Positions 1 to 64,000 of a DNA stretch of 64,000 bases are shown piece after piece. The notes under the pieces are model-generated. The model was not told the DNA's origin. It did no database searches and saw only the letters and a program-made list of their open reading frames with translations. This DNA is from Humibacter sp. RRB41. Its GTDB lineage: Bacteria > Actinomycetota > Actinomycetes > Actinomycetales > Microbacteriaceae. A program made the translations under genes and the position numbers. The stretch's first letter is position 1; each line of letters opens with the position of its first letter. The stretch lies in contig NZ_JAKWJQ010000002.1 in assembly GCF_022761015.1 (NCBI RefSeq), positions 372,001-436,000 on the forward strand, written 5' to 3'.

Positions 1-24
1 ATGGCGCCAGCACGGGAGAGGGAT

Positions 25-423
25 CTACTCGTCGGTCTTCTTCGACGGTGCGTCGGCATCCTCGATCCGCTCGCCGTATGCCGGCTTCTCGTCGATGGCT
101 GGAGTCTCTGTGGTCGACGCCGCGGCATCCGCCGGGCTCTCCTCTTCGGTGACCTCAGGGGAGGTCTCGACGCGACCGATGGTCTGACGGTGCACGGTGA
201 GGATGTGTCCGGGGCTGGTCTCGAGCTCGACCTTGTTGGTCTCTTCGTCGATCGACACGATGGTCCCGAAGACCCCGAAGTTGGTCATGACAGTAGCGCC
301 GGGCACCACCTGCTTCTGCAGTTCGGACGCCTGCTTCTGCCGCCTCCTGCTGCTGCGGAACATGAAGAAGATGAGGGCGGCCAGGATGACGACCATGACA
401 ACGGTCAGGATGTTCTGATCCAA
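25..423 (-). CDS. yajC: Preprotein translocase subunit YajC
   Basis: Small accessory subunit of the SecDF-YajC membrane complex that assists Sec-dependent export. One N-terminal transmembrane segment (about residues 4-24, ending IFFMF) is followed by the basic run RSSRRRQKQ and the conserved core with VPGATVMTNFGVFGTI; the C-terminal tail is acidic and low in complexity. I place the start at TTG 423 because GGAAGG lies 9 nt upstream and the family begins right before the membrane helix; GTG 465 would give 146 aa but has no clear ribosome site. It follows ruvB in the order ruvC-ruvA-ruvB-yajC; secD would be expected beyond the left edge. Family is certain, the start less so. Confidence 0.9.
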   Translation of the reverse strand: MDQNILTVVMVVILAALIFFMFRSSRRRQKQASELQKQVVPGATVMTNFGVFGTIVSIDEETNKVELETSPGHILTVHRQTIGRVETSPEVTEEESPADAAASTTETPAIDEKPAYGERIEDADAPSKKTDE

Positions 424-497
424 GTTGGAAAACCTTCCGGGGATGAGGGGGCGCGGGACAACCACCTCATACGCATGGGGGCTGCAAGCTACCTAGG

Positions 498-503
498 ATT
501 ATA
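498..503 (-). promoter_or_regulatory. Possible -10 box for yajC
   Basis: A consensus TATAAT read on the minus strand overlaps the ruvB stop codon (CTATAAT) and lies about 75 bp before the yajC start. No good -35 hexamer is visible at 16-18 bp, so this is only a candidate for separate yajC/secDF transcription. Confidence 0.3.
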
Positions 504-1536
504 GGTCATCCGTGAACAGTGCTTGCTGCGCGTCAGCCGGGGGCTTCCTCGGTGTTCCGAAGTGCTGCCACGCCATCGCGGTGGCCACGCGACCGCGCGG
601 GGTGCGCGACAACAGACCGATCCGGACGAGGAACGGCTCGACGACCGACTCGATCGTGTCCGCCTCTTCCCCCACCGAGACCGCGAGGGTGCTGAGCCCG
701 ACCGGCCCGCCGTCGAATCTGGTCAGAATCACCTGCATGACGGCTCTGTCGATGCGGTCCAAGCCGAGTTCGTCGACGTCGTAGAGCTCGAGGGCGGCCC
801 GAACTGCGTCCAGATCGGCGCGTCCGCCGTGCACCAGGGCGAAGTCGCGCACTCGCCGCAGCAGGCGGTTGGCGATGCGCGGCGTCCCACGGCATCTGCC
901 GGCGATCTCTGCGATGGCCTCGCGGTCGATCTCGAAGTCGAGGAGGGTCGCCGCACGCACCAGCACCTGCTCGAGCTCGGCGTCGTCATAGAACTCGAGG
1001 TGGGCGGTGAAGCCGAACCTGTCGCGCAAGGGGTTGGGCAGTAAGCCGGATCGCGTTGTGGCACCCACCATCGTGAACGGCGCGAGATCGAGCGGAATCG
1101 ACGTCGCCCCAGCCCCTTTGCCGACCATGATGTCGATGCGGAAGTCCTCCATCGCGAGGTACAGCATCTCTTCGGCGGATCGGGCCATGCGATGGATCTC
1201 GTCGATGAAGAGCACTTCACCGGGCATGAGAGAGGAAAGCAGCGCAGCCAGATCTCCCGCGTGCTGGATGGCAGGGCCGCTCGACATGCGCAGATTCCTG
1301 CCGCTCTCGTGCGCGACGATCATGGCGAGTGTCGTCTTGCCGAGGCCGGGAGGACCGGCCAGCAGAATGTGGTCCGGTGTTCGATCCTGCATGCGCGCCG
1401 CGGTGAGCAGCAGTTGCAACTGGCCGCGAACCTTCGACTGTCCGACGAATTCGCCGAGGGACTTCGGCCGTAGAGCGCCCTCGAATGCCAGCTCGGCTTC
1501 GGACTGCGCCTGAGGTGCGGTCAGGTCGTCGCTCAT
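499..1536 (-). CDS. ruvB: Holliday junction branch migration ATPase RuvB
   Basis: Hexameric AAA+ motor that drives branch migration of Holliday junctions together with RuvA, before resolution by RuvC. At 345 aa it is of usual family length. The Walker A motif GPPGLGKTT is at residues 61-69, Walker B LFIDEIHR around 109-116, and the sensor region [18 protein letters not shown] is intact; the C-terminal winged-helix domain follows. Its ATG overlaps the ruvA stop as ATGA, indicating translational coupling. With ruvC and ruvA it forms the usual resolvasome operon. Confidence 0.98.
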
Positions 1537-2150
1537 ACCTGCTGCCTCGCCGTCGGACCGAGGCGTGACAACGCGAGCCTCAGCAGCGCCTGCACGGTGT
1601 CGCGCTCCGGTTCGGCGTACTCGTCGGTGATCTCGCGTATGGCGTCGGACGCGGTGCGCTCCGGCCAGCCGAGACCGACCAACGCGATGACCACACTGCC
1701 AGCGACATCCGTGCTGGGAATCTGGGCGACCGTCTGCACCGGCTTCGCGGGGGCGAAGAGCTTGCCCGTGAGCGACACGACGATGAGCTTCGCCGTCTTC
1801 GGACCGATCCCCGACACCCTGCGGAAGGCCGCATCGTCGTCGGAGGCGACGGCCATCGCGATCTCGTCTGGCGAGAGTTCGGCGAGCACACCGAGCGCGG
1901 ACTTCGGGCCGACGCCCGACACCCCGATCAGCGCGTCGAACACGCCGAGGTGTTCTCGAGCCGGAAAGCCGAAGAGCGACACCGACTCCTGGCGCACCAC
2001 CATCGATGTGTGCAGGGTCGCTTCCTCGCCGACGCGCAGCGAGCGTGCGTATCCCGGCGTCACCTGCACGGCGTAACCGACTCCCCCGACGTCGATGACG
2101 GCCATGCCGTCGGATGCCTGCAGCACGATTCCGCGAAGGGAGGAGATCAC
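1533..2150 (-). CDS. ruvA: Holliday junction branch migration complex subunit RuvA
   Basis: Tetrameric protein that binds the four-way junction and loads RuvB. The 205-aa protein has the N-terminal OB-fold domain ([10 protein letters not shown]...), the two helix-hairpin-helix motifs seen as [14 protein letters not shown] and [14 protein letters not shown], and a C-terminal RuvB-binding domain. It starts with GTG overlapping the ruvC stop (GTGA) and ends in an ATGA overlap with ruvB, so the three genes are tightly coupled. Confidence 0.98.
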
Positions 2151-2728
2151 CTCGTCAGCCTACGGGGCGCGGACGACGCTCCCGTGGCCTTCTCTGCGGC
2201 GCGCCATGCCTGCTGGGCGGCGGTGAGCGTGCCGGTGCTCTGGCTCGCCGACCCGATCGGGGTGCGCCACGCGTGGCAGATGGCGATGGCGAGGGCGTCG
2301 GCTGCGTCGGCGGGCTTGGGGATGTCAGCCAAGCCGAGCACGCGGGCCACCATGTTCTGCACCTGCCGTTTGTCTGCCGACCCGTAGCCGGTGATCGCCG
2401 CCTTCACTTCGCTGGGGGTGTGAAGGCCGACCGTGAGACCGCGGGCCGCAGCAGCGTGGAGCGCGACGCCGCTGATCTGAGCGACGCCCATCACGGTTCG
2501 CACGTTGTGCTGGGCGAAGACCCGCTCGATCGCGACGGCGTCGGGACTGTGCTCGTCCATCAGCGCTTCGATCCCGCGTCCCACCGCGAGGAGACGGCGC
2601 TCGAGCGGCATGGCGGCATCCGTGCGGATGACCGTGACTGCAACCAGCGTCGCACGACGATCCGGCGTGACGTCGACGACGCCGACACCACAGCGGGTGA
2701 GTCCGGGGTCGATCCCGAGCACCCGCAC
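2147..2728 (-). CDS. ruvC: Crossover junction endodeoxyribonuclease RuvC
   Basis: Dimeric resolvase that cuts Holliday junctions. The RNase H-like fold carries the expected acidic residues: Asp7 in [10 protein letters not shown], Glu in VAIERVF, and the C-terminal [12 protein letters not shown] pair. At 193 aa it is of typical length, with an Ala/Ser-rich tail. It starts with GTG 10 nt after the upstream yebC-type gene and overlaps ruvA by GTGA, so it leads the ruvCAB unit and probably shares the upstream transcript. Confidence 0.97.
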
Positions 2729-2738
2729 GACGGATGCC

Positions 2739-3497
2739 TTACTCGTCGTCTTCGAGCTCGGCCTGCACCTCGGGGGTCAGATCGAGATTGGTGTAGATGT
2801 TCTGCACGTCGTCGGAGTCTTCGAGGGCGTCGATCAACCGGAACACCTTGCGGGCGGTCTCGGCGTCCGCCTCGATCTTGACCTGGGCCACGAACTCGAC
2901 GTCGGCCGAGTCGTAGTCGATGCCGGAGTCCTGAAGAGCCGTACGCGTAGCGACCAGATCGCTCGCTTCGGTGATCACCTCGAATGAGTCGCCCTGCGAA
3001 GCGACCTCCTCCGCGCCCGCGTCGAGCACAGCCGTGAGGACGTCGTCTTCGGTCGTTCCCTCACCGGGAACGACGATGACGCCCTTGCGGTGGAAGTTGT
3101 AGGAGACGGATCCGGGATCGGCCATCGTGCCGCCGTTGCGGGTCATCAGAGTGCGCACGTCGGCCGCAGCACGGTTCTTGTTGTCGGTGAGGCACTCGAT
3201 CAAGAGAGCGACGCCGTTGGGTCCGTACCCCTCGTACATGATCGTCGCGTAGTCGACCGACTCACCACTGAGACCTGCACCGCGCTTGATGGCCCGATCG
3301 ATGTTGTCGTTCGGCACGGAGGTCTTCTTGGCCTTCTGCACCGCGTCGACGAGGGTGGGGTTGCCGGAGAGATCGGCGCCGCCGACCTTCGCTGCGACCT
3401 CGATGTTCTTGATGAGTTTGGCGAACGACTTCGCACGGCGCTGGTCGATGACCGCTTTCTTGTGCTTGGTCGTCGCCCACTTGGAATGCCCGGACAT
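2739..3497 (-). CDS. YebC/PmpR family protein (TACO1 family)
   Basis: A 252-aa member of the YebC/TACO1 family. Members have been described as DNA-binding regulators and, more recently, as factors that help ribosomes through proline stretches; the sequence cannot decide between the two. It begins with the family hallmark [15 protein letters not shown] at ATG 3497, preceded by AGGAGAG, and keeps [10 protein letters not shown] and [14 protein letters not shown]. It sits just upstream of ruvC, a very common neighbourhood in bacteria, and probably shares the operon. Confidence 0.95.
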
Positions 3498-3553
3498 GTC
3501 TCTCCTGCGTAGAAAACCTTGGGTGCTCGAGCGCACCGCCCAGCCATTGTAGG

Positions 3554-4174
3554 TCAGGGCGTGGCGCTGGCGGTGTCGGCCACGGCGCGGACGCGTCGCA
3601 GGAAATACTCGTGGAACACCGTATTACCGGTCATTTCGGGGTGGAACGAGGTGCCGATCAGATTGCCCTGTTCGACGGCGACGACACGCCCGTCGCCCAG
3701 CGACGCGAGCGTGGTCGCCGCGTCGCCGACCGACTCGACGATCGGTGCTCGGATGAACACCGCATGCATCGGCTCGTCTGCAACCGACGGAACCGACAGC
3801 TCGGTCTCGAACGACTCCAGCTGCGACCCGAAAGCATTTCGCCGAACCGTGACGTCGAGCCCTCCGAGCGTCTGCTGCCCAGGGCTCGCGTCTTCCACAC
3901 GGTCGGCGAGCATGATCAGACCGGCGCAGGTGCCGTATACCGGCATCCCGGAGCGGATGCGCTGCCGTAGCGACTCGAAGAGTCCGAACGACCGCGCGAG
4001 CTTGTCCATCACGCTCGACTCGCCACCGGGGATGACGAGTCCCTGCACCTCATCGAGCTCACTCGGTCGTCGAACCGGAACGACGTCGGCGCCGAGACCC
4101 GAGAGGACCCGCACGTGCTCGCGCACGTCGCCCTGAAGCGCGAGAACGCCGACCTTCGGATGTTTCGCCGTCAC
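3554..4174 (-). CDS. pdxT: Pyridoxal 5'-phosphate synthase glutaminase subunit PdxT
   Basis: Class I glutaminase that supplies ammonia to PdxS for DXP-independent PLP synthesis. The 206-aa protein has [13 protein letters not shown] at the N terminus, [10 protein letters not shown], the nucleophile cysteine in [10 protein letters not shown], and the His-Glu pair in SFHPEMT. The start is GTG 4174, which overlaps the pdxS stop as GTGA; another GTG lies directly upstream at 4177. Coupling to pdxS fits the 12+12 PdxS/PdxT complex. Confidence 0.97.
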
Positions 4175-5073
4175 CACCCGCGCTCGGCCAGTCGGTGCGG
4201 CGCGGGCAGATCGCCCACGTTGATGCCGACCATCGCCTCGCCCAGTCCGCGCGACACTTCGGCGATCACCGACGGGTCGTCGTAGAACGTCGTCGCCTTC
4301 ACGATCGCCGCGGCACGTTGTTCGGGATTGCCGGATTTGAAGATTCCGGAGCCCACGAACACGCCATCAGCACCAAGCTGCATCATCATCGCGGCATCCG
4401 CCGGCGTGGCGACGCCGCCTGCGGTGAACAGCACGACCGGAAGCTTGCCGGTGGACGCGACCTCGGCCACCAGATCGTGCGGCGCCTGCAGCTCCTTCGC
4501 CGCGACGTAGAGCTCGTCCTTCGTCATCGACTTCAGGGTGTTGATCTCGCTCGTGATCTGGCGGATGTGCTTCGTCGCCTCTGAGACATCCCCCGTTCCG
4601 GCCTCGCCCTTGGACCGGATCATCGCAGCGCCCTCATTGATGCGCCGGAGCGCTTCACCCAGATTGGTCGCGCCGCACACGAACGGGACTGTGAACTGCC
4701 ACTTGTCGATGTGGTTCACGTAGTCGGCAGGCGAAAGCACTTCGGACTCGTCGATGTAGTCGACGTCGAGAGCCTGCAGAACCTGCGCCTCGACGAAGTG
4801 GCCGATGCGCGCCTTCGCCATCACCGGCACCGAGACCTCGGCGATGATCGCCTCGATCAGATCGGGATCGCTCATCCTGGCCACGCCGCCCTGGGCACGG
4901 ATGTCCGCAGGGACTCGCTCGAGGGCCATCACGGCGACGGCGCCGGCATCCTCGGCGATCCTGGCCTGTTCGGGCGTGACGACGTCCATGATGACGCCGC
5001 CTTTGAGCATCTTGGCCAGCCCGCGCTTCACACGGTCGGAGCCGAACTGCTGGGTCGGGTTGGTGTCGGTCAT
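4171..5073 (-). CDS. pdxS: Pyridoxal 5'-phosphate synthase lyase subunit PdxS
   Basis: Builds PLP from ribose 5-phosphate, glyceraldehyde 3-phosphate and ammonia from PdxT. The 300-aa TIM barrel carries the Schiff-base lysines in VMAKARIGH and [11 protein letters not shown], plus [19 protein letters not shown] of the phosphate site. The start is ATG 5073 ([18 protein letters not shown]). A TAGGAT hexamer lies 8 nt upstream, so the message may be leaderless. The gene is divergent from pdxY, giving synthesis and salvage of vitamin B6 side by side. Confidence 0.98.
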
Positions 5074-5081
5074 GAACCACA

Positions 5082-5087
5082 ATCCTA
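5082..5087 (-). promoter_or_regulatory. Candidate -10 box of a leaderless pdxS transcript
   Basis: TAGGAT on the minus strand ends 8 nt before the pdxS ATG, close to the geometry of leaderless actinobacterial promoters. No -35 element is obvious. Confidence 0.4.
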
Positions 5088-5171
5088 GGCGTGCCGGATG
5101 GAGGCGGATGCGCCGGGACGGCGGGCGTGAGGAGCGGCTTCGCCCCCTCGGCATGGGAGGATCGTGCGGTG

Positions 5172-6020
5172 ATGATCCTCTCCATCCAGTCGGCAGTGGC
5201 ATACGGACACGTCGGCAACTCGGCGGCGGTTTTCCCTCTTCAGCGGATCGGCGTCGAGGTGCTGCCCGTCTACACGGTGAACTTCTCGAACCACACCGGC
5301 TACGGCGCGTGGCGTGGGCCGCTCATTCCGCCCGACGAGGTCGCCGACGTGATCACAGGTATCGAGGAGCGCGGGATCTTCCCCGAGATCGACGTCGTGC
5401 TTTCCGGCTATCAGGGCGGCGAAGGCATCGGCGACGTCATCCTCGATGCGGTCGCTCGAGTGAAGGCGGCGAATCCGAACGCGATCTACGCGTGCGACCC
5501 CGTGATGGGCAACGCCGACACGGGGTGCGTCGTGGCCCCGGCGATCCCGATCCTGATGCGCGATCGCGTGGTGCCGCACGCCGACATCATCACTCCGAAC
5601 CAGTTCGAGCTGGGCTTCCTGACGAACACGGATCCCTCCACGCTCGAGGAGACTCTCCTGTCCGTCGACCTCGTTCGAGCAACGGGGCCGTCGGTGGTGC
5701 TGGTCACCAGCGTCCTGCGCCCCGACAGGACCGATGGCACCGTCGAGATGCTCGCCGTCGATGCGAACGGAGCCTGGATCGTGCAGACACCGCTGCTCCC
5801 GATCACGGTCAGCGGGTCGGGCGACGTCACAGCAGCACTGTTCACGGCGCACTATCGGGGTACGGGCGATGCGGGAGACGCCCTCGCCCGCACGACTTCG
5901 AGCGTGTTCGACCTCATGGCGACCACTCACGAGCGGGGCGGCCGCGAGCTCGCGCTGGTCGAGTCGCAGGAGTTCTACGCCCACCCGCGCATGCAGTTCG
6001 GGGTGCACCGCATTCGCTGA
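5172..6020 (+). CDS. pdxY: Pyridoxal kinase PdxY
   Basis: Ribokinase-fold kinase that phosphorylates pyridoxal in the salvage route to PLP. The 282-aa protein begins [19 protein letters not shown], contains the substrate-site region ACDPVMGN and [12 protein letters not shown], and the ATP/anion-hole motif [11 protein letters not shown] near the C terminus. I chose ATG 5172, preceded by GGGAGG; GTG 5169 is an alternative. It is divergent from pdxS-pdxT, so both B6 routes are present, and convergent with the HIT gene 6 bp away. Confidence 0.95.
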
Positions 6021-6026
6021 GCCGGG

Positions 6027-6569
6027 CTAGCGCGGCCAGGCATCCGCGATCGACTGACGCATCTCGCCGAGCAGCTGCGGCAAGGCCTTCGTCTTGGCGA
6101 TGATCGGCAAGAAGTTCGCGTCCGCCTGCCAGCGCGGAACCAGGTGTTGATGCAGGTGCGATGCGATGCCGGCGCCGGCGATCTCCCCTTGATTCATGCC
6201 GATGTTGAAGCCGTCGTTGTGCGACACGAGACGGATGACCCGCATGGCGGTCTGCGTGATCGTGGCGATCTCGTCCGTCTCCTCCGGCGTCGCCTCGTCG
6301 TACAGCGACACGTGACGGTACGGACACACCAGCAGGTGCCCGCTGTTGTACGGAAAGAGGTTCAAGAGCGCGTACGCGTGCGTTCCGCGGTGAACGATCA
6401 GTGCTTCCTCGTCCGACAGGGTCGGGGCGACGCAGAAGGGGCAGTCATCGCTGTCCGGACGCTGCTGCCCTCGTTCGATGTAGACCATGCGGTGCGGGGT
6501 CCACAAGCGCTGGAACTCGTCAGGCACGCCCGCCAGATGGGCAGCGTCTTCGACGCTTACTCCGTCCAC
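6027..6569 (-). CDS. HIT-domain nucleotide hydrolase/phosphorylase
   Basis: A 180-aa histidine-triad protein. The C-terminal HIT motif is [10 protein letters not shown], and the N-terminal half has CPFC and the [11 protein letters not shown] strand of the fold. The layout matches the actinobacterial Ap4A-phosphorylase-like HIT group encoded next to thrS. The exact substrate (diadenosine polyphosphates or another nucleotide conjugate) cannot be read from the sequence. Its start overlaps the 3' end of thrS by 13 bp, so the two are probably co-transcribed; thrS makes Ap4A as a side product, which suits the pairing. Confidence 0.92.
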
Positions 6570-8536
6570 GCCGTGACCACCTGGTCATGCTCGCGAATGG
6601 AGAGCAGGATGCGCTCGACGGCGTCATCGATGGGCACGCCGTTCAACTGGGTGCCGTCTCTGAACCGGAAGCTCACCGCTCCGTTCGCGCGATCCAGCTC
6701 TCCCGCGATCAACTGGAACGGAATCTTCTGCGTCGTGGCGTTACGGATCTTCTTCTGCATGCGATCGTCCGAGCGATCGACCTCGACTCGAACGTCGTGC
6801 GCGCGCAGCCGGCGTGCGATCTCCTCGAGATACGGCGCGTACTCGTCAGCGACTGGGATGCCGACGACCTGCACAGGCGCGAGCCAGACAGGGAACGCGC
6901 CTGCATAGTGCTCGAGGAGGATCGCGAAGAAGCGCTCGATCGACCCGAGTAGCGCCCTGTGGATCATCACGGGCCGCTGGCGGGTGCCGTCCGCTGCTGT
7001 GTACTCGAGCTCGAACAGTTCGGGCTCGAAGAAGTCAAGCTGCACGGTGGAAAGCTGCCAGGTGCGACCGATCGCATCCTTGGCCTGGACCGAGATCTTC
7101 GGACCGTAGAACGCGGCTCCTCCCGGATCGTCGACGAGCTCGAGGCCGGACTCGAGTGCAACCTGACGCAGGGTCTCGGTCGCGTCTTCCCAGACCGCGT
7201 CGTCGCCGACGTACTTGTCCGGATCCTTCGTGGACAGCTCGAGGTAGAAGTCGTTCAGGCCGTACCCGCGCAGGGTCTCGAGCACGAGTTCAAGCTGCGT
7301 GGCGATCTCGGCTTTGACCTGGTCGGGGGCGACGTAGGCGTGCGCGTCGTCCTGCGTCAGACCGCGAACGCGGGTCAGCCCTGAGAGGGTTCCGCTCTTC
7401 TCATAGCGATAGACGGTGCCGAATTCTGCGAGCCTCAACGGCAGCTCACGATAGCTGCGCCCACGCGCCCTGAAGATCAGGTTGTGCATCGGGCAGTTCA
7501 TCGGCTTGAGGTAGTAGTCCTGGCCCTGCTTGACGATGTTGCCGTCGGCATCCGTCTCCTCGTCCACGTGCATGGGAGGGAACATGCCGTCCGCGTACCA
7601 CTCGAGGTGCTTGCTGATCTCGTAGAGGTGCGCCTTGGTGATGTGGGGCGTGTTGACGAGTTCGTACCCGTTGCGCAGCAGCTGGGAGCGCAGGTAGTTC
7701 TCGATCTCGTACCGGATGACGCCGCCCTTGGGGTGGAACACCGCGAGACCGGAGCCGATCTCGTCAGGGAACGAGAACAGGTCGAGCTCCGCGCCGAGCT
7801 TGCGGTGATCGCGACGCGCAGCTTCCTCCATGCGGGTCTGGTACGCGCGCAGCTCGTCCTTCGTCGGCCACGCTGTGCCGTAGACACGCTGTAGTTGCGG
7901 GTTCTTCTCGCTCCCCCGCCAGTACGCGGCGGCGACCCTGGTGAGCGTGAACCCGTTTCCGATCTGACGAGTGCTCGGCAGGTGCGGTCCGCGGCACAGA
8001 TCTTTCCAGAGCACCTCGCCCGTCTTCGGGTCGACGTTGTCGTAGATCGTCAGCTCGCCGCCGCCCACCTCGACGTTCTCGTTGTCTTGACCGAGGGCAT
8101 CCGCGGATGCCGAACCGCCCTTGAGACCGATCAGCTCGAGCTTGTACGGCTCGTCGGCGAGTTCGGCGCGCGCCTCGGCGTCGGTGACCACTCGGCGCAC
8201 GAAGCGCTGGCCCTGGCGAACGATGCGGTCCATCGCCTTCACGAGCGCCTTGAGGTCGTCCGGAGTGAACGACTGCTCGACATCGAAGTCGTAGTAGAAC
8301 CCGTCGGTGACGGGAGGGCCGATGCCCAGCTTCGCCTCCGGGTTGATGGACTGCACCGCCTGCGCGAGCACGTGAGCCGTCGAATGGCGCAGGATGTTCA
8401 GACCATCCGCCGAGTCGATGGTCACGGGAATCACGTCGTCGTCCGTCGTGATGGTCGTCGCGAGGTCCTTCAGCTCGCCGTTGACGCGCATGGCGACAAC
8501 GGAACGGTCGGGAAAGAGCTCGAAACCGTCCGGCAC
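6557..8536 (-). CDS. thrS: Threonine--tRNA ligase
   Basis: Class II synthetase that charges tRNA-Thr. The 659-aa protein has an N-terminal TGS-type domain, the editing-domain motif [13 protein letters not shown], the catalytic core with zinc-binding Cys in [11 protein letters not shown] and motif 3 [16 protein letters not shown], and the C-terminal anticodon-binding domain. I place the start at GTG 8536, which has AGGAG 7 nt upstream; the upstream in-frame ATG at 8578 lies inside the likely promoter and would add 14 residues with no ribosome site. The leader carries an inverted repeat, described separately. Confidence 0.97.
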
Positions 8537-8558
8537 TGTTCTACTCCTGAAGGCGTGA

Positions 8559-8583
8559 TGAAAAGGGATGCTTTTCAACTTTA
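8559..8583 (-). promoter_or_regulatory. thrS -10 box with overlapping inverted repeat
   Basis: On the minus strand, TAAAGT (8583-8578) is a plausible -10 box. It is followed immediately by a perfect inverted repeat TGAAAAG-N5-CTTTTCA (8577-8559) that would cover the start of transcription. It could be an operator or a short leader hairpin. It resembles no T-box that I can recognise. Confidence 0.45.
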
Positions 8584-8670
8584 GTGCGCGGGGCGATGGC
8601 GCTCTGACGCGTCGTCCGCTCCCGGAGTGCGCCGACGCTCCTAGCGACTCGTGCCAGGCTGGACAAGAAA

Positions 8671-8693
8671 AACCCCGGCCACGTGCCGGGGTT
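8671..8693 (-). terminator. Rho-independent terminator after the tRNA cluster
   Basis: The stem AACCCCGGC / GCCGGGGTT encloses a short loop and, read on the minus strand, is followed by a T-rich run (TTTTTCTTG). It lies just past the 3' end of tRNA-Val(GAC) and ends the minus-strand tRNA transcript. Confidence 0.8.
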
Positions 8694-8699
8694 CCATTG

Positions 8700-8771
8700 T
8701 GCGCGATACTGGGATCGAACCAGTGACCTCTTCCGTGTCAGGGAAGCGCGCTACCGCTGCGCCAATCGCGC
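8700..8771 (-). tRNA. tRNA-Val (anticodon GAC)
   Basis: A 72-nt cloverleaf with acceptor stem GCGCGAT/ATCGCGC, D-arm with GCGCAGCGGTAGCGC, anticodon arm CTTCC-CTGACAC-GGAAG and T-arm with GGTTCGATCC. The anticodon is GAC. The 3' CCA is not encoded. Confidence 0.95.
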
Positions 8772-8809
8772 CTGTAAAGGCTGTTGCTTTGTCCGGCCGG
8801 AACCGGGAG

Positions 8810-8883
8810 TGGAGGTGGCGACGGGATTCGAACCCGTGTATACGGCTTTGCAGGCCGCTGCCTCGCCTCTCGGCCACGCCACC
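8810..8883 (-). tRNA. tRNA-Cys (anticodon GCA)
   Basis: Acceptor stem GGTGGCG/CGCCACC, anticodon loop CTGCAAA with anticodon GCA, and T-arm with GGTTCGAATCC. The body is 8813-8883 (71 nt). The 3' CCA is genomically encoded at 8810-8812, unlike the other tRNAs of this cluster. Confidence 0.95.
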
Positions 8884-8946
8884 GTGTGTGGGTTCGTGTG
8901 TGGCTTCCCACTACCTTGTACCGGCGTTGCCGCCGACTCACACTCG

Positions 8947-9018
8947 AGCGGATGACGAGATTCGAACTCGCGACCCTCACCTTGGCAAGGTGATGCGCTA
9001 CCACTGCGCCACATCCGC
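8947..9018 (-). tRNA. tRNA-Gly (anticodon GCC)
   Basis: A 72-nt cloverleaf with acceptor stem GCGGATG/CATCCGC, anticodon arm CACCT-TGCCA-AGGTG giving anticodon GCC, and T-arm with AGTTCGAATCT. It is the first gene of the minus-strand Gly-Cys-Val run, an order common in actinobacteria. CCA is not encoded. Confidence 0.95.
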
Positions 9019-9212
9019 ATTTCACATCGCATTTCTGCGTGCTTTGAAACTGTAGCCGATCATCCGACGGATGTTCAAACTGAGCGCCTTGTGTGTCGGA
9101 CTCCCGCGCACGTCATCCATCGACGCGCCCGAGCCGGCCGCGTCGATGTGCGTCGGGTCACCAAGGTCCGCTAGTATCGGTAGCCGCGGCACCGAGAAAT
9201 CGGACGCCATGC
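9019..9212. other. Intergenic region between divergent tRNA genes
   Basis: No gene is supported here. On the plus strand TAGTAT at 9172-9177 is a good -10 box for tRNA-Val(CAC), about 36 bp before the mature 5' end. A weak reading frame exists on the minus strand but has no ribosome site or family resemblance. Confidence 0.5.
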
Positions 9213-9285
9213 GGGCGATTGGCGCAGTTGGTAGCGCGCTTCCTTCACACGGAAGAGGTCATCGGTTCGAGTCCGGTATCGCCCA
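9213..9285 (+). tRNA. tRNA-Val (anticodon CAC)
   Basis: A 73-nt cloverleaf with acceptor stem GGGCGAT/ATCGCCC, anticodon arm CTTCC-TTCACAC-GGAAG giving CAC, and T-arm with GGTTCGAGTCC. It reads GUG and complements the GAC-anticodon valine tRNA on the opposite strand nearby. CCA is not encoded. Confidence 0.95.
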
Positions 9286-9289
9286 CAGG

Positions 9290-9314
9290 AACCCCTGATG
9301 AATCGGGGGTTTTC
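9290..9314 (+). terminator. Terminator after tRNA-Val(CAC)
   Basis: AACCCC pairs with GGGGTT around a loop and is followed by TTT. It lies 5 nt past the tRNA 3' end. Confidence 0.75.
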
Positions 9315-9349
9315 GTGTTTCTGGAGCTCCGCTTCGTCCCGATGCAACG

Positions 9350-9383
9350 CGAAAGGAGCGCCGCCGAAGCGACGCCCCTTTCG
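9350..9383 (-). terminator. Hairpin downstream of amt
   Basis: CGAAAGG-A-GCG pairs with CGC-C-CCTTTCG with one internal mismatch, 17 bp past the amt stop on the minus strand. There is no strong T-tract, so termination efficiency is uncertain. Confidence 0.5.
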
Positions 9384-9399
9384 TCAGTGAGCTGAACGA

Positions 9400-10662
9400 T
9401 CAGGCGTTCTCGAGTGCGTAGCCCTCCTCGCCGTGGACGATGGTGTCGACACCGGCGATCTCGTCCTCGGTCTTGATGCGGAAGCCGATCGTCTTCTGGA
9501 TGACCCAACCGATGGCGTAGGCCAGCACGAACGAGTAGATCATCACAGAGAAGGCGCCGATCGCCTGCGCACCGAGCTGCTGGAAGCTGCCACCGTAGAG
9601 CAGGCTGGTGAACTTGCCGTCGACCTGCGTGAATCCGAAGATTCCGATGTACAGCGTTCCGATCAGGCCGCCGATGAGGTGGATGCCGACCACGTCGAGA
9701 GAGTCGTCGAAGCCGAGCTTGAACTTCAGGTCGATCGCGACGGCGCAGACGGCGCCGGTGATGACGCCGAGCACGATCGCCCAACCGGGCGTCAGGATGT
9801 TACAGGCCGGAGTGATGGCCACGAGACCGGCAACGGCACCGGATGCCGCGCCGATCGACGTCGGCTTGCCGTCCTTGATCCTCTCCACGATGAGCCAGCC
9901 GATGGTGGCGGCGGCCGGTGCAGCGAGCGTATTGATCCAGGCGATCGCCGCGACGCCATCAACGGCCGCTTCCGATCCGGCGTTGAATCCGAACCAGCCG
10001 AACCACAGCAGAGCGGCACCGAGCAGAGTCAGTGGCACGTTGTGCGGCTTGCTCATGCCCTTCTGGAACCCGACGCGCTTGCCGAGGACGAGTGCAAGGG
10101 CGAGACCCGCTGCACCGGCGTTGATGTGCACGGCCGTGCCGCCCGCGAAGTCGTTGACGTGCAGCGTGCTGTTGATCCAGCCGTTGCCGAGGTTGAACAC
10201 CCAGTACGCGACCGGGAAGTAGACGACGGTGACCCAGACGCCGGCGAAGAGCATCCAAGGGCCGAACCGAGCGCGGTCGGCGATCGCACCGGAGATCAGC
10301 GCGACGGTGATGATCGCGAAGGTCGCCTGGAAGCCTGCGAACGCGAGTCCGCCGAGATCTGGGGTGATGCCGTCCTTGCCGAGGAGACTCGAAAGACCCC
10401 AGTCTGGGGTGCCGAGCCAGCCGGGGATCAGCGGCTTGCCGAACGCGAGTCCGTAGCCGTACAGAACCCACAGAACAGCGACGATCGCGATCGCGCCGAA
10501 GCTCATCATCATCATGCTGATGACGCTCTTCGCCTTGACCATGCCGCCGTAGAAGAACGCCACTCCGGGCGTCATCAGCAGAACGAGCGCCGCTGCTACG
10601 AGCAGCCACAGCGAGTTCACGCCGTTTGCTGCGTCGTAGGCGGCCGCTGTGTGCAACAACAT
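9400..10662 (-). CDS. amt: Ammonium transporter Amt
   Basis: A 420-aa Amt/MEP/Rh-family channel of about eleven membrane helices that conducts ammonium. Family marks include FYGGMVKAKS, the pore histidines in GGTAVHINAGAAG and DDSLDVVGIHLIGG, and WFGWFGFNAGS. The usual partner glnK is not adjacent: the next gene downstream is a tRNA. The 196-bp upstream region holds an inverted repeat (10812-10828) that may bind a nitrogen regulator. It probably works with the glutamine synthetases encoded at 53-59 kb. Confidence 0.96.
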   Translation of the reverse strand: MLLHTAAAYDAANGVNSLWLLVAAALVLLMTPGVAFFYGGMVKAKSVISMMMMSFGAIAIVAVLWVLYGYGLAFGKPLIPGWLGTPDWGLSSLLGKDGITPDLGGLAFAGFQATFAIITVALISGAIADRARFGPWMLFAGVWVTVVYFPVAYWVFNLGNGWINSTLHVNDFAGGTAVHINAGAAGLALALVLGKRVGFQKGMSKPHNVPLTLLGAALLWFGWFGFNAGSEAAVDGVAAIAWINTLAAPAAATIGWLIVERIKDGKPTSIGAASGAVAGLVAITPACNILTPGWAIVLGVITGAVCAVAIDLKFKLGFDDSLDVVGIHLIGGLIGTLYIGIFGFTQVDGKFTSLLYGGSFQQLGAQAIGAFSVMIYSFVLAYAIGWVIQKTIGFRIKTEDEIAGVDTIVHGEEGYALENA

Positions 10663-10811
10663 AGGGTCTCCCTCTCAATGAGTACGGTGTCGCCATCACC
10701 GCTCGGCTTCGGGTGCCGGTCTTGACTTGGTGAGGTGTCGTCAGTCTGCTGCCGACAGATTTCGCGGGAGAGGTTGGGTTGTTGCGGCGGCGTTACGGGG
10801 ATCGCCGCCAT

Positions 10812-10828
10812 GTAAACATCGTGTTTCC
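10812..10828. promoter_or_regulatory. Imperfect inverted repeat upstream of amt
   Basis: GTAAACA-TCG-TGTTTCC is a 7-bp inverted repeat with one mismatch, about 150-166 bp before the amt start. On the minus strand it also reads GAAAC-N6-TTTAC, which resembles the middle part of a GlnR box, but the flanking elements are missing. It is a candidate operator only. Confidence 0.35.
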
Positions 10829-10858
10829 GGCAGCGGTGAGATCTCCGCCGGTTCGTGG

Positions 10859-11911
10859 TCAGTCGTGCGGAGGGAGCTCGCCGGCGGTCAGTGCTATGAG
10901 ACGCGAGACGGCGCGTAGATACTTCTTGCGGTATCCGCCCTGAAGCATCTCGGCGTCGAAGACGTCGTTCAGCGGGATGCCCGTTGCGACGATCGGGATC
11001 TCCGCGTCGTACACCCTGTCGATGAAGGCGACGAACCGGAGCGCCTCCATCTGATCGTGCAATTGCTCGACGTCGGCCAACGCGATCACGTCGACGCCGG
11101 CGATGACTTTGACGTACTTCGACGGATGCACTGTCGCGAGATGGTCGATCACGTCACGGAACCGGTCGGCCGTCACATGCTCGCCGCGCGTGTTCATCGC
11201 CTCGACAACGCGATCGAACGTCTCGTTGCCGACAGTTGCGGCCTCACCGGAGATATCTCGTCGCCGGTAATCGAGACCATCGATGCGCACCGTCTCGAAG
11301 TGCGACGAGAGCGATTGGATCTCACGCAAGAAGTCGGATGCAGCGAAACGGCCCTCGCCGAGCGCCTGTGGGGGCGTGTTGGAGGTGGCCGCGATCTTCG
11401 TTCCGCTGGAGACCAGCGCACCCAACAACCGCGTCATCATCATCGTGTCGCCCGGGTCGTCCAGTTCGAACTCGTCGATGCAGATGAGCCTGGAACCGCG
11501 CAACAGGTCGATCGTCGGCTGAAAGCCGAGGGCGCCGACAAGCGCCGTGTATTCGATGAAGGTCCCGAAGTATTTCGGTGCTGGGGCAGAGTGCCAGAGC
11601 GCGGCCAGCAGGTGGGTCTTTCCCACGCCGAAACCGCCGTCGAGGTAGACACCCGGCTTGTGCTCGACCTGCTTCTTTCTGCGCCACCCGAAGAAGCCGC
11701 CGGGCTGAGGCGGTTCCCAGCTCTTCGCGAACGACTGCAGTGTGCGAACGGCCCCGGTCTGCGACGGAAAGTCCCGATCCGGTCGGTACGAGTCGAACGT
11801 GGCAGTGTGGAACTGCGGTGGAGGAACGAGTTCTCCGGCGATCTCCTTACCGGTGATCGTCGGCACCACATCGACGAGGCGAGAGGCATCGGGAAGCGGG
11901 TGCGCTGACAT
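10859..11911 (-). CDS. zapE: ZapE/AFG1-family ATPase
   Basis: A 350-aa AAA-type ATPase of the AFG1/ZapE family; the E. coli protein associates with the division ring, and mitochondrial relatives act in protein quality control. Walker [12 protein letters not shown] is at residues 91-101, Walker B is [11 protein letters not shown] and the sensor stretch is [10 protein letters not shown]. The length is normal. It is divergent from the sulfurtransferase gene across 146 bp. The division role is inferred from the family only. Confidence 0.92.
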
Positions 11912-12057
11912 CTGTTCCTTTGTGTCGAAGTCTTACCGTGCCCCTGCGCTCTGCAACGGGGGTGCGTAAGTTCGCTTCAGGGACGAGGACCAAGCCTAAT
12001 GCCCGCACACGAAGGCGCCTGTTCACGCAGAGAACCGGCATCCATGAGGAGGAAATC

Positions 12058-12960
12058 ATGACCGTCGGATTCGACGATTCCGCGACGTTCGCCGACTACG
12101 CGCACCCGGAGCGCCTGGTGAGCACTGAATGGCTGGCCGAGCACCTTGGAGAACCTGGCCTGGCGGTCGTGGAGTCCGACGAAGACGTGCTGCTCTACGA
12201 GACGGGTCACATCCCCACCGCGGTCAAGATCGACTGGCATACCGACCTGAACGACCCTGTGCTCCGTGACTTCGTCTCGGCGGAGCGCTTCGCCGAGCTT
12301 CTCGGTCGCAAGGGGATCTCCCGCGACACAACCGTGGTCGTCTACGGCGACAAGAACAATTGGTGGGCTGCGTACGCGCTGTGGATCTTCACGCTCTTCG
12401 GCCATGAAGACGTGCGTCTGCTCGACGGCGGGCGTGACAAGTGGATCGCGGAGGGACGCGAGATCGTCACCACGACCTTCGCGCCCGAGCCTGCTGAGTA
12501 TCCGGTCGTTCAGCGCGACGACAGCACGATCCGCGCCTTCAAGGACGATGTGCTCGAGCATCTCGGGCACGGTCCCCTGATCGACGTTCGGTCACCCGAG
12601 GAGTACAGCGGAGAGCGCACCGAGATCCCGGGCTATCCGAGCGAGAGCGCGCTGCGGCCCGGCCACATTCCGTCCGCGGCGTCTGTGCCCTGGGCACGTG
12701 CGGCGGCGCCGGACGCCACCTTCAAGTCCCGCGAGGAGCTCGACGGCATTTACAAGGGAGAGGCAGGGTTGCGGGAAGGCGACGATGTCATCGCCTATTG
12801 CCGTATCGGCGAGCGCTCGAGCCACACCTGGTTCGTGTTGACCCACCTGCTCGGATTCGAGAACGTGCGCAACTACGACGGTTCGTGGACCGAGTGGGGC
12901 AGCGCGGTGCGTGTGCCGATCACCACGGGCACCGAGCGTGGCGAGGTCCCGACGGCCTGA
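12058..12960 (+). CDS. Thiosulfate/3-mercaptopyruvate sulfurtransferase (two rhodanese domains)
   Basis: A 300-aa tandem-rhodanese protein that transfers sulfane sulfur. The N-terminal domain is structural and the C-terminal one carries the active-site loop [12 protein letters not shown] with Cys248; the [11 protein letters not shown] form is typical of actinobacterial CysA/SseA enzymes. The start at ATG 12058 follows GAGGAGG. It is followed by sufE after 52 bp, suggesting a joint role in sulfur trafficking; no suf operon is present here. Confidence 0.94.
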
Positions 12961-13012
12961 CGCCGAAGGTGTCCGCGCGCGCCGCGTGCACAGGTGAGAA
13001 AATGGATGCCTC

Positions 13013-13453
13013 ATGACGACGACAGCGCTCCCCACCGCTCTGAAGGAGATCAAGGACGAGTTCCTCGCTCTCGAGGTTCCCGATCGCCTGCAGCTGCTGC
13101 TCGAGTTCTCGAACGAATTGCCCGAGCTGCCCGAGCGGTACCGCGACCACCCAAACCTCTTCGAGCGGGTGATCGAGTGCCAGTCCCCTGTGTTCATTTT
13201 CGTCGAGGTGGGTGACGACGACATCGTTCAACTCCACGCGACGGCCCCTCGTGAGTCGCCGACCACTCGCGGATTCGCCTCGATACTCGCTCAGGGTCTC
13301 GCCGGGCTCACTGCCGACGAGGTGATTGCCGTGCCCGACGACTACCCGCAGGAACTCGGGTTGTCCCAGGCCGTTTCACCGCTGCGCGTTCGAGGCATGA
13401 CGGCACTGCTCGGTCGTACGAAGCATCAGGTGACGCTCAAACGTCACAGCTAG
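13013..13453 (+). CDS. SufE-family sulfur acceptor protein
   Basis: A 146-aa SufE-fold protein. In the family a conserved cysteine accepts persulfide from a cysteine desulfurase or rhodanese; here it is Cys56 in ERVIECQSPVFIF. Other marks are LPELPERYRDHP and RGFASILAQGLAG. Its position after the rhodanese gene suggests that the pair relays sulfur. It ends 3 bp from the convergent hydrolase gene. Confidence 0.93.
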   Translation: MTTTALPTALKEIKDEFLALEVPDRLQLLLEFSNELPELPERYRDHPNLFERVIECQSPVFIFVEVGDDDIVQLHATAPRESPTTRGFASILAQGLAGLTADEVIAVPDDYPQELGLSQAVSPLRVRGMTALLGRTKHQVTLKRHS

Positions 13454-13456
13454 GTC

Positions 13457-14671
13457 TCACTCCTGCTGCTCGTCCAGTGCACCGAGCCAGCTGCTGATCG
13501 CGTCGGTCCACGCGTCCCTGTCGTAGTTCCAGAGTTTCGTGTGCTTCGCCTCGGTGAACGGGACGAACGTCACGATGTCCGGGCGCAGATCCGCGAGGTG
13601 ATGCGATCCGCCGGCGGGCACGTATCCGTCGTCGTCGCTGTGCATGAGCAGAACGGGCGTGCTCAGTTCGTGTGCGCGCACGGTGAAATCGAGCCCGCCC
13701 AGCCCGATCGGCGAGTCCTGTCCGACGAGCCCGGTCGCCCACCCCGAATCGAGGAGCACGAGGGCGCCGCGAGTGACGGGCTTCGGAAGCTTCATGCCGT
13801 TGGCCTGATACTCCAGGGTCTCCACCCAGTCGACCACGGGCGAGTCGAGCACGATCCCCCGCACGCTGTCGGCACGTGGCGAGCGGATGGCCGACTGCAG
13901 CACGATCGCTCCGCCCATCGACCAGCCGAACAAGACGATGTCGTGGGCGCCGTGCTCGAGGGCGAAAGCGATCGCGGCATCCACGTCGTTCCATTCCGTG
14001 GCCCCAAGGGCGTAGCGTCCGTCGCCGCTGGACGGCGCATCGCCATCGTTGCGGTAGCTGATCGCCAGGCTGGTGTATCCCTTCTCGCGAAAGACCGGGA
14101 TGGCTCGCAAGGTCTCCTGACGCCGAGCGCCTCGTCCGTGAACGTGGATCGCCCAGTGACCGGTGTCTTCCGAAGCCCGGAACAACCACGCGGGCGCGGT
14201 GCCACCGTCCACGGGGATGTCGACGCTTTCGACCGGAAGCCCGAGCTCGTCGGCCGCCGTGTAATACCAGCCGGTGAGCCTGCCACGGCGTGCGGAGGCG
14301 AGATCGCCCCACTCCACCGATTCGACGGCGCGGATGACGGCGCCGTCGGGATCGAATCCGAGAATCTCACCGAGCCTCGCATATCCGCGATCGTCGGAGA
14401 ACCAGAGGCCGTATCGCCCTGCAACCGTCAAGGTGTCTGCCGTGCCGGCGAGTGTCACGGCAGTCAGATCCGAGGCGACCGAACGGATGTAGACATCCTG
14501 CTTGCGTCGTCGCGACGGTGTCACGACGGTCTTCGCGACGAGCGTCGCGGCCGTCGCGTATGCGGCGGCCGCCGCTGCTCCGATCGCGATCAGAACCGCG
14601 AACGGCACGATGACCCTGCCAAGCCGATGGCCCACACGAACTCCCCTCGCAGCGTCAGGCACCAGACGCAT
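13457..14671 (-). CDS. Membrane-anchored alpha/beta hydrolase
   Basis: A 404-aa protein with one N-terminal membrane segment (about residues 16-40, VIVPFAVLIAIGAAAAAAYA) and a large, presumably external domain. The hydrolase core shows the oxyanion region HVHGRGARRQ, the nucleophile elbow GWSMGGAIVL, and the acid and histidine regions near LLMHSDDDGYVP and TEAKHTKLWNYD. The substrate is unknown; relatives are annotated as esterases or peptidases. I chose ATG 14671 because longer frames would run through the divergent DUF3000 gene. GTG starts slightly downstream are possible. Confidence 0.85.
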   Translation of the reverse strand: MRLVPDAARGVRVGHRLGRVIVPFAVLIAIGAAAAAAYATAATLVAKTVVTPSRRRKQDVYIRSVASDLTAVTLAGTADTLTVAGRYGLWFSDDRGYARLGEILGFDPDGAVIRAVESVEWGDLASARRGRLTGWYYTAADELGLPVESVDIPVDGGTAPAWLFRASEDTGHWAIHVHGRGARRQETLRAIPVFREKGYTSLAISYRNDGDAPSSGDGRYALGATEWNDVDAAIAFALEHGAHDIVLFGWSMGGAIVLQSAIRSPRADSVRGIVLDSPVVDWVETLEYQANGMKLPKPVTRGALVLLDSGWATGLVGQDSPIGLGGLDFTVRAHELSTPVLLMHSDDDGYVPAGGSHHLADLRPDIVTFVPFTEAKHTKLWNYDRDAWTDAISSWLGALDEQQE

Positions 14672-14707
14672 CCGGCGTGCCTGACGTGAACTCCCGAGCC
14701 GAAACTC

Positions 14708-14713
14708 TAGTCT
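14708..14713 (+). promoter_or_regulatory. -10 box of a leaderless DUF3000 transcript
   Basis: TAGTCT ends 6 nt before the GTG start at 14720, the spacing expected when transcription begins at the start codon. There is no ribosome site in that gap. Confidence 0.55.
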
Positions 14714-14719
14714 GCGAGG

Positions 14720-15319
14720 GTGTCTCCTTCTCCCGCGACCCCCGGTGTTCCCGCGGAGTTCGCCGTGGCGGCAGCGGCGGTGCGTTCGGCGGATTCGCGC
14801 GCAGAACTGACCCTGGACGAGATCCCAGCGCCCACCGGTCTCGCCCCGTATGCGGTCGCTCTCTCCGCCGACATCACGCCTGCGAGGCACGACGGGGGGG
14901 ATTCCGAACTCGGCACCGGCCGCCTGGTTCTGCTCTACGATCCGTCGGAGCCGGCGGAGTGGGGCGGGCGGTTCCGGATCGTGTGCTTCGCTCAAGCGCC
15001 GCTGGAGACCGACATCGGTCTCGATCCGTTCCTCGCCGACGTCACGTGGTCCTGGCTCGTCGACGCTCTCGACGAGCGCGGCGCCGACTACACGTCGGCA
15101 TCGGGTACAGCGACCAAGATCATCTCGACCGGCTTCGGGGAACTGGCACGACAAGGCGACGGCGCCCAGATCGAACTTCGGGCGTCATGGACTCCGCATG
15201 GGCTCGACCTCGGCGCGCACGTGGAAGCCTGGGGTGATCTGCTGTGCATGCTCGCCGGCATCCCGCCGCTGCCGGACGGAGTGCGGCTCCTCACCCATCG
15301 GAGAGCAACGCGTGACTGA
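14720..15319 (+). CDS. DUF3000 family protein
   Basis: A 199-aa actinobacterial protein of unknown function. The conserved core runs from ELTLDEIPAPTGLAPYAVAL to WGGRFRIVCFA and ends with EAWGDLLCMLAGIPPLPDGV. It starts with GTG behind a leaderless-type promoter and overlaps the RNase D gene by 8 bp. The pairing with RNase D is common in this group, but no function follows from it. Confidence 0.93.
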   Translation: MSPSPATPGVPAEFAVAAAAVRSADSRAELTLDEIPAPTGLAPYAVALSADITPARHDGGDSELGTGRLVLLYDPSEPAEWGGRFRIVCFAQAPLETDIGLDPFLADVTWSWLVDALDERGADYTSASGTATKIISTGFGELARQGDGAQIELRASWTPHGLDLGAHVEAWGDLLCMLAGIPPLPDGVRLLTHRRATRD

Positions 15320-16508
15320 CTACGACGTCGTCGACTCGCCTTCGAAGTACCGCGACGCCGTCGACGCGCTCCGCTCGGGCACGGGTCCCGTGGCCGTCGA
15401 CGCGGAACGAGCTTCGGGGTTCCGGTACTCGCAGCGTGCATACCTCATCCAGATGTTCCGGCGCGACTCCGGCGTCTTTCTGTTCGATCCTCCGGCAGTG
15501 GGCGACTTCACCGAGCTGCAGGATTCGCTCGGACAGGTCCCATGGATCCTGCACGCCGCCAGCCAAGACCTTGCCTGCCTTCGGGAGGTCGGCCTCGATC
15601 CTGTGACCATCTTCGACACGGAACTCGGCGCCCGTCTGCTCGGCTTTCCCCGGGTCGGACTCGGCACCATCGTGGAAGAACTGCTGGGCATCCATCTCGC
15701 TAAGGAGCACTCCGCTGCCGACTGGTCGACGCGCCCACTCCCCCAGCCCTGGCTCACCTATGCAGCCCTCGACGTCGAGTTGCTGGTGGATCTGATGGAG
15801 GCCGAGCAGAAGCTGCTCGTCGACAACAGCAAGGTCGAGATCGCCGATCAGGAATTCGCGTACGAGCTCGCACGCAAACCCAAGCCGAATCGTGCCGAGC
15901 CGTGGCGTCGTCTCTCCGGCGTGCACTCGATCAGAGGACTTCGCAATCTCGCCGTCGCACGAGAGCTCTGGCTGGCCAGAGACGAGTTCGCCAGGGAGAA
16001 GGACATAGCCCCTGGACGCCTGCTCCCGGATGCCTCCATCACCGCCGTCGCCCGCACGATGCCCGCGACGAAGCGCGACCTCTCGGCGTTCCACGAGTTC
16101 TCCGGAAGGGCGAGTCGCACCGAGATAGATCGGTGGTGGGATGCCGTCGAGCGCGGCACGACCACGGAGGATCTGCCGGTGCTGCGGGCGGCGGGCGAGA
16201 GCATCCCTCCGCCGCGGGCGTGGGCCGACCGGAATCCCGAAGCGAACCTTCGACTGCGCGGGGCACGTGCAGCGGTCGTCGAGGTCGCAGACGAATTGCT
16301 TCTTCCTGTCGAAAACCTGTTGTCACCCGAGACGCTACGACGGCTCGCCTGGTCCCCGCCGGAGCCAGTCGACGCCGATTCGATCGCCGACGCCATGCGC
16401 GAGGCCGAGGCGCGACCATGGCAGGTGGAAGCCACGGCTGCGACCATCGCTGAGGCCTTTGTCGAAGCGGACCAATCGCCCGTCGAGGCCGAGGAATCCG
16501 GTTCGTAG
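15312..16508 (+). CDS. Ribonuclease D family 3'-5' exonuclease with HRDC domain
   Basis: A 398-aa protein with an N-terminal DEDD exonuclease domain (PVAVDAERASG for motif I, LHAASQDLACL for motif II, TYAALDVELLVDLM for motif III with the Y-x3-D) followed by an HRDC-type helical domain from about residue 200. It is likely to trim stable RNA 3' ends. The GTG start at 15312 lies inside the DUF3000 end, consistent with coupling. The Glu-rich C-terminal tail is not conserved. Confidence 0.93.
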   Translation: MTDYDVVDSPSKYRDAVDALRSGTGPVAVDAERASGFRYSQRAYLIQMFRRDSGVFLFDPPAVGDFTELQDSLGQVPWILHAASQDLACLREVGLDPVTIFDTELGARLLGFPRVGLGTIVEELLGIHLAKEHSAADWSTRPLPQPWLTYAALDVELLVDLMEAEQKLLVDNSKVEIADQEFAYELARKPKPNRAEPWRRLSGVHSIRGLRNLAVARELWLARDEFAREKDIAPGRLLPDASITAVARTMPATKRDLSAFHEFSGRASRTEIDRWWDAVERGTTTEDLPVLRAAGESIPPPRAWADRNPEANLRLRGARAAVVEVADELLLPVENLLSPETLRRLAWSPPEPVDADSIADAMREAEARPWQVEATAATIAEAFVEADQSPVEAEESGS

Positions 16509-16581
16509 GTTCGCCCAATCGATTCTCCGCACTCAGGCACGGTTTCTAGGATCGTCACCAGACCTGATCATGGGAGGCGAA

Positions 16582-17781
16582 GTGGCCGAAAGAGCTGATG
16601 TTCTGTTCGTCGACGGGGTGAGAACCCCCTTCGGACGCGCGGGCGACAAGGGCATGTACTGGAACACTCGAGCGGACGACCTGGTGGTGAAGGCCATCGT
16701 GGGGCTGCTCGAGCGCAACGCAGGACTGCCGAAGGACCGCGTGGACGACGTCGCGATAGCAGCGACCACCCAGCAGGGTGACCAGGGGCTGACCCTAGGG
16801 CGCAGCGCGGCCATCCTCGCCGGGCTTCCGACCACGGTGCCTGGCTTTGCGATCGACCGGATGTGCGCCGGCGCCATGACAGCGGTCACGACGACCGGAT
16901 CCGGCATCGCGTTCGGCCAGTACGACGTCGTGATCGCAGGTGGTGTCGAGCACATGGGACATCACCCGATGGGCCAGGGCGTCGATCCGAACCCGCGCTT
17001 CCTGTCCGAGAAGCTGGTGGATCCCGCAGCACTCAACATGGGCAACACGGCTGAGCGACTGCACGACCGCTTTCCCAACCTGACGAAGGAGCGCGCCGAT
17101 CGGTTCGGCATGCTCAGCCAGCAGAAGGTCGCCGCGGCGTACGCGGCGGGCAACCTTCAGCCCGACCTGGTGCCGGTCTCATACCGCACGGAAGAGGGCT
17201 GGGGACTCGCGACCGAGGACCAGGGCATGCGCCCCGAGACGACGATGGAGGGACTCGCGGGACTCAAGACGCCGTTCCGTCCGCACGGCAGGGTGAGCGC
17301 AGGCAATTCGTCGCCGCTCACCGACGGAGCGACTGCCTCGCTGCTCACCTCGTCTCGTGCGGCGAAGGAGTTCGGTTTGGCGCCGAAGATGCGCATGGTG
17401 AGTTTCGGGTTCGCCGGCGTCGAGCCCGAGGTCATGGGCATCGGCCCGATCCCCTCGACGGAGCGCGCCCTCAAGAACGCCGGACTATCGATCGACGACA
17501 TCGGACTCTTCGAACTGAACGAAGCGTTCGCCGTGCAGGTGCTCAGCCTGCTCGACCACTTCGGCATCGACGACGAAGACCCGCGGGTCAACCAGTGGGG
17601 CGGCGCGATCGCGATCGGACATCCGCTGGCAGCCTCAGGTGTGCGCCTGATGATCCAGCTGGCCAGGCAGTTCGAGCAGCACCCCGAGGTGCGGTACGGC
17701 CTCACGGCGATGTGCGTCGGCCTCGGCCAGGGCGGCTCGGTCATCTGGGAGAACCCGCACCACGCGAAGTACGGAAAGTGA
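16582..17781 (+). CDS. fadA: Acetyl-CoA C-acyltransferase (thiolase)
   Basis: A 399-aa thiolase that cleaves 3-ketoacyl-CoA in the last step of beta-oxidation. Active-site residues are Cys95 in IDRMCAGAMT, His347 in AIGHPLAASG and Cys378 in AMCVGLGQGG; the NEAF motif (LFELNEAFAVQ) is present. I chose GTG 16582, with GGGAGG 4 nt upstream; ATG 16570 is an in-frame alternative without a ribosome site. It overlaps fadB by GTGA, so both subunits of the trifunctional complex are made together. Confidence 0.95.
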   Translation: MAERADVLFVDGVRTPFGRAGDKGMYWNTRADDLVVKAIVGLLERNAGLPKDRVDDVAIAATTQQGDQGLTLGRSAAILAGLPTTVPGFAIDRMCAGAMTAVTTTGSGIAFGQYDVVIAGGVEHMGHHPMGQGVDPNPRFLSEKLVDPAALNMGNTAERLHDRFPNLTKERADRFGMLSQQKVAAAYAAGNLQPDLVPVSYRTEEGWGLATEDQGMRPETTMEGLAGLKTPFRPHGRVSAGNSSPLTDGATASLLTSSRAAKEFGLAPKMRMVSFGFAGVEPEVMGIGPIPSTERALKNAGLSIDDIGLFELNEAFAVQVLSLLDHFGIDDEDPRVNQWGGAIAIGHPLAASGVRLMIQLARQFEQHPEVRYGLTAMCVGLGQGGSVIWENPHHAKYGK

Positions 17782-19931
17782 GCACCAGAGTGACCGACTA
17801 CTCGACCATCGATTTCTCCGATCTCGCCGCGTTGACCGATGACGAGGTGGTCACGCACAGCTTCGTGCGGGACGTTCCGCTGGCATCTGGCAAGACGCTG
17901 GCACTCGTCACTCTCGACAACGGGCGCGATCACACCAGGCCGAACACGTTCGGCCCGGTCGGTCTTCTCGAGCTGGCTAAGACGTACGACGATCTCACCG
18001 CGCGAGCGGCGCGCGGTGAGATTCACGCGGTCGCGACGACCGGAAAGCCCTTCATCCTCGCTGCCGGCGCCGATCTGACGAAGGTCGCAGAGATCCCTAC
18101 GCGAGCCATCGCCAAGAAGATGGCCCAACTGGGGCACTTCGTGCTCAGCAAACAGGCGAGGTTCGGTGTTCCGAGCTTCGTGTTCATCAATGGTCTCGCT
18201 CTCGGCGGCGGGCTCGAGCTTCCGCTGAACGCTGATTATCGAACCGTCGACTCCTCGGCGGCCGGGATCGCCCTCCCCGAGGTGTTCCTCGGACTGATCC
18301 CGGGTTGGGGTGGCACCTTCCTGCTGCCGAACCTGATCGGCATCGAGAACGCGCTCAAGGTCGTCATCGAGAATCCGCTCAAGCAGAACCGCATGCTGAA
18401 GGCTCAGGATGCCTTCGCCCTCGGCATCGCCGACCGCATTTTCGCCCCGGTGAACTTTCTCGAAGACTCCATCAAGTTCGTCGACGGGGTGCTCGGCGGC
18501 GCGGAGAAGGTCGAGCGCAAGAACACGCCGGGCAAGCTCGAGCGGATGGCGAAATGGGACATCGCGATCAAGATCGCCCGCGACACCGTCTCGTCGCGGC
18601 TGGGCACCGTTCCGCTGTCGCCGTTCAAGGCGCTCGACCTGCTGAAGGCGGCGAAGAGCAACGACAAAGAGGCGTGCTTCGCTCTCGAGGACGACGCACT
18701 CGCCGATCTGATCGCCGGCGACCAACTGCAGGCATCCATCTACGCCTTCAACCTCGTTCAGAAGCGCGCGAAGCGCCCGGCCGGCGCTCCGCCGAAGGAA
18801 CTCGCCAAGAAGGTCACCAAGGTCGGGGTACTCGGCGCCGGATACATGGCGAGCCAGTTCGCCCTGCTCTTCCTCCGTCGGTTGCAGGTGCCCGTGATCA
18901 TCACCGACATCGATCAGCAACGCGTCGACAAGGGCGTCGCCTCCATCATCGACGAGATCGGCAAGCTGTTCGACAAGGGCCGCATCTCGTCCGACGAGGC
19001 AAACAGGCTGCGGGCGCTCGTGCACGGCACGACCGACAAGACCGAGTTCGCGGACTGCGACTGGGTGATCGAGGCAGTGTTCGAAGAGCTCGGCGTGAAG
19101 CAGGATGTCTTCGCCGAGATCGAGAAGATCGTGAGCCCGGAGGCGGTGCTCGCCACCAACACGTCGAGCCTCTCGGTCGAGAAGATCGGCGCGAAGCTCG
19201 AGCATCCCGAACGGCTCGTCGGTTTCCACTTCTTCACGCCGGTGGCCGTGATGCCGTTGATCGAGGTCGTGAACGCGCCGCAGACTGATGACGCGACCCT
19301 GTCGACCGCGATGGTGACAGCAGCCAAGCTGCGCAAGAACGCGGTCATCACCGCCGACACCCCCGGCTTCGTGGTGAACCGGGTGCTCGCGAAGCTGCTG
19401 GGAGAGGCGATGTACGCCGTTGACCACGGCACACCATTCGACGTGGTCGACAAGGCGATCGCGCCGCTCGGGCTTCCGATGGCGCCCTCCGTACTGCTCG
19501 ACCTCGTTGGGCTCAAGGTGGGTGCGCACGTGCTCGATACGCACCATGAGGCGTTCCCCGACAGGTTCTACCGCAGCGAGAACCTGCACAGGCTCGCCGA
19601 CTACGGAAAGCTCCTCGAGAAGGATTCGAAGGGCAACGTGAAGGGCTTCGACAAGGGTGCGCTGAAGATCATCACCGTCGAAAAAGCTCCGTTGACCGAG
19701 GAGCAGATCCTGACGCGCCTGCAGGACGGCCTCGCCGACGAAATCCACCGGATGCTGTCCGACGATCACGTCGTCGCAGCCCCAGAGGACATCGATCTCT
19801 GCATGATCCTCGGAGCAGGCTTCCCCTTCCAGATGGGCGGAATCACGCCGTATCTGGATCGCGTGGGCGCCAGCGAGCGTGTGTTCGCCGACACGTTCCA
19901 CCACCCGGTGATCCGTGGAGTCGGCCTGTAG
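17778..19931 (+). CDS. fadB: Fatty acid oxidation multifunctional enzyme (enoyl-CoA hydratase / 3-hydroxyacyl-CoA dehydrogenase)
   Basis: A 717-aa fusion for hydration and NAD-dependent oxidation of acyl-CoA. The N-terminal crotonase domain has GLALGGGLELPL and ALPEVFLGLIPGWGG with both catalytic glutamates. The NAD domain begins VGVLGAGYMASQ about residue 350; its GxGxxG third glycine is replaced by Ala. The dehydrogenase histidine lies in GFHFFTPVAVMPLIEV, and the C-terminal 3HCDH domain follows. Start GTG 17778 overlaps the fadA stop; GTG 17790 is an alternative. A strong hairpin follows the stop. Confidence 0.95.
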   Translation: MSTRVTDYSTIDFSDLAALTDDEVVTHSFVRDVPLASGKTLALVTLDNGRDHTRPNTFGPVGLLELAKTYDDLTARAARGEIHAVATTGKPFILAAGADLTKVAEIPTRAIAKKMAQLGHFVLSKQARFGVPSFVFINGLALGGGLELPLNADYRTVDSSAAGIALPEVFLGLIPGWGGTFLLPNLIGIENALKVVIENPLKQNRMLKAQDAFALGIADRIFAPVNFLEDSIKFVDGVLGGAEKVERKNTPGKLERMAKWDIAIKIARDTVSSRLGTVPLSPFKALDLLKAAKSNDKEACFALEDDALADLIAGDQLQASIYAFNLVQKRAKRPAGAPPKELAKKVTKVGVLGAGYMASQFALLFLRRLQVPVIITDIDQQRVDKGVASIIDEIGKLFDKGRISSDEANRLRALVHGTTDKTEFADCDWVIEAVFEELGVKQDVFAEIEKIVSPEAVLATNTSSLSVEKIGAKLEHPERLVGFHFFTPVAVMPLIEVVNAPQTDDATLSTAMVTAAKLRKNAVITADTPGFVVNRVLAKLLGEAMYAVDHGTPFDVVDKAIAPLGLPMAPSVLLDLVGLKVGAHVLDTHHEAFPDRFYRSENLHRLADYGKLLEKDSKGNVKGFDKGALKIITVEKAPLTEEQILTRLQDGLADEIHRMLSDDHVVAAPEDIDLCMILGAGFPFQMGGITPYLDRVGASERVFADTFHHPVIRGVGL

Positions 19932-19942
19932 ACGCTTCACCG

Positions 19943-19983
19943 ACGGATGAGGGCCCCGAGCGTTGCTCGGGGCCCTCATCCGT
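19943..19983. terminator. Strong bidirectional terminator between fadB and dxs
   Basis: A perfect 19-bp stem (19943-19961 with 19965-19983, core GGGCCCCGAGC) with a 3-nt loop separates the convergent fadB and dxs genes. It lies 11 bp past the fadB stop and just before the dxs stop. Confidence 0.85.
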
Positions 19984-19988
19984 TTCGA

Positions 19989-21935
19989 TCAGTCCTTGGC
20001 GTGAGCGATGATCGGCTGCGCGCCGGTGTCACCCGAAACGCCTCTGGCGTACGGAAGCTTCGAGCCCAGAACCATCCCCATCACGTCCTGCGCGATCTGC
20101 TTCGGCGTCATGCCGGTGCGCTCCAGGATGTCTGCTCTCGAACCGTGCGCGAGGAACTCGTCGGGAAGCCCCACCTCGGTGACCGCGGTGTCCACACCGG
20201 CTTCACGGAGGTCCTGGCGGATGCGCGTCCCGATTCCGCCGACCCGGATGCCGTCCTCGATGCAGACGACGATCCTGTGGTGTGACGACAGTTCGACCAC
20301 GCTCGTCGGAACGGGCACCACCCAGCGCGGGTCGATCACCGTCGAGCTGATCCCCTGCGCCGCCAGTCGCTCAGCGACGTCGAGGCCCGTTGTCGCCATG
20401 CCGCCGACGGTGACCAGGAGCACGTCTCGCCCGTGATCTTCGCGCAGCACGTCGACACCGTCGGCGGTACGTCTGAGTGCCTCGATCGGTGACGGGATGA
20501 CCCCTTTGGGGTAGCGGACGACGGTCGGGGCATCCTGCACAGCAACCGCCTCGCCGAGCTCCTCCCGCAACCGCTCCCCGTCGCGAGGGGCTGCGATGCG
20601 AATGCCGGGCACGACCTGCAGTGTGGCCAGATCCCAGATGCCATGATGGCTCGGGCCGTCTGGGCCGGTCACGCCAGCACTGCTGAGCACGAACGTGACG
20701 CCCGCGCGGTGCAGGCCGACATCCATCAGAACCTGGTCGAATGCGCGATTCATGAACGTCGCGTAGAGGGCGACGACCGGATGCAGCCCGCCGAACGCCA
20801 TGCCGGCGGCGCTCGTCGCTGCGTGTTGCTCGGCGATGCCGACGTCGTGAACGCGCCCCGGAAAACGTTCGGCGAAGAGGTGGAGGCCGACGGGGCGCAG
20901 CATCGCGGCGGTGATGCCGACGAGCCGGTCATCCTGCTCTGCGAGTTTGACGATCTCCTCGGCGAACACGGACGGCCATGAGGTGCCGCTCACCTGCTCG
21001 ATCGGCTCGCCGGTCTCCGGATCGATCGGGTTGACGCTGTGGAACTGGTCTGCGACATCGCGCAGAGCCGGCTCGTAGCCGCGCCCCTTCTCTGTGATCG
21101 CGTGAACGATGACCGGGGCGTCGTACTCCTTGGCCTGTTCCATGGCCTCGACGAGAGCCTCGATGTCATGCCCCTGTACCGGGCCGATGTATTTGATGTC
21201 GAGGTTCGAGTACAGCGCCTCGTTGTTGCTGAAGCGCGAGAGAAAGCCGTGCACGCCGCCGCGGACGCCGCGGTAAACGGCACGCCCAGGCGCACCGAGC
21301 TTGTTGAAGGCGGCTTGACTCGTGAGATAGAGGCTCTTGTAGCCCCGCCTGGTACGCACGCCGTTGAGGAATCGGGCCATGCCGCCGATCGTCGGAGCGT
21401 AGGAGCGCCCGTTGTCGTTGACGACGATGATGAGCCGCCGGTCGTTGTCGTCGCTGATGTTGTTCAGCGCTTCCCAGGTCATGCCGCCGGTGAGCGCTCC
21501 GTCGCCGACGACCGCGATGACGTAGCGATCGCCCTGGCCGGTCATCGTGAAGGCGCGTGAGATGCCGTCCGCCCACGACAGTGAGCTGGATGCGTGCGAC
21601 GATTCGACGATGTCGTGCACGGACTCCGAACGCTGCGGGTATCCCGCGAGCCCGTCAGTCTTGCGCAGCGTGCTGAAGTCCTGTCTGCCGGTGAGCAGCT
21701 TGTGCACGTACGACTGATGGCCGGTGTCGAACACCATGGCATCGTGCGGGGAATCGAAGACCTTGTGCAACGCGATCGTCAGCTCGACGACGCCGAGGTT
21801 CGGGCCCAGGTGTCCGCCTGTCTTGGCCACGTTCGCGATGAGGTACGCGCGCACCTCTTCGGCGAGCTGCACGAGCTGTTCCTTCGAGAGAGAGTCGAGG
21901 TCCCGGGGACCTCTGATCGTCTCGAGAAGGGTCAT
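19989..21935 (-). CDS. dxs: 1-deoxy-D-xylulose-5-phosphate synthase
   Basis: Thiamine-diphosphate enzyme that condenses pyruvate and glyceraldehyde 3-phosphate, the entry to the MEP isoprenoid pathway. The 648-aa protein has GGHLGPNLGVVELTIALH, the TPP site VVGDGALTGGMTWEALNNI, the domain II region with YPQRSES and DGPSHHGIWDL, and the transketolase C domain. The start is ATG 21935. The last residues lie almost at the shared terminator with fadB. Confidence 0.98.
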   Translation of the reverse strand: MTLLETIRGPRDLDSLSKEQLVQLAEEVRAYLIANVAKTGGHLGPNLGVVELTIALHKVFDSPHDAMVFDTGHQSYVHKLLTGRQDFSTLRKTDGLAGYPQRSESVHDIVESSHASSSLSWADGISRAFTMTGQGDRYVIAVVGDGALTGGMTWEALNNISDDNDRRLIIVVNDNGRSYAPTIGGMARFLNGVRTRRGYKSLYLTSQAAFNKLGAPGRAVYRGVRGGVHGFLSRFSNNEALYSNLDIKYIGPVQGHDIEALVEAMEQAKEYDAPVIVHAITEKGRGYEPALRDVADQFHSVNPIDPETGEPIEQVSGTSWPSVFAEEIVKLAEQDDRLVGITAAMLRPVGLHLFAERFPGRVHDVGIAEQHAATSAAGMAFGGLHPVVALYATFMNRAFDQVLMDVGLHRAGVTFVLSSAGVTGPDGPSHHGIWDLATLQVVPGIRIAAPRDGERLREELGEAVAVQDAPTVVRYPKGVIPSPIEALRRTADGVDVLREDHGRDVLLVTVGGMATTGLDVAERLAAQGISSTVIDPRWVVPVPTSVVELSSHHRIVVCIEDGIRVGGIGTRIRQDLREAGVDTAVTEVGLPDEFLAHGSRADILERTGMTPKQIAQDVMGMVLGSKLPYARGVSGDTGAQPIIAHAKD

Positions 21936-22035
21936 ACCTGCCGCCTTTCACTTCTGCTCATCGAGTCTACGCATCCGACCCTGCTCGTCGCCTGGCGCGC
22001 CGATGCACCATCGGCACATCGCACCGATCGTGCGA

Positions 22036-22070
22036 CGAGGGCCGGAAACGGCTCGCGTTCCCGGCCCTCG
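22036..22070 (-). terminator. Hairpin downstream of acnA
   Basis: A 15-bp stem (22036-22050 with 22056-22070, core GAGGGCCGG) with one mismatch and a 5-nt loop lies 18 bp after the acnA stop on the minus strand and separates it from dxs. There is no T-tract. Confidence 0.65.
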
Positions 22071-22087
22071 TGGTGGCGCTACCGGTG

Positions 22088-24913
22088 CTACTCCACCAGG
22101 CTTCTGAGCACGTACTGAAGGATGCCACCGTTGCGGTAGTAGTCGGCCTCACCGGGTGTGTCGATGCGCACGACCGCGTCGAACTCGATCGGCTGCTTGC
22201 CGCCATCGGAGTGCTCGCTCGGCGCGGCGGTGACGTGCACCGTTTTCGGTGTGCTGCCGTCGTTCAGGGTCGTCAGACCGCTGATCGAGACGACCTCTGT
22301 ACCGTCGAGTCCAAGGCTCGCCGCCGACTCCCCTGCCGGGAACTGCAGCGGCACGACGCCCATGCCGATCAGGTTCGACCGGTGGATGCGCTCGAAGCTC
22401 TCCGCGATCACGGCGCGAACGCCGAGCAGCGAGGTGCCCTTCGCCGCCCAGTCGCGCGAGGAGCCGGATCCATACTCCTTGCCGGCGAAGATCACCAGCG
22501 GAATGCCCTGCTCCTGGTAGTTCTGCGATGCGTCGTAGATGAACGCCTGCGGGGCATCCGTCTTGGTGAAGTCGCGGGTGTAGCCACCCTCCACCCCGTC
22601 GAGCAGCTGGTTCCTGAGACGGATGTTCGCGAAAGTCCCGCGGATCATCACCTCGTGGTTGCCGCGGCGCGAGCCGTACGAGTTGAAGTCTTTGCGCTCC
22701 ACACCGTGCTCGGTGAGGTAGTGGCCCGCGGGGCTGTCCGCCTTGATCGAACCGGCGGGGCTGATGTGATCGGTGGTCACCGAGTCGCCCAGCTTCGCCA
22801 GAACGCGTGCGTCGGCGATGTCGACGACCGGAGTGGTCTCGAGCGTCATCCCGTCGAAGTACGGAGGCTTGCGCACGTAGGTCGATTCTGCCGTCCATTC
22901 GAAAGTGGAGCCGGTCGGCGTGGGGAGCGAACGCCAGCGCTCGTCACCGTCGAACACGCTCGCGTATTCCCTGGTGAACATCTCCTGGTTGATCGAGTCG
23001 TCGATGGTTCTCTGCACCTCGGCGGCGTCCGGCCAGATGTCCTTGAGGAAGACATCATCGCCGTGCTCGTCGGTGCCGAGCGCGTCGGTGTCGAAGTCGA
23101 AGTTCATCGAACCGGCCAACGCGTACGCGATCACGAGGGGCGGGCTGGCGAGATAGTTCATCTTCACGTCTGGGTTGATGCGGCCCTCGAAGTTGCGGTT
23201 TCCGGAGAGCACCGCCGTCACGGCGAGGTCGCTCTCGTTCACCGCGGTCGAGATCTCGTCCGGCAGCGGACCGGAGTTGCCGATGCAGGTCGTGCAGCCG
23301 TAACCGACGAGGTAGAAACCGAGGTCTTCGAGGTATCCGGTCAGTCCGGCCTTCTCGTAGTACTCGGTGACGACCTTCGACCCCGGCGCCAGGGTGGTCT
23401 TCACCCACGGCTTCGCCTTCAGGCCCTTCTGCGACGCGTTGCGTGCAAGCAGGCCCGCGGCGAGCATGACCTCGGGGTTCGAAGTGTTCGTGCACGACGT
23501 GATCGCGGCGATCGCGACGGCCCCGTGGTCGATCACGAACTTGTCGCCGTTGTACTGCACAGGGGTTGGCCGGGAGGCCGTGTGCGGCGCGTGGCTCTGG
23601 TGGTGGTGCGAATGCGCGCTGTGCTCGTCAGCCGGCGAGAGCTCGCCGGGATCCGACGCGGGGAACGACTCCGAGATGGTCAGGTCGACGATGTCGTGGT
23701 CGATCTGCGTGTAGTCGTGCAGATCGGTGTTGAACTGGTCCTTGGAGTGGCTCAGTTCGATGCGGTCCTGCGGGCGACGCGGACCCGCGATCGACGGGAC
23801 GACAGTACCGAGGTCGAGTTCGAGGTATTCGCTGAAAATCGGCTCACGAGACGGGTCGTGCCACAGGTGCTGGGCTTTCGAATACTCCTCGACGAGCCGG
23901 ACCTGCTCGTCGGAACGGCCCGTCAGGCGCAAATATTCGAGCGTGACCTCGTCGATCGGGAAGATCGCTGCGGTCGATCCGAACTCGGGGCTCATGTTGC
24001 CGATGGTGGCGCGGTTCGCGAGCGGCACCTGGGCGACGCCCTCGCCGTAGAACTCGACGAACTTGCCAACGACGCCTTGCTTGCGCAGGATCTGCGTGAT
24101 GGTGAGCACGACGTCGGTCGCCGTGACGCCTGCGGGGATGGACCCGGACAGCTTGAAGCCGACGACCTTCGGAATGAGCATCGAAACGGGCTGTCCCAGC
24201 ATCGCGGCCTCCGCCTCGATGCCGCCCACACCCCAGCCGAGCACGCCGAGACCGTTGACCATGGTGGTGTGCGAATCGGTGCCGACCAGCGTGTCCGGGT
24301 AGGCCTGGAGCACGCCGCCCACCTCGCGCGTGAACGTCACGCGTGCCAGGTGCTCGATGTTCACCTGGTGCACGATGCCGGTCCCCGGCGGCACGACCTT
24401 GAAGTCGTCGAATGCCGTCTGACCCCAGCGAAGGAACTGGTACCGCTCACCGTTGCGCTCGTATTCCAGCTCGACGTTGCGCTCGAAGGAGTTGACCGTG
24501 CCGAAGACGTCGGCGATCACCGAGTGGTCGATGACCAGCTCGGCAGGAGCGAGCGGGTTGATCTTCTCGGGATCGCCGCCGAGGGCTGCGACGGCCTCGC
24601 GCATCGTGGCGAGGTCGACGATGCAGGGAACGCCGGTGAAGTCCTGCATCACGACGCGAGCAGGCGAGAACTGAATCTCGGTCGCGGGGTCCGCGGTCGG
24701 CTGCCAGTCGCTCAGCGCCGTGATCTGATCCTTGGTGACGTTCGCCCCGTCCTCGGTGCGCAGCAGATTCTCGAGCAGCACCTTGAGGCTGAACGGAAGC
24801 TTTTCGTAGCCGGGGACCGAATCGATCCTGAAGATCTCATACTCGGTCGAGCCCACCTTGATGGTGTCTCGTGCTCCGAAGCTATTCACTGGTGAAACCC
24901 TGTCCGCAGACAC
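22088..24913 (-). CDS. acnA: Aconitate hydratase A
   Basis: TCA-cycle enzyme that isomerises citrate to isocitrate with a [4Fe-4S] cluster; IRP1-like aconitases can also bind RNA when the cluster is lost. The 941-aa protein begins with [13 protein letters not shown], carries cluster cysteines in [13 protein letters not shown] and [12 protein letters not shown], and ends with the swivelling domain ([35 protein letters not shown]). The segment joining the two halves has a His-rich run [14 protein letters not shown]. Start GTG 24913 follows AAGGAGAG. A palindromic operator overlaps its promoter. No acnR regulator gene is adjacent. Confidence 0.97.
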
Positions 24914-24973
24914 ACTGCCCTCTCCTTCGTCGGCACCGGGAGCGCGGCTCCCGCCTCACTCATTCTGGCGAAT

Positions 24974-24998
24974 TTATCTTGACGTCGAGATAACTTTA
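24974..24998 (-). promoter_or_regulatory. acnA promoter with overlapping palindromic operator
   Basis: A 20-bp inverted repeat (24974-24993) has half-sites TTATCTTGAC and GTCGAGATAA, 9 of 10 positions matching. On the minus strand TAAAGT (24998-24993) directly precedes it, so the repeat would cover the transcription start, about 61 bp before the GTG. The palindrome resembles the binding site of the MarR-family regulator TamR described for aconitase genes in Streptomyces; that assignment is from memory and unverified. Confidence 0.65.
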
Positions 24999-25032
24999 GC
25001 ACCGCGGCGATGGTCTGAGAGACGACAGGCCT

Positions 25033-25809
25033 TCAACCTTCCGGTGTCTCGTCCGGCTTCTTCGGTGGGTACACGGCTCGGGTGACGAGCCACGAAACGA
25101 GCACCAGGGTCGCGTACAACGGCAGCCCCATCAGAAGCTTCACGACGCCCAGCGCGACGGTGAGGCCCGCGAAATACAGCGGGAGCTGAACCGCGAGCCG
25201 CGCGGCGAACAGGGCCAGCCAGCACGCCGTCAGCACCTGCATGACACGACGCTTGCTCTTGCTTGCGCGCCAGGCTATGCCGTCACCCATCAGATAGCCG
25301 ATGACGAGACCGAGCAGCGGCCATCCCACCAGCATCGAGATGAGAACGGCGAGGCCGTAGCCGGCGTCGATCAGGAATCCGAGCAGAAAGTTGTTCGCTG
25401 CATTCCCGGTGAGCAGCGCCAGGATCGCCGATGCGGCGACGCCGATCAAACCAGCGACGGCCTGGGTCGTCTGCGTCTTGGTGATGACGCGGACCAGGGT
25501 GAAGACCACCGCGACAGCCACGGATGCCCCGAGCGACACGGGCATGGCCGCCTGCTGCGCCCATGGCTGCTGGATGCTCGTGAACACCGTGTACGGGATG
25601 AGAAAGAGCAGCCCGGGCAGAATCGTCTCGCAGAGGCCGCGGATGCCACCCATCGCCGCGAAGAGCGCCTTCCCCGTTGGCGCGTCCGACCCGGCAAGAG
25701 CTCCAAGGCCGGACTGACCGGCCGCCCGCGCGATCGACTCCGCGAGAGCGTTCGTGTCACCCGTTTCTTCGGGCTTGCGATCGGCGGTCACGTCGTTGCC
25801 TGGTCTCAC
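25033..25809 (-). CDS. DUF3159 family membrane protein
   Basis: A 258-aa integral membrane protein of unknown function with about six hydrophobic segments. The conserved opening GGIRGLCETILPGLLFLIPYTVF identifies the actinobacterial DUF3159 family in two overlapping blocks (GGIRGLCETILPG and LLFLIPYT). I took GTG 25809, which overlaps the DUF3710 stop as GTGA, matching the style of the preceding junction; GTG 25791, with a weak AGG upstream, would give 252 aa. It is last in dut-DUF3710-DUF3159. Confidence 0.88.
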   Translation of the reverse strand: MRPGNDVTADRKPEETGDTNALAESIARAAGQSGLGALAGSDAPTGKALFAAMGGIRGLCETILPGLLFLIPYTVFTSIQQPWAQQAAMPVSLGASVAVAVVFTLVRVITKTQTTQAVAGLIGVAASAILALLTGNAANNFLLGFLIDAGYGLAVLISMLVGWPLLGLVIGYLMGDGIAWRASKSKRRVMQVLTACWLALFAARLAVQLPLYFAGLTVALGVVKLLMGLPLYATLVLVSWLVTRAVYPPKKPDETPEG

Positions 25810-26408
25810 GCGTCGTTCGGAGTTGCCGGCATGCGCAACGGAATGAGATCGCGCGGCGGCATCGGCTGGTTGCCACGCACCACGACGACACTGCGGAACA
25901 GATCGTCGATCTCCTCGGCTGCGACCGGATTGATGGCCGCGTCGCCGGCGATCACGCCGCGAAGGAACCAACGCGGTCCATCGACACCGATGAACCGTGC
26001 GATGCGCGTCTCCCCAGGCACGCCGGGCTCGGCGATCGGGATCTCTGCGACCAACTCCGGCCCGAAGACGCCGTCCCTCTCACTGGTCCGTCCGCCCTGC
26101 CGTTGGATCTGGTCGGCGATCTGGGCTCGGATCTCGTGCCAGAGCCCGCTCGATCGGGGCGCCGCGAACGGCTGGACCTGAAGGGTCGACCCGGCGAAAT
26201 CGAGGCCGACGGCGACGACCCGTCCCGTTTCCTCCTCCACCTCGAGGCGCAGTTGGAGGCCGTCGCGCGGCAGCACTTTCACGCCGCCCAGATCGATGTA
26301 GGGGCGAACCGGGTTCGCTTCCGCCTCGTCGAACGGGCCGTCAGACTCCCTGTTCTCAGGCGCGGACTTCTCCCACTCTTCCTGGTCGATGTCGCCTGTG
26401 TCGCTCAC
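25806..26408 (-). CDS. DUF3710 family protein
   Basis: A 200-aa soluble actinobacterial protein of unknown function. Recognisable blocks are YIDLGGVKVLP, GSTLQVQPFAAPRSSGLW and GPRWFLRGVIAG near the C terminus. The start is GTG 26408, overlapping the dut stop (GTGA). The order dut-DUF3710-DUF3159 also occurs in other actinobacteria, which argues for a shared but unidentified role. Confidence 0.92.
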   Translation of the reverse strand: MSDTGDIDQEEWEKSAPENRESDGPFDEAEANPVRPYIDLGGVKVLPRDGLQLRLEVEEETGRVVAVGLDFAGSTLQVQPFAAPRSSGLWHEIRAQIADQIQRQGGRTSERDGVFGPELVAEIPIAEPGVPGETRIARFIGVDGPRWFLRGVIAGDAAINPVAAEEIDDLFRSVVVVRGNQPMPPRDLIPLRMPATPNDA

Positions 26409-26863
26409 GCGTGTTCTCCTGACTGAAGTGCCGTGTAACCCGTCGAGCCGAATCCGCTCGCACCGCGCTCGGTCGTCGGAAGGGCGTCGACGGGAAGAAA
26501 GACGGCTCGCGTCACGGGCATCACGATCAGCTGCGCGATCCGGTCACCGACCGCGACAGCGTACGGCATCGTCCTGTCCGTGTTCAGAAGCGTCACACGG
26601 ATCTCACCGCGGTAGCCGGCATCCACCGTTCCAGGGGAGTTCACGACCGTGATGCCGTGGCGGGCTGCCAGTCCGCTTCGCGGAACGACGAAGGCTGCAT
26701 AGCCGTTGGGAAGCGCGATGGCGACGCCCGTGCCTACCGTCGCACGCTCACCGGGAGCGAGCGTGACTGCCTCGCTCGAGCACAGATCGGCCCCTGCATC
26801 GTCGTCGTGGGCGTATCGAGGAGGCTCCAGCGCCGTTGTCAGCACGTCGACGGATTCGGTCAC
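26405..26863 (-). CDS. dut: dUTP diphosphatase
   Basis: Trimeric dUTPase that hydrolyses dUTP to dUMP and keeps uracil out of DNA. The 152-aa protein contains the five family motifs: DDDAGADL, VVPRSGLAARHGI, NSPGTVDAGYRGEI, RIAQLIVMPV and the C-terminal arm RGASGFGSTG. It is transcribed away from the DUF3093 gene, only 38 bp apart, and leads the dut-DUF3710-DUF3159 unit. Confidence 0.97.
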   Translation of the reverse strand: MTESVDVLTTALEPPRYAHDDDAGADLCSSEAVTLAPGERATVGTGVAIALPNGYAAFVVPRSGLAARHGITVVNSPGTVDAGYRGEIRVTLLNTDRTMPYAVAVGDRIAQLIVMPVTRAVFLPVDALPTTERGASGFGSTGYTALQSGEHA

Positions 26864-26901
26864 GTGTCGAGGGTAGTGCAGATCTCTGGTCGAATAGACC
26901 C

Positions 26902-27369
26902 ATGATCGTCTACCGAGAGCGGCTGTGGGCCGCCCCCTGGCTCTTCGTCGCGACAGCCCTCGTGATCCCCGCCTCCATCATCGTTTTCGCCCCCATCAAC
27001 ATGCTGGTCGGCATCATCTGCGCCATCGTGCTCTATGCGGCGTGCGTCATCGGTCTGGTCGTCGGCTCACCCACGATTGAGCTCACCGATGACGAGCTGC
27101 ACGCCGGAAAGGCGCAGATCGAGCGGCACTACCTCGGCGCGGCTGAAGCCTTCGACGGCAGCGAGGCGAGCCTTCAGCGCGGTCGACTGCTCGACGCCCG
27201 CGCGTGGCTGCTCATCAGGGGATGGACCACAGGGGTGGTGCGCATCTCGATCCTCGACGAGAACGACCCTGCGCCGTACTGGCTGCTTTCGACGAGACAT
27301 CCGACCGAATTCGCCAGAGCCGTTAACGACAGAGCCGGCGACAACCTGCCGCCGGCTCCACTTTCCTGA
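26902..27369 (+). CDS. DUF3093 family membrane protein
   Basis: A 155-aa actinobacterial protein with two N-terminal membrane helices (about residues 10-30 and 32-54, around the PINMLVGIICAIVLYAAC block) and a soluble C-terminal domain with the GTRHPTEF-type motif seen here as STRHPTEFARAV. Function unknown. Start ATG 26902 opens with MIVYRERLWAAPWL, matching the family N terminus. A 9-bp hairpin lies within its last codons. Confidence 0.9.
   Translation: MIVYRERLWAAPWLFVATALVIPASIIVFAPINMLVGIICAIVLYAACVIGLVVGSPTIELTDDELHAGKAQIERHYLGAAEAFDGSEASLQRGRLLDARAWLLIRGWTTGVVRISILDENDPAPYWLLSTRHPTEFARAVNDRAGDNLPPAPLS
27332..27358 (+). terminator. Terminator overlapping the 3' end of the DUF3093 gene
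   Basis: GAGCCGGCG pairs perfectly with CGCCGGCTC around a 9-nt loop, followed by CACTTTCC. It lies between the convergent DUF3093 and DUF4193 genes. Confidence 0.6.
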
Positions 27370-27376
27370 TCGTTCG

Positions 27377-27670
27377 TCAGGCCGCGCACTCCATGCAGAT
27401 CGGCCCGAGCTTCGTCTCGTGGTCGATCTGCGAACGGTGCTTCACGAGGAAACAGCTCACACACGTGAACTCGTCGGCCTGCGGAGGCAGAACGACGACA
27501 TCGAGATCGAGGTCGGAGAGGTCGGCGCCGGGCAGCTCGAATCCACCGGGGTTGTCGGCATCGTCGACGTCAACGACCCCGGACATCTTGTCCGGAACCC
27601 GCTCCTTCAACGCCTCGATCGACTCCGAGTCGTCGTCGGTCTTGCGCGGAGCGTCGTAATCGGTTGCCAT
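27377..27670 (-). CDS. DUF4193 family zinc-ribbon-like protein
   Basis: A 97-aa actinobacterial protein. The acidic N-terminal half (MATDYDAPRKTDDDSESIEA) is followed by a likely zinc site of two cysteine pairs, CVSC and CMEC, in the last 30 residues. Function unknown; the fold suggests nucleic-acid or protein binding. I prefer ATG 27670 because MATDYDAPR is the conserved start; ATG 27676 adds two residues. It is divergent from sepH. Confidence 0.92.
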   Translation of the reverse strand: MATDYDAPRKTDDDSESIEALKERVPDKMSGVVDVDDADNPGGFELPGADLSDLDLDVVVLPPQADEFTCVSCFLVKHRSQIDHETKLGPICMECAA

Positions 27671-27716
27671 GCCCATCCACTTCTCATTAGCTGCCGCCGA
27701 AGAAATCGGCGGGCAC

Positions 27717-27745
27717 AGTTTGCATCAGGAGCCTTGGAATAGCAA
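27717..27745 (-). promoter_or_regulatory. Candidate promoter of the DUF4193 gene
   Basis: On the minus strand TTGCTA (27745-27740) and CAAACT (27722-27717) are separated by 17 bp, about 47 bp before the start codon. The match to consensus is moderate. Confidence 0.35.
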
Positions 27746-27883
27746 ACAAGCCACGGCGTCCACTCAGACTTTGCTGTTGCGCTGTCGATCAACTTGCGGC
27801 GCGCCCCGTTTATTCCCAGGCAATCGACCTGCCGCGTGGCAAGGTTGACGTCGAACGCAACCAGGTCGAAAGAGGCGTTTCGC

Positions 27884-28936
27884 ATGCAGGATTTGAAGGT
27901 CATCGGCGTCGAGAACGGCGCCTTGCTCGCCGCGAACGACAGCGGTGAGCGGTTCCGCATCGCCATCGATGAAATGTTGCAGTCGAGGCTGCGCCAGATC
28001 AGACCCGAGCCGATGACGGGACCGAAGGTCTCGCCTCGCGAGATCCAGGCTCACATCAGGTCCGGTCTCTCAGCCGAAGAGGTGGCAGAGCTCACAGGAG
28101 CGGCAATCGGCTATGTCGAGCGCTTCGAGGGTCCGATCGTCGCCGAGCGCGAGCACATCGTCGCGTCGGCGCTCTCGGTACCCGTACGCACCGGGGCCGA
28201 CATCGATCCGCTCAGCGAGGGCGACACGTTCGGCTCCGTGATCAGGGAACGACTCGCGTCACTGGGAGCGACAGGCGAGCGTTGGACCAGCTGGAAGGAA
28301 TCGGAGGGAGGCTGGGTCGTCAAGCTCAGCTTCGCTTCCGACGACGTGGATCACGACGCCCGCTGGGCCTTCGAACCACGAAAGCTCACCTTGGCTCCGG
28401 CGAACGCCGATGCCCATACCCTGTCTCAACAGGGCGAGCTGCAGACCGGCCTGATTCCACGCCTGCGTGCCGTCGCCCCGGTCGTGCCGGTTCCTGACGA
28501 GTCGCGCTTCGACAGCGGAGCATTCACGTTCGACGACACCCCGGCCGCAGCTCGCGCCGAGTCGTCGGTCGGACGCGCGCCGCAGACCGCGAACAATTCG
28601 ATCGCAGTGCAGGCGATCAAGCGAGCCGACGATGACGAGCCGCGTGATATGCACCAGACGGCAGACCTGCTCGAGGCGCTCCGCAAGCGACGCGGGGAGC
28701 GCGAGGCGGCTGGGCTCCGGGATTCTCAGCCGCAGGCGGTCGACGTTCCGCTCGACACCTTCGACACCACGGATGTCACGACGTCTGCCGAGACTCCCCC
28801 GTCGGTTCAGCCGGCAGCGCCCGTCGAGCGCGGCAACAGCACCGGTCCGGTTCGCGGCGCGAAGCGTGGACGCAAATCGATGCCGAGCTGGGATGAGATC
28901 GTGTTCGGTGCGCGCACAGACGACGACCTGGCCTGA
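27884..28936 (+). CDS. sepH: Septation protein SepH
   Basis: A 350-aa FtsZ-interacting division protein of actinobacteria; in Streptomyces SepH stimulates FtsZ assembly. The conserved N-terminal DUF3071 domain has MQDLKVIGVENGALLAAND, the helix-turn-helix-like block SPREIQAHIRSGLSAEEVAELTG (residues about 52-74) and WTSWKESEGGWVVKLSF. The rest is disordered, ending in the conserved KRGRKSMPSWDEIVFGAR. Start ATG 27884 follows AAAGAGG. Confidence 0.93.
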   Translation: MQDLKVIGVENGALLAANDSGERFRIAIDEMLQSRLRQIRPEPMTGPKVSPREIQAHIRSGLSAEEVAELTGAAIGYVERFEGPIVAEREHIVASALSVPVRTGADIDPLSEGDTFGSVIRERLASLGATGERWTSWKESEGGWVVKLSFASDDVDHDARWAFEPRKLTLAPANADAHTLSQQGELQTGLIPRLRAVAPVVPVPDESRFDSGAFTFDDTPAAARAESSVGRAPQTANNSIAVQAIKRADDDEPRDMHQTADLLEALRKRRGEREAAGLRDSQPQAVDVPLDTFDTTDVTTSAETPPSVQPAAPVERGNSTGPVRGAKRGRKSMPSWDEIVFGARTDDDLA

Positions 28937-28963
28937 GCCGACCGATCACGAGGCATCCGCCAG

Positions 28964-30100
28964 CTATTCGAACGCGCCGAGTCTGATCAGAGGAACCTTC
29001 TGTTCCTCAGGGCTGAACGAGCCGTGCTGGCCGACCATCGTCCTGCTCCTCATGCCCTCCGGTGACGAGTCGTAGTAGGCGATTCTGGCGCGTGCGGCCA
29101 CCAGCACGTCACCGATGCGTGGTGCAACCTGAATGTCAACCGTCGGCCCGAACCATCCGGCCTCGATCGCTTCCGATCGAGTCGCCACCCAGGCACGGTG
29201 CCCCTCGGCCTCCCGCCATGATGCGGCGAGCATCTCGCGGCCGTCCGCGTCAGCATCGCGATCGAGGTACAGCTGCAGCATCCGCGGCTCTCCCCCAACC
29301 CGTTGGACACCTGCCGTGAGCTCTGGCGCAGTATCGAAAAGCACATGCGAGGCCTGCGGTACGTCGAGGATGCCGTGGTCAGCCGTCACTAAAGCGCCCT
29401 CGTCCGCCCTGAGTGAGCGGGCGAGCGTCGACATGACGGAGTCCAGCTGTTCGAGTGCGACGAGCCAGGCATCCGATTCCGAACCCTGCGCGTGGGCGAC
29501 GACGTCGAGCTCGGGAACGTAGAGGTAGACCACCTGACGTCCGCCACGGTCGAACAGGTCGCGCACCAGTTCAACGCGACGCTGCATGCTGTTCGCACCG
29601 ACGTACTCGGCACCGCGCAGTGAGGCTGCCGTGAACGACGAGGAGCTGTACCGTTCGGGACCGATGGCGTAGGCGGCGACACCCTGCGCCGTTGCACGCT
29701 GGAAGACCGTCTCGCAGCGCTGCCAGGTCGCAGGGTCCGGATCACCGTTCCAACCGCTGAGGTGATTGAAGACGCGGCCGGTGCGCGGGTCGCGCGCTCG
29801 ATAGCCGATGATTCCGTGCTCCCCAGGCATGCGTCCGGTGCAGAGGGTGGTGATCGCCGCGGCAGTCGTGGTCGGCGAGCCGCTCGTGATGGTCGTCGCC
29901 TTGGTCAATCGTGGAGCGAGGAATCTCGCGTGGCCGGAGCGTGCCCGAAGCGCGTGCGAACCGAGTCCGTCCACTACCACCACAACGGTCCGTGAAACCT
30001 CGGGGAGGTCGATCGCACCCCGAGCACCAGTGACCGTCGCGAGGCAACTGGTGAGAACGTCGGCCAGGCTCGCCGACGTCGAGAATCCGGCCGGTAGCAT
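28964..30100 (-). CDS. Alkaline-phosphatase superfamily phosphodiesterase
   Basis: A 378-aa enzyme of the type I phosphodiesterase/nucleotide pyrophosphatase group. Metal and nucleophile sites are visible as VVVVVDGLG, SPTTTAAAITTLCTGRMPGEHGIIGY, VPELDVVAHAQG and VTADHG. There is no signal peptide, so it acts in the cytoplasm; the substrate is unknown. I chose ATG 30100 because longer frames run through the divergent parC start; a GGGGA element precedes it. It is divergent from parC across 97 bp. Confidence 0.9.
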   Translation of the reverse strand: MLPAGFSTSASLADVLTSCLATVTGARGAIDLPEVSRTVVVVVDGLGSHALRARSGHARFLAPRLTKATTITSGSPTTTAAAITTLCTGRMPGEHGIIGYRARDPRTGRVFNHLSGWNGDPDPATWQRCETVFQRATAQGVAAYAIGPERYSSSSFTAASLRGAEYVGANSMQRRVELVRDLFDRGGRQVVYLYVPELDVVAHAQGSESDAWLVALEQLDSVMSTLARSLRADEGALVTADHGILDVPQASHVLFDTAPELTAGVQRVGGEPRMLQLYLDRDADADGREMLAASWREAEGHRAWVATRSEAIEAGWFGPTVDIQVAPRIGDVLVAARARIAYYDSSPEGMRSRTMVGQHGSFSPEEQKVPLIRLGAFE

Positions 30101-30197
30101 TGTCCCCACCCGGCCAGTCTGACATACCCGAGAACGCCGGAATCGTATCCACCGGGAGCGTGGCAGACCGCGCGATTCGCCCCACGAGATTGCACGA

Positions 30198-32690
30198 ATG
30201 AGTCCAGCAGACAACCGCAGATCAAGCCGCATTCCCGCCCCAGAACAGGCGACGCCGGAGCGCATCGAGGACATCGACGTCTCGGCCGAGATGCAGAGTT
30301 CGTACCTCGAGTACGCGTACTCGGTCATCTACTCGAGGGCACTGCCCGACGCCAGGGATGGGCTCAAGCCGGTGCAGCGGCGCATCCTCTACCAGATGAG
30401 CGAGATGGGTCTTCGCCCGGAGCGCGCTCACGTCAAGTCGGCACGCGTCACCGGTGAGGTGATGGGCAAACTGCACCCGCATGGCGATTCGGCGATCTAC
30501 GACGCCCTGGTGCGCATGGCTCAGGATTTCACGCTGCGTCTTCCGCTGATCGATGGGCACGGCAACTTCGGCTCGCTCGACGACGGTCCGGCCGCTGCAC
30601 GATACACCGAGGTGCGCCTCGCACCCGTCGCCCTCACGATGACGAACGGCATCGACGAGGACGAGGTCGACTTCGTTCCGAACTACGACAACCAGCTGAT
30701 GCAGCCCGATGTGCTGCCGTCGGCCATTCCGAACCTCCTGGTGAACGGTGCCAGCGGTATCGCCGTCGGCATGGCGACGAACATGGCACCGCACAACCTC
30801 GTCGAGGTGGTCGGGGCGGCGCGGCACTTGCTCGACAACCCCGAGGCATCCCTCGACGAGTTGATGGAGTTCGTGCCCGGCCCCGACCTGCCGGGCGGCG
30901 GCATCATCGTCGGCCTCGACGGCGTGAAGGATGCCTACGCCACCGGCCGCGGCACGTTCCGCACCCGCGCCAAGGTCACGGTCGAACCGATCACTGCGCG
31001 CAAGACGGGGCTCGTCGTCAGCGAGCTCCCGTACCTGGTCGGTCCCGAAAAGGTGATCGAGAAGATCAAGGACGGCGTCAACGCCAAGAAGCTCGCCGGA
31101 ATCTCCGACGTCACCGATCTGAGCGACCGCAGTCGCGGCCTTCGTCTGGTCATCGGCATCAAGACGGGTTTCAGTCCCCAGGCCGTGCTCGAGCAGCTCT
31201 ATCGGTACACCCCCCTCGAAGACGGCTTCTCGATCAACAACGTCGCCCTCGTCGACGGCAACCCGCGCACGCTGGGCCTGCGCGAACTTCTCTCGGTCTA
31301 CCTCGATCATCGCGTCAACGTCGTCACACGGCGATCCAGGTACCGCCTGGACCGCAAGCGCGAACGGCTGCACCTCGTCGAGGGCTTGCTGGTCGCGATC
31401 CTGGACATCGACGAGGTCATCCAGGTCATCCGCACGAGCGACGACAGCGAGCAGGCCCGATCTCGCCTCATGCAGGTCTTCGACCTCAGCCAGGTGCAGT
31501 CGGAGTACATCCTCGAACTGCGTCTGCGCCGTCTGACGAAGTTCTCACGCATCGAGCTCGAAGCAGAACGCGACACGTTGATGGCAGAGATCGCGGAGCT
31601 GGAGCAGATTCTGGCGAGCGAGGACCGCATCAGGGATGTCGTCTCACGGGAGCTCGACGACGTCGCCGAGAGATTCGGAACACCGCGACGCACACTTCTC
31701 ACCTCGGCGAAGCCCTCACGGGCGACGACGGGGAGTAAGGCCCAACAGGCACTCGAGGTCGCGGATGTTCCGTGCCGCGTCTACCTGTCCGTCACAGGAC
31801 GCCTCGTGCGAGTGGATCTGGAGCCCGACGCAGAGGGGAACACGCCGCGTATCACTCCCCCGGCGCGCCGCAGCAAGCACGACGCGATCGCGTCGTCGGT
31901 GGCGACTACCAGCCGCACCGAGATCGGCGCGGTGACGAGTCACGGACGCATCGTGCGGTTCACCCCCGTTGACCTGCCGGCCGTGCCCGCCAACGCCGTT
32001 CAACCGGCCGCCGGCGCGCGTTCGTCGGACTACATCGGGCTGACGGACAAGAGTGAGCGGGTGCTCGCGCTCGTGACATCGGACTCCGCCGTCCCGCTGA
32101 CGCTCGGCACAGCGCAGGGGGTCGTGAAGCGGCTCACAGCAGGCGACTGGGCCAACCGCCCCGACTTCGAGGTGATCGCCCTGAAGCCGGGAGACTCCGT
32201 GGTCGGTGCGTGCGAGGCATCCGACGACGATGAGGTGGTCTTCGTCACGACGGATGCCCAGCTGTTGCGCTTCGCCGCCTCTTCGGTACGCCCTCAGGGC
32301 AGGGGTGCTGGCGGCATGGCGGGCGTCAAGCTTGCCACCGGTGCTACGGCGTTGTTCTTCGGCGTCGTGGCCGCCGGCTTCGCGGGTGAAGCTGTGGTGG
32401 TCACGATCGCGACGAGCGAGAACACTCTGGCGGGCACGAATCCGGGGTCGGGCAAGGTGTCGACGTTCGACGAGTTCCCCTCGAAGGGGCGCGCGACCGG
32501 CGGGATCCGCGCCCAGCGCTTCTTGAAGGGCGAAGACGAGCTGGCGCTTGCGTGGGTCGGAGTCTCCCCTGCGCTGGCCGTCGCCTCGGATGGCGCCGTG
32601 CGAGCGCTTCCGGAGACCGGCGCGAAGCGCGATGCCTCCGGTCAGCCACTGGACGGCGTCATCGCTGCGGTCGGTCGGCAGGTCGGCTGA
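30198..32690 (+). CDS. parC: DNA topoisomerase IV subunit A (GyrA/ParC family)
   Basis: An 830-aa type IIA topoisomerase breakage-reunion subunit. The quinolone-resistance region [15 protein letters not shown] and the active-site tyrosine in [11 protein letters not shown] are present, followed by the coiled-coil gate and a C-terminal beta-propeller-like domain. Instead of the GyrA box QRRGGKG there is QGRGAGG at the expected place. Together with the convergent parE-type gene this suggests a second type IIA enzyme (topoisomerase IV) besides gyrase; the gyrase genes are outside the window. Confidence 0.92.
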
Positions 32691-32716
32691 GCCGTCGGCT
32701 CGCTGCGGAACGGACG

Positions 32717-34801
32717 TCAGGCGTCGATACGGTCGCGACTGAGCTGGTCGCTGCCGGAGATGATGAACTCCTTGCGCGGCGCGACGTCGTTGCCCATCAG
32801 TACCTCGAAGACCTCGGCGGCCCGCTCGGCGTCGTCGACCTTGACCCTGCGCAGCAGTCGGTGAGTTCGGTCCATCGTCGTAGTGGCGAGCTGGTCGGCA
32901 TCCATTTCGCCGAGACCCTTATAGCGCTGCGGCGGTTCCTGCCAGCGCCGGCCGGACTTCTTGAGGTTGCCGAGCACGGCGTGCAACTCCTGGTCGGAGT
33001 ACGTGTAGATCGTCTCGTTCGGCTTCGACCCAGGGTTGATCGCGATCACCCTGTGCAGCGGGGGAACCGCGGCGAAGACCCGTCCAGCCTCGATCATCGG
33101 CCGCATGTACCGGAAGAACAGGGTGAGCAGCAGCGTGCGGATGTGCGCGCCGTCGACATCGGCATCGCTCATGATGATGACCTTGCCGTAGCGGGCCGAA
33201 GCGAGGTCGAACGTGCGACCGGAGCCGGCGCCGATCACCTGGATGATCGAAGCGCACTCGGCATTGCTGAGCATGTCGGAGACTGATGCCTTCTGCACGT
33301 TCAGGATCTTGCCGCGAATCGGCAGGAGCGCCTGGTGTTCGCTGTCCCTGGCGCGACGCGCAGTGCCGAGGGCGGAGTCGCCCTCGACGATGAACAACTC
33401 GCTGTGGGCGACGTCGGTCGAACGGCAGTCAACGAGCTTCGGCGGCAGCGAGGATGTCTCGAGCGCGTTCTTTCGGCGCTGGGTCTCCTTGTGGGCGCGC
33501 GCCGAGATGCGCGACTTCATCTCTGAGACGACCTTGTCCAGAAGCAGAGCCGACTGCGCCTTGTCATCGCGCTTGGTCGAGGAGAAGCGAGCGGCGAGAC
33601 TGTCGGACACCACCTTGGAGACGATGGCACGCACTGCCGGGGTGCCGAGCACCTCCTTGGTCTGACCCTCGAACTGCGGCTCGGGGAGGCGCACCGTGAG
33701 CACGCCGGTCAGCCCGGCGAGGATGTCATCCTTCTCGAGCTTCTCATTGGCCGTCACCTTCAGACGACGCGCGTTCTGCTCCACCTGCTGACGGAAGAAC
33801 TTCATCACGCCCTGGTCGAAGCCGGCCTGGTGGCTGCCGCCTTTCGGCGTCGAGATGATGTTCACGAAGCTTCTGAGCACTGTGTCGTAGCCAGTGCCCC
33901 ACCGCAGAGCGATATCGACCTCGCACTCCCTGTTCACCTCGGTGGGGACCATGGCCCCTGAGCCGTTGAGCACGGGGACGGTCTCGACGAACGACCCGGT
34001 GCCGGTGAGTCGCCAGGTCTCGGTGATCGCCGAGTCGGGGGCCAGGTAGTCGGCGAACTCGCTGATGCCGCCCTCGTACGTGAAGTCGGTCTGCTCGGCG
34101 GCGTCCCCACGCGCGTCCGTGATCGCGATCGTGAGGCCGGGAACGAGGAACGCCGTCTGCCTGGCCCTCCCGATCAGGTCGTCGGCACTGAACTCGACGT
34201 TCTTGCCGAAGATCTGCTGGTCGGCCCAGTAACGGATGCGCGTGCCCGTGACACCCTTCGCCACCTTTCCGACAACCCGCAACTCGCTTCCGGACGAGAA
34301 CGGATGGAACGGCGAGTCGGGAGCCGGATCTCCGGCATCGTCGAACACCCCCGGCTCGCCGCGATGGAACGACATCGCCCAGGTCTTGCCGTTTCGATCG
34401 ACTTCCACGTCGAGGCGTTCGGACAGGGCGTTGACGACGGATGCGCCGACGCCGTGGAGCCCGCCGGACGACGAGTAGGAGCCTGAGCCGAACTTTCCGC
34501 CGGCGTGCAGCTTCGTGAAGACCACTTCGACGCCCGTCAGCCCGGTCTTGGGTTCGATGTCGACGGGGATGCCTCGCGCGCTGTCACGCACCTCGACGCT
34601 GTCGTCGGGGTGGAGCACCACGTCGATGCCGGTTCCGAATCCGGCGAGGGCCTCGTCGACGGAGTTGTCGATGATCTCCCAGAGGCAGTGCATGAGACCG
34701 CGGGCGTCCGTCGACCCGATGTACATGCCGGGGCGCTTTCGCACCGCCTCCAGTCCCTCGAGCACCGAGAGGTGTCTGGCGGAGTAATCGTTCGTCGCCA
34801 C
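32717..34801 (-). CDS. parE: DNA topoisomerase IV subunit B (GyrB/ParE family)
   Basis: A 694-aa ATPase subunit of a type IIA topoisomerase. GHKL motifs are EIIDNSVDEAL, DSARGIPVD and SSGGLHGVGASVVNALS; the TOPRIM domain has FIVEGDSA and IIMSDADVDGAHIRTLLL. Start GTG 34801 (VATNDYSARHLSVLEGL) has GGAGA about 6 nt upstream. It is convergent with the ParC-type gene 26 bp away rather than in an operon with it. At 694 aa without the insert of proteobacterial GyrB it fits ParE or a short GyrB. Confidence 0.92.
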   Translation of the reverse strand: MATNDYSARHLSVLEGLEAVRKRPGMYIGSTDARGLMHCLWEIIDNSVDEALAGFGTGIDVVLHPDDSVEVRDSARGIPVDIEPKTGLTGVEVVFTKLHAGGKFGSGSYSSSGGLHGVGASVVNALSERLDVEVDRNGKTWAMSFHRGEPGVFDDAGDPAPDSPFHPFSSGSELRVVGKVAKGVTGTRIRYWADQQIFGKNVEFSADDLIGRARQTAFLVPGLTIAITDARGDAAEQTDFTYEGGISEFADYLAPDSAITETWRLTGTGSFVETVPVLNGSGAMVPTEVNRECEVDIALRWGTGYDTVLRSFVNIISTPKGGSHQAGFDQGVMKFFRQQVEQNARRLKVTANEKLEKDDILAGLTGVLTVRLPEPQFEGQTKEVLGTPAVRAIVSKVVSDSLAARFSSTKRDDKAQSALLLDKVVSEMKSRISARAHKETQRRKNALETSSLPPKLVDCRSTDVAHSELFIVEGDSALGTARRARDSEHQALLPIRGKILNVQKASVSDMLSNAECASIIQVIGAGSGRTFDLASARYGKVIIMSDADVDGAHIRTLLLTLFFRYMRPMIEAGRVFAAVPPLHRVIAINPGSKPNETIYTYSDQELHAVLGNLKKSGRRWQEPPQRYKGLGEMDADQLATTTMDRTHRLLRRVKVDDAERAAEVFEVLMGNDVAPRKEFIISGSDQLSRDRIDA

Positions 34802-35069
34802 GCGAGTCTCCAGTCGTCGTCCGGCCCGTCTCTCTCGCCCAACGGCGCGACCTGGTCCGGACGTGCGCACCGAGAAGGAATCGGGCGTCTTTCAGACTAT
34901 CCGGCGGGCACCGCGGTCTCGTGCACCGACACCCGTTGGTGGACAGCGTGCCCCGATCGCCCTACGCGTACAGCGAAATGCAGTGGAATCGGGCATGCTC
35001 CCGGCGTCGACGTGCTTGTATTGGTGGCAACCACCCGCAAGGGTTCGGGCCTTCAGAAAGGAGCTCAGC

Positions 35070-35312
35070 ATGTCGAATTACGCAGGCCAAGTCGCCACCC
35101 CCGGTGCCGACGAGCTCCCCTCCGGCCCCACGTTGACGGCGGCAGACCGTTGTGACGCGTGCGGCGCCCAGGCCTATGTGCGTGTGACAGTGAACGACAG
35201 CGAGTTGCTGTTCTGCGCTCACCACGCCAAGAAGCACCACGAGAAGCTCTCCAGCATCGCTACGAGCTGGCACGACGAGACCGCGCGGCTGTTCGAAGAT
35301 CAGCGCGCCTGA
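35070..35312 (+). CDS. Small actinobacterial protein with Cys/His cluster (DUF7455-like)
   Basis: An 80-aa protein with RCDACGAQAYVRV and LLFCAHHAKKH, so the residues C-x2-C and C-x-HH could bind a metal. This small family is widespread in actinobacteria and is often found close to the primary sigma factor and topoisomerase genes, as here. Function unknown. Start ATG 35070 follows AAAGGAG. It is terminated by the hairpin at 35331-35360. Confidence 0.88.
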   Translation: MSNYAGQVATPGADELPSGPTLTAADRCDACGAQAYVRVTVNDSELLFCAHHAKKHHEKLSSIATSWHDETARLFEDQRA

Positions 35313-35330
35313 GAATCGCCGAAATGTGAA

Positions 35331-35360
35331 GAACGGTCCGTGGAATTCCACGGGCCGTTC
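35331..35360. terminator. Bidirectional terminator
   Basis: A 15-bp stem without a separate loop (GAACGGTCCGTGGAA with TTCCACGGGCCGTTC, one T-G wobble) is followed by TTT on the plus strand. It sits between the small Cys/His protein gene and the end of the ATP-grasp gene on the other strand. Confidence 0.75.
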
Positions 35361-35369
35361 TTTCGTGCC

Positions 35370-36401
35370 TCAGAAGTGCATCAGCTCACGGAACCGCGGC
35401 AACGAGCCCGTGCGCACGCCTGTCGCACTCGGCTTGTTCTCGTAGGCGCCGGGCATCCAGTTGCCTTCGACGATGATGGGACCGCTCGGTGTGACGACGA
35501 CGTCCCAGCCGATGTATCGGATCTCGGGAACCACGCCGCTGACCTCGGTGGCGAGAGCGAGCACGGCGTCGGCCATCGGAAGCGTGAAGTCGACGATCGA
35601 CCTCCCCGTCCCCGGGTGGTTGGCATAGATGTGCTGGTGGGAGCCGTAGCCGGGGCCCTTCGACGCGCCGTGCTCGTCGAGAAGCGTGAAGAATCCGCCG
35701 AACGCCTGCTGGTCGCTTGCGCCCTTGCCCACACCGAACTTCTGCGCGAATGACAGCAGGTGCACCTCGCCTGCGTCGTCAAGGAACGTCGTGACGCGCG
35801 TGGTGTTGACGATGTCGGGGCTGACGTCCGTGAGCGCCGGATGCTGCACGATGTACTCCTCGAGCAGGGTCTGCCCCTTTTCGATGAGTTCTACGCGGAA
35901 CGCAGCCCAGTCGTCGATCTCCCTCGCCTCGTACCGCGACACTCCGTATCCGGAGTTGCTCACGGGGACCTTTCCGATCACCACACCGTGGCCTGTCACG
36001 AACTCACGCAGTTCGTCGGTCGTCGTCGGCTCGACCTCGAACCACTCGCGGCCGAGGTAACGATCGAAGATTCGATTGAACTCGATCTTGTCTTCGAATC
36101 GGCCCCGGAAGTCTGCGTCGTCGTAGCGCAGCGCCAGGTGGTTGGAGATCGCGTTCGTCATGAAGGTCGCACGCTCGGCACGGGTCAGGATCGCGAAGTC
36201 CCAGTCGACGTAGTCTTGAAATCCTGTGTCGCGAAAGCCCGCGTACCAGAGCATGTCCGTGAACACGGCCGGGGCCCATTTGCTGTGCTGGACGCTCACC
36301 TCCCTCGACCGCCGCCAGACACTCGGCAGGTCGAGGGCGCGGAAACGTTCACCGAAGTACGCCAGCCTCGAGCGCAAGCTGAGGCTCTTGCGCTCGGCCA
36401 T
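35370..36401 (-). CDS. ATP-grasp ligase, sugar-transfer-associated family
   Basis: A 343-aa protein of the ATP-grasp superfamily (Pfam ATPgrasp_ST type). Visible marks are FVTGHGVVIGKVPVSNSGYG for the nucleotide loop (two overlapping blocks), LLEEYIVQHPAL, NTTRVTTF, and the metal-binding end IGWDVVVTPSGPIIVEGN. Such enzymes form amide or thioester bonds through an acyl phosphate; the partner substrates are not known for this family. Its ATG overlaps the aminotransferase stop by one base (TGATG). It is last of the sigA-linked unit, and I infer that it ligates a diamino acid or its derivative. Confidence 0.88.
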   Translation of the reverse strand: MAERKSLSLRSRLAYFGERFRALDLPSVWRRSREVSVQHSKWAPAVFTDMLWYAGFRDTGFQDYVDWDFAILTRAERATFMTNAISNHLALRYDDADFRGRFEDKIEFNRIFDRYLGREWFEVEPTTTDELREFVTGHGVVIGKVPVSNSGYGVSRYEAREIDDWAAFRVELIEKGQTLLEEYIVQHPALTDVSPDIVNTTRVTTFLDDAGEVHLLSFAQKFGVGKGASDQQAFGGFFTLLDEHGASKGPGYGSHQHIYANHPGTGRSIVDFTLPMADAVLALATEVSGVVPEIRYIGWDVVVTPSGPIIVEGNWMPGAYENKPSATGVRTGSLPRFRELMHF

Positions 36402-37669
36402 CAGGCGAGATTCGCGATCGTCGCGTCGACCGCGGCGTCGATGATGTCGAGCCCCTTGGTCAATGTGTCCTGCTCGTCGTCGACGATCGCAGGCATGAGT
36501 TTGAGCACCTCGCTGAAGGGTCCCGAGGTTTCCACGATGAGGCCGTTGGCGAACGACTCGCGCGAGACCGCCGTGGCGATGCCGGAGCCGGGTGCGCTCA
36601 CGAGTCCTTGAAGGAGCCCCCGTCCCCTCCGTGCGAGGTGCTCGGGGTGCTTCGCGACGATGCCGTCGAGTCGTTCGGCGACGATGCCCGCGCGGCGGTG
36701 GACGGCTCGCGAGAATTCCGGATCTCTCCAGTAGGTCTCGAGGGCGACGGCGGCACCGACGAAGGCGACGTTGTTACCTCTGAAAGTTCCGCTGTGCACT
36801 CCTGGCTGCCAGATGTCCAGTTCGGGCTTGAGCAGCACGAGCGACATCGGGAAGCCGTAGCCGGACAAGGACTTCGACAGCGTCACGATGTCGGGAACGA
36901 TGCCGGCTTCTTCGAAGCTGAAGAAGTCTCCGCTGCGGCCGATGCCGATCTGGATCTCGTCGACGATGAGCAGGATGCCCTTCTCGGCGCAGAGTGCCGC
37001 TAGCGCCCGGAGCCACTCGGCCCGGGCGACGTTGACGCCGCCCTCGCCCTGCACGGTCTCGACGATGACCGCTGCCGGGAAGTCGAGTCCGCTGCCCGGA
37101 TCATCCAGCAAGGTGCGCAACTGGGCGACAGTGTCGGTCGTCTGGTCGAAGTATCCGTCGTAAGGGTGGAAGGTCACGTCACCGAGAGAGACGCCGGCTG
37201 CTGCGCGGAACTTGTCGTTGGCCGTCGCAGCGAGTGCTCCGAGCGAAACGCCATGGAATCCATGGGTGAAGGCGATGACCGAACGCCGTCCCGTCACCTG
37301 ACGCGCCAGCTTGAGAGCCGCCTCGACCGCGTTGGCACCGGTCGGACCGGTGAAATGCAGTCGGTAAGCGAGATTCCTCGGCGTCAGGATGATGTCGCGG
37401 AACGACTCGAGGAAGCGCTTCTTCGCTCCCGTGGCCATGTCGAGCGAGTGCTGAATGTGATCGCCGGCGAGGTAGTCGATCACCTGTTCTTTGATGATCG
37501 GGTCGTTGTGCCCGTAATTCAGCGCCCCGGCACCGCAGAAGAAGTCGATGTACTCATTGCCGTCCTCGTCCCAGACCAGCGAGCCGCGCGCCCGGTCGAA
37601 GATCACCGGGAACGACCGGATGTAGCTCCTGACCTCTGATTCCAGTTCGGAGAAAACAGTGAGATCCAC
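36401..37669 (-). CDS. EctB-type diaminobutyrate--2-oxoglutarate aminotransferase
   Basis: A 422-aa class III PLP aminotransferase very similar in motif order to EctB, which makes L-2,4-diaminobutyrate from aspartate semialdehyde. Diagnostic blocks are ELESEVRSYIRSFP, FFCGAGALNYGHND, TGPTGANAVEAALKLAR, VDEIQIGIGRSG and TLSKSLSGYGFPM with the PLP lysine (SLSKS). Start GTG 37669 has AGGAAGG 7 nt upstream. There are no ectA or ectC genes; its neighbours are racemase-like and ligase genes. I infer diaminobutyrate supply for something other than ectoine, possibly peptidoglycan. Confidence 0.92.
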   Translation of the reverse strand: MDLTVFSELESEVRSYIRSFPVIFDRARGSLVWDEDGNEYIDFFCGAGALNYGHNDPIIKEQVIDYLAGDHIQHSLDMATGAKKRFLESFRDIILTPRNLAYRLHFTGPTGANAVEAALKLARQVTGRRSVIAFTHGFHGVSLGALAATANDKFRAAAGVSLGDVTFHPYDGYFDQTTDTVAQLRTLLDDPGSGLDFPAAVIVETVQGEGGVNVARAEWLRALAALCAEKGILLIVDEIQIGIGRSGDFFSFEEAGIVPDIVTLSKSLSGYGFPMSLVLLKPELDIWQPGVHSGTFRGNNVAFVGAAVALETYWRDPEFSRAVHRRAGIVAERLDGIVAKHPEHLARRGRGLLQGLVSAPGSGIATAVSRESFANGLIVETSGPFSEVLKLMPAIVDDEQDTLTKGLDIIDAAVDATIANLA

Positions 37670-37764
37670 GTATGCGCCTTCCTAGCATGGCAGGGGATTT
37701 TCGGCCGATGACCGGATCGCGGTTGGCCGCCCGCCAGTCTACCGGCGCAGGTTGTGCGGGGGGC

Positions 37765-38832
37765 TCAGCGTGGCTGTTCGGTGCGCCCGTCGCCCGCCTC
37801 GACGTAGCGGCGCGGCACCCGCACGGGGATGCCTGTGAGGATCTCGTCGCCGATGGTGTCCGCCCATTCCGCCCACTCCGTCGGGGTGGGTTCGCCGCGA
37901 AGGCCGGAACCGAACACGATGACCGGGTCCCCGGTCTGCAGACCGGCCGCCTCGACGATCACACTGCTGTCCACTCCGATCTCTGCGAGCGGATGCCTGT
38001 GCCCGCGCACCCAGACCGACGCCGCGTGCGCGGCGCGCGCCGGCAGGCCATCGGCCCACCCTGCGGAGATCCGCGCGGTGTGCCCGCTAACCTCGCCGAC
38101 CGTGGTCGCGAGGGTCATCGTGGGAACGACACCGATGTCGGCTGCACTGCGGTCGTCGAACGGCGATACCCCGTATGCGGCGATGCCGAACCGCACCATG
38201 TCGAAGCGGGCCTCCGGCATCCTGATGCCCGCGGAGCTCGCAGCCAGATGAATGAGTTCAGGATGCACTCGGCGGGCCGCAGCCACAGCGATCGCCTCGC
38301 GAAAGCGACGCAGTGCCTCTTCATCGTCGCCGACCGATGCGTCGGCGAGATGGGACCAGATCCCGCGGATGCGCAGCGCGCCCGCCCTCTCCCCCGCGAT
38401 GGCCGCATCGAGGAGGCCGGGCCATTCGTCTTCGGTCGCACCGTTCCTGTGGAGTCCGGTATCGATCTTCAGATGTACCTGCAACGGGACGGCGGACTGT
38501 GCGGTCAGCGCAGCGCGGAGCTCGTCCTCCGTCGAGATGCCGACGTCGATGTGCCTGCCGGCCGCTGCCGCGAAGTCGGCGCCGGAGCCGTGCAGCCACG
38601 CGAACAGCGGCGCATCGATGCCCGTATCGCGGAGGCGCAGACCCTCGGAGATCTCCAGCACGCCGAGCCAGGATGCCCCCGCCTCGATGGCGGGACGGGC
38701 GAGCTGGAGCATGCCGTGACCGTAGGCATCCGCTTTGAGCATCGCCATGACGGGAGTGGGTGCCGCGATATCGCCGAGAAGCTGCAGATTCGACCGGAAG
38801 ACGTCGAGATCGACGGTCGCAACCGCGCTCAC
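37765..38832 (-). CDS. Alanine-racemase-family subunit A (PLP barrel intact, catalytic Tyr loop lost)
   Basis: A 355-aa fold-type III PLP protein. The barrel keeps the PLP lysine (Lys33 in MAMLKADAYGHG), KIDTGLHRNG, IWSHLADAS and the phosphate-contact DMVRFGIAAYGVSP. In the C-terminal domain the segment that carries the catalytic tyrosine (VSYGxT) is deleted: MTLATTVGEVSGHTARI runs straight into SAGWADGLP. The MDQ motif is degraded to GVDSS. Homodimeric racemases need both residues. Start GTG 38832 overlaps the stop of the companion gene (GTGA). I infer that it pairs with that protein; automatic annotation would call it Alr. Confidence 0.88.
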   Translation of the reverse strand: MSAVATVDLDVFRSNLQLLGDIAAPTPVMAMLKADAYGHGMLQLARPAIEAGASWLGVLEISEGLRLRDTGIDAPLFAWLHGSGADFAAAAGRHIDVGISTEDELRAALTAQSAVPLQVHLKIDTGLHRNGATEDEWPGLLDAAIAGERAGALRIRGIWSHLADASVGDDEEALRRFREAIAVAAARRVHPELIHLAASSAGIRMPEARFDMVRFGIAAYGVSPFDDRSAADIGVVPTMTLATTVGEVSGHTARISAGWADGLPARAAHAASVWVRGHRHPLAEIGVDSSVIVEAAGLQTGDPVIVFGSGLRGEPTPTEWAEWADTIGDEILTGIPVRVPRRYVEAGDGRTEQPR

Positions 38833-39473
38833 GCCGTCACCCAAACGCGTTGGAAACGAGCTCCCAGCCCGGCCGAGAGTTCGAGAGGAGAGCGGCCGGA
38901 TGCCGCCGCCCATTCGCCCGGCGACGGCGCGCCCGGCTGCGCGCCCCAGAGGATCACATCGTCGCCGGACACCACGCGCTCGTCGCCGAGGTCGACCATG
39001 AACTGATCCATCGCCACACGACCGGCGAGCACATGCTGCGCGCCGGCGAGCAGGACGTGAGCCTTGTTCGACGCCGAGCGGGGAACGCCGTCGGCGTACC
39101 CGAGACCGACGAGCGCTAGATAGGAGTCGGAGGCGACCCGGTACGTGTAGCCGTAGGAGACCGGGCTACCGGCAGGGACGCGCTTGCAGGAGATGACCTC
39201 ACCCGTCACCGTCATGACGGGCGCCGCATCGGGAGCCGTGCCGTAAAGAGCAGCCGTCACATCCGCATCCACGGCGTCGCGATACATGTTGACGTCGTCG
39301 TGCGCGAACCGGTCGAATCCATGCGAACGTGCCGCTGCCTGGACCTCGACGGTGCCGTGCCCGAAAGCGTCGGCGCGCAGATCGAGTACGACGTCACGAG
39401 GCCCGCGCTGCGCCGCGATGGAATCGAGCGCAACGTGCAGTGTCGCGCGCGAGAGCGTGATTCGTCTGCGCAT
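38829..39473 (-). CDS. Alanine-racemase-family subunit B (catalytic Tyr domain, truncated barrel)
   Basis: A 214-aa protein made mostly of the C-terminal domain of an alanine racemase. It keeps the catalytic tyrosine (Tyr107 in GSPVSYGYTY), GLGYADGVPR and AGRVAMDQFMVDLGD. Its N-terminal barrel is cut to about 85 residues; DLRADAFGHG aligns with KADAYGHG but Arg33 replaces the PLP lysine. Alone it cannot bind PLP as an aldimine. ATG 39473 lies 4 nt after the ligase stop, and the stop overlaps the subunit A start. It may supply Tyr and MDQ in trans to subunit A. A decaying pseudogene is the alternative, but the frame and motifs are intact. Confidence 0.85.
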   Translation of the reverse strand: MRRRITLSRATLHVALDSIAAQRGPRDVVLDLRADAFGHGTVEVQAAARSHGFDRFAHDDVNMYRDAVDADVTAALYGTAPDAAPVMTVTGEVISCKRVPAGSPVSYGYTYRVASDSYLALVGLGYADGVPRSASNKAHVLLAGAQHVLAGRVAMDQFMVDLGDERVVSGDDVILWGAQPGAPSPGEWAAASGRSPLELSAGLGARFQRVWVTA

Positions 39474-39477
39474 CTCG

Positions 39478-40185
39478 TCAGCTGACCCGGACGATACCCA
39501 TCGGTGTGCTCTGCGTGCCCTGTCCCAGCGGGTTGTCCTGCAAGATGCGCACAAGGGCGGTATCCCGCTTCGAGCCGAGCGTCGAGCCGAGGATGTTACC
39601 GCCGAGGTCGTTGATGTCCACGATGGCCACGTCGACACCACCAAGCGCTGCGCTGAGTTGTGCCGCCACCTTCTTCGGTTGCGCCGGCGCCAGGACCACC
39701 TGCGAGTCGTACGGCGGGATCGTGCCCTCCGTCGGTCCGTCGATGCCGCGCGCCTTCGGACCGGCGATGCGGTAGAAGTCGCCCTTCCGGCCCAGCTTCT
39801 TCGTGACCGCGGCGACGGCTGCTGCGAACAGGATCCGGACGGTTCCACACTCGCGCAACGCCATCTCCATCGTCTCCGGCATGCCGAGTCCGATGCCGTG
39901 CGGAGTCTTCTGCACGTACCCGGACAACGTCACCGCCAGCTTGCGCGGTTCGATGTCTTCGATCGGGTACGAACGTCCCTGGGTGATTCCGACGATCTTC
40001 TCGGTCACGAACAAAACGTCGCCAGGCCGTAGCTCGGGCTTCGCGGCCGCAGTCACGACTGCGACGAGGTCGTCGCCTCGAACGACCAGTGGCGTCTTGA
40101 TCGGAATGCGGTGATATTCGACGCCGTCGACGGCGATCGACAGCTCTTTGCCGGCGTTGGCGCTCGGCTCTGCCGCTCTACTCAA
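39478..40185 (-). CDS. CofE-like ligase (F420-0:gamma-glutamyl ligase family)
   Basis: A 235-aa protein of the CofE family, whose known member adds L-glutamate to coenzyme F420-0 with GTP. Family features are the N-terminal strand [29 protein letters not shown], and the C-terminal [13 protein letters not shown]. No other F420 gene is nearby, and the context is amino-acid racemisation and ligation, so another carboxylate-amine ligation is likely. Start TTG 40185 lies inside the last codons of sigA (8-bp overlap); no better in-frame start is seen. It leads the five-gene unit. Confidence 0.85.
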
Positions 40186-41536
40186 GGTAGTCCCGCAGCG
40201 ACTGCGAACGGGACGGGTGACGGAGCTTGGCCATCGTCTTCGACTCGATCTGACGGATGCGCTCGCGCGTCACCCCGAACGTGTCACCGATCTGGTCGAG
40301 CGTCTTCGGCATCCCGTCGCCGAGTCCGAAGCGCATGCGGATCACGCCGGCTTCGCGCTCGGAGAGCGAGTCGAGCAGGCTCTCGAGCTGCTTCTGCAAC
40401 ATCGTGAATCCAACGGCATCCGCCGGCACCACGGCCTCGGTGTCCTCGATGAGGTCACCGAATTCGCTGTCGCCATCTTCGCCCAGCGGAGTGTGCAGCG
40501 AAATCGGCTCCCGGCCGTACTTCTGCACCTCGACGACCTTCTCAGGGGTCATATCGAGCTCCTTCGAGAGCTCCTCTGGCGTGGGCTCGCGGCCGAGATC
40601 CTGCAGCATCTGACGCTGAACGCGTGCGAGCTTGTTGATGACCTCGACCATGTGCACCGGGATGCGGATGGTGCGTGCCTGGTCGGCCATGGCACGTGTG
40701 ATGGCCTGACGGATCCACCACGTCGCATAGGTGGAGAACTTGAAGCCCTTCGTGTAGTCGAACTTCTCGACGGCACGGATCAGGCCGAGGTTGCCCTCCT
40801 GGATCAGGTCGAGGAACTGCATTCCACGTCCGGTGTAGCGCTTGGCCAGTGAGACCACGAGACGCAGGTTGGCGCCGAGCAGGTGGCTCTTCGCCCGCTG
40901 CCCGTCACGGGCCACCCAACCGAGGTCGCGGCCCAGCTGCGAACGCTTCTCCTGGTCGGTCATCACGCCGAGCTTCTCTTCGGCGAACAGCCCGGCCTCG
41001 ATGCGCATCGCCAGTTCGACCTCTTCGGCCGCGTTCAGAAGCGCGACCTTTCCGATCTGCTTCAGGTAATCCTTGACAGGGTCGGCGGTCGCACCCGTGA
41101 TCTGCGCCGAGTAGACGGGGATGTCGTCGTCCTCGTCGACAGCACGCAAGACGATCGCTCCGGTCGGAAGCACTTCGGCCTTGGCGGCGTCACCTTCCGT
41201 GTCGTCGGAATCGCCGTCGGAAGTCGTCTTCGCCTCGTCGGTGGCGTCAGCGGACTCTTCCGCAACCTGGGTCTCGTCGAGTTCGGCCTCGTCGGCCTCG
41301 TCGTCGCCGGACTTCGAGGGCGATGCCTTCGCTGCTGCCTTGGCAGGCGAAGCCTTGCCGGTGGCCCTCGTCGTGGTCTTCGCCGGCGCCTTGGAAGCCG
41401 TCTTCGCGGCAGGCTTCGCCGCAGGCTTGGCAGCTGTCGCCTTCGACGCGCTGCTACGTGACGCCGTGGTCTTCTTCACCACTGTCGTCGTGGGCTCCTC
41501 TACGATGCTGGGGGCTACAGCCGCTTTGGTTGCCAT
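40178..41536 (-). CDS. sigA: Primary RNA polymerase sigma factor (RpoD/SigA)
   Basis: A 452-aa housekeeping sigma-70. The first 140 residues are Ala/Lys/Thr-rich and then acidic. Region 1.2 begins [11 protein letters not shown]; region 2 has [36 protein letters not shown] and [17 protein letters not shown]; region 3 and region 4.2 ([19 protein letters not shown]) end with [11 protein letters not shown]. Start ATG 41536 follows GGAAGG. Its 3' end overlaps the CofE-like gene, so the cell-wall-type unit downstream may be expressed with it. Confidence 0.97.
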
Positions 41537-41770
41537 GGAGTTCACCTTCCAGCCCTCCTCCATCTACACGCGCAACGGTGTGGATGACGAGGGTTCGGGT
41601 CGCTTGCGGACACTATGAGGACCCATGTCAAGTCCGGGCGCTTCGCACCACGCTCTCGATCGGCCTTGAGGCCAAGCGAGTACGCCGTACAGTCCGGAGG
41701 TGAACGGGTCCAATCATTGATTATTGCACGGTCTGGGCACCGATCGCGCATCGCCGCCTAGCAACGTCAC

Positions 41771-43084
41771 TCACTGGCGACCTCGGTTCCACCGCGCAAC
41801 AAGTGCAACCCACAATGGACCCACTTCTATTCCCTCATCGTCGAGAAGGCGCTTGCGAGTGCGACGACGTGCCGCGAGAAGGAAAACGACTCCGATGCCC
41901 ACGACGATGTACTGCACCGCGAAGGCGATACGGAATCCGTCGATCGTGTAGAGGGCGGTCGACTCCAGGTGGCTTCGCCAGTCCAGCAGAACCCCGATCA
42001 GATAGATCATGACGAAGCTCGCGGCGAAGCCGCCCACGTTCACGAATCCATTCGCGGAGCCGAGGGAATGCAGCGGATTCGTCGTGCGAGCGAAGTCGAA
42101 CCCGATGAGCGATCCCGGCCCGCCGGCTCCCACAACGACCAGCAGCAGCACGACGAGCCAGACCGGTGGTGTGCCGGGCCAGAGCAGCAACACCGCCCAC
42201 ACGACTCCCATCGCAGCGACGATGGTGAGCACGATATTGCTCCGCCGCAGCGGGAACCGCGCGGTCAGGATGCCCAGCACGGGCCCGACGACGAGCGCGG
42301 CGCCGACGATGATGGTGAGCATCCACGACGCGTCTCCGGCCGGGTATCCGAGCGCGTACACCATGAACGGGAACCCCCACATCATGGCGAACACCGTGCC
42401 GGACGACTGGGTGACGAAGTGCGACCAGAAGCCGAGCTGAGTGCCTGGGCGGGCGATGCTGACTCCGAGTTGGTGCAGCGATTGGGCCCACGAGACCGAA
42501 CGGTGCTCCCCCTCCGCATCCACGGGGCTGTTGTGCACGATCGCCAAGATCGCCACGAAAGACACCAGTGCTACTCCCGCCGCCGACGCGAACGCCACCG
42601 TCCAACCCGATTCGTGAAGCAGGAAGGCGAACGGCACGGCAGAGAGCACCTGCCCCAACTGGCCGATGTTTCCGACCCATTGCGACAGTTGCGGAACGAT
42701 CCTGCCGCTGAACCACGAGTTCACGAGGCGGATGAGGCAGATGAAGATCATCGCGTCGCCCGCCCCGACCAGCACGCGACCACCCACCGCGACACCGATC
42801 ACATCGGAGAACGCGACGAGCAGTTGACCGGCCACCATGAGGGCTGTGCCCGTGAGCATGAGCACCCGCGGGCCGACCCTGTCGATCAGCACTCCGACCG
42901 GAATCTGCATCCCTGCGTAGACCACGAGCTGCAGCACGGCGAGAGTGGACATCAACGACGCGTTCGAGTGGAATCGTTCCGTCGCCGACACTCCGGCGAC
43001 CCCGATGGTGGTGCGCTGCATGACAGCGATGAGATATCCGAAAACGCCCGCGGCGAAAACCCACCACGAACGTACCGAATTCAC
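41771..43084 (-). CDS. MFS transporter
   Basis: A 437-aa major facilitator superfamily protein with twelve predicted helices. The loop 2-3 motif appears as GVLIDRVGPRVLMLTG (the GxxxDRxGxR signature). The N terminus WWVFAAGVFGYLIAVMQRTTIGVAG and the C-terminal cluster RRRTRKRLL are typical. The substrate cannot be predicted. It stands alone between the sigA promoter region and the PAC2 gene. Confidence 0.9.
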   Translation of the reverse strand: MNSVRSWWVFAAGVFGYLIAVMQRTTIGVAGVSATERFHSNASLMSTLAVLQLVVYAGMQIPVGVLIDRVGPRVLMLTGTALMVAGQLLVAFSDVIGVAVGGRVLVGAGDAMIFICLIRLVNSWFSGRIVPQLSQWVGNIGQLGQVLSAVPFAFLLHESGWTVAFASAAGVALVSFVAILAIVHNSPVDAEGEHRSVSWAQSLHQLGVSIARPGTQLGFWSHFVTQSSGTVFAMMWGFPFMVYALGYPAGDASWMLTIIVGAALVVGPVLGILTARFPLRRSNIVLTIVAAMGVVWAVLLLWPGTPPVWLVVLLLVVVGAGGPGSLIGFDFARTTNPLHSLGSANGFVNVGGFAASFVMIYLIGVLLDWRSHLESTALYTIDGFRIAFAVQYIVVGIGVVFLLAARRRTRKRLLDDEGIEVGPLWVALVARWNRGRQ

Positions 43085-43129
43085 CCCTCTACGCTACGCG
43101 GGGAGAACGTGCGTCAGCACGAGATGGCG

Positions 43130-44056
43130 TCAGAGCCCAGGGGCATCCTCGTCGCCCTTACGGCGATAGGCGAGGAAGTTCTCGAGCTCGGCAGCGATCT
43201 CATCCGCAGATGGGAGCCCGCCGTCCTGATGTGTCAGCGGGGATTTCAACGGGCTGTCCTGCATGTAGGTGTCGTGACGCTGCTCGAGCGCACCGACGAG
43301 TCGCTCCAGCTCCGGGTTGTTCGACACCTGCTCGTCGATGTTCGCGATGAACTCGCGATCCTCCTCGCGCAGCTTGTCGGTGGGGAAGATCAGCCCCGTC
43401 ACCGAACTGATGTTCTCGATCGCCGCGACGGCCGCTGCCGGATACTCGGTGTCGCCGAGGTAGTGCGGTACGAGCAGCACAAAGCCCACCGTGGAAGCGC
43501 CGACCTCTTGCAGTCGGTACTCGATCAGGTGCATCGCGGTCGCGGGCGCTTGGGTCGTGGGACGCCAGACGGACATCGACTCGGCGAGTCCCTCGCGATT
43601 GCCGCTCACTGTGACACCGATCGGGCGGGTGTGCGGCACGGGCATCGGGATCGCGTGCACCCAGATCGTCGACCGCACCTTCAGCAAGGAGACGAGGTCG
43701 AGGACTGCCGTGCTGAAGCGCTCCCATTGGAAGTCCGGCTCGTAACCGGTCAGCAGGAGGAACTGCTGGCCGACTTCATCACGCATCAGGTAGAGGCTCA
43801 ATTGTGCGGGACGGTAGTCGGTGAGGTGGTCCTGATCGAACGTGATGACAGGACGCCGTGCCCGGTAGTCGAGCAGGGCATCCGCGTCGAATCGCGCTAT
43901 CTCTTCGGCATCGAGCCTGTCGACCAGATAGGTGCTGAGCTGTGAGACGGCGTTGCCGGCATCCGCGAAACCGGTCAGTCCCGCGACCAGATAGAGCCCG
44001 GTGGGCACCGTCTCCAGTGCCGTCCGGACGTCGTAAAGGCCACGCGGATCCTGCAT
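43130..44056 (-). CDS. PAC2 family protein
   Basis: A 308-aa protein of the PAC2 (proteasome assembly chaperone 2-like) family, widespread in actinobacteria. Family marks are LYLVAGLTGFADAGNAVSQ, ITFDQDHLTDYRPAQLSLYL and VLLVPHYLGDTEYPAAA. The biochemical role is not established. The tail is disordered. It is divergent from pepA, starting 47 bp from it. Confidence 0.92.
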   Translation of the reverse strand: MQDPRGLYDVRTALETVPTGLYLVAGLTGFADAGNAVSQLSTYLVDRLDAEEIARFDADALLDYRARRPVITFDQDHLTDYRPAQLSLYLMRDEVGQQFLLLTGYEPDFQWERFSTAVLDLVSLLKVRSTIWVHAIPMPVPHTRPIGVTVSGNREGLAESMSVWRPTTQAPATAMHLIEYRLQEVGASTVGFVLLVPHYLGDTEYPAAAVAAIENISSVTGLIFPTDKLREEDREFIANIDEQVSNNPELERLVGALEQRHDTYMQDSPLKSPLTHQDGGLPSADEIAAELENFLAYRRKGDEDAPGL

Positions 44057-44103
44057 GCATTCAATGCTAGCCAGGGCGCCCCGACCGCCCTGGAGGGCGA
44101 GAC

Positions 44104-45621
44104 ATGCCCACAGCGAACACCCCGAGTGCCCTTACGATTCTTGCCATGCCCGTTCCTTCACTCTCTCTCGCGCCCACCCGTCCGTCAGCAGCAGCCGGCG
44201 ACAGACTCGGGCTGTTCGTCGTTTCGAGCTCAGACGGCCCCGTCGTGCTCGGTCGCGACGTCGACCAGGGGCTGCTGGCGGAGCTGAAGGTCACCGGTGC
44301 CGCGGATCAGGTCGTGCGGCTCCCTGGTGGCGTGCTCGACGACTCGCCGGTCATCCTTGCGGGGGTCGGCGGGGTGCGCAGCGCGCCTTCCTTGCGGGCT
44401 GCAGCCGGTTCCGCGTCGCGGGCCGCGGCGGGTGACGCGCGGCTGATCCTCGATGCCGGTGCTGCGGACGACGGGGAGCTCACCGCTCTGCTCGAGGGCG
44501 CCGCCCTCGGTGCCTATTCCTTCAGTGGACGTCCGCACCGTGGGGATGACTCGTCACCGGTTCCCGAAGTGATCGTCGTCGGATCGCCGAACGATCCGGG
44601 TGCGCTCAGCGAGCGCGCATCGGTCGTCACCGAGGCCGTCACCCTCAGCAGGGACCTGGCGAACACTCCCCCGTCCCAGCAATCCCCAGCCGATCTGGCG
44701 CAGTCGGCGCTCGACGCCGTCGCGGGCCTTCCGATCGACGTCAAGATCTGGGACGAACGAGAACTTGCCGCTGACGGCTTCGGCGGCATCCTCGGTGTCG
44801 GCAGCGGGTCGACACGACCGCCGCGGCTGGTGCGCGTGGACTACGCACCGACGGGCTCGGCCGGGCACATCGCCCTGGTCGGCAAGGGCATCACGTTCGA
44901 CTCAGGTGGGCTCTCATTGAAGCCCCCAGTGCCCATGGTGGGCATGAAATACGACATGGCGGGAGCGGCATCCGTGCTCGCTGTGGTCGTTGCAGCAGCG
45001 CGACTTGCACTGCCCGTGCACGTCACCGGCTGGCTCTGCGTCGCGGAGAACATGCCCTCCGGATCGGCCATCCGCCCGAACGATGTGCTCACGATCCGCG
45101 GTGGAACCACTGTTGAAGTGCTCAACACGGATGCCGAGGGGCGCCTCGTGCTCGCCGACGGTCTTCGGGCAGCCGGCGAGGAGCGTCCCGACGCCATCAT
45201 CGACATCGCAACGCTCACCGGCGCCGAAGTGGTCGCCTTCGGCACCCGGTACTCGGCCGTGATGGGAGACGACACGCTGGTCGGCAGCGTGAGGGATGCC
45301 GCCGAACACTCCGGTGAGCTCCTCTGGCCGATGCCCCTTCCAGCTGAACTGCGTGCCTCCCTGAAAACAGAGGTCGCCGACATCGCGAATGCGAACCCCG
45401 GCAATACAGCGGGCGGGATGCTTCTGGCCGGCGTGTTCCTGCGCGAGTTCGTCGGAAAGACATCCGACGAGCCGGCGGCGAAGACGATTCCGTGGGCGCA
45501 TCTCGACATCGCGGGCTCCGCCCAGAACAACGGTGCTCCCTACGGGTATGCGGCAAAGGGCGCGACGGGCGTGTTGGTGCGCACTCTCATCCGTGTGGCC
45601 GAGGGCTTCCGGGCGCGGTAG
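44104..45621 (+). CDS. pepA: Leucyl aminopeptidase (M17 family)
   Basis: A 505-aa two-metal aminopeptidase. The C-terminal catalytic domain has GKGITFDSGGLSLKP, the signature NTDAEGRLVLADGL, and the metal ligands in KYDMAGAASVLAVV. The variable N-terminal domain starts here at ATG 44104, which has GGAGGG 6 nt upstream; ATG 44146 is an in-frame alternative without a ribosome site. It precedes lpdA by 106 bp on the same strand. Confidence 0.96.
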   Translation: MPTANTPSALTILAMPVPSLSLAPTRPSAAAGDRLGLFVVSSSDGPVVLGRDVDQGLLAELKVTGAADQVVRLPGGVLDDSPVILAGVGGVRSAPSLRAAAGSASRAAAGDARLILDAGAADDGELTALLEGAALGAYSFSGRPHRGDDSSPVPEVIVVGSPNDPGALSERASVVTEAVTLSRDLANTPPSQQSPADLAQSALDAVAGLPIDVKIWDERELAADGFGGILGVGSGSTRPPRLVRVDYAPTGSAGHIALVGKGITFDSGGLSLKPPVPMVGMKYDMAGAASVLAVVVAAARLALPVHVTGWLCVAENMPSGSAIRPNDVLTIRGGTTVEVLNTDAEGRLVLADGLRAAGEERPDAIIDIATLTGAEVVAFGTRYSAVMGDDTLVGSVRDAAEHSGELLWPMPLPAELRASLKTEVADIANANPGNTAGGMLLAGVFLREFVGKTSDEPAAKTIPWAHLDIAGSAQNNGAPYGYAAKGATGVLVRTLIRVAEGFRAR

Positions 45622-45727
45622 TAAGGTCGTATGGGCAGGAATCGCCTGCCGATCGACGGCCGCCTGCAGCGAAAACACACGCTCCTCAAGGCGGTGACGT
45701 CCCGCATCCCGACCTAGGAGTGAATGG

Positions 45728-47101
45728 GTGTCTGAGCAGAACTTCGACATTGTAGTTCTCGGCGGGGGCAGCGGAGGTTACGCGGCGGCATTGCGCGCAA
45801 GCGAACTCGGCTTCTCCGTCGCATTGATCGAGAAGGACAAGGTCGGAGGCACGTGCCTGCACCGCGGTTGCATCCCCACCAAAGCGCTGCTGCACTCGGC
45901 CGAGGTGGCCGATTCGTCGCGTGAGTCGGCGAAGTTCGGCATCAACTCCACGTTCGAAGGCATCGACATCGCGGCCGTCACCGCGTACCGCGAGGGTGTC
46001 GTTGCGAAGAAGTACAAGGGGCTCCAGGGCCTCGTGAAGGCCCGTGGCATCACCACCGTCGAGGGAGAGGGCCGCCTCGTCTCCTCCATCACAGTGCGCG
46101 TCGGTGACGACGACTACGTGGGCAAGAACGTGATCCTTGCCACCGGCTCCTACTCGCGGTCTCTTCCGGGCCTCGAGATCGGCGGACGGGTGATCACGAG
46201 CGAGCAGGCTCTCGAACTCGACTTCGTTCCGAAGAAGGTCGCCGTGCTCGGCGGCGGCGTGATCGGCGTCGAGTTCGCCAGCGTCTGGAAGTCCTTCGGC
46301 GCCGAGGTCACGATCATCGAGGCGCTCCCGCACCTCGTTCCCAACGAGGACGAGTCGATCAGCAAGTCCCTGGAGCGTGCCTTCCGGCGCCGCAACATCG
46401 ACTTCCGCCTCGGTGTGCGGTTTCAGAACGTAGCCCAGAACGACGATGGTGTCGTCGTGACGCTCGAGAACGGTGACACGGTCGAGGCCGAGCTTCTGCT
46501 CGTCGCTGTCGGACGCGGTCCGGTCACGACCGGGCTGGGCTACGAAGAGGCAGGCGTCACGATCGACCGCGGTTTCGTGATCACGAATGAGCGGCTGGAG
46601 ACCGGCGTTCCCGGTCTGTATGCGGTTGGCGACATCGTGCCCGGCCTTCAGCTTGCGCACCGCGGCTTCCAGCAGGGCATCTTCGTCGCCGAGGAGATCG
46701 CGGGCTTGAACCCGATCGTCGTCGATGACGTGAACATCCCGAAGGTCACGTACTGCGAGCCGGAGGTCGCTTCGATCGGTCTCAGCCAGGCGAACGCCGA
46801 GGCGCAGTATGGCGGCGAGAACGTGACGGCTTACGACTACAGCCTCGCCGGCAACGGCAAGAGCGAGATCCTCGGAACCACCGGGTCGGTGAAGGTCGTT
46901 CGCGTCAACGACGGGCCGATCGTCGGTGTCCACATGATCGGCGACCGGGTCGGTGAGCTCATCGGCGAAGCGCAGCTCGCCGTGAACTGGGAGGCGTATC
47001 CCGAGGACATCGCGCCGTTCATCCACGCGCACCCCACCCAGAACGAGTCGCTCGGCGAGGCGTTCCTCTATTTGGCAGGCAAGCCGCTCCACACGCTCTG
47101 A
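45728..47101 (+). CDS. lpdA: Dihydrolipoyl dehydrogenase (E3)
   Basis: A 457-aa flavoprotein that reoxidises dihydrolipoyl groups of 2-oxoacid dehydrogenases and the glycine cleavage system. The FAD site is VVLGGGSGGYAAALRA, the redox disulfide is Cys43/Cys48 in GGTCLHRGCIPTKALL, the NAD site is VAVLGGGVIGVEFASVW, and the C-terminal interface has HAHPTQNESLGEA with the catalytic His-Glu. Start GTG 45728 follows TAGGAG. It lies directly before the E2 gene. Confidence 0.97.
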   Translation: MSEQNFDIVVLGGGSGGYAAALRASELGFSVALIEKDKVGGTCLHRGCIPTKALLHSAEVADSSRESAKFGINSTFEGIDIAAVTAYREGVVAKKYKGLQGLVKARGITTVEGEGRLVSSITVRVGDDDYVGKNVILATGSYSRSLPGLEIGGRVITSEQALELDFVPKKVAVLGGGVIGVEFASVWKSFGAEVTIIEALPHLVPNEDESISKSLERAFRRRNIDFRLGVRFQNVAQNDDGVVVTLENGDTVEAELLLVAVGRGPVTTGLGYEEAGVTIDRGFVITNERLETGVPGLYAVGDIVPGLQLAHRGFQQGIFVAEEIAGLNPIVVDDVNIPKVTYCEPEVASIGLSQANAEAQYGGENVTAYDYSLAGNGKSEILGTTGSVKVVRVNDGPIVGVHMIGDRVGELIGEAQLAVNWEAYPEDIAPFIHAHPTQNESLGEAFLYLAGKPLHTL

Positions 47102-47170
47102 TCAGCGGGTGGAAACAGGCTGCTGCAATAAGCTTTCGTAACGAATCACATTCTTGAAGGAGACATGGTC

Positions 47171-48664
47171 ATGAGCGAATCCGTCAGCCTCCCGGCACTC
47201 GGCGAGAGTGTCACGGAAGGCACGGTAACCCGCTGGCTGAAGAACGTTGGCGATCGCGTCGAGGTCGACGAGCCTCTGCTCGAGGTGTCGACCGACAAGG
47301 TCGACACCGAAATCCCGTCGCCGATCGCTGGCGTCGTCGAGCAGATCCTCGTTCAGGAAGACGAGACAGTCGAGGTGGGCACCGCCCTTGTCACCATCGG
47401 TGACGGTTCGGGCGCTCAGGATGCCGCACCAGCGCCAGCTCCGGCAGAAGCTGCTCCCGCTGAACCGGAGGCTGCACCAGCAGAAGCCGCGCCCGCAGAG
47501 CCTGCGCCCGCTGCGCCTGCTCCGGTGGCGGAGGCTGCGATCGCGGTCGCCCCAGCTCCCACGGCATCGCCAGAGCCCGAGCAGCAGCCGGCGCCGGTCG
47601 CAGAGACTCCCGCGGAACCCGTCCAGGCGCCCGCCGCGCCTGCGGTCCCGGCTCCGGCGGCTCCAGTCGTCGCACCTGCTCCGGCCCCCGCTCCCGCACC
47701 GGCCGCTCCTGCAGAGCCGACGCCGGTTGCTTCGCAGCCGGCAGCATCCGGTTCGCACGCCGGTACCGGATACGTGACCCCGATCGTCCGCAAGCTGGCG
47801 AACGAGCAGGGCGTCGATCTGACCACGGTCACCGGCACGGGCGTCGGCGGTCGCATCCGCAAGGAGGACGTGCTCACCGCAGGTGCCGGTGTTGCGGAGG
47901 CACCCGCCGCCGCGGCAGCACCTGCGAGCACGAAACTCGAGACTTCGCCGCTGCGGGGAACCGTTCAGCCGATGTCGCGCCTTCGCAAGGTCGTTGCAGA
48001 TCGAGCTGTCGTGTCGATGCAGAACTCCGCACAGCTCACGACGGTCGTCGAAGTCGATGTGACGAAGGTCGCCGCGCTGCGTACTCGAGCGAAGACCGGA
48101 TTCGAGAAGGCCACAGGAACGAAGCTCTCGTTCCTACCTTTCTTCACACTGGCAGCCGCTGAGGCGCTCAAGGCGTATCCGGTGATCAACGCGACGGTCG
48201 ACGGCGAGAACATCGTCTACCCCGACCACGAGAACATCTCGATCGCGGTCGACACCGAGCGGGGCCTGCTCACGCCGGTCGTTCGCGATGCCAGCTCGTT
48301 GAACATCGCCCAGCTGTCGCAGCAGATCGCGGACCTCGCGCAGCGCACCCGCGACAACAAGCTGAAGCCCGACGAGCTCGCCGGCGGCACCTTCACGGTC
48401 ACGAACACGGGTTCGCGTGGCGCTTTGTTCGACACCCCTCTGGTGTTCCTGCCGCAGGTTGCGATCCTCGGAACGGGCATCGTCACGAAGAAGCCCGTTG
48501 TCGTGAAGACCGACGATGGCGATGCCATCGCCGTTCGCTCTACCGTGTACCTGGCGCTGTCGTACGATCACCGCATCGTGGACGGTGCGGATGCCGCACG
48601 CTTCCTCGTCGCCGTGAAGAACCGCCTCGAGGAGGCCGCCTTCGAGTCCGACCTGGGCATCTGA
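47171..48664 (+). CDS. sucB: 2-oxoglutarate dehydrogenase E2 component (dihydrolipoamide succinyltransferase type)
   Basis: A 497-aa E2 subunit with one N-terminal lipoyl domain (PALGESVTEGTVTRWL; lipoyl lysine in EVSTDKVDTEI), a roughly 110-residue Pro/Ala linker, a peripheral-subunit-binding domain (TPIVRKLANEQGVDL), and the catalytic domain ending SYDHRIVDGADAARFL. The SESVSLPALGESVTEG opening favours the succinyl/branched-chain class; the acyl specificity is not certain, since actinobacteria use related E2 proteins for both pyruvate and 2-oxoglutarate complexes. ATG 47171 has AGGAG at good distance; ATG 47165 is too close to it. LipB and LipA, which lipoylate it, are encoded 1.6 kb downstream. 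Confidence 0.93.
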   Translation: MSESVSLPALGESVTEGTVTRWLKNVGDRVEVDEPLLEVSTDKVDTEIPSPIAGVVEQILVQEDETVEVGTALVTIGDGSGAQDAAPAPAPAEAAPAEPEAAPAEAAPAEPAPAAPAPVAEAAIAVAPAPTASPEPEQQPAPVAETPAEPVQAPAAPAVPAPAAPVVAPAPAPAPAPAAPAEPTPVASQPAASGSHAGTGYVTPIVRKLANEQGVDLTTVTGTGVGGRIRKEDVLTAGAGVAEAPAAAAAPASTKLETSPLRGTVQPMSRLRKVVADRAVVSMQNSAQLTTVVEVDVTKVAALRTRAKTGFEKATGTKLSFLPFFTLAAAEALKAYPVINATVDGENIVYPDHENISIAVDTERGLLTPVVRDASSLNIAQLSQQIADLAQRTRDNKLKPDELAGGTFTVTNTGSRGALFDTPLVFLPQVAILGTGIVTKKPVVVKTDDGDAIAVRSTVYLALSYDHRIVDGADAARFLVAVKNRLEEAAFESDLGI

Positions 48665-48687
48665 GCCGCCGAGAAACACCAGGGCGC

Positions 48688-50172
48688 TCAGTTCTCGAAC
48701 AGCGCACGTAGACGCCAGCCGGCGTCGGTTCTGATCAGCAGAGCCGACGCCGGCTTCGTCGTGTCTCCGGTGCCCGGAGCCACGGCGATCACCGCGGCGT
48801 CGCCGAGAGCCTCGGCCAGAGAGAGCTGCGACGCCGACGGCGCGGGAATGGATCGCCGTCCTGCCGACACGAGCGCGGTGTCCGCCGCGAGGATCGGCGA
48901 GCCGGCCTGTTCGATATCGGCGAGGCCGTCGGCGTCTGCACTGGCCAGGTATTCGCTTCGGAGCGCGAGCAACCCGACTGCGGCCTTCACGGGATCTTGT
49001 TCGGCCTCGCGGGCGTCATCTTTCGGAGAGCCGCTTGTGGTGGAGTCAGTGCGGTCGCCGGCTCCCGAAGTACTCATGGTCTTGGTCGCTCCGGTAGTCG
49101 GCGCCGGCGTCGCGAGCGGAGACTCGGTCTGTTGGGCGGGCAGAGCCTTCGTGGCGGCGTGGCCGGCCGAACCTGCCGGCGGGAGCAGCAGCAGCGCACC
49201 GAGTGTGATGACCACCGCGGCGCCGCCAGCGAGCATCAAAGGACGTCTCCTGGACCGGGCGAAGGTCCGCACGCGCGTCGTGACGGTTGCAGTGACGCCG
49301 TTCTCCATGAGCGATAAGGCGGCAAGCGCCAGCAGCCCGACGCTCTGCCGAGAGTCCCGGAGGTGCTCATGCGCTTCGGGTTCCCCACCTTTCGCGACGG
49401 GATGAAGGCCGGCGCGGTGCTCCCCCGGCACGACAGCCGAGTTGTGGGCCATGGATATCGGTGCTGCGGGTGAGAGTGCGAAAAGCTCGCGTTGTGCCGT
49501 GCCGATAGCCGACACTTCGTCACCCGCCGCTGACGCGATCGAGCGGACCGCTTCGCGACATCGTGCAACGCGCTGCGGGTCGGCGAGATCGATCCTGTCG
49601 AAAATCGCGTCCACGGCATCCGCTGCACCGATCCAGTCGCTCTGTACGCCCGCGGCGGTCGAACGGACGGCAGCGCCGAAGCCGAGGAGCACCGGTCGTC
49701 CGCTCGCGTCGAGCCTGACCTTGGCGAGCGAAAGTGCGCCGTGCGTCCACCCGGCGGCGTGCACGGCGCGCACCCCGCGAAGGACCGACACTGCCAGCGT
49801 CACGGCTTCCCCGACTTCAACGGTCGGCCGCTCGCGCAGAAGGGTGGCGAGGCTCGGGCCGGGAAGCCGCTCGAGAAGCAGGCAGCGCGGACGATCGGGA
49901 ACGACGCTCACGTCGAGCAGTCGTACGACATGCTGCGACGCGACGGATGCCAGACAGCCCGCCTCGTCGACGAACGATTCGTCATCGACCGACGCGTCCA
50001 TCGCCTTCACCGCGACCTCGCCGGCCGGCTCGGACGCAAGGTAGACGACGCTGCGGCTCCCCGCACCTATCGTGCGCAGCAAGCGGTAGCCGCCGAGGCT
50101 CTGCCACACGGTCGGCGTCGGCTCCGTGGGAGACGCTGAGCCGACAGTTGCAGCGGTGGGTCGTGCGGTCAT
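48688..50172 (-). CDS. Membrane-anchored protein kinase-like protein (likely pseudokinase)
   Basis: A 494-aa protein with an N-terminal kinase fold, a transmembrane segment (MLAGGAAVVITLGALLLL, around residue 305) and an outward Ser/Thr-rich C-terminal part. The ATP lysine survives (Lys56 in GEVAVKAMD) but the catalytic loop reads THGALSLAKV instead of HRDxxxxN, and DFG reads GFG (VLLGFGAA), so phosphotransfer is unlikely. The start is uncertain: ATG 50172 seems best, with ATG 50181 and 50217 in frame. It lies between E2 and lipB on the opposite strand. Ligand or role unknown. Confidence 0.85.
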   Translation of the reverse strand: MTARPTAATVGSASPTEPTPTVWQSLGGYRLLRTIGAGSRSVVYLASEPAGEVAVKAMDASVDDESFVDEAGCLASVASQHVVRLLDVSVVPDRPRCLLLERLPGPSLATLLRERPTVEVGEAVTLAVSVLRGVRAVHAAGWTHGALSLAKVRLDASGRPVLLGFGAAVRSTAAGVQSDWIGAADAVDAIFDRIDLADPQRVARCREAVRSIASAAGDEVSAIGTAQRELFALSPAAPISMAHNSAVVPGEHRAGLHPVAKGGEPEAHEHLRDSRQSVGLLALAALSLMENGVTATVTTRVRTFARSRRRPLMLAGGAAVVITLGALLLLPPAGSAGHAATKALPAQQTESPLATPAPTTGATKTMSTSGAGDRTDSTTSGSPKDDAREAEQDPVKAAVGLLALRSEYLASADADGLADIEQAGSPILAADTALVSAGRRSIPAPSASQLSLAEALGDAAVIAVAPGTGDTTKPASALLIRTDAGWRLRALFEN

Positions 50173-50282
50173 GCAGGCCATCGTCGTCGGTCCGAGAATC
50201 TGAAGGGACCTGAACATCCGGATTGTTCGGCACCCGACCCGACCGCGCAATGGGGAGGAGAGGAACCCGTAGACTGCACGAT

Positions 50283-50918
50283 GTGATCGACTACGTCGTC
50301 ACGGGGCTAAGCGCCAACTCCGTGCCGTATCTCGACGCCCTCGAACAGCAGCGTGCTCTGCACTCCGCTGTGGTCGACGGGCGGGCGCCTGACACTGTCC
50401 TTCTCCTCGAGCACGAGTCCGTCTTCACGGCGGGCAAGCGCACGGAACCCGATGAACGTCCGAGCGACGGAACGCCGGTGATCGACGTCGACCGCGGCGG
50501 CAAGATCACGTGGCACGGCCCTGGCCAGCTCGTGGGGTATCCGATCCTCCACCTTGCCGAGCCGATCGACGTGGTCGGTTACGTACGCCGCCTCGAAGGC
50601 ATGCTGATCGACGTACTCGCCGAGCTCGGGGTGGACGGACATCGCGTCGACGGTCGCAGCGGAGTCTGGGTGTCGACTGACGGTCCGGATGCCAAGATCG
50701 CGGCCATCGGCATCCGCGTCGCCTCTGGTGTGACCATGCACGGCTTCGCTCTGAACTGCTCGAACGACCTCGCGCCCTACGAGCGCATCGTCGCGTGCGG
50801 CATCAGGGATGCCGGAGTCACCACCATCTCGCGCGAGCTCGGCAGAGTCGTGACCCCGCAGGACGCCGCTCCCGTGGTGCAGAGGCATTTCGACTCAGTG
50901 ATCGGTGTGGCCGCATGA
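50283..50918 (+). CDS. lipB: Octanoyltransferase LipB
   Basis: A 211-aa enzyme that transfers octanoyl groups from acyl carrier protein to lipoyl domains. Signature blocks are [30 protein letters not shown], the catalytic Lys138 in [11 protein letters not shown] and Cys159 in [11 protein letters not shown]. The GTG start at 50283 lacks a clear ribosome site; a GGGGAGGAG run lies about 25 nt upstream. It overlaps lipA by ATGA, so both lipoylation steps are coupled. Confidence 0.95.
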
Positions 50919-51901
50919 GCGCGGCTCCGGAAGGGCGCAGGATGCTGCGCCTCGAGACACGCAACGCCCAGACCCCGATCGAACGCAAGCCGGAGTGGAT
51001 CAAGACCCGCGCCAAGATGGGTCCGGAATTCACGCAACTGCAGAACCTCGTCAAGGCCGAAGACCTGCACACCGTGTGCCAGGAGGCCGGCTGCCCGAAC
51101 ATCTACGAGTGCTGGGAGGACCGCGAGGCGACGTTCCTCATCGGCGGCAGCCAATGCACGCGCAGATGCGATTTCTGCCAGATCGACACCGGCAAGCCTG
51201 CGGCCTTCGACGCAGACGAACCGCGCAGGGTCGGAGAAAGCGTTGCTCGGATGGGGCTGCGCTACGCAACCGTCACCGGTGTGGCCAGAGACGATCTCGT
51301 CGATGAGGGGTCGTGGCTTTACGCGGAGACCATCAGGCAGATCCACGCCCAAGCACCGGGCACCGGCGTCGAGATTCTCGTTCCCGACTTCTCCGGTCGT
51401 CCCGAGCACTTGCGGCGCGTATTCGACGCAGAGCCCGAGGTGTTCGCGCACAACGTCGAGACGGTTCCCCGCCTCTTCAAGCGCATCCGTCCGGCATTCA
51501 GCTATCAGCGATCGCTCGACGTGATCACGCAGGGGCGCGAAGCCGGGATGATCACCAAGTCCAACCTCATCCTCGGTATGGGTGAGGAGCGAGGCGAGGT
51601 GAGCGAGGCGCTGCGTCATCTGCACGACGCCGGCACGGACATCCTGACCATCACGCAGTACCTGCGCCCGAGTCCCCGCCACTTGCCTGTCGCGCGGTGG
51701 GTGAGGCCGGAGGAGTTCGTCGAGCTGAAGGCCGAAGCCGAGGCCATCGGATTCCTCGGTGTGCTGGCCGGTCCGCTCGTGCGTTCGTCCTACCGCGCCG
51801 GGCGTCTGTGGGCGCAATCCATGTCGGCCAAGGGACGCGAGATTCCGTCGCGCTTCAGTGCTTTGGCGGATGCCTCGTTAGGGTTCGCGCAGGCCGTCTG
51901 A
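50915..51901 (+). CDS. lipA: Lipoyl synthase LipA
   Basis: A 328-aa radical-SAM enzyme that inserts two sulfur atoms into octanoyl-lipoyl domains. The auxiliary cluster cysteines are Cys55, Cys60 and Cys66 ([13 protein letters not shown]) and the radical-SAM cluster is Cys81, Cys85, Cys88 (CTRRCDFC). The C-terminal RSSYRAG motif, which binds the auxiliary cluster, is present. It starts at ATG 50915, overlapping the lipB stop. Confidence 0.98.
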
Positions 51902-51954
51902 CAGCTGCGGCCCGGTGCGCGCCCCCACCGCGTATCGGGCCGCTTACGAGCCGG

Positions 51955-51960
51955 TATCCT
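51955..51960 (+). promoter_or_regulatory. -10 box of a leaderless DUF4191 transcript
   Basis: TATCCT ends exactly 7 nt before ATG 51968, placing the expected transcription start at the start codon. Confidence 0.55.
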
Positions 51961-51967
51961 GGTGAGC

Positions 51968-52669
51968 ATGGCACGTAAGGACACCGCAGAGGCGAAGGAA
52001 CCCGGCCGCATCAAGCAGATGTGGCAGGTCTTCCAGATGACCCGCCGATACGACCCCCGCGCGCAGTGGTACATGCTCGGGACACTGCTTCTGGGCATCG
52101 TGCTCGGACTCGTCGTCGCGTTCACCCTCGGTGGCGGCGACGTGTTCAGCATCGTGCTCTGGGTCGTCGCCGGCCTGCTGCTCGGCGCACTCGGCGCGAT
52201 CATCGTGCTTGGCCGCAGAGCGGAACGCGCGGCATACTCGCAGATCGAAGGACAACCCGGTGCCGTCGGAGCAGTGCTTCGCAGTTCGCTGAAGCGCTCG
52301 TGGCGTGGCAGCGAGATGCCCGTCGCGGTCAATGGCCGTACGCGTGACGCGGTCTACCGCGCCGTCGGACGCGGGGGTGTCGTGCTGATCGGCGAGGGAC
52401 CGGAATCCCGCACCCGCAAGATGGTCGAAGACGAACGCCGTAAGGTCGCCCGCATCGTGCCGAACGTTCCGATCAACGTCTTCAACGTCGGACCGGACTC
52501 GGATGCCGTGCCGCTGCACAAACTCTCCGGACGCATGGCGAAGATCAAGGTGGCGCTGACCAAGCCCGAGGTTCTCGCGGTCGACAATCGCCTCACCTCC
52601 CTCGGCACGCAGATGCCGATTCCGAAGGGCGTCGACCCGCTCAAGGTGCGCCCGCAGCGCGCACGCTGA
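51968..52669 (+). CDS. DUF4191 family membrane protein
   Basis: A 233-aa actinobacterial protein with two membrane helices (about residues 36-57 and 64-85: WYMLGTLLLGIVLGLVVAF and IVLWVVAGLLLGALGAIIV) and a basic cytoplasmic C-terminal domain (VNVFNVG-type block seen as INVFNVGPDSDAVPLHKL). Function unknown. It regularly follows lipA in actinobacteria. Start ATG 51968 fits a leaderless promoter; GTG 51962 is an alternative two codons upstream. Confidence 0.9.
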   Translation: MARKDTAEAKEPGRIKQMWQVFQMTRRYDPRAQWYMLGTLLLGIVLGLVVAFTLGGGDVFSIVLWVVAGLLLGALGAIIVLGRRAERAAYSQIEGQPGAVGAVLRSSLKRSWRGSEMPVAVNGRTRDAVYRAVGRGGVVLIGEGPESRTRKMVEDERRKVARIVPNVPINVFNVGPDSDAVPLHKLSGRMAKIKVALTKPEVLAVDNRLTSLGTQMPIPKGVDPLKVRPQRAR

Positions 52670-52685
52670 CGGCTCAGGGCTACGG

Positions 52686-53114
52686 CTAGGAGCGGATCAG
52701 AATCGTGCCGGCGACCTTGTCATGAAAGCCGCGCTGGTCGGAGTCCCAGACCAGCGCAGGAACGACGACGCAGAGCAGCACGGTGCGCACCAGAGGACGC
52801 CACAGACCTACCCAGGTTCCGCTGAGGGCGACGACCCGCAATCCCACGATGCGGTGCCCGATGCTGCCGCCGATCGTCGGGATGAAGAGATACTGCAACA
52901 CCGCGAAGACGGCGAGCGTCGCCCAGGAGTCGTAGTGGAAGAACGCGAAAGACAAGAGCGACGCGATCGCCCAGTCGATGATCAACCCGAGGATCCGACG
53001 TCCCGGTCTCGCCACCGACCGCGGCCCGGTCTCCGGCAGTCCCAGTCGCTCCCCCGGATACCTGCTGGGTGCGAGATCGCCGGAACGGCGCGGAGTTGAG
53101 GGGGACGTTGGCAC
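52686..53114 (-). CDS. RDD family membrane protein
   Basis: A 142-aa protein with the RDD domain: [20 protein letters not shown] supplies the Arg-Asp signature (R-x-L-x3-x-D), followed by [14 protein letters not shown] and two further helices. RDD proteins are small membrane proteins, some linked to ion exchange; the role here is unknown. It is convergent with the DUF4191 gene and divergent from glnA1. Confidence 0.9.
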
Positions 53115-53142
53115 CGGCCGAGTCTATCGATCCGGCCTGCAC

Positions 53143-53180
53143 GTAACATCCCGGAAACAATCGCGATACGGTGGGGAAAC
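53143..53180 (+). promoter_or_regulatory. GlnR box upstream of glnA1
   Basis: Four 5-bp elements with exact 6-bp gaps: GTAAC (53143), GAAAC (53154), GATAC (53165) and GAAAC (53176). This is the a1-b1-a2-b2 layout known for GlnR in actinobacteria. It ends 75 bp before the glnA1 start. No glnR gene is in the window. Confidence 0.85.
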
Positions 53181-53255
53181 CGCGTGCCCATAGCCTGTCA
53201 CCGGCTGCTCGCGCAACCGAACTCCCGACTATCGTCACCCGCTTGGAGAGACCGC

Positions 53256-54680
53256 ATGTTCAGTGATTCTTCCGAGGTGCTCGCGTTCATCAAGGACACG
53301 GATGTCAAGTTCCTCGACATCCGATTCACCGACCTTCCCGGTGTGCAGCAGCACTTCAACATTCCCGCGTCCACCGTCGACGAGGAGTTCTTCTCTGTCG
53401 GGCAGCTCTTCGACGGATCGTCGATCCGCGGTTTCGCGTCGATCCACGAGTCGGACATGCAGCTGATTCCGGACGTCTCGACCGCTTATGTCGACCCGTT
53501 CCGGGCCGAGCGCACGCTGGTGATGGTGTTCGACATCTTCAACCCGCGCAACGGGGAGGTGTACGGAAAGGACCCGCGTCAGGTCGCGAAGAAGGCGGAG
53601 AAGTACCTGGCGTCCACGGGTATCGCCGACACGGCGTTCTTCGCCCCTGAGGCCGAGTTCTACATCTTCGACGACGTGCGTTATGAGGTGAAGCAGAATA
53701 CCGCGTACCACTTCGTGGACTCCGAGGAGGCGGCGTGGAACTCCGGCCGCGCCGAAGAAGGCGGCAACCTCGCCAACAAGACCCCGTACAAGGGCGGCTA
53801 CTTCCCGGTCAGCCCGGTGGACAAGCAGGCCGACCTGCGTGACGACATCTCGTTGAAGCTGATCGACGCCGGCCTCATTCTCGAGCGGGCGCACCACGAG
53901 GTGGGCACCGGTGGTCAGGCGGAGATCAACTACCGCTTCGACACCATGGTGCACGCTGCCGATGACCTGTTGAAGTTCAAGTACATCGTGAAGAACACGG
54001 CCGAGCAGTGGGGCAAGACCGCCACGTTCATGCCGAAGCCGCTGTTCGGCGACAACGGATCGGGCATGCACACCCATCAGTCCCTGTGGAACGAAGGCAA
54101 GCCGCTGTTCTACGACGAGGCCGGCTACGGCGGGCTGTCGGACGTCGCACGCTGGTACATCGGCGGCATCCTGAAGCACGCTCCGTCGCTCTTGGCGTTC
54201 ACGAACCCGACGGTGAACTCGTATCACCGCCTGGTGCCCGGCTTCGAGGCCCCCGTGAACCTGGTCTACTCGGCCGGTAACCGGTCGGCGGCGATCCGCA
54301 TCCCGATCACGGGCACCAACCCGAAGGCGAAGCGCATCGAGTTCCGTGCACCGGATGCCTCCGGCAACCCGTACCTCGCTTTCGCCGCGCAGCTGATGGC
54401 GGGCATCGACGGCATCCGCAACCGCATCGAGCCTCACGAGCCGGTCGACAAGGACCTCTACGAGCTTCCGCCGGAGGAGGCCAAGTCGATCCCGCAGGTT
54501 CCGGGTACGCTCGACGCCGTTCTCGATGCGCTCGAGGCCGACCACGACTTCCTCACGGCAGGCGGTGTCTTCACGCCCGAACTGATCGAGACCTGGATCG
54601 ACTATAAGCGTGAGAAGGAGATCAAACCCCTCGCGCAGCGGCCGCACCCCTTCGAGTTCGAGCTCTACTACGGCGTATAG
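53256..54680 (+). CDS. glnA: Glutamine synthetase type I (GlnA1)
   Basis: A 474-aa dodecameric glutamine synthetase, the main ammonia-assimilating enzyme. Marks are [22 protein letters not shown], the catalytic [12 protein letters not shown] and [18 protein letters not shown], and NRSAAIRIP. The adenylylation tyrosine is Tyr402 in [10 protein letters not shown], so it can be controlled by the GlnE encoded next. Start ATG 53256 follows GGAGAG. A perfect GlnR box lies upstream and a hairpin downstream. Confidence 0.98.
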
Positions 54681-54699
54681 CCGACAGGCCCCCACAAAG

Positions 54700-54736
54700 C
54701 GAAAGCGGGTCACCCATCACAGGAGGCCTGCTTTCG
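54700..54736 (+). terminator. Terminator after glnA1
   Basis: CGAAAGCGGG pairs with CCTGCTTTCG (one G-T wobble) around a 17-nt loop, 19 bp after the glnA1 stop. Confidence 0.6.
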
Positions 54737-54749
54737 TCATGTGAACTCC

Positions 54750-54842
54750 CTAGGGAACGAGCATCGAGCCGCCTTCGTCGGGCTCCTGCGTGATCTCCGT
54801 CTCTTCGACGTCGGGCGGGCCGGTGGCGACGATTGCTTCCAT
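54750..54842 (-). CDS. Putative small acidic protein downstream of glnE
   Basis: A 30-codon frame, MEAIVATGPPDVEETEITQE followed by PDEGGSMLVP, lies 72 bp after glnE on the same strand and fills most of the gap to glnA1. It is acidic and begins directly after an in-frame TGA. No clear ribosome site is visible. I do not recognise a family; it may be a chance frame. Confidence 0.25.
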   Translation of the reverse strand: MEAIVATGPPDVEETEITQEPDEGGSMLVP

Positions 54843-54914
54843 TCACGGCACCGCAGTTCCGGTGGTCTCAGCTCAGCGGACACGGCGCCGTCGTCGTCAC
54901 CCGAGGCCGCGCCG

Positions 54915-57872
54915 CTACTGCTCTCCGTAGAAGACACGCTCGAAGACCGCTCGCGAGCGCCTGGTGACGCCGAGATAGTCCTCTTCCAAACGCGTCGCGG
55001 AACCGGGCGGGTACTCCAACAAGCGGGCAACACCCTCCAGCGCCTTTCGCTCGACGGGGAGCAGATCCGACGTCTTGTTGGTCCAGAGCGTGACCGCGCT
55101 CCGCGCTCTGGACGCGAGGATCCAGGCGTCCCGAAGCCGGTCGGCATCCGTGTCGCAGACCAGGTCGAGGTCGACGCACGCCTGGAGAGCATCCAGGGTC
55201 GATGTCGTGCGCAATGCCGGCGCAGCGCCCGCGTGCTGGAGTTGCTGCAGCTGCACGAGCCACTCGACATCACTCAGCGAACCGCGACCGAGTTTGAGGT
55301 GGCGGGACGGGTCGGCTCCCTGCGGAAGGCGCTCGTTCTCCACCCGCGCCTTGATGCGCTTGACCTCGCGGACCTCTCGCTCGGAGATGTCGACGGGATA
55401 TCGCACGGTGTCCGCGAGCGCTGCGAAGTCCAGGAGAAGGGCCTCGTCGCCGGCGAAACCGCGCGCGCGCAGAAGAGCTTGTGCCTCCCAGGTCAACGAC
55501 CATCGCCTGTAGTACGCGCGGTAGGACTCGAGCGTACGAGCCGGAGGACCGTTCTTGCCCTCGGGGCGCAGGTCCATGTCGAGCTCGAGCGGCAGACGCG
55601 CGTCATCGGTGAGGCGATTCAGGTCCGCGACGATCGCGTGAGCCGCGCGGTGCGCTTCCTGCTGATCGATCGACGCGTCAGCACGGAACACGTAGATCAC
55701 GTCGGCGTCGGATCCGAATCCCAGTTCGCGCCCGCCGAAGCGTCCCATGGCGATGACGGCGAATTCGATCGACGTCTGCACTCGTTGCCTGATGGCTGAG
55801 AGGATGCCTGCGATGGTCACCTCCGTCACGTCCGTCAAGCCCGCCGCGAGCTCGTGCAGCCCGCCGATGCCGAGGATGCCCGCGAAGGCGAGGCGCAGCA
55901 CCTCTCGACGGCGAACGGCCCGGATAGCGCGCGCCGCGGCATCCGGCGTCTCGTGACGTTCCAGGATCGCCGTGATTTCGTCGTCGAGTGCTGCGCGTGT
56001 GCGCGGGACCAGGTCGGCATCGTCGTCGAGCCAGGCGACGCTCTCCGGAATGAGCCCGAGCAGCTCGCCGGCGAACCGCGAGCTGGAGAGCACCTTGGTG
56101 AGCCGCTCGGCGGCCCCAGACGAATCCCGCAGGAGCCTCAGGAACCAGTGAGTGCCTCCGAGGTCCTCACTCAGCCTTCTGAACGTCAACAGTCCGTAGT
56201 CGGGGTCCGCTCCGTCGGCGAACCACTGCAACATCACCGGCAGGAGAGTGCGTTGGATGGCGGCTCGCCGTGAGACGCCGGCGGTCAGGGCTGCGATGTG
56301 TCCGAACGCTCCATGCGGGTCCACGAAGCCGATCGCCGCGAGACGTGCCTCGGCTTGTGCGCCGGTGAGCGAGGTTCCGTCGCCGGGAAGTGCCGCCACG
56401 GCGGCGAGCAGGGGCCGGTAGAACAATCGCTCGTGCAGACCCCTGACGCGTCGCTTGATGTCGTTCCAGAGCGTCGTGAGACCTTGAGCGCTGCCCGCGA
56501 GTCCGGTGGCGCGCGCCAGCGTGCGGAGGCGGTGCTCCTCGCGAGGCATCAGGTGGGTGCGGCGCAGCTCGGAGAGCTGCAGGCGATGCTCGAGCAGTCG
56601 CAGCGTGCGGTAGTCCCGTGCGAACTCGGCGGACTCCGCTCGCCCGATGTAGCCGGCGGACGCCAGCACCTCGAGAGCCGGCAGGGTTCCAGCGACGCGG
56701 ACCGAGGCATCCGTATGCCCGTGAACGAGCTGCAAAAGCTGCACGGTGAATTCGATGTCGCGCAGCCCGCCGGGACCGAGTTTGAGCTGACGGTCCACCT
56801 CGTCTTGCGGGATGTTCGCAGTGACCCGCTCCCGCATGCGCTGCACCGACTCCACGAAGCTCTCACCGGACGCGCTCTTCCACACGTAGGGCGAGATCGC
56901 GTCGGCGTACCGACTGCCGAGGCCGCGATCACCGGCGATCGGTCGTGCCTTCAGCAGCGCCTGGAATTCCCAGCCCTTCGCCCAGCGGTCGTAATAGGCC
57001 AGGTGCGACTCGAGGGTGCGTACGAGGGCGCCGTCTTTGCCCTCCGGCCGAAGGTTGGCATCGACCTCCCACAGCGGGGGCTCGATCGCGATGGAGTCGA
57101 TGCCCCGCATGGTGAGGGTTGCCAGTCGCGTGCCGATGTCGACGGCTCTCGGGTTGGACACGCCAGCGTCTTCGTCCCCCTCGACGACGAAGATGACGTC
57201 GACATCGCTGAGATAGTTGAGCTCCTTCGCCCCGGTCTTCCCCATACCGATGATGGACAGCTTCGTTGCTGCGACCTCGTCAGCCGGGAAGGTGCCGGGG
57301 CCGGTGCCTGAGGCGATCTCGCGTGCTGCGGCGAGCGATGCGTCAAGCGCTGCACCGGCCAGTGCCGCGAGCGTGCGGGCGACGTTGTCGAGCCCCTCTA
57401 CCGGATCCGGCTGCTGCAGGTCGTAGGCCGCGATCCGGGTGAGGCGGGTGCGGTACGCGACCCGCAGTGCGGTCCAGGCGTCCTCACCCGATACCTCGGA
57501 CACCGACTCCAGCAGCTCGGCCCGTAACGCGGCCTCGGAGGGCAGCGTCGTCGCAGGCGTCTGGAACCCGACGAGCGCGCCGGGTGCCCTCATCAGGAAA
57601 TCCGCTAGGCCGCCGGATGCTCCGAGCACGAGCAGAAGCCGGGCGAGCGTCGCGCGGTCGCTCAATACCGTCGCGCACTCCTGAGGCCTGCGACGCACGA
57701 GGAGCAGCAGCCGCTCGAGTGCCGCATCCGGATCGGCGACGTCGGCGAACATGTCCAGCGCGACCTCGGGGGTCGGGCCGCCGGCATCCGCGAGTTCATC
57801 GAGGTTCGTGCGCGCGTCGCTCAGCCCGACGAACCCGGCCCGGGCCAACGCAGTCAGACTGATCGGAGGCAT
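54915..57872 (-). CDS. glnE: Bifunctional glutamine synthetase adenylyltransferase/deadenylase
   Basis: A 985-aa enzyme that adds or removes AMP on the tyrosine of GlnA1 in response to nitrogen state. It has two nucleotidyltransferase domains, recognisable as ELNYLSDVDVIFVVEGD in the N-terminal half and ELGFGSDADVIYVFRAD in the C-terminal half, each followed by DLRPEGKDG or DLRPEGKNG and a GlnD-linked helical segment. Full length for the family. It follows glnA2 by 36 bp on the same strand, so glnA2-glnE probably form an operon facing the separately controlled glnA1. Confidence 0.97.
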   Translation of the reverse strand: MPPISLTALARAGFVGLSDARTNLDELADAGGPTPEVALDMFADVADPDAALERLLLLVRRRPQECATVLSDRATLARLLLVLGASGGLADFLMRAPGALVGFQTPATTLPSEAALRAELLESVSEVSGEDAWTALRVAYRTRLTRIAAYDLQQPDPVEGLDNVARTLAALAGAALDASLAAAREIASGTGPGTFPADEVAATKLSIIGMGKTGAKELNYLSDVDVIFVVEGDEDAGVSNPRAVDIGTRLATLTMRGIDSIAIEPPLWEVDANLRPEGKDGALVRTLESHLAYYDRWAKGWEFQALLKARPIAGDRGLGSRYADAISPYVWKSASGESFVESVQRMRERVTANIPQDEVDRQLKLGPGGLRDIEFTVQLLQLVHGHTDASVRVAGTLPALEVLASAGYIGRAESAEFARDYRTLRLLEHRLQLSELRRTHLMPREEHRLRTLARATGLAGSAQGLTTLWNDIKRRVRGLHERLFYRPLLAAVAALPGDGTSLTGAQAEARLAAIGFVDPHGAFGHIAALTAGVSRRAAIQRTLLPVMLQWFADGADPDYGLLTFRRLSEDLGGTHWFLRLLRDSSGAAERLTKVLSSSRFAGELLGLIPESVAWLDDDADLVPRTRAALDDEITAILERHETPDAAARAIRAVRRREVLRLAFAGILGIGGLHELAAGLTDVTEVTIAGILSAIRQRVQTSIEFAVIAMGRFGGRELGFGSDADVIYVFRADASIDQQEAHRAAHAIVADLNRLTDDARLPLELDMDLRPEGKNGPPARTLESYRAYYRRWSLTWEAQALLRARGFAGDEALLLDFAALADTVRYPVDISEREVREVKRIKARVENERLPQGADPSRHLKLGRGSLSDVEWLVQLQQLQHAGAAPALRTTSTLDALQACVDLDLVCDTDADRLRDAWILASRARSAVTLWTNKTSDLLPVERKALEGVARLLEYPPGSATRLEEDYLGVTRRSRAVFERVFYGEQ

Positions 57873-57908
57873 GTCTTCATCCGTCGACGCATGCCGACCG
57901 TCGCGCGA

Positions 57909-59246
57909 TCAGAGGATCTCGAGGTTCGTGCGCAGCTCGTACGGCGTCACCTGCGCCCTGTACTCGCGGAACTCGCGCTGTTTGTTGGCCAGTACATAGT
58001 TGAAGACCTGCTCCCCCAGCGTCTCGGCCACGAGCTCGGACTCCTCCATACGCTGCACGGCCTGTTCGAGGCTCGCGGGAAGAGGGCTGAACCCGAGCGC
58101 CCGACGTTCGGCATCGCTGAGCGCCCAGACGTCGTCCTCGGCCTCGGCCGGGAGCTCGTACTCCTCTTCGATGCCCTTGAGCCCCGCGGCGAGCATCAGT
58201 GAAAACGCGAGGTATGGATTAGCTGCAGAGTCGATTCCGCGATACTCCACGCGCGCGCTCTGACCCTTGCTGGGCTTGTACAGCGGAACGCGCACGAGCG
58301 CTGAGCGGTTGTTGTGCCCCCAGCAGACGTAGCTCGGCGCCTCGTCACCGCCCCACAGTCGCTTGTACGAGTTGACGAACTGGTTCGTCACTGCGGTGAT
58401 CTCGGGAGCATGGTGCAGCAAGCCCGCGATGAACTGCCTGGCGACCTTCGACAGCTGGTATTGAGCGCCCGCCTCGAAGAATGCGTTCGAATCTCCCTCG
58501 AACAGTGAGAGGTGCGTGTGCATGCCGCTTCCAGGATGCCCCGTCATCGGCTTCGGCATGAACGTGGCGTACACGCCCTGCTCGATCGCGACCTCCTTGA
58601 CGACCGTACGGAACGTCATGATGTTGTCCGCCGTGGTGAGCGCATCCGCATAGCGAAGATCGATCTCGTTCTGACCGGGACCGGCCTCGTGATGACTGAA
58701 CTCCACCGAGATGCCGAGGTCTTCGAGCATGCGCACAGAACGACGACGGAAGTCGTGCGCCGTGCCACCGGGCACGTTGTCGAAGTATCCGGCTGAGTCG
58801 ACGGGCACCGGCCCGCCCTCGCCGAACTGCGACGACTTGAGAAGATAGAACTCGATCTCGGGATGCGTGTAGAACGTGAATCCGCGCTCAGCGGCCTTCT
58901 CCAGCGTGCGCTTGAGCACGTTGCGCGGGTCGGCAACCGCCGGTTCGCCGTCCGGCGTCGTGATGTCGCAGAACATGCGGGCGGTCGGGTCGATCTCGCC
59001 CCGCCACGGCAGGATCTGGAACGTGGTCGGATCTGGATGCGCGAGCAGGTCGGATTCGAAGGTGCGCGTCAGTCCTTCGATCGCCGACCCGTCGAATCCG
59101 AGCCCCTCGGAAAACGCACCCTCGACTTCGGCCGGCGCGATCGCGACGGATTTCAGGGTGCCGACGACATCGGTGAACCACAGTCGCACGAACTTGACGC
59201 CGCGCTCCTCGATCGTGCGGAGAACGAAGTCACGCTGCTTGTCCAT
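57909..59246 (-). CDS. glnA2: Glutamine synthetase family protein GlnA2
   Basis: A 445-aa type I glutamine synthetase of the actinobacterial GlnA2 group. Catalytic marks are [53 protein letters not shown] and [14 protein letters not shown]. The adenylylation segment is replaced by [17 protein letters not shown] without a tyrosine, so it should escape GlnE. It is shorter than GlnA1 and lies upstream of glnE. In Streptomyces-type bacteria some GlnA paralogues glutamylate polyamines; whether this one does is open. Confidence 0.95.
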
Positions 59247-59324
59247 CTGTCACCTCTCGTCGTGGATCTCAGGTTACCGGCTGACGGGGCGCTCCATCAC
59301 GATTCCTCCGGGTACCCGTCTGGC

Positions 59325-59330
59325 TAGACT
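59325..59330 (+). promoter_or_regulatory. -10 box of a leaderless panB transcript
   Basis: TAGACT ends exactly 7 nt before ATG 59338, and there is no ribosome site in the gap. Confidence 0.6.
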
Positions 59331-59337
59331 GGCGGCC

Positions 59338-60207
59338 ATGGCTGACCAGGCAGGTACTCCAGCGTCGACTCCCGCCGAAGAACGTCCGTACGGCGGTACG
59401 CCGGAGGGACCGAAGCGCGTTCGCACCCGACATTTCCAGAACGCCAAGGCCAACGGAATCAAGATCACCGGCCTCACCAGCTACGACATGCTGAGCGCGC
59501 AGATCTTCGACGCCGCCGGCATCGATTTCCTCCTGGTGGGAGACTCAGCGGGCAACAACGTCTTCGGCTACGAGACGACCCTGCCGGTCACCGTCGACGA
59601 TCTCATCCCGTTGACGCGCGCCGTCGCGCACGCCGTCACCCGTGCGTTCGTGGTCGCGGACATGCCGTTCGGTTCCTACGAGACCGATGTGCAGGATGCC
59701 TTGCACACTGCGATCCGATTCATGAAGGAGACCGGCGCGCACGCCGTCAAGCTCGAGGGCGGCCAGCGCAGCGCGAAGCAGATCAGGCGCATCGTGGACG
59801 CCGGCATCCCCGTGATGGCGCACATCGGCTACACGCCGCAGAGCGAACACAAGCTCGGCGGCCACATCATCCAGGGCCGGGGCGACGACGGCATCGAGCA
59901 ACTGCTGGCCGATGCTCACGCGGTCGAAGAGGCCGGCGCGTTCGCCGTGGTGCTCGAAATGGTCCCGGCGGATGCCGCGGCCAGAGTGACCGAGGAGCTC
60001 GGAATTCCGACCATCGGCGTCGGCGCCGGGCCGAACGTCGACGGACAGCTGCTCGTCTGGACCGACTGGGCCGGCTTCACGACCGGCCGTGTCCCCCGCT
60101 TCGTGCGCCAGTATGCGGATCTCAAGGGCGTTCTAGGCGAGGCCGCACGGCGCTACAAAGACGACGTCGAGCACGGCCAGTACCCCGGGCCAGAGCACAG
60201 CTACTGA
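59338..60207 (+). CDS. panB: 3-methyl-2-oxobutanoate hydroxymethyltransferase
   Basis: A 289-aa TIM-barrel enzyme of pantothenate synthesis that makes ketopantoate. Marks are [57 protein letters not shown] and [19 protein letters not shown]. It has an N-terminal extension of about 35 residues compared with proteobacterial PanB. The start fits a leaderless promoter. It is divergent from glnA2; panC and panD are not nearby. Confidence 0.97.
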
Positions 60208-60252
60208 CGGACTGGGCTCGCACCACTCGCGTGAAGTGCGGATGAGTCGGGC

Positions 60253-60447
60253 CTAGTCGTTGGCGTCTTCCTCGGCCCACCTGGCGCTGTTCTCGCGCAA
60301 CTTGTCGAGGGCGTGCTCCGCCTCTTCATGGGTGTCGAACGGGCCGACGCGGTTGGGCGCGGGCGACTTGAAGCCCTGCTCGACTGCACCGGTCTTGACG
60401 TTGTACCAGTACTTGTGCTCGATGTCGTTTTCGTAGGCGTCGACCAT
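60253..60447 (-). CDS. Small SPOR-like protein
   Basis: A 64-aa protein, [20 protein letters not shown] at the start, then [20 protein letters not shown] and [18 protein letters not shown]. The aromatic strand plus [13 protein letters not shown] resembles a SPOR-type domain common as a stand-alone protein in actinobacteria. No membrane segment, so cytoplasmic; function unknown. Its start is only 12 bp from the divergent map start and both look leaderless. Confidence 0.88.
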
Positions 60448-60460
60448 AAGCTTGATCCTA
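60447..60460. promoter_or_regulatory. Interleaved divergent leaderless promoters (SPOR-like gene / map)
   Basis: On the plus strand TAAGCT (60447-60452) is followed by 7 nt and the map ATG at 60460. On the minus strand TAGGAT (60460-60455) is followed by 7 nt and the ATG at 60447. Each -10 box includes a base of the other gene's start codon, so both promoters share 14 bp. Confidence 0.6.
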
Positions 60461-61326
60461 TGCCCAAGGACTCCTCCGGCCATCTGATTCCCGGCCCCGT
60501 CTCTGCTCGCCGCACCGTGCCGGCATCCATTCCGCGCCCGGAATACGTCGGTAAGCCAGGGCCGGCGAGAGATGACCGCGGCGATGTCTACACGCCGGAG
60601 GAGATCGAGCTGATCAGGGATTCGGGTCGCATCGCCGCCGAGGCGATCGAGCTGGTCGGCCAGAATGTCGCCCCTGGCGTCACGACGGAGGAGCTGGATG
60701 CCGTCGCGCACGATTTCATGGTGGCGAACGGCGCCTACCCATCGACGTTGGGCTACCGGGGGTATCCGAAGTCGAGCTGCACCTCGGTGAACGAGGTGAT
60801 CTGCCACGGGATCCCGGACGACACGGTGCTCGACGCCGGCGACATCGTGAACATCGACATCACCGCGTTCAAGAACGGCTACCACGGCGACAGCAACCAG
60901 ACTTTCATCGTCGGAGAGGCATCCGACGATGTGACGCTTCTCGTCGAGCGCACGCGCGAGGCGATGAACCGGGGCATCAAGGCCGTTGCCCCCGGCAGGC
61001 AGGTCAACGTGATCGGCCGTGCCATCGAGTCGTATGCCAAGCGCTTCGGCTACGGCGTCGTACGCGATTTCACGGGCCACGGAGTCGGGCGTTCGTTCCA
61101 TTCCGGCCTGATCATTCCGCACTACGACTCGGCACCCGCATACGACACCGAAATCGTGCCCGGCATGGTCTTCACGATCGAGCCGATGCTCACGCTCGGG
61201 TCGCCCGACTGGGACATGTGGCCGGATGATTGGACAGTCACCATGCGCGACAAGTCTGTCACCGCGCAGTTCGAGCACACCCTCGTCGTGACCGAACGGG
61301 GCGCCGAAGTGCTGACACTCCCGTAG
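60460..61326 (+). CDS. map: Type I methionine aminopeptidase
   Basis: A 288-aa dinuclear metalloprotease that removes initiator methionine. Metal ligands are visible in [21 protein letters not shown] (two blocks, Asp and Asp), [11 protein letters not shown] (His), [11 protein letters not shown] (Glu) and [10 protein letters not shown] (Glu). The roughly 40-residue N-terminal extension (ending [10 protein letters not shown]) carries the PxxP-type motif of actinobacterial long MetAP, without a zinc finger. The start fits a leaderless promoter. Confidence 0.96.
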
Positions 61327-61366
61327 CCGACACGGCTGCAGAGCCACGTCGGCGCCGCTGTCCGGG

Positions 61367-61372
61367 TAGATT
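61367..61372 (+). promoter_or_regulatory. -10 box of a leaderless ppgK transcript
   Basis: TAGATT ends 6 nt before ATG 61379; no ribosome site is present. Confidence 0.55.
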
Positions 61373-61378
61373 TCCCTC

Positions 61379-62149
61379 ATGACCTCCACGACGGCAATCG
61401 GGATCGACATCGGCGGAACGGGGATCAAGGGGGGTGTCGTCGACCTCGAATCCGGAGAGCTGATCAGCGATCGGATCAAGCTGCCCACGCCGAAGGGCGG
61501 CGAGCCCGACGAGGTGATCGAGGTCACCAGGGAGGTGCTCGATACTCTCACCGGGGGTGATCCCAAGGATCCGGTCGGCGTGTGCTTCCCCGCCATCGTC
61601 AAGGGCGGCCGCACCCTTTCGGCAGCGAACGTCTCGAAGAAGTGGATCGGGCTCGAAGCCGAGAAGAAGTTCGAGAAGGCGCTCGAGCGAGACATCCACT
61701 TCGTCAACGACGCGGATGCCGCGGGCTACGCCGAGACGACGTTCGGCGCGGCGAAGGGCATCGACGGCCTGGTGCTGCTCACGACTCTGGGCACCGGTAT
61801 CGGGTCCGCCCTGATCTACAATGGTGTGCTCGTGCCGAACGCCGAGCTCGGCCATCTGGAGATCGACGGACACGACGCCGAGAGCAAGGCCGCGTATTCC
61901 GCAAAGGAACGCGAGGACCTCGACTGGGCGCATTGGGCCAAACGCCTGAATCGCTACTACGGCTGGCTCGAGTTCCTCTTCACGCCCGATCTCTTCGTCA
62001 TCGGCGGCGGAGTCTCGAAGAACTGGGACGAGTTCGCGCACTATCTCGATCTGAAGACCAAGGCCGTGCCCGCGACCTACCGCAACAACGCGGGCATACT
62101 GGGCGCCGCAGCGCTGGCCGCCAACGACCCGCGCACCGACCGCCGCTGA
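61379..62149 (+). CDS. ppgK: Polyphosphate--glucose phosphotransferase
   Basis: A 256-aa ROK-type kinase that phosphorylates glucose with polyphosphate and often ATP, an enzyme typical of actinobacteria. The phosphate loop is IGIDIGGTGIKGGVVD, the sugar site NDADAAGYAE, the second phosphate motif TLGTGIGSALI and the GHLEIDG histidine are all present. It follows map by 52 bp with its own leaderless-type promoter and precedes the RNase P RNA gene on the other strand. Confidence 0.96.
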   Translation: MTSTTAIGIDIGGTGIKGGVVDLESGELISDRIKLPTPKGGEPDEVIEVTREVLDTLTGGDPKDPVGVCFPAIVKGGRTLSAANVSKKWIGLEAEKKFEKALERDIHFVNDADAAGYAETTFGAAKGIDGLVLLTTLGTGIGSALIYNGVLVPNAELGHLEIDGHDAESKAAYSAKEREDLDWAHWAKRLNRYYGWLEFLFTPDLFVIGGGVSKNWDEFAHYLDLKTKAVPATYRNNAGILGAAALAANDPRTDRR

Positions 62150-62169
62150 GGTCTCGGCGATCCGGTGAG

Positions 62170-62562
62170 GGAACGGGCCGGCTGATACGCCGGGTTCTGT
62201 TCGGGCACGCGGTGTTCGAGAACGCTGCGTGCCCTGGACGGCCATCTATCTCGGGAGCGTGTTACCACGATCCTCTAGCGGTCTACCCGGAAATGAGGCG
62301 AGCAGCCTCATGGTTTCCTGTCTGACCTTGCTCCGGGCGAGGTTTGCCTAGCCGGCCGGGTCGCCCCGGCCGCTGGTGGTCTCTTACACCACCGTTTCAC
62401 CCTTACCTTCGCTCACGCGAAGGCGGTCTGTTTTCTGTGGCACTGTCTCGCGGGTTGCCCCGGGTGGGTGTTACCCACCGCCCTGCTCTACGGAGCCCGG
62501 ACGTTCCTCGGCGGCAACCCACGAGGTGTGATGCCGACGCGACCGTCTTGCCGACCCGTTCC
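62170..62562 (-). ncRNA. rnpB: RNase P RNA (bacterial type A)
   Basis: Catalytic RNA of ribonuclease P, which matures tRNA 5' ends. Conserved elements on the minus strand are GAGGAACGTCCGGGCTCC, AGGGTGAAACGGTGG, the ACAGAAAACAGACCGCC stretch, GGTAAGGGTGAAA, the CR-V-like GGTAAACCC variant GGCAAACCTCGCCCGGAGC, and GCAGCGTTCTCG near the 3' end. The ends are set by a 12-bp P1 helix: GGAACGGGTCGG at the 5' end with CCGGCCCGTTCC at the 3' end. Length 393 nt is typical of actinobacteria. Confidence 0.93.
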
Positions 62563-62620
62563 GGCATCCAGCCTAGTCGAGCGACGAAGGCGTCACGGGT
62601 TCGGGATTCTCCGGCGTCGC

Positions 62621-63364
62621 CTAGGCCCAAGAGTTGTCGTCGCGAATCAGGACCGCCCCGCTTTCCGGGCAGAGCACTACCTCGTCGGCCGCCGCCGCGT
62701 GAACGATGGCCAGATCGGACGGAGACAGTTTCATGTTCGAGCCCAGCGAGACACCGCCCACGAGACGGGCTGCACCGACGCCGTAACGGTCGTGCTGCTT
62801 CTGGTACAGGGCGACGAGCTCGGTCGGGAGCGCGCTGGCAACGGCTGCGCGATCCGCGATGGCATCCGAGCGCGTACGTTCGAACGCCGCGACCGCCTCG
62901 TCACGCTCTGCTTCCAGAGTCGCGACTTCGGCCTCGGCGTCGGCCCCTTCTGCATCGATGTCTGTGATCGTGGACTCCAGGTCTTCGATGCGCTGCATGA
63001 TGGCGAGTTCGATGTCCTCGAGGTCGCCACGACGCTTGCGCAGAGCACCGAGTTCCGCCTCCAGCGCAGCGACGTCCTTGACGGATGCCGTCTGCTGCAC
63101 CCGCTCGGTGTCACGCGCCATGCGTGCCTCGACGACGGTGACATCGGACTCGATCCGCTTCAACTCGATGCGCGCATCTTCCACTTCACCGGTGACACCG
63201 AGGCGCCTGCTGCGTACCTCGGCGACGATCGGGGCGAGTTCGGCCAGTGCCTTGGCCTGTGGCGGATTCGCGATGGAACGTGTCGCCTTGACGATGGCGG
63301 TATCGAGATCCTGCAATCGCAGCAATTCGAGTTGGTCGCGGGGGTCGGCTTTCACTGCACTCAT
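62621..63364 (-). CDS. Coiled-coil protein of the C4-type zinc ribbon (CT398/DUF164) family, ribbon degraded
   Basis: A 247-aa protein. Residues about 10-170 form a long helical hairpin rich in Glu, Arg and Ala (RLQDLDTAIVKATR to ERDEAVAAFERTR). In the family a C-terminal zinc ribbon with two CxxC pairs follows. Here the first pair is absent (GGVSLGSNMKLS) and the second is reduced to one cysteine (VLCPESGAVLIR), so metal binding is unlikely. The next gene upstream is Nif3-like, the usual neighbour. Function unknown. Confidence 0.9.
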   Translation of the reverse strand: MSAVKADPRDQLELLRLQDLDTAIVKATRSIANPPQAKALAELAPIVAEVRSRRLGVTGEVEDARIELKRIESDVTVVEARMARDTERVQQTASVKDVAALEAELGALRKRRGDLEDIELAIMQRIEDLESTITDIDAEGADAEAEVATLEAERDEAVAAFERTRSDAIADRAAVASALPTELVALYQKQHDRYGVGAARLVGGVSLGSNMKLSPSDLAIVHAAAADEVVLCPESGAVLIRDDNSWA

Positions 63365-63391
63365 CTCCGACCTGGCATTCGCCCTAGGTCA

Positions 63392-63445
63392 TGTCGATCT
63401 GATCTGTCTTGTCGATCTGATCCGTGTTGTCGATCTGGTCCACGG
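63392..63445. repeat. Three 18-bp tandem repeats
   Basis: Three direct copies of an 18-bp unit beginning TGTCGATCTG (63392, 63410, 63428), differing at a few positions, fill the gap between the Nif3-like gene and the coiled-coil gene. On the minus strand they read as a hexapeptide repeat (DQIDNT, DQIDKT, DQIDMT) in the frame of the Nif3 gene beyond its stop. Confidence 0.85.
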
Positions 63446-63450
63446 TATTG

Positions 63451-63470
63451 CACCGCCGCGTGGCGCGGTG
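63451..63470 (-). terminator. Short hairpin after the Nif3-like gene
   Basis: CACCGC pairs with GCGGTG directly after the stop codon. The stem is only 6 bp and there is no T-tract, so it is a weak candidate. Confidence 0.3.
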
Positions 63471-64000
63471 TCACTGCACGATCACGAAATCCCACGGATC
63501 GGTGCGGAGCTCGCTGACCTCGATGCGAACCTCCGGAAGCGTGTGACGCAACTTATCGGCAGCTGTGTCGAGCCATACCCACTCCGCCGCCCAGTGCGAG
63601 ACGTCGATCAGGGCCGGACCGCCTGAGATGCGTGCCTGCTCGAGGGCCTCCGACGCCGGATGGTGGCGCAGGTCCGACGTGATGTACACATCGGAATCGA
63701 CGACATCCGGCTCACCGAGGAAGGCATCTCCTGCACCACCGCAGAGCGCCACCTTGGTGACAGGCCTGGCGTAGTCACCAGCGACACGGATGCCCGTGGC
63801 CGTCGCGGGAAGAATGTCGGCGAGGGCGCGCGCGAGGTGGCCGAGCGTCGTCGGCTCGGGCATCCTGCCGACCCGGCCCAGTCCGGACGTCGCGTCAGTG
63901 CCTGGGACGATCGGCCTGGCATCGAGAAGGCCCAGGTGGGAGGCGAGCACATCGGAGACCCCGTCGGGAACGACGTCGGCGTTCGTGTGGGCCGTCACGA
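63471..64000 (-). CDS. Nif3-like dinuclear metal centre protein (C-terminal part, cut by window edge)
   Basis: The last 176 codons or so of a Nif3/YbgI-family protein, whose N-terminal part lies past the right edge. Visible blocks are VTAHTNADVVPDGVSDVLA with a metal-ligand histidine, VALCGGAGDAFL, SDVYITSDLRHHPASEA and ALIDVSHWAAEWVWL. Members form hexamers with two metals; some have GTP cyclohydrolase activity reported, but the general role is unclear. The stop at 63471 is followed by in-frame hexapeptide-coding repeats. Confidence 0.92.
   Translation of the reverse strand, partial: VTAHTNADVVPDGVSDVLASHLGLLDARPIVPGTDATSGLGRVGRMPEPTTLGHLARALADILPATATGIRVAGDYARPVTKVALCGGAGDAFLGEPDVVDSDVYITSDLRHHPASEALEQARISGGPALIDVSHWAAEWVWLDTAADKLRHTLPEVRIEVSELRTDPWDFVIVQ

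Follow-up and report, generated by a model that had tools for sequence, protein, structure and literature searches.

Complementary half-racemases in Microbacteriaceae: a putative one-site heterodimer of the alanine racemase family

The closest described systems are the bacterial alanine racemases, fold-type III PLP enzymes (TIGR00492; structures 1vfh, 5fac and 1xfc) that have the fold, the PLP lysine motif and the catalytic tyrosine in common with the two proteins, A and B, described here. Known alanine racemases are homodimers with both catalytic residues on every chain, whereas in A and B these residues lie on two proteins and one site would be left. Lysine and broad-spectrum racemases (4dza, 4dyj, BsrV) are likewise complete homodimers and act on basic amino acids. 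They have the same fold as A and B and the kind of substrate that we propose for the pair, but resemble A and B less than actinobacterial alanine racemases do. The active sites of the homodimer are each formed by the N-terminal domain of one chain and the C-terminal domain of the other (PMC3245724), and this principle, a barrel from one chain with a C-terminal domain from its partner, would be shared by A and B. A parallel outside this fold is the trypanosomatid deoxyhypusine synthase, whose active complex is described as joining a catalytically impaired and a dead paralogue (PMC3663545). Fold and reaction differ, and the partner there brings a 3000-fold activation, whereas the partner of A would supply a second catalytic base (PMC3663545).

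A search of the open-licence literature found no description of a heterodimeric, split or two-component alanine racemase. Here we describe two overlapping genes in a 64,000-nucleotide stretch of Humibacter sp. RRB41 DNA (the window), whose products, judged by their sequences, very likely form an obligate heterodimer. Alanine racemase is a classic drug target, and such a pair, together with its fused relatives, would convert its shared-site homodimer into a natural one-site enzyme, either heterodimeric or single-chain.

The two half-racemases of the window

The features of the locus are collected in Table 1. In subunit B, residue 107 is a tyrosine within VSYGYTY, equivalent to Tyr265 in Geobacillus numbering, and GRVAMDQ is present, while residue 33 is an arginine where the PLP lysine would be expected. 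The barrel of B has shrunk to about 85 residues, and Ala_racemase_C is its sole Pfam match (4.5e-35, profile positions 1-126 of 127). B proteins form a length series, from nearly full-length yet lysine-less chains of 343-389 aa (G001-G004, G012, G094) down to 181-200 aa (G154, G097, G005). Many B proteins retain the residues flanking the lost lysine (RADAFGHG or similar; residues 28-40 of the window protein) despite the loss of the barrel.

Table 1. Positions in the window of the half-racemase genes, their key sites and their neighbours; the flanking genes are those that we take to be rpoD and parE
Feature	Position	Strand	Description
rpoD-type sigma factor	40178..41563	-	Matched to relatives by sequence; flank of conserved slot
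CofE-like protein	39478..40185	-	235 aa; PF01996 F420_ligase, 2.6e-14
Subunit B	38829..39473	-	214 aa; racemase C-terminal domain; one of two half-racemase ORFs
Catalytic Tyr107 codon of B	39153..39155	-	Computed from ORF and residue number
GTGA overlap, stop of B and start of A	38829..38832	-	Read from sequence
Subunit A	37765..38832	-	355 aa from GTG; complete PLP barrel; Lys33
PLP lysine Lys33 codon of A	38734..38736	-	Computed from ORF and residue number
Tyrosine-loop gap of A relative to complete racemases	~38078..38085	-	From alignment; coordinates approximate
EctB-like diaminobutyrate--2-oxoglutarate transaminase	36401..37669	-	422 aa; NF006733, TIGR02407
ATP-grasp protein	35370..36401	-	343 aa; PF14397, 4.1e-29
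parE/gyrB-type topoisomerase subunit	32717..34870	-	Matched to relatives by sequence; other flank of slot

Subunit A, for which a longer in-frame start would give 382 aa, covers the Pfam domain Ala_racemase_N whole (7.8e-55) and matches Ala_racemase_C from profile position 32 only. The missing first 31 positions include the catalytic-tyrosine loop; in alignment with 1vfh, A falls into two pieces, with the GVSYGHHYVT stretch absent between them, and VDS replaces MDQ. These observations bear out the original prediction, which had described a 355-aa protein keeping Lys33, with its tyrosine loop deleted and MDQ degraded, and a 214-aa partner with Tyr107, AGRVAMDQ, Arg33 and a barrel of about 85 residues; the GTGA overlap that it had named is likewise present, and may couple the translation of B and A.

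AlphaFold models of both halves, built on alignments with 13 complete racemases among their 19 rows, have a mean pLDDT of 92.9 (A) and 91.9 (B). The model of A aligns with 1vfh over 348 of 355 residues (Z 45.7, rmsd 1.6) and that of B with 1vft_A over 213 of 214 (Z 22.9, rmsd 2.1). A is predicted to be a complete barrel with a C-terminal domain, and B a compact protein resembling a racemase that lacks the greater part of its barrel. The listed Foldseek and VIA-align matches to the models are all racemases, or an engineered protein (4ils).

Against TIGR00492 (cut-off 168 bits), A scores just over at 176.3 bits and B under at 122.9, and neither chain holds both the PLP lysine and the catalytic tyrosine, A having the lysine only and B the tyrosine only. 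Each half is homologous to the alanine racemase family and neither is a complete member. Together, the two carry the complete catalytic residue set of a TIGR00492 alanine racemase, with Lys39, Tyr43, Arg136, His166, Ser204 and Arg219 supplied by A, and Tyr265, Met312 and Asp313 by B (Geobacillus numbering).

The proposed heterodimer would have the geometry of the alanine racemase dimer, with one active site instead of two. PLP would be bound to Lys33 within the barrel of A, and the C-terminal domain of B would supply the opposite catalytic base, Tyr107, along with the Met and Asp of GRVAMDQ. The second ancestral site would be gone, B having no lysine and little barrel, and A having no tyrosine loop. 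Such an arrangement would have originated from two racemase paralogues, probably in tandem, that lost complementary residues.

Conservation of the split and its fused forms

The family survey covered 299 genomes with PF00842 and 130 with a loop-less A-domain profile. An A domain under 430 bases long indicates that the loop is missing, and the latter profile gave such a domain in at least 36 of the 130 genomes. In 248 genomes from the order, every match below 430 bases, among the matches listed, falls in Microbacteriaceae, at a threshold that divergent cases may miss. Residues were typed in 53 A and 53 B proteins, relatives included, from loci chosen for a suspected loop-less A or for neighbouring racemase domains, and the counts describe these chosen loci. 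They span 26 genus labels, with both genes observed in 24 of these, as well as named Microbacterium species and one Micrococcales MAG. A contig scan gave at least 80 loci, mostly complete racemases; of the 80 listed, 18 entered the counts and trees, and half pairs occur in six (L133, L140, L151, L154 and L160 in Microbacterium, L109 in the MAG), and also in M. oxydans (L189) and M. sufflavum (L190, L191).

Both genes are present in 52 loci, the window included, as neighbours on the same strand, either overlapping or separated by no more than 49 bases. The order is B then A in 49/49 loci, and A then B in the three g88 loci, which lie at the alr locus. Among the typed loci, A and B are always neighbours; the two exceptions, a lone A (L034) and a lone B (L030), each lie at a contig end. 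This co-occurrence supports the original prediction. A sequencing or frame artefact is ruled out by the 52 loci across many genomes.

The classes A, B and complete are defined by Lys39 and Tyr265, so the counts in these two columns are circular (53 and 0 of 53 A proteins; 0 and 53 of 53 B proteins), and the independent columns are Arg136, His166, Arg219 and Met312. The first three of these are present in all 53 A proteins, where Met312 is mostly lost. Met312 is present in all 53 B proteins, with Asp313 as D in 49 and N in 4, and His166 in two. The complete racemases have all six residues, each in 69/69, and no typed ORF lacks both Lys39 and Tyr265. The C-terminal domain of A has decayed unevenly, with Asp313 in 35 of 53 proteins and Tyr284 in 16; at single loci, the A of L071 retains the loop length with Gly for Tyr, and that of G019 has Asn for Tyr43. 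This complementary loss recurs across the 52 two-gene loci and is therefore not attributable to chance.

Three genera (g21, g84 and g63) have a single chain of about 600 aa at the alr locus, composed of an A half followed by a B half. The lysine lies in the first half and the tyrosine in the second in 10/10 fused chains, and the halves show the residue pattern of the split pairs. In g63 (L093, L094, L095), the fused ORF runs on into a TsaE domain.

Could A be an enzyme by itself, either as a homodimer without the second tyrosine or with another PLP reaction, and B its regulator or stabiliser? The tested barrel residues are indeed kept in A, with the one Tyr43 exception, and the barrel is predicted to be complete, but B holds exactly the catalytic residues that A is missing (Tyr265 and Met312 in 53/53), the fusions unite the two functions in 10/10 cases, and no typed A stands without B other than at a contig end. 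We regard this explanation as very unlikely, and A as a lone enzyme was set aside on the pairing and the fusions. In 11 close pairs of relatives, with the window pair outside the comparison, dN/dS (Nei-Gojobori) ranges over 0.10-0.27 in the A genes and 0.13-0.37 in the B genes, with 0.16 in two fusion comparisons; by this measure, the A and B genes are under purifying selection in those pairs. Decay of a duplicated racemase into pseudogenes, which would account for the parts of the ancestral enzyme missing from both proteins and might apply to a window pair that stands outside the selection test, has next to no probability beside the dN/dS of 0.10-0.37 in relatives, open frames under 26 genus labels and a maintained gene order; we reject it on the purifying selection in the relatives.

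By PF00842, seven genomes are fusion-only, with all matches in a single ORF (G066, G128, G178, G024, G111, G166, G144), and four have half pairs only: two pairs each in G091, G148 and G192 (the second pair of G192 known from PF00842 matches alone, its residues untyped) and one in G019. No complete racemase was found by PF00842 in these 11 genomes, a count that leaves aside G087, G188 and G265, which have further PF00842 matches. Matches to the D-alanine transaminase TIGR01121 above its cut-off were found in 0/16 genomes searched, the 11 included, and in 1/14 control genomes; 15 of the 16 have weak matches to this family, and G144 has none. The D-alanine of the 11 genomes would thus very probably come from split or fused racemases. 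With no complete racemase beside their half pairs or fusions, the arrangement is therefore very probably active; this is the strongest argument for activity, and it covers relatives, mostly fusions or alr-locus pairs, and not the window pair. One of the 11, G019, which we presume to be Tropheryma whipplei, is a reduced genome of 927,303 bp (GC 46% over the stretch), and its split pair (L186) comprises the only racemase genes found.

The single pair of G019, with no other racemase found, also speaks against a role for B in binding other racemases, such as the housekeeping Alr, and inhibiting or retargeting them. The C-terminal domain that contacts the partner barrel is kept in B, as such a role would need, but B is paired with A, and fused chains exist; we consider it highly improbable that B acts in this manner. 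The pairing, the purifying selection, the natural fusions and the genomes with no other racemase instead all support what had been predicted from the window alone, that one active site is rebuilt across two subunits.

Gene neighbourhood and candidate substrate

MurT-GatD normally amidates the D-Glu of lipid II, and the carboxyl that it amidates is the one bearing the bridge in group B peptidoglycan. The usual location of the half-racemase pair is between rpoD and parE. In 40 loci compared (two alr-locus ones aside), MurT and GatD accompany the pair in 26, a CofE-like gene without MurT in nine, MurT and CofE in one and neither within the stretch in four, so that MurT or a CofE-like gene stands beside the pair in 36/40 loci. 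The MurT and GatD-like genes are related to the lipid II amidotransferase, but the catalytic cysteine of the GatD-like proteins is lost: Cys94 is replaced by Gly, Ala or Thr in 26/26 aligned proteins (L016-L019, L024, L030, L032-L034, L036, L038, L039, L041, L042, L044, L046, L050-L052, L054-L056, L060-L062, L071), and the histidine is also lost in 14 of them; five more GatD-like proteins (L109, L151, L160, L186, L199) lie outside this count. The L018 protein aligns to GatD of the PDB. It is possible that MurT beside a Cys-less GatD attaches an amino acid instead of ammonia.

In the direction of transcription on the minus strand, the window reads rpoD, CofE-like, B, A, EctB-like aminotransferase, ATP-grasp, further sequence and parE. 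A search of the window genome for MurT was negative, and the slot contains the CofE-like, EctB-like and ATP-grasp genes instead. The CofE-like protein scores 40 bits against TIGR01916 (F420-0:L-glutamate ligase), far below the cut-off of 180.65, and may be regarded as a candidate amide ligase, in the slot that MurT-GatD occupies in congeners. The EctB-like protein passes both of its models (NF006733, 625.6 bits, cut-off 438; TIGR02407, 603 bits, cut-off 552.2) and is the sole match at E<=1e-60 within the window genome; at the same threshold there is none in four congeners, among them G002, which is 87% complete. The ATP-grasp gene also adjoins the pair in several relatives. The four congeners have MurT-GatD-B-A in the rpoD-parE slot. 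Compared with them, the window cassette (35370-40185) looks as if it had been exchanged: its B-A pair belongs to another lineage, and its other genes are CofE-like, EctB-like and ATP-grasp.

D-Ornithine is reported for M. sufflavum, and D-Orn, L-Lys or diaminobutyrate for Microbacterium (PMC10757982). M. sufflavum has two half pairs. The second of these (L190) adjoins a further ATP-grasp gene, and neither rpoD nor parE is matched in its stretch.

The gene context and these reported diamino acids favour a diamino-acid racemase, and we lean slightly towards a diamino acid as the substrate of the pair. In the window, the EctB-like neighbour points to 2,4-diaminobutyrate. That the site could suit a substrate other than alanine had been part of the original prediction, and this claim draws its support from gene context. 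Because the congeners have MurT-GatD in place of the EctB, CofE and ATP-grasp cassette, even members of one genus may use the pair on different substrates.

The main competing account is a heterodimeric alanine racemase, in which a duplicated alr was subfunctionalised neutrally and the substrate did not change. It agrees with the genomes whose half or fused racemases very probably supply D-alanine: G019, the three of g88 and the seven with fusions only. The window genome, however, retains a separate complete alr (glmS-alr-tsaE), the rpoD-parE A proteins form a lineage apart from this alr, and the pair adjoins peptidoglycan-modifying genes and, in the window, a diaminobutyrate aminotransferase; we consider the alanine-only account unlikely. 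We hold it on balance probable, from sequence and gene order, that A and B form a one-site heterodimer that racemises a diamino acid for the bridge of group B peptidoglycan. The window pair would then most likely act on a diamino acid. The EctB-like enzyme would provide this substrate, probably 2,4-diaminobutyrate, and the racemised product would form a D-diamino-acid bridge on D-Glu, with the CofE-like and ATP-grasp proteins as ligases.

In the open-licence literature we found neither a description of Microbacteriaceae with MurT and GatD nor a genetic description of the D-ornithine bridge ligase or biosynthesis genes of group B peptidoglycan. The neighbours of the pair are candidate genes for this bridge, which makes the question directly testable.

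Evolutionary origin of the halves

The barrel tree (132 rows, a quick search with SH-aLRT support only) groups the rpoD-parE A proteins, with support 97, with alr2, the gene that comes second in complete tandem pairs; at two places, complete alr2 genes fall inside this group of A proteins. The A proteins of g88 form one clade (100), which lies with the fusions in the housekeeping alr1 part of the tree (supports 84 to 92), and in the C-domain tree, built on few columns, the B proteins of g88 join alr2 (95). From these placements, the lysine half of g88 would descend from alr1 and its tyrosine half from alr2, opposite to what the rpoD-parE A proteins show. The rpoD-parE B proteins are a long-branched group in the C-domain tree. 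Eleven long B proteins have N-domains that fall on long branches nearer alr1, with support that is not usable; going by gene order, the rpoD-parE B may derive from alr1. Taken together, the trees suggest that the split arose repeatedly, once with swapped roles, which would make it a rare series of redundant sites divided between paralogues.

As a point against the heterodimer reading, some family members have two complete tandem racemases, with no half pair seen. In 17 of 19 genomes compared, two racemase domains lie about 1.1 to 1.3 kb apart, a PF00842 pattern that was not typed in every genome, and the partial domain match typical of A was found by PF00842 in 0/19. This pattern would fit, without proving, an ancestral heterodimer with two distinct sites.

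A tentative scenario, which as a whole we find somewhat doubtful, begins with a tandem alr1-alr2 heterodimer with two different sites, followed by complementary loss that left one site per lineage. At rpoD-parE, the alr2 lysine and, by gene order, the alr1 tyrosine would have been kept for a diamino acid; in g88, the alr1 lysine and the alr2 tyrosine, with roles swapped, would serve alanine; and in other lineages, the halves would have fused into a single chain with one complete site. The half-racemase cassette and MurT with a Cys-less GatD would then together build the D-diamino-acid bridge in group B peptidoglycan. Another complete racemase paralogue (L079, L096-L099, L192, L193, L198, L200) forms its own clade in the barrel tree, together with one sequence from another family.
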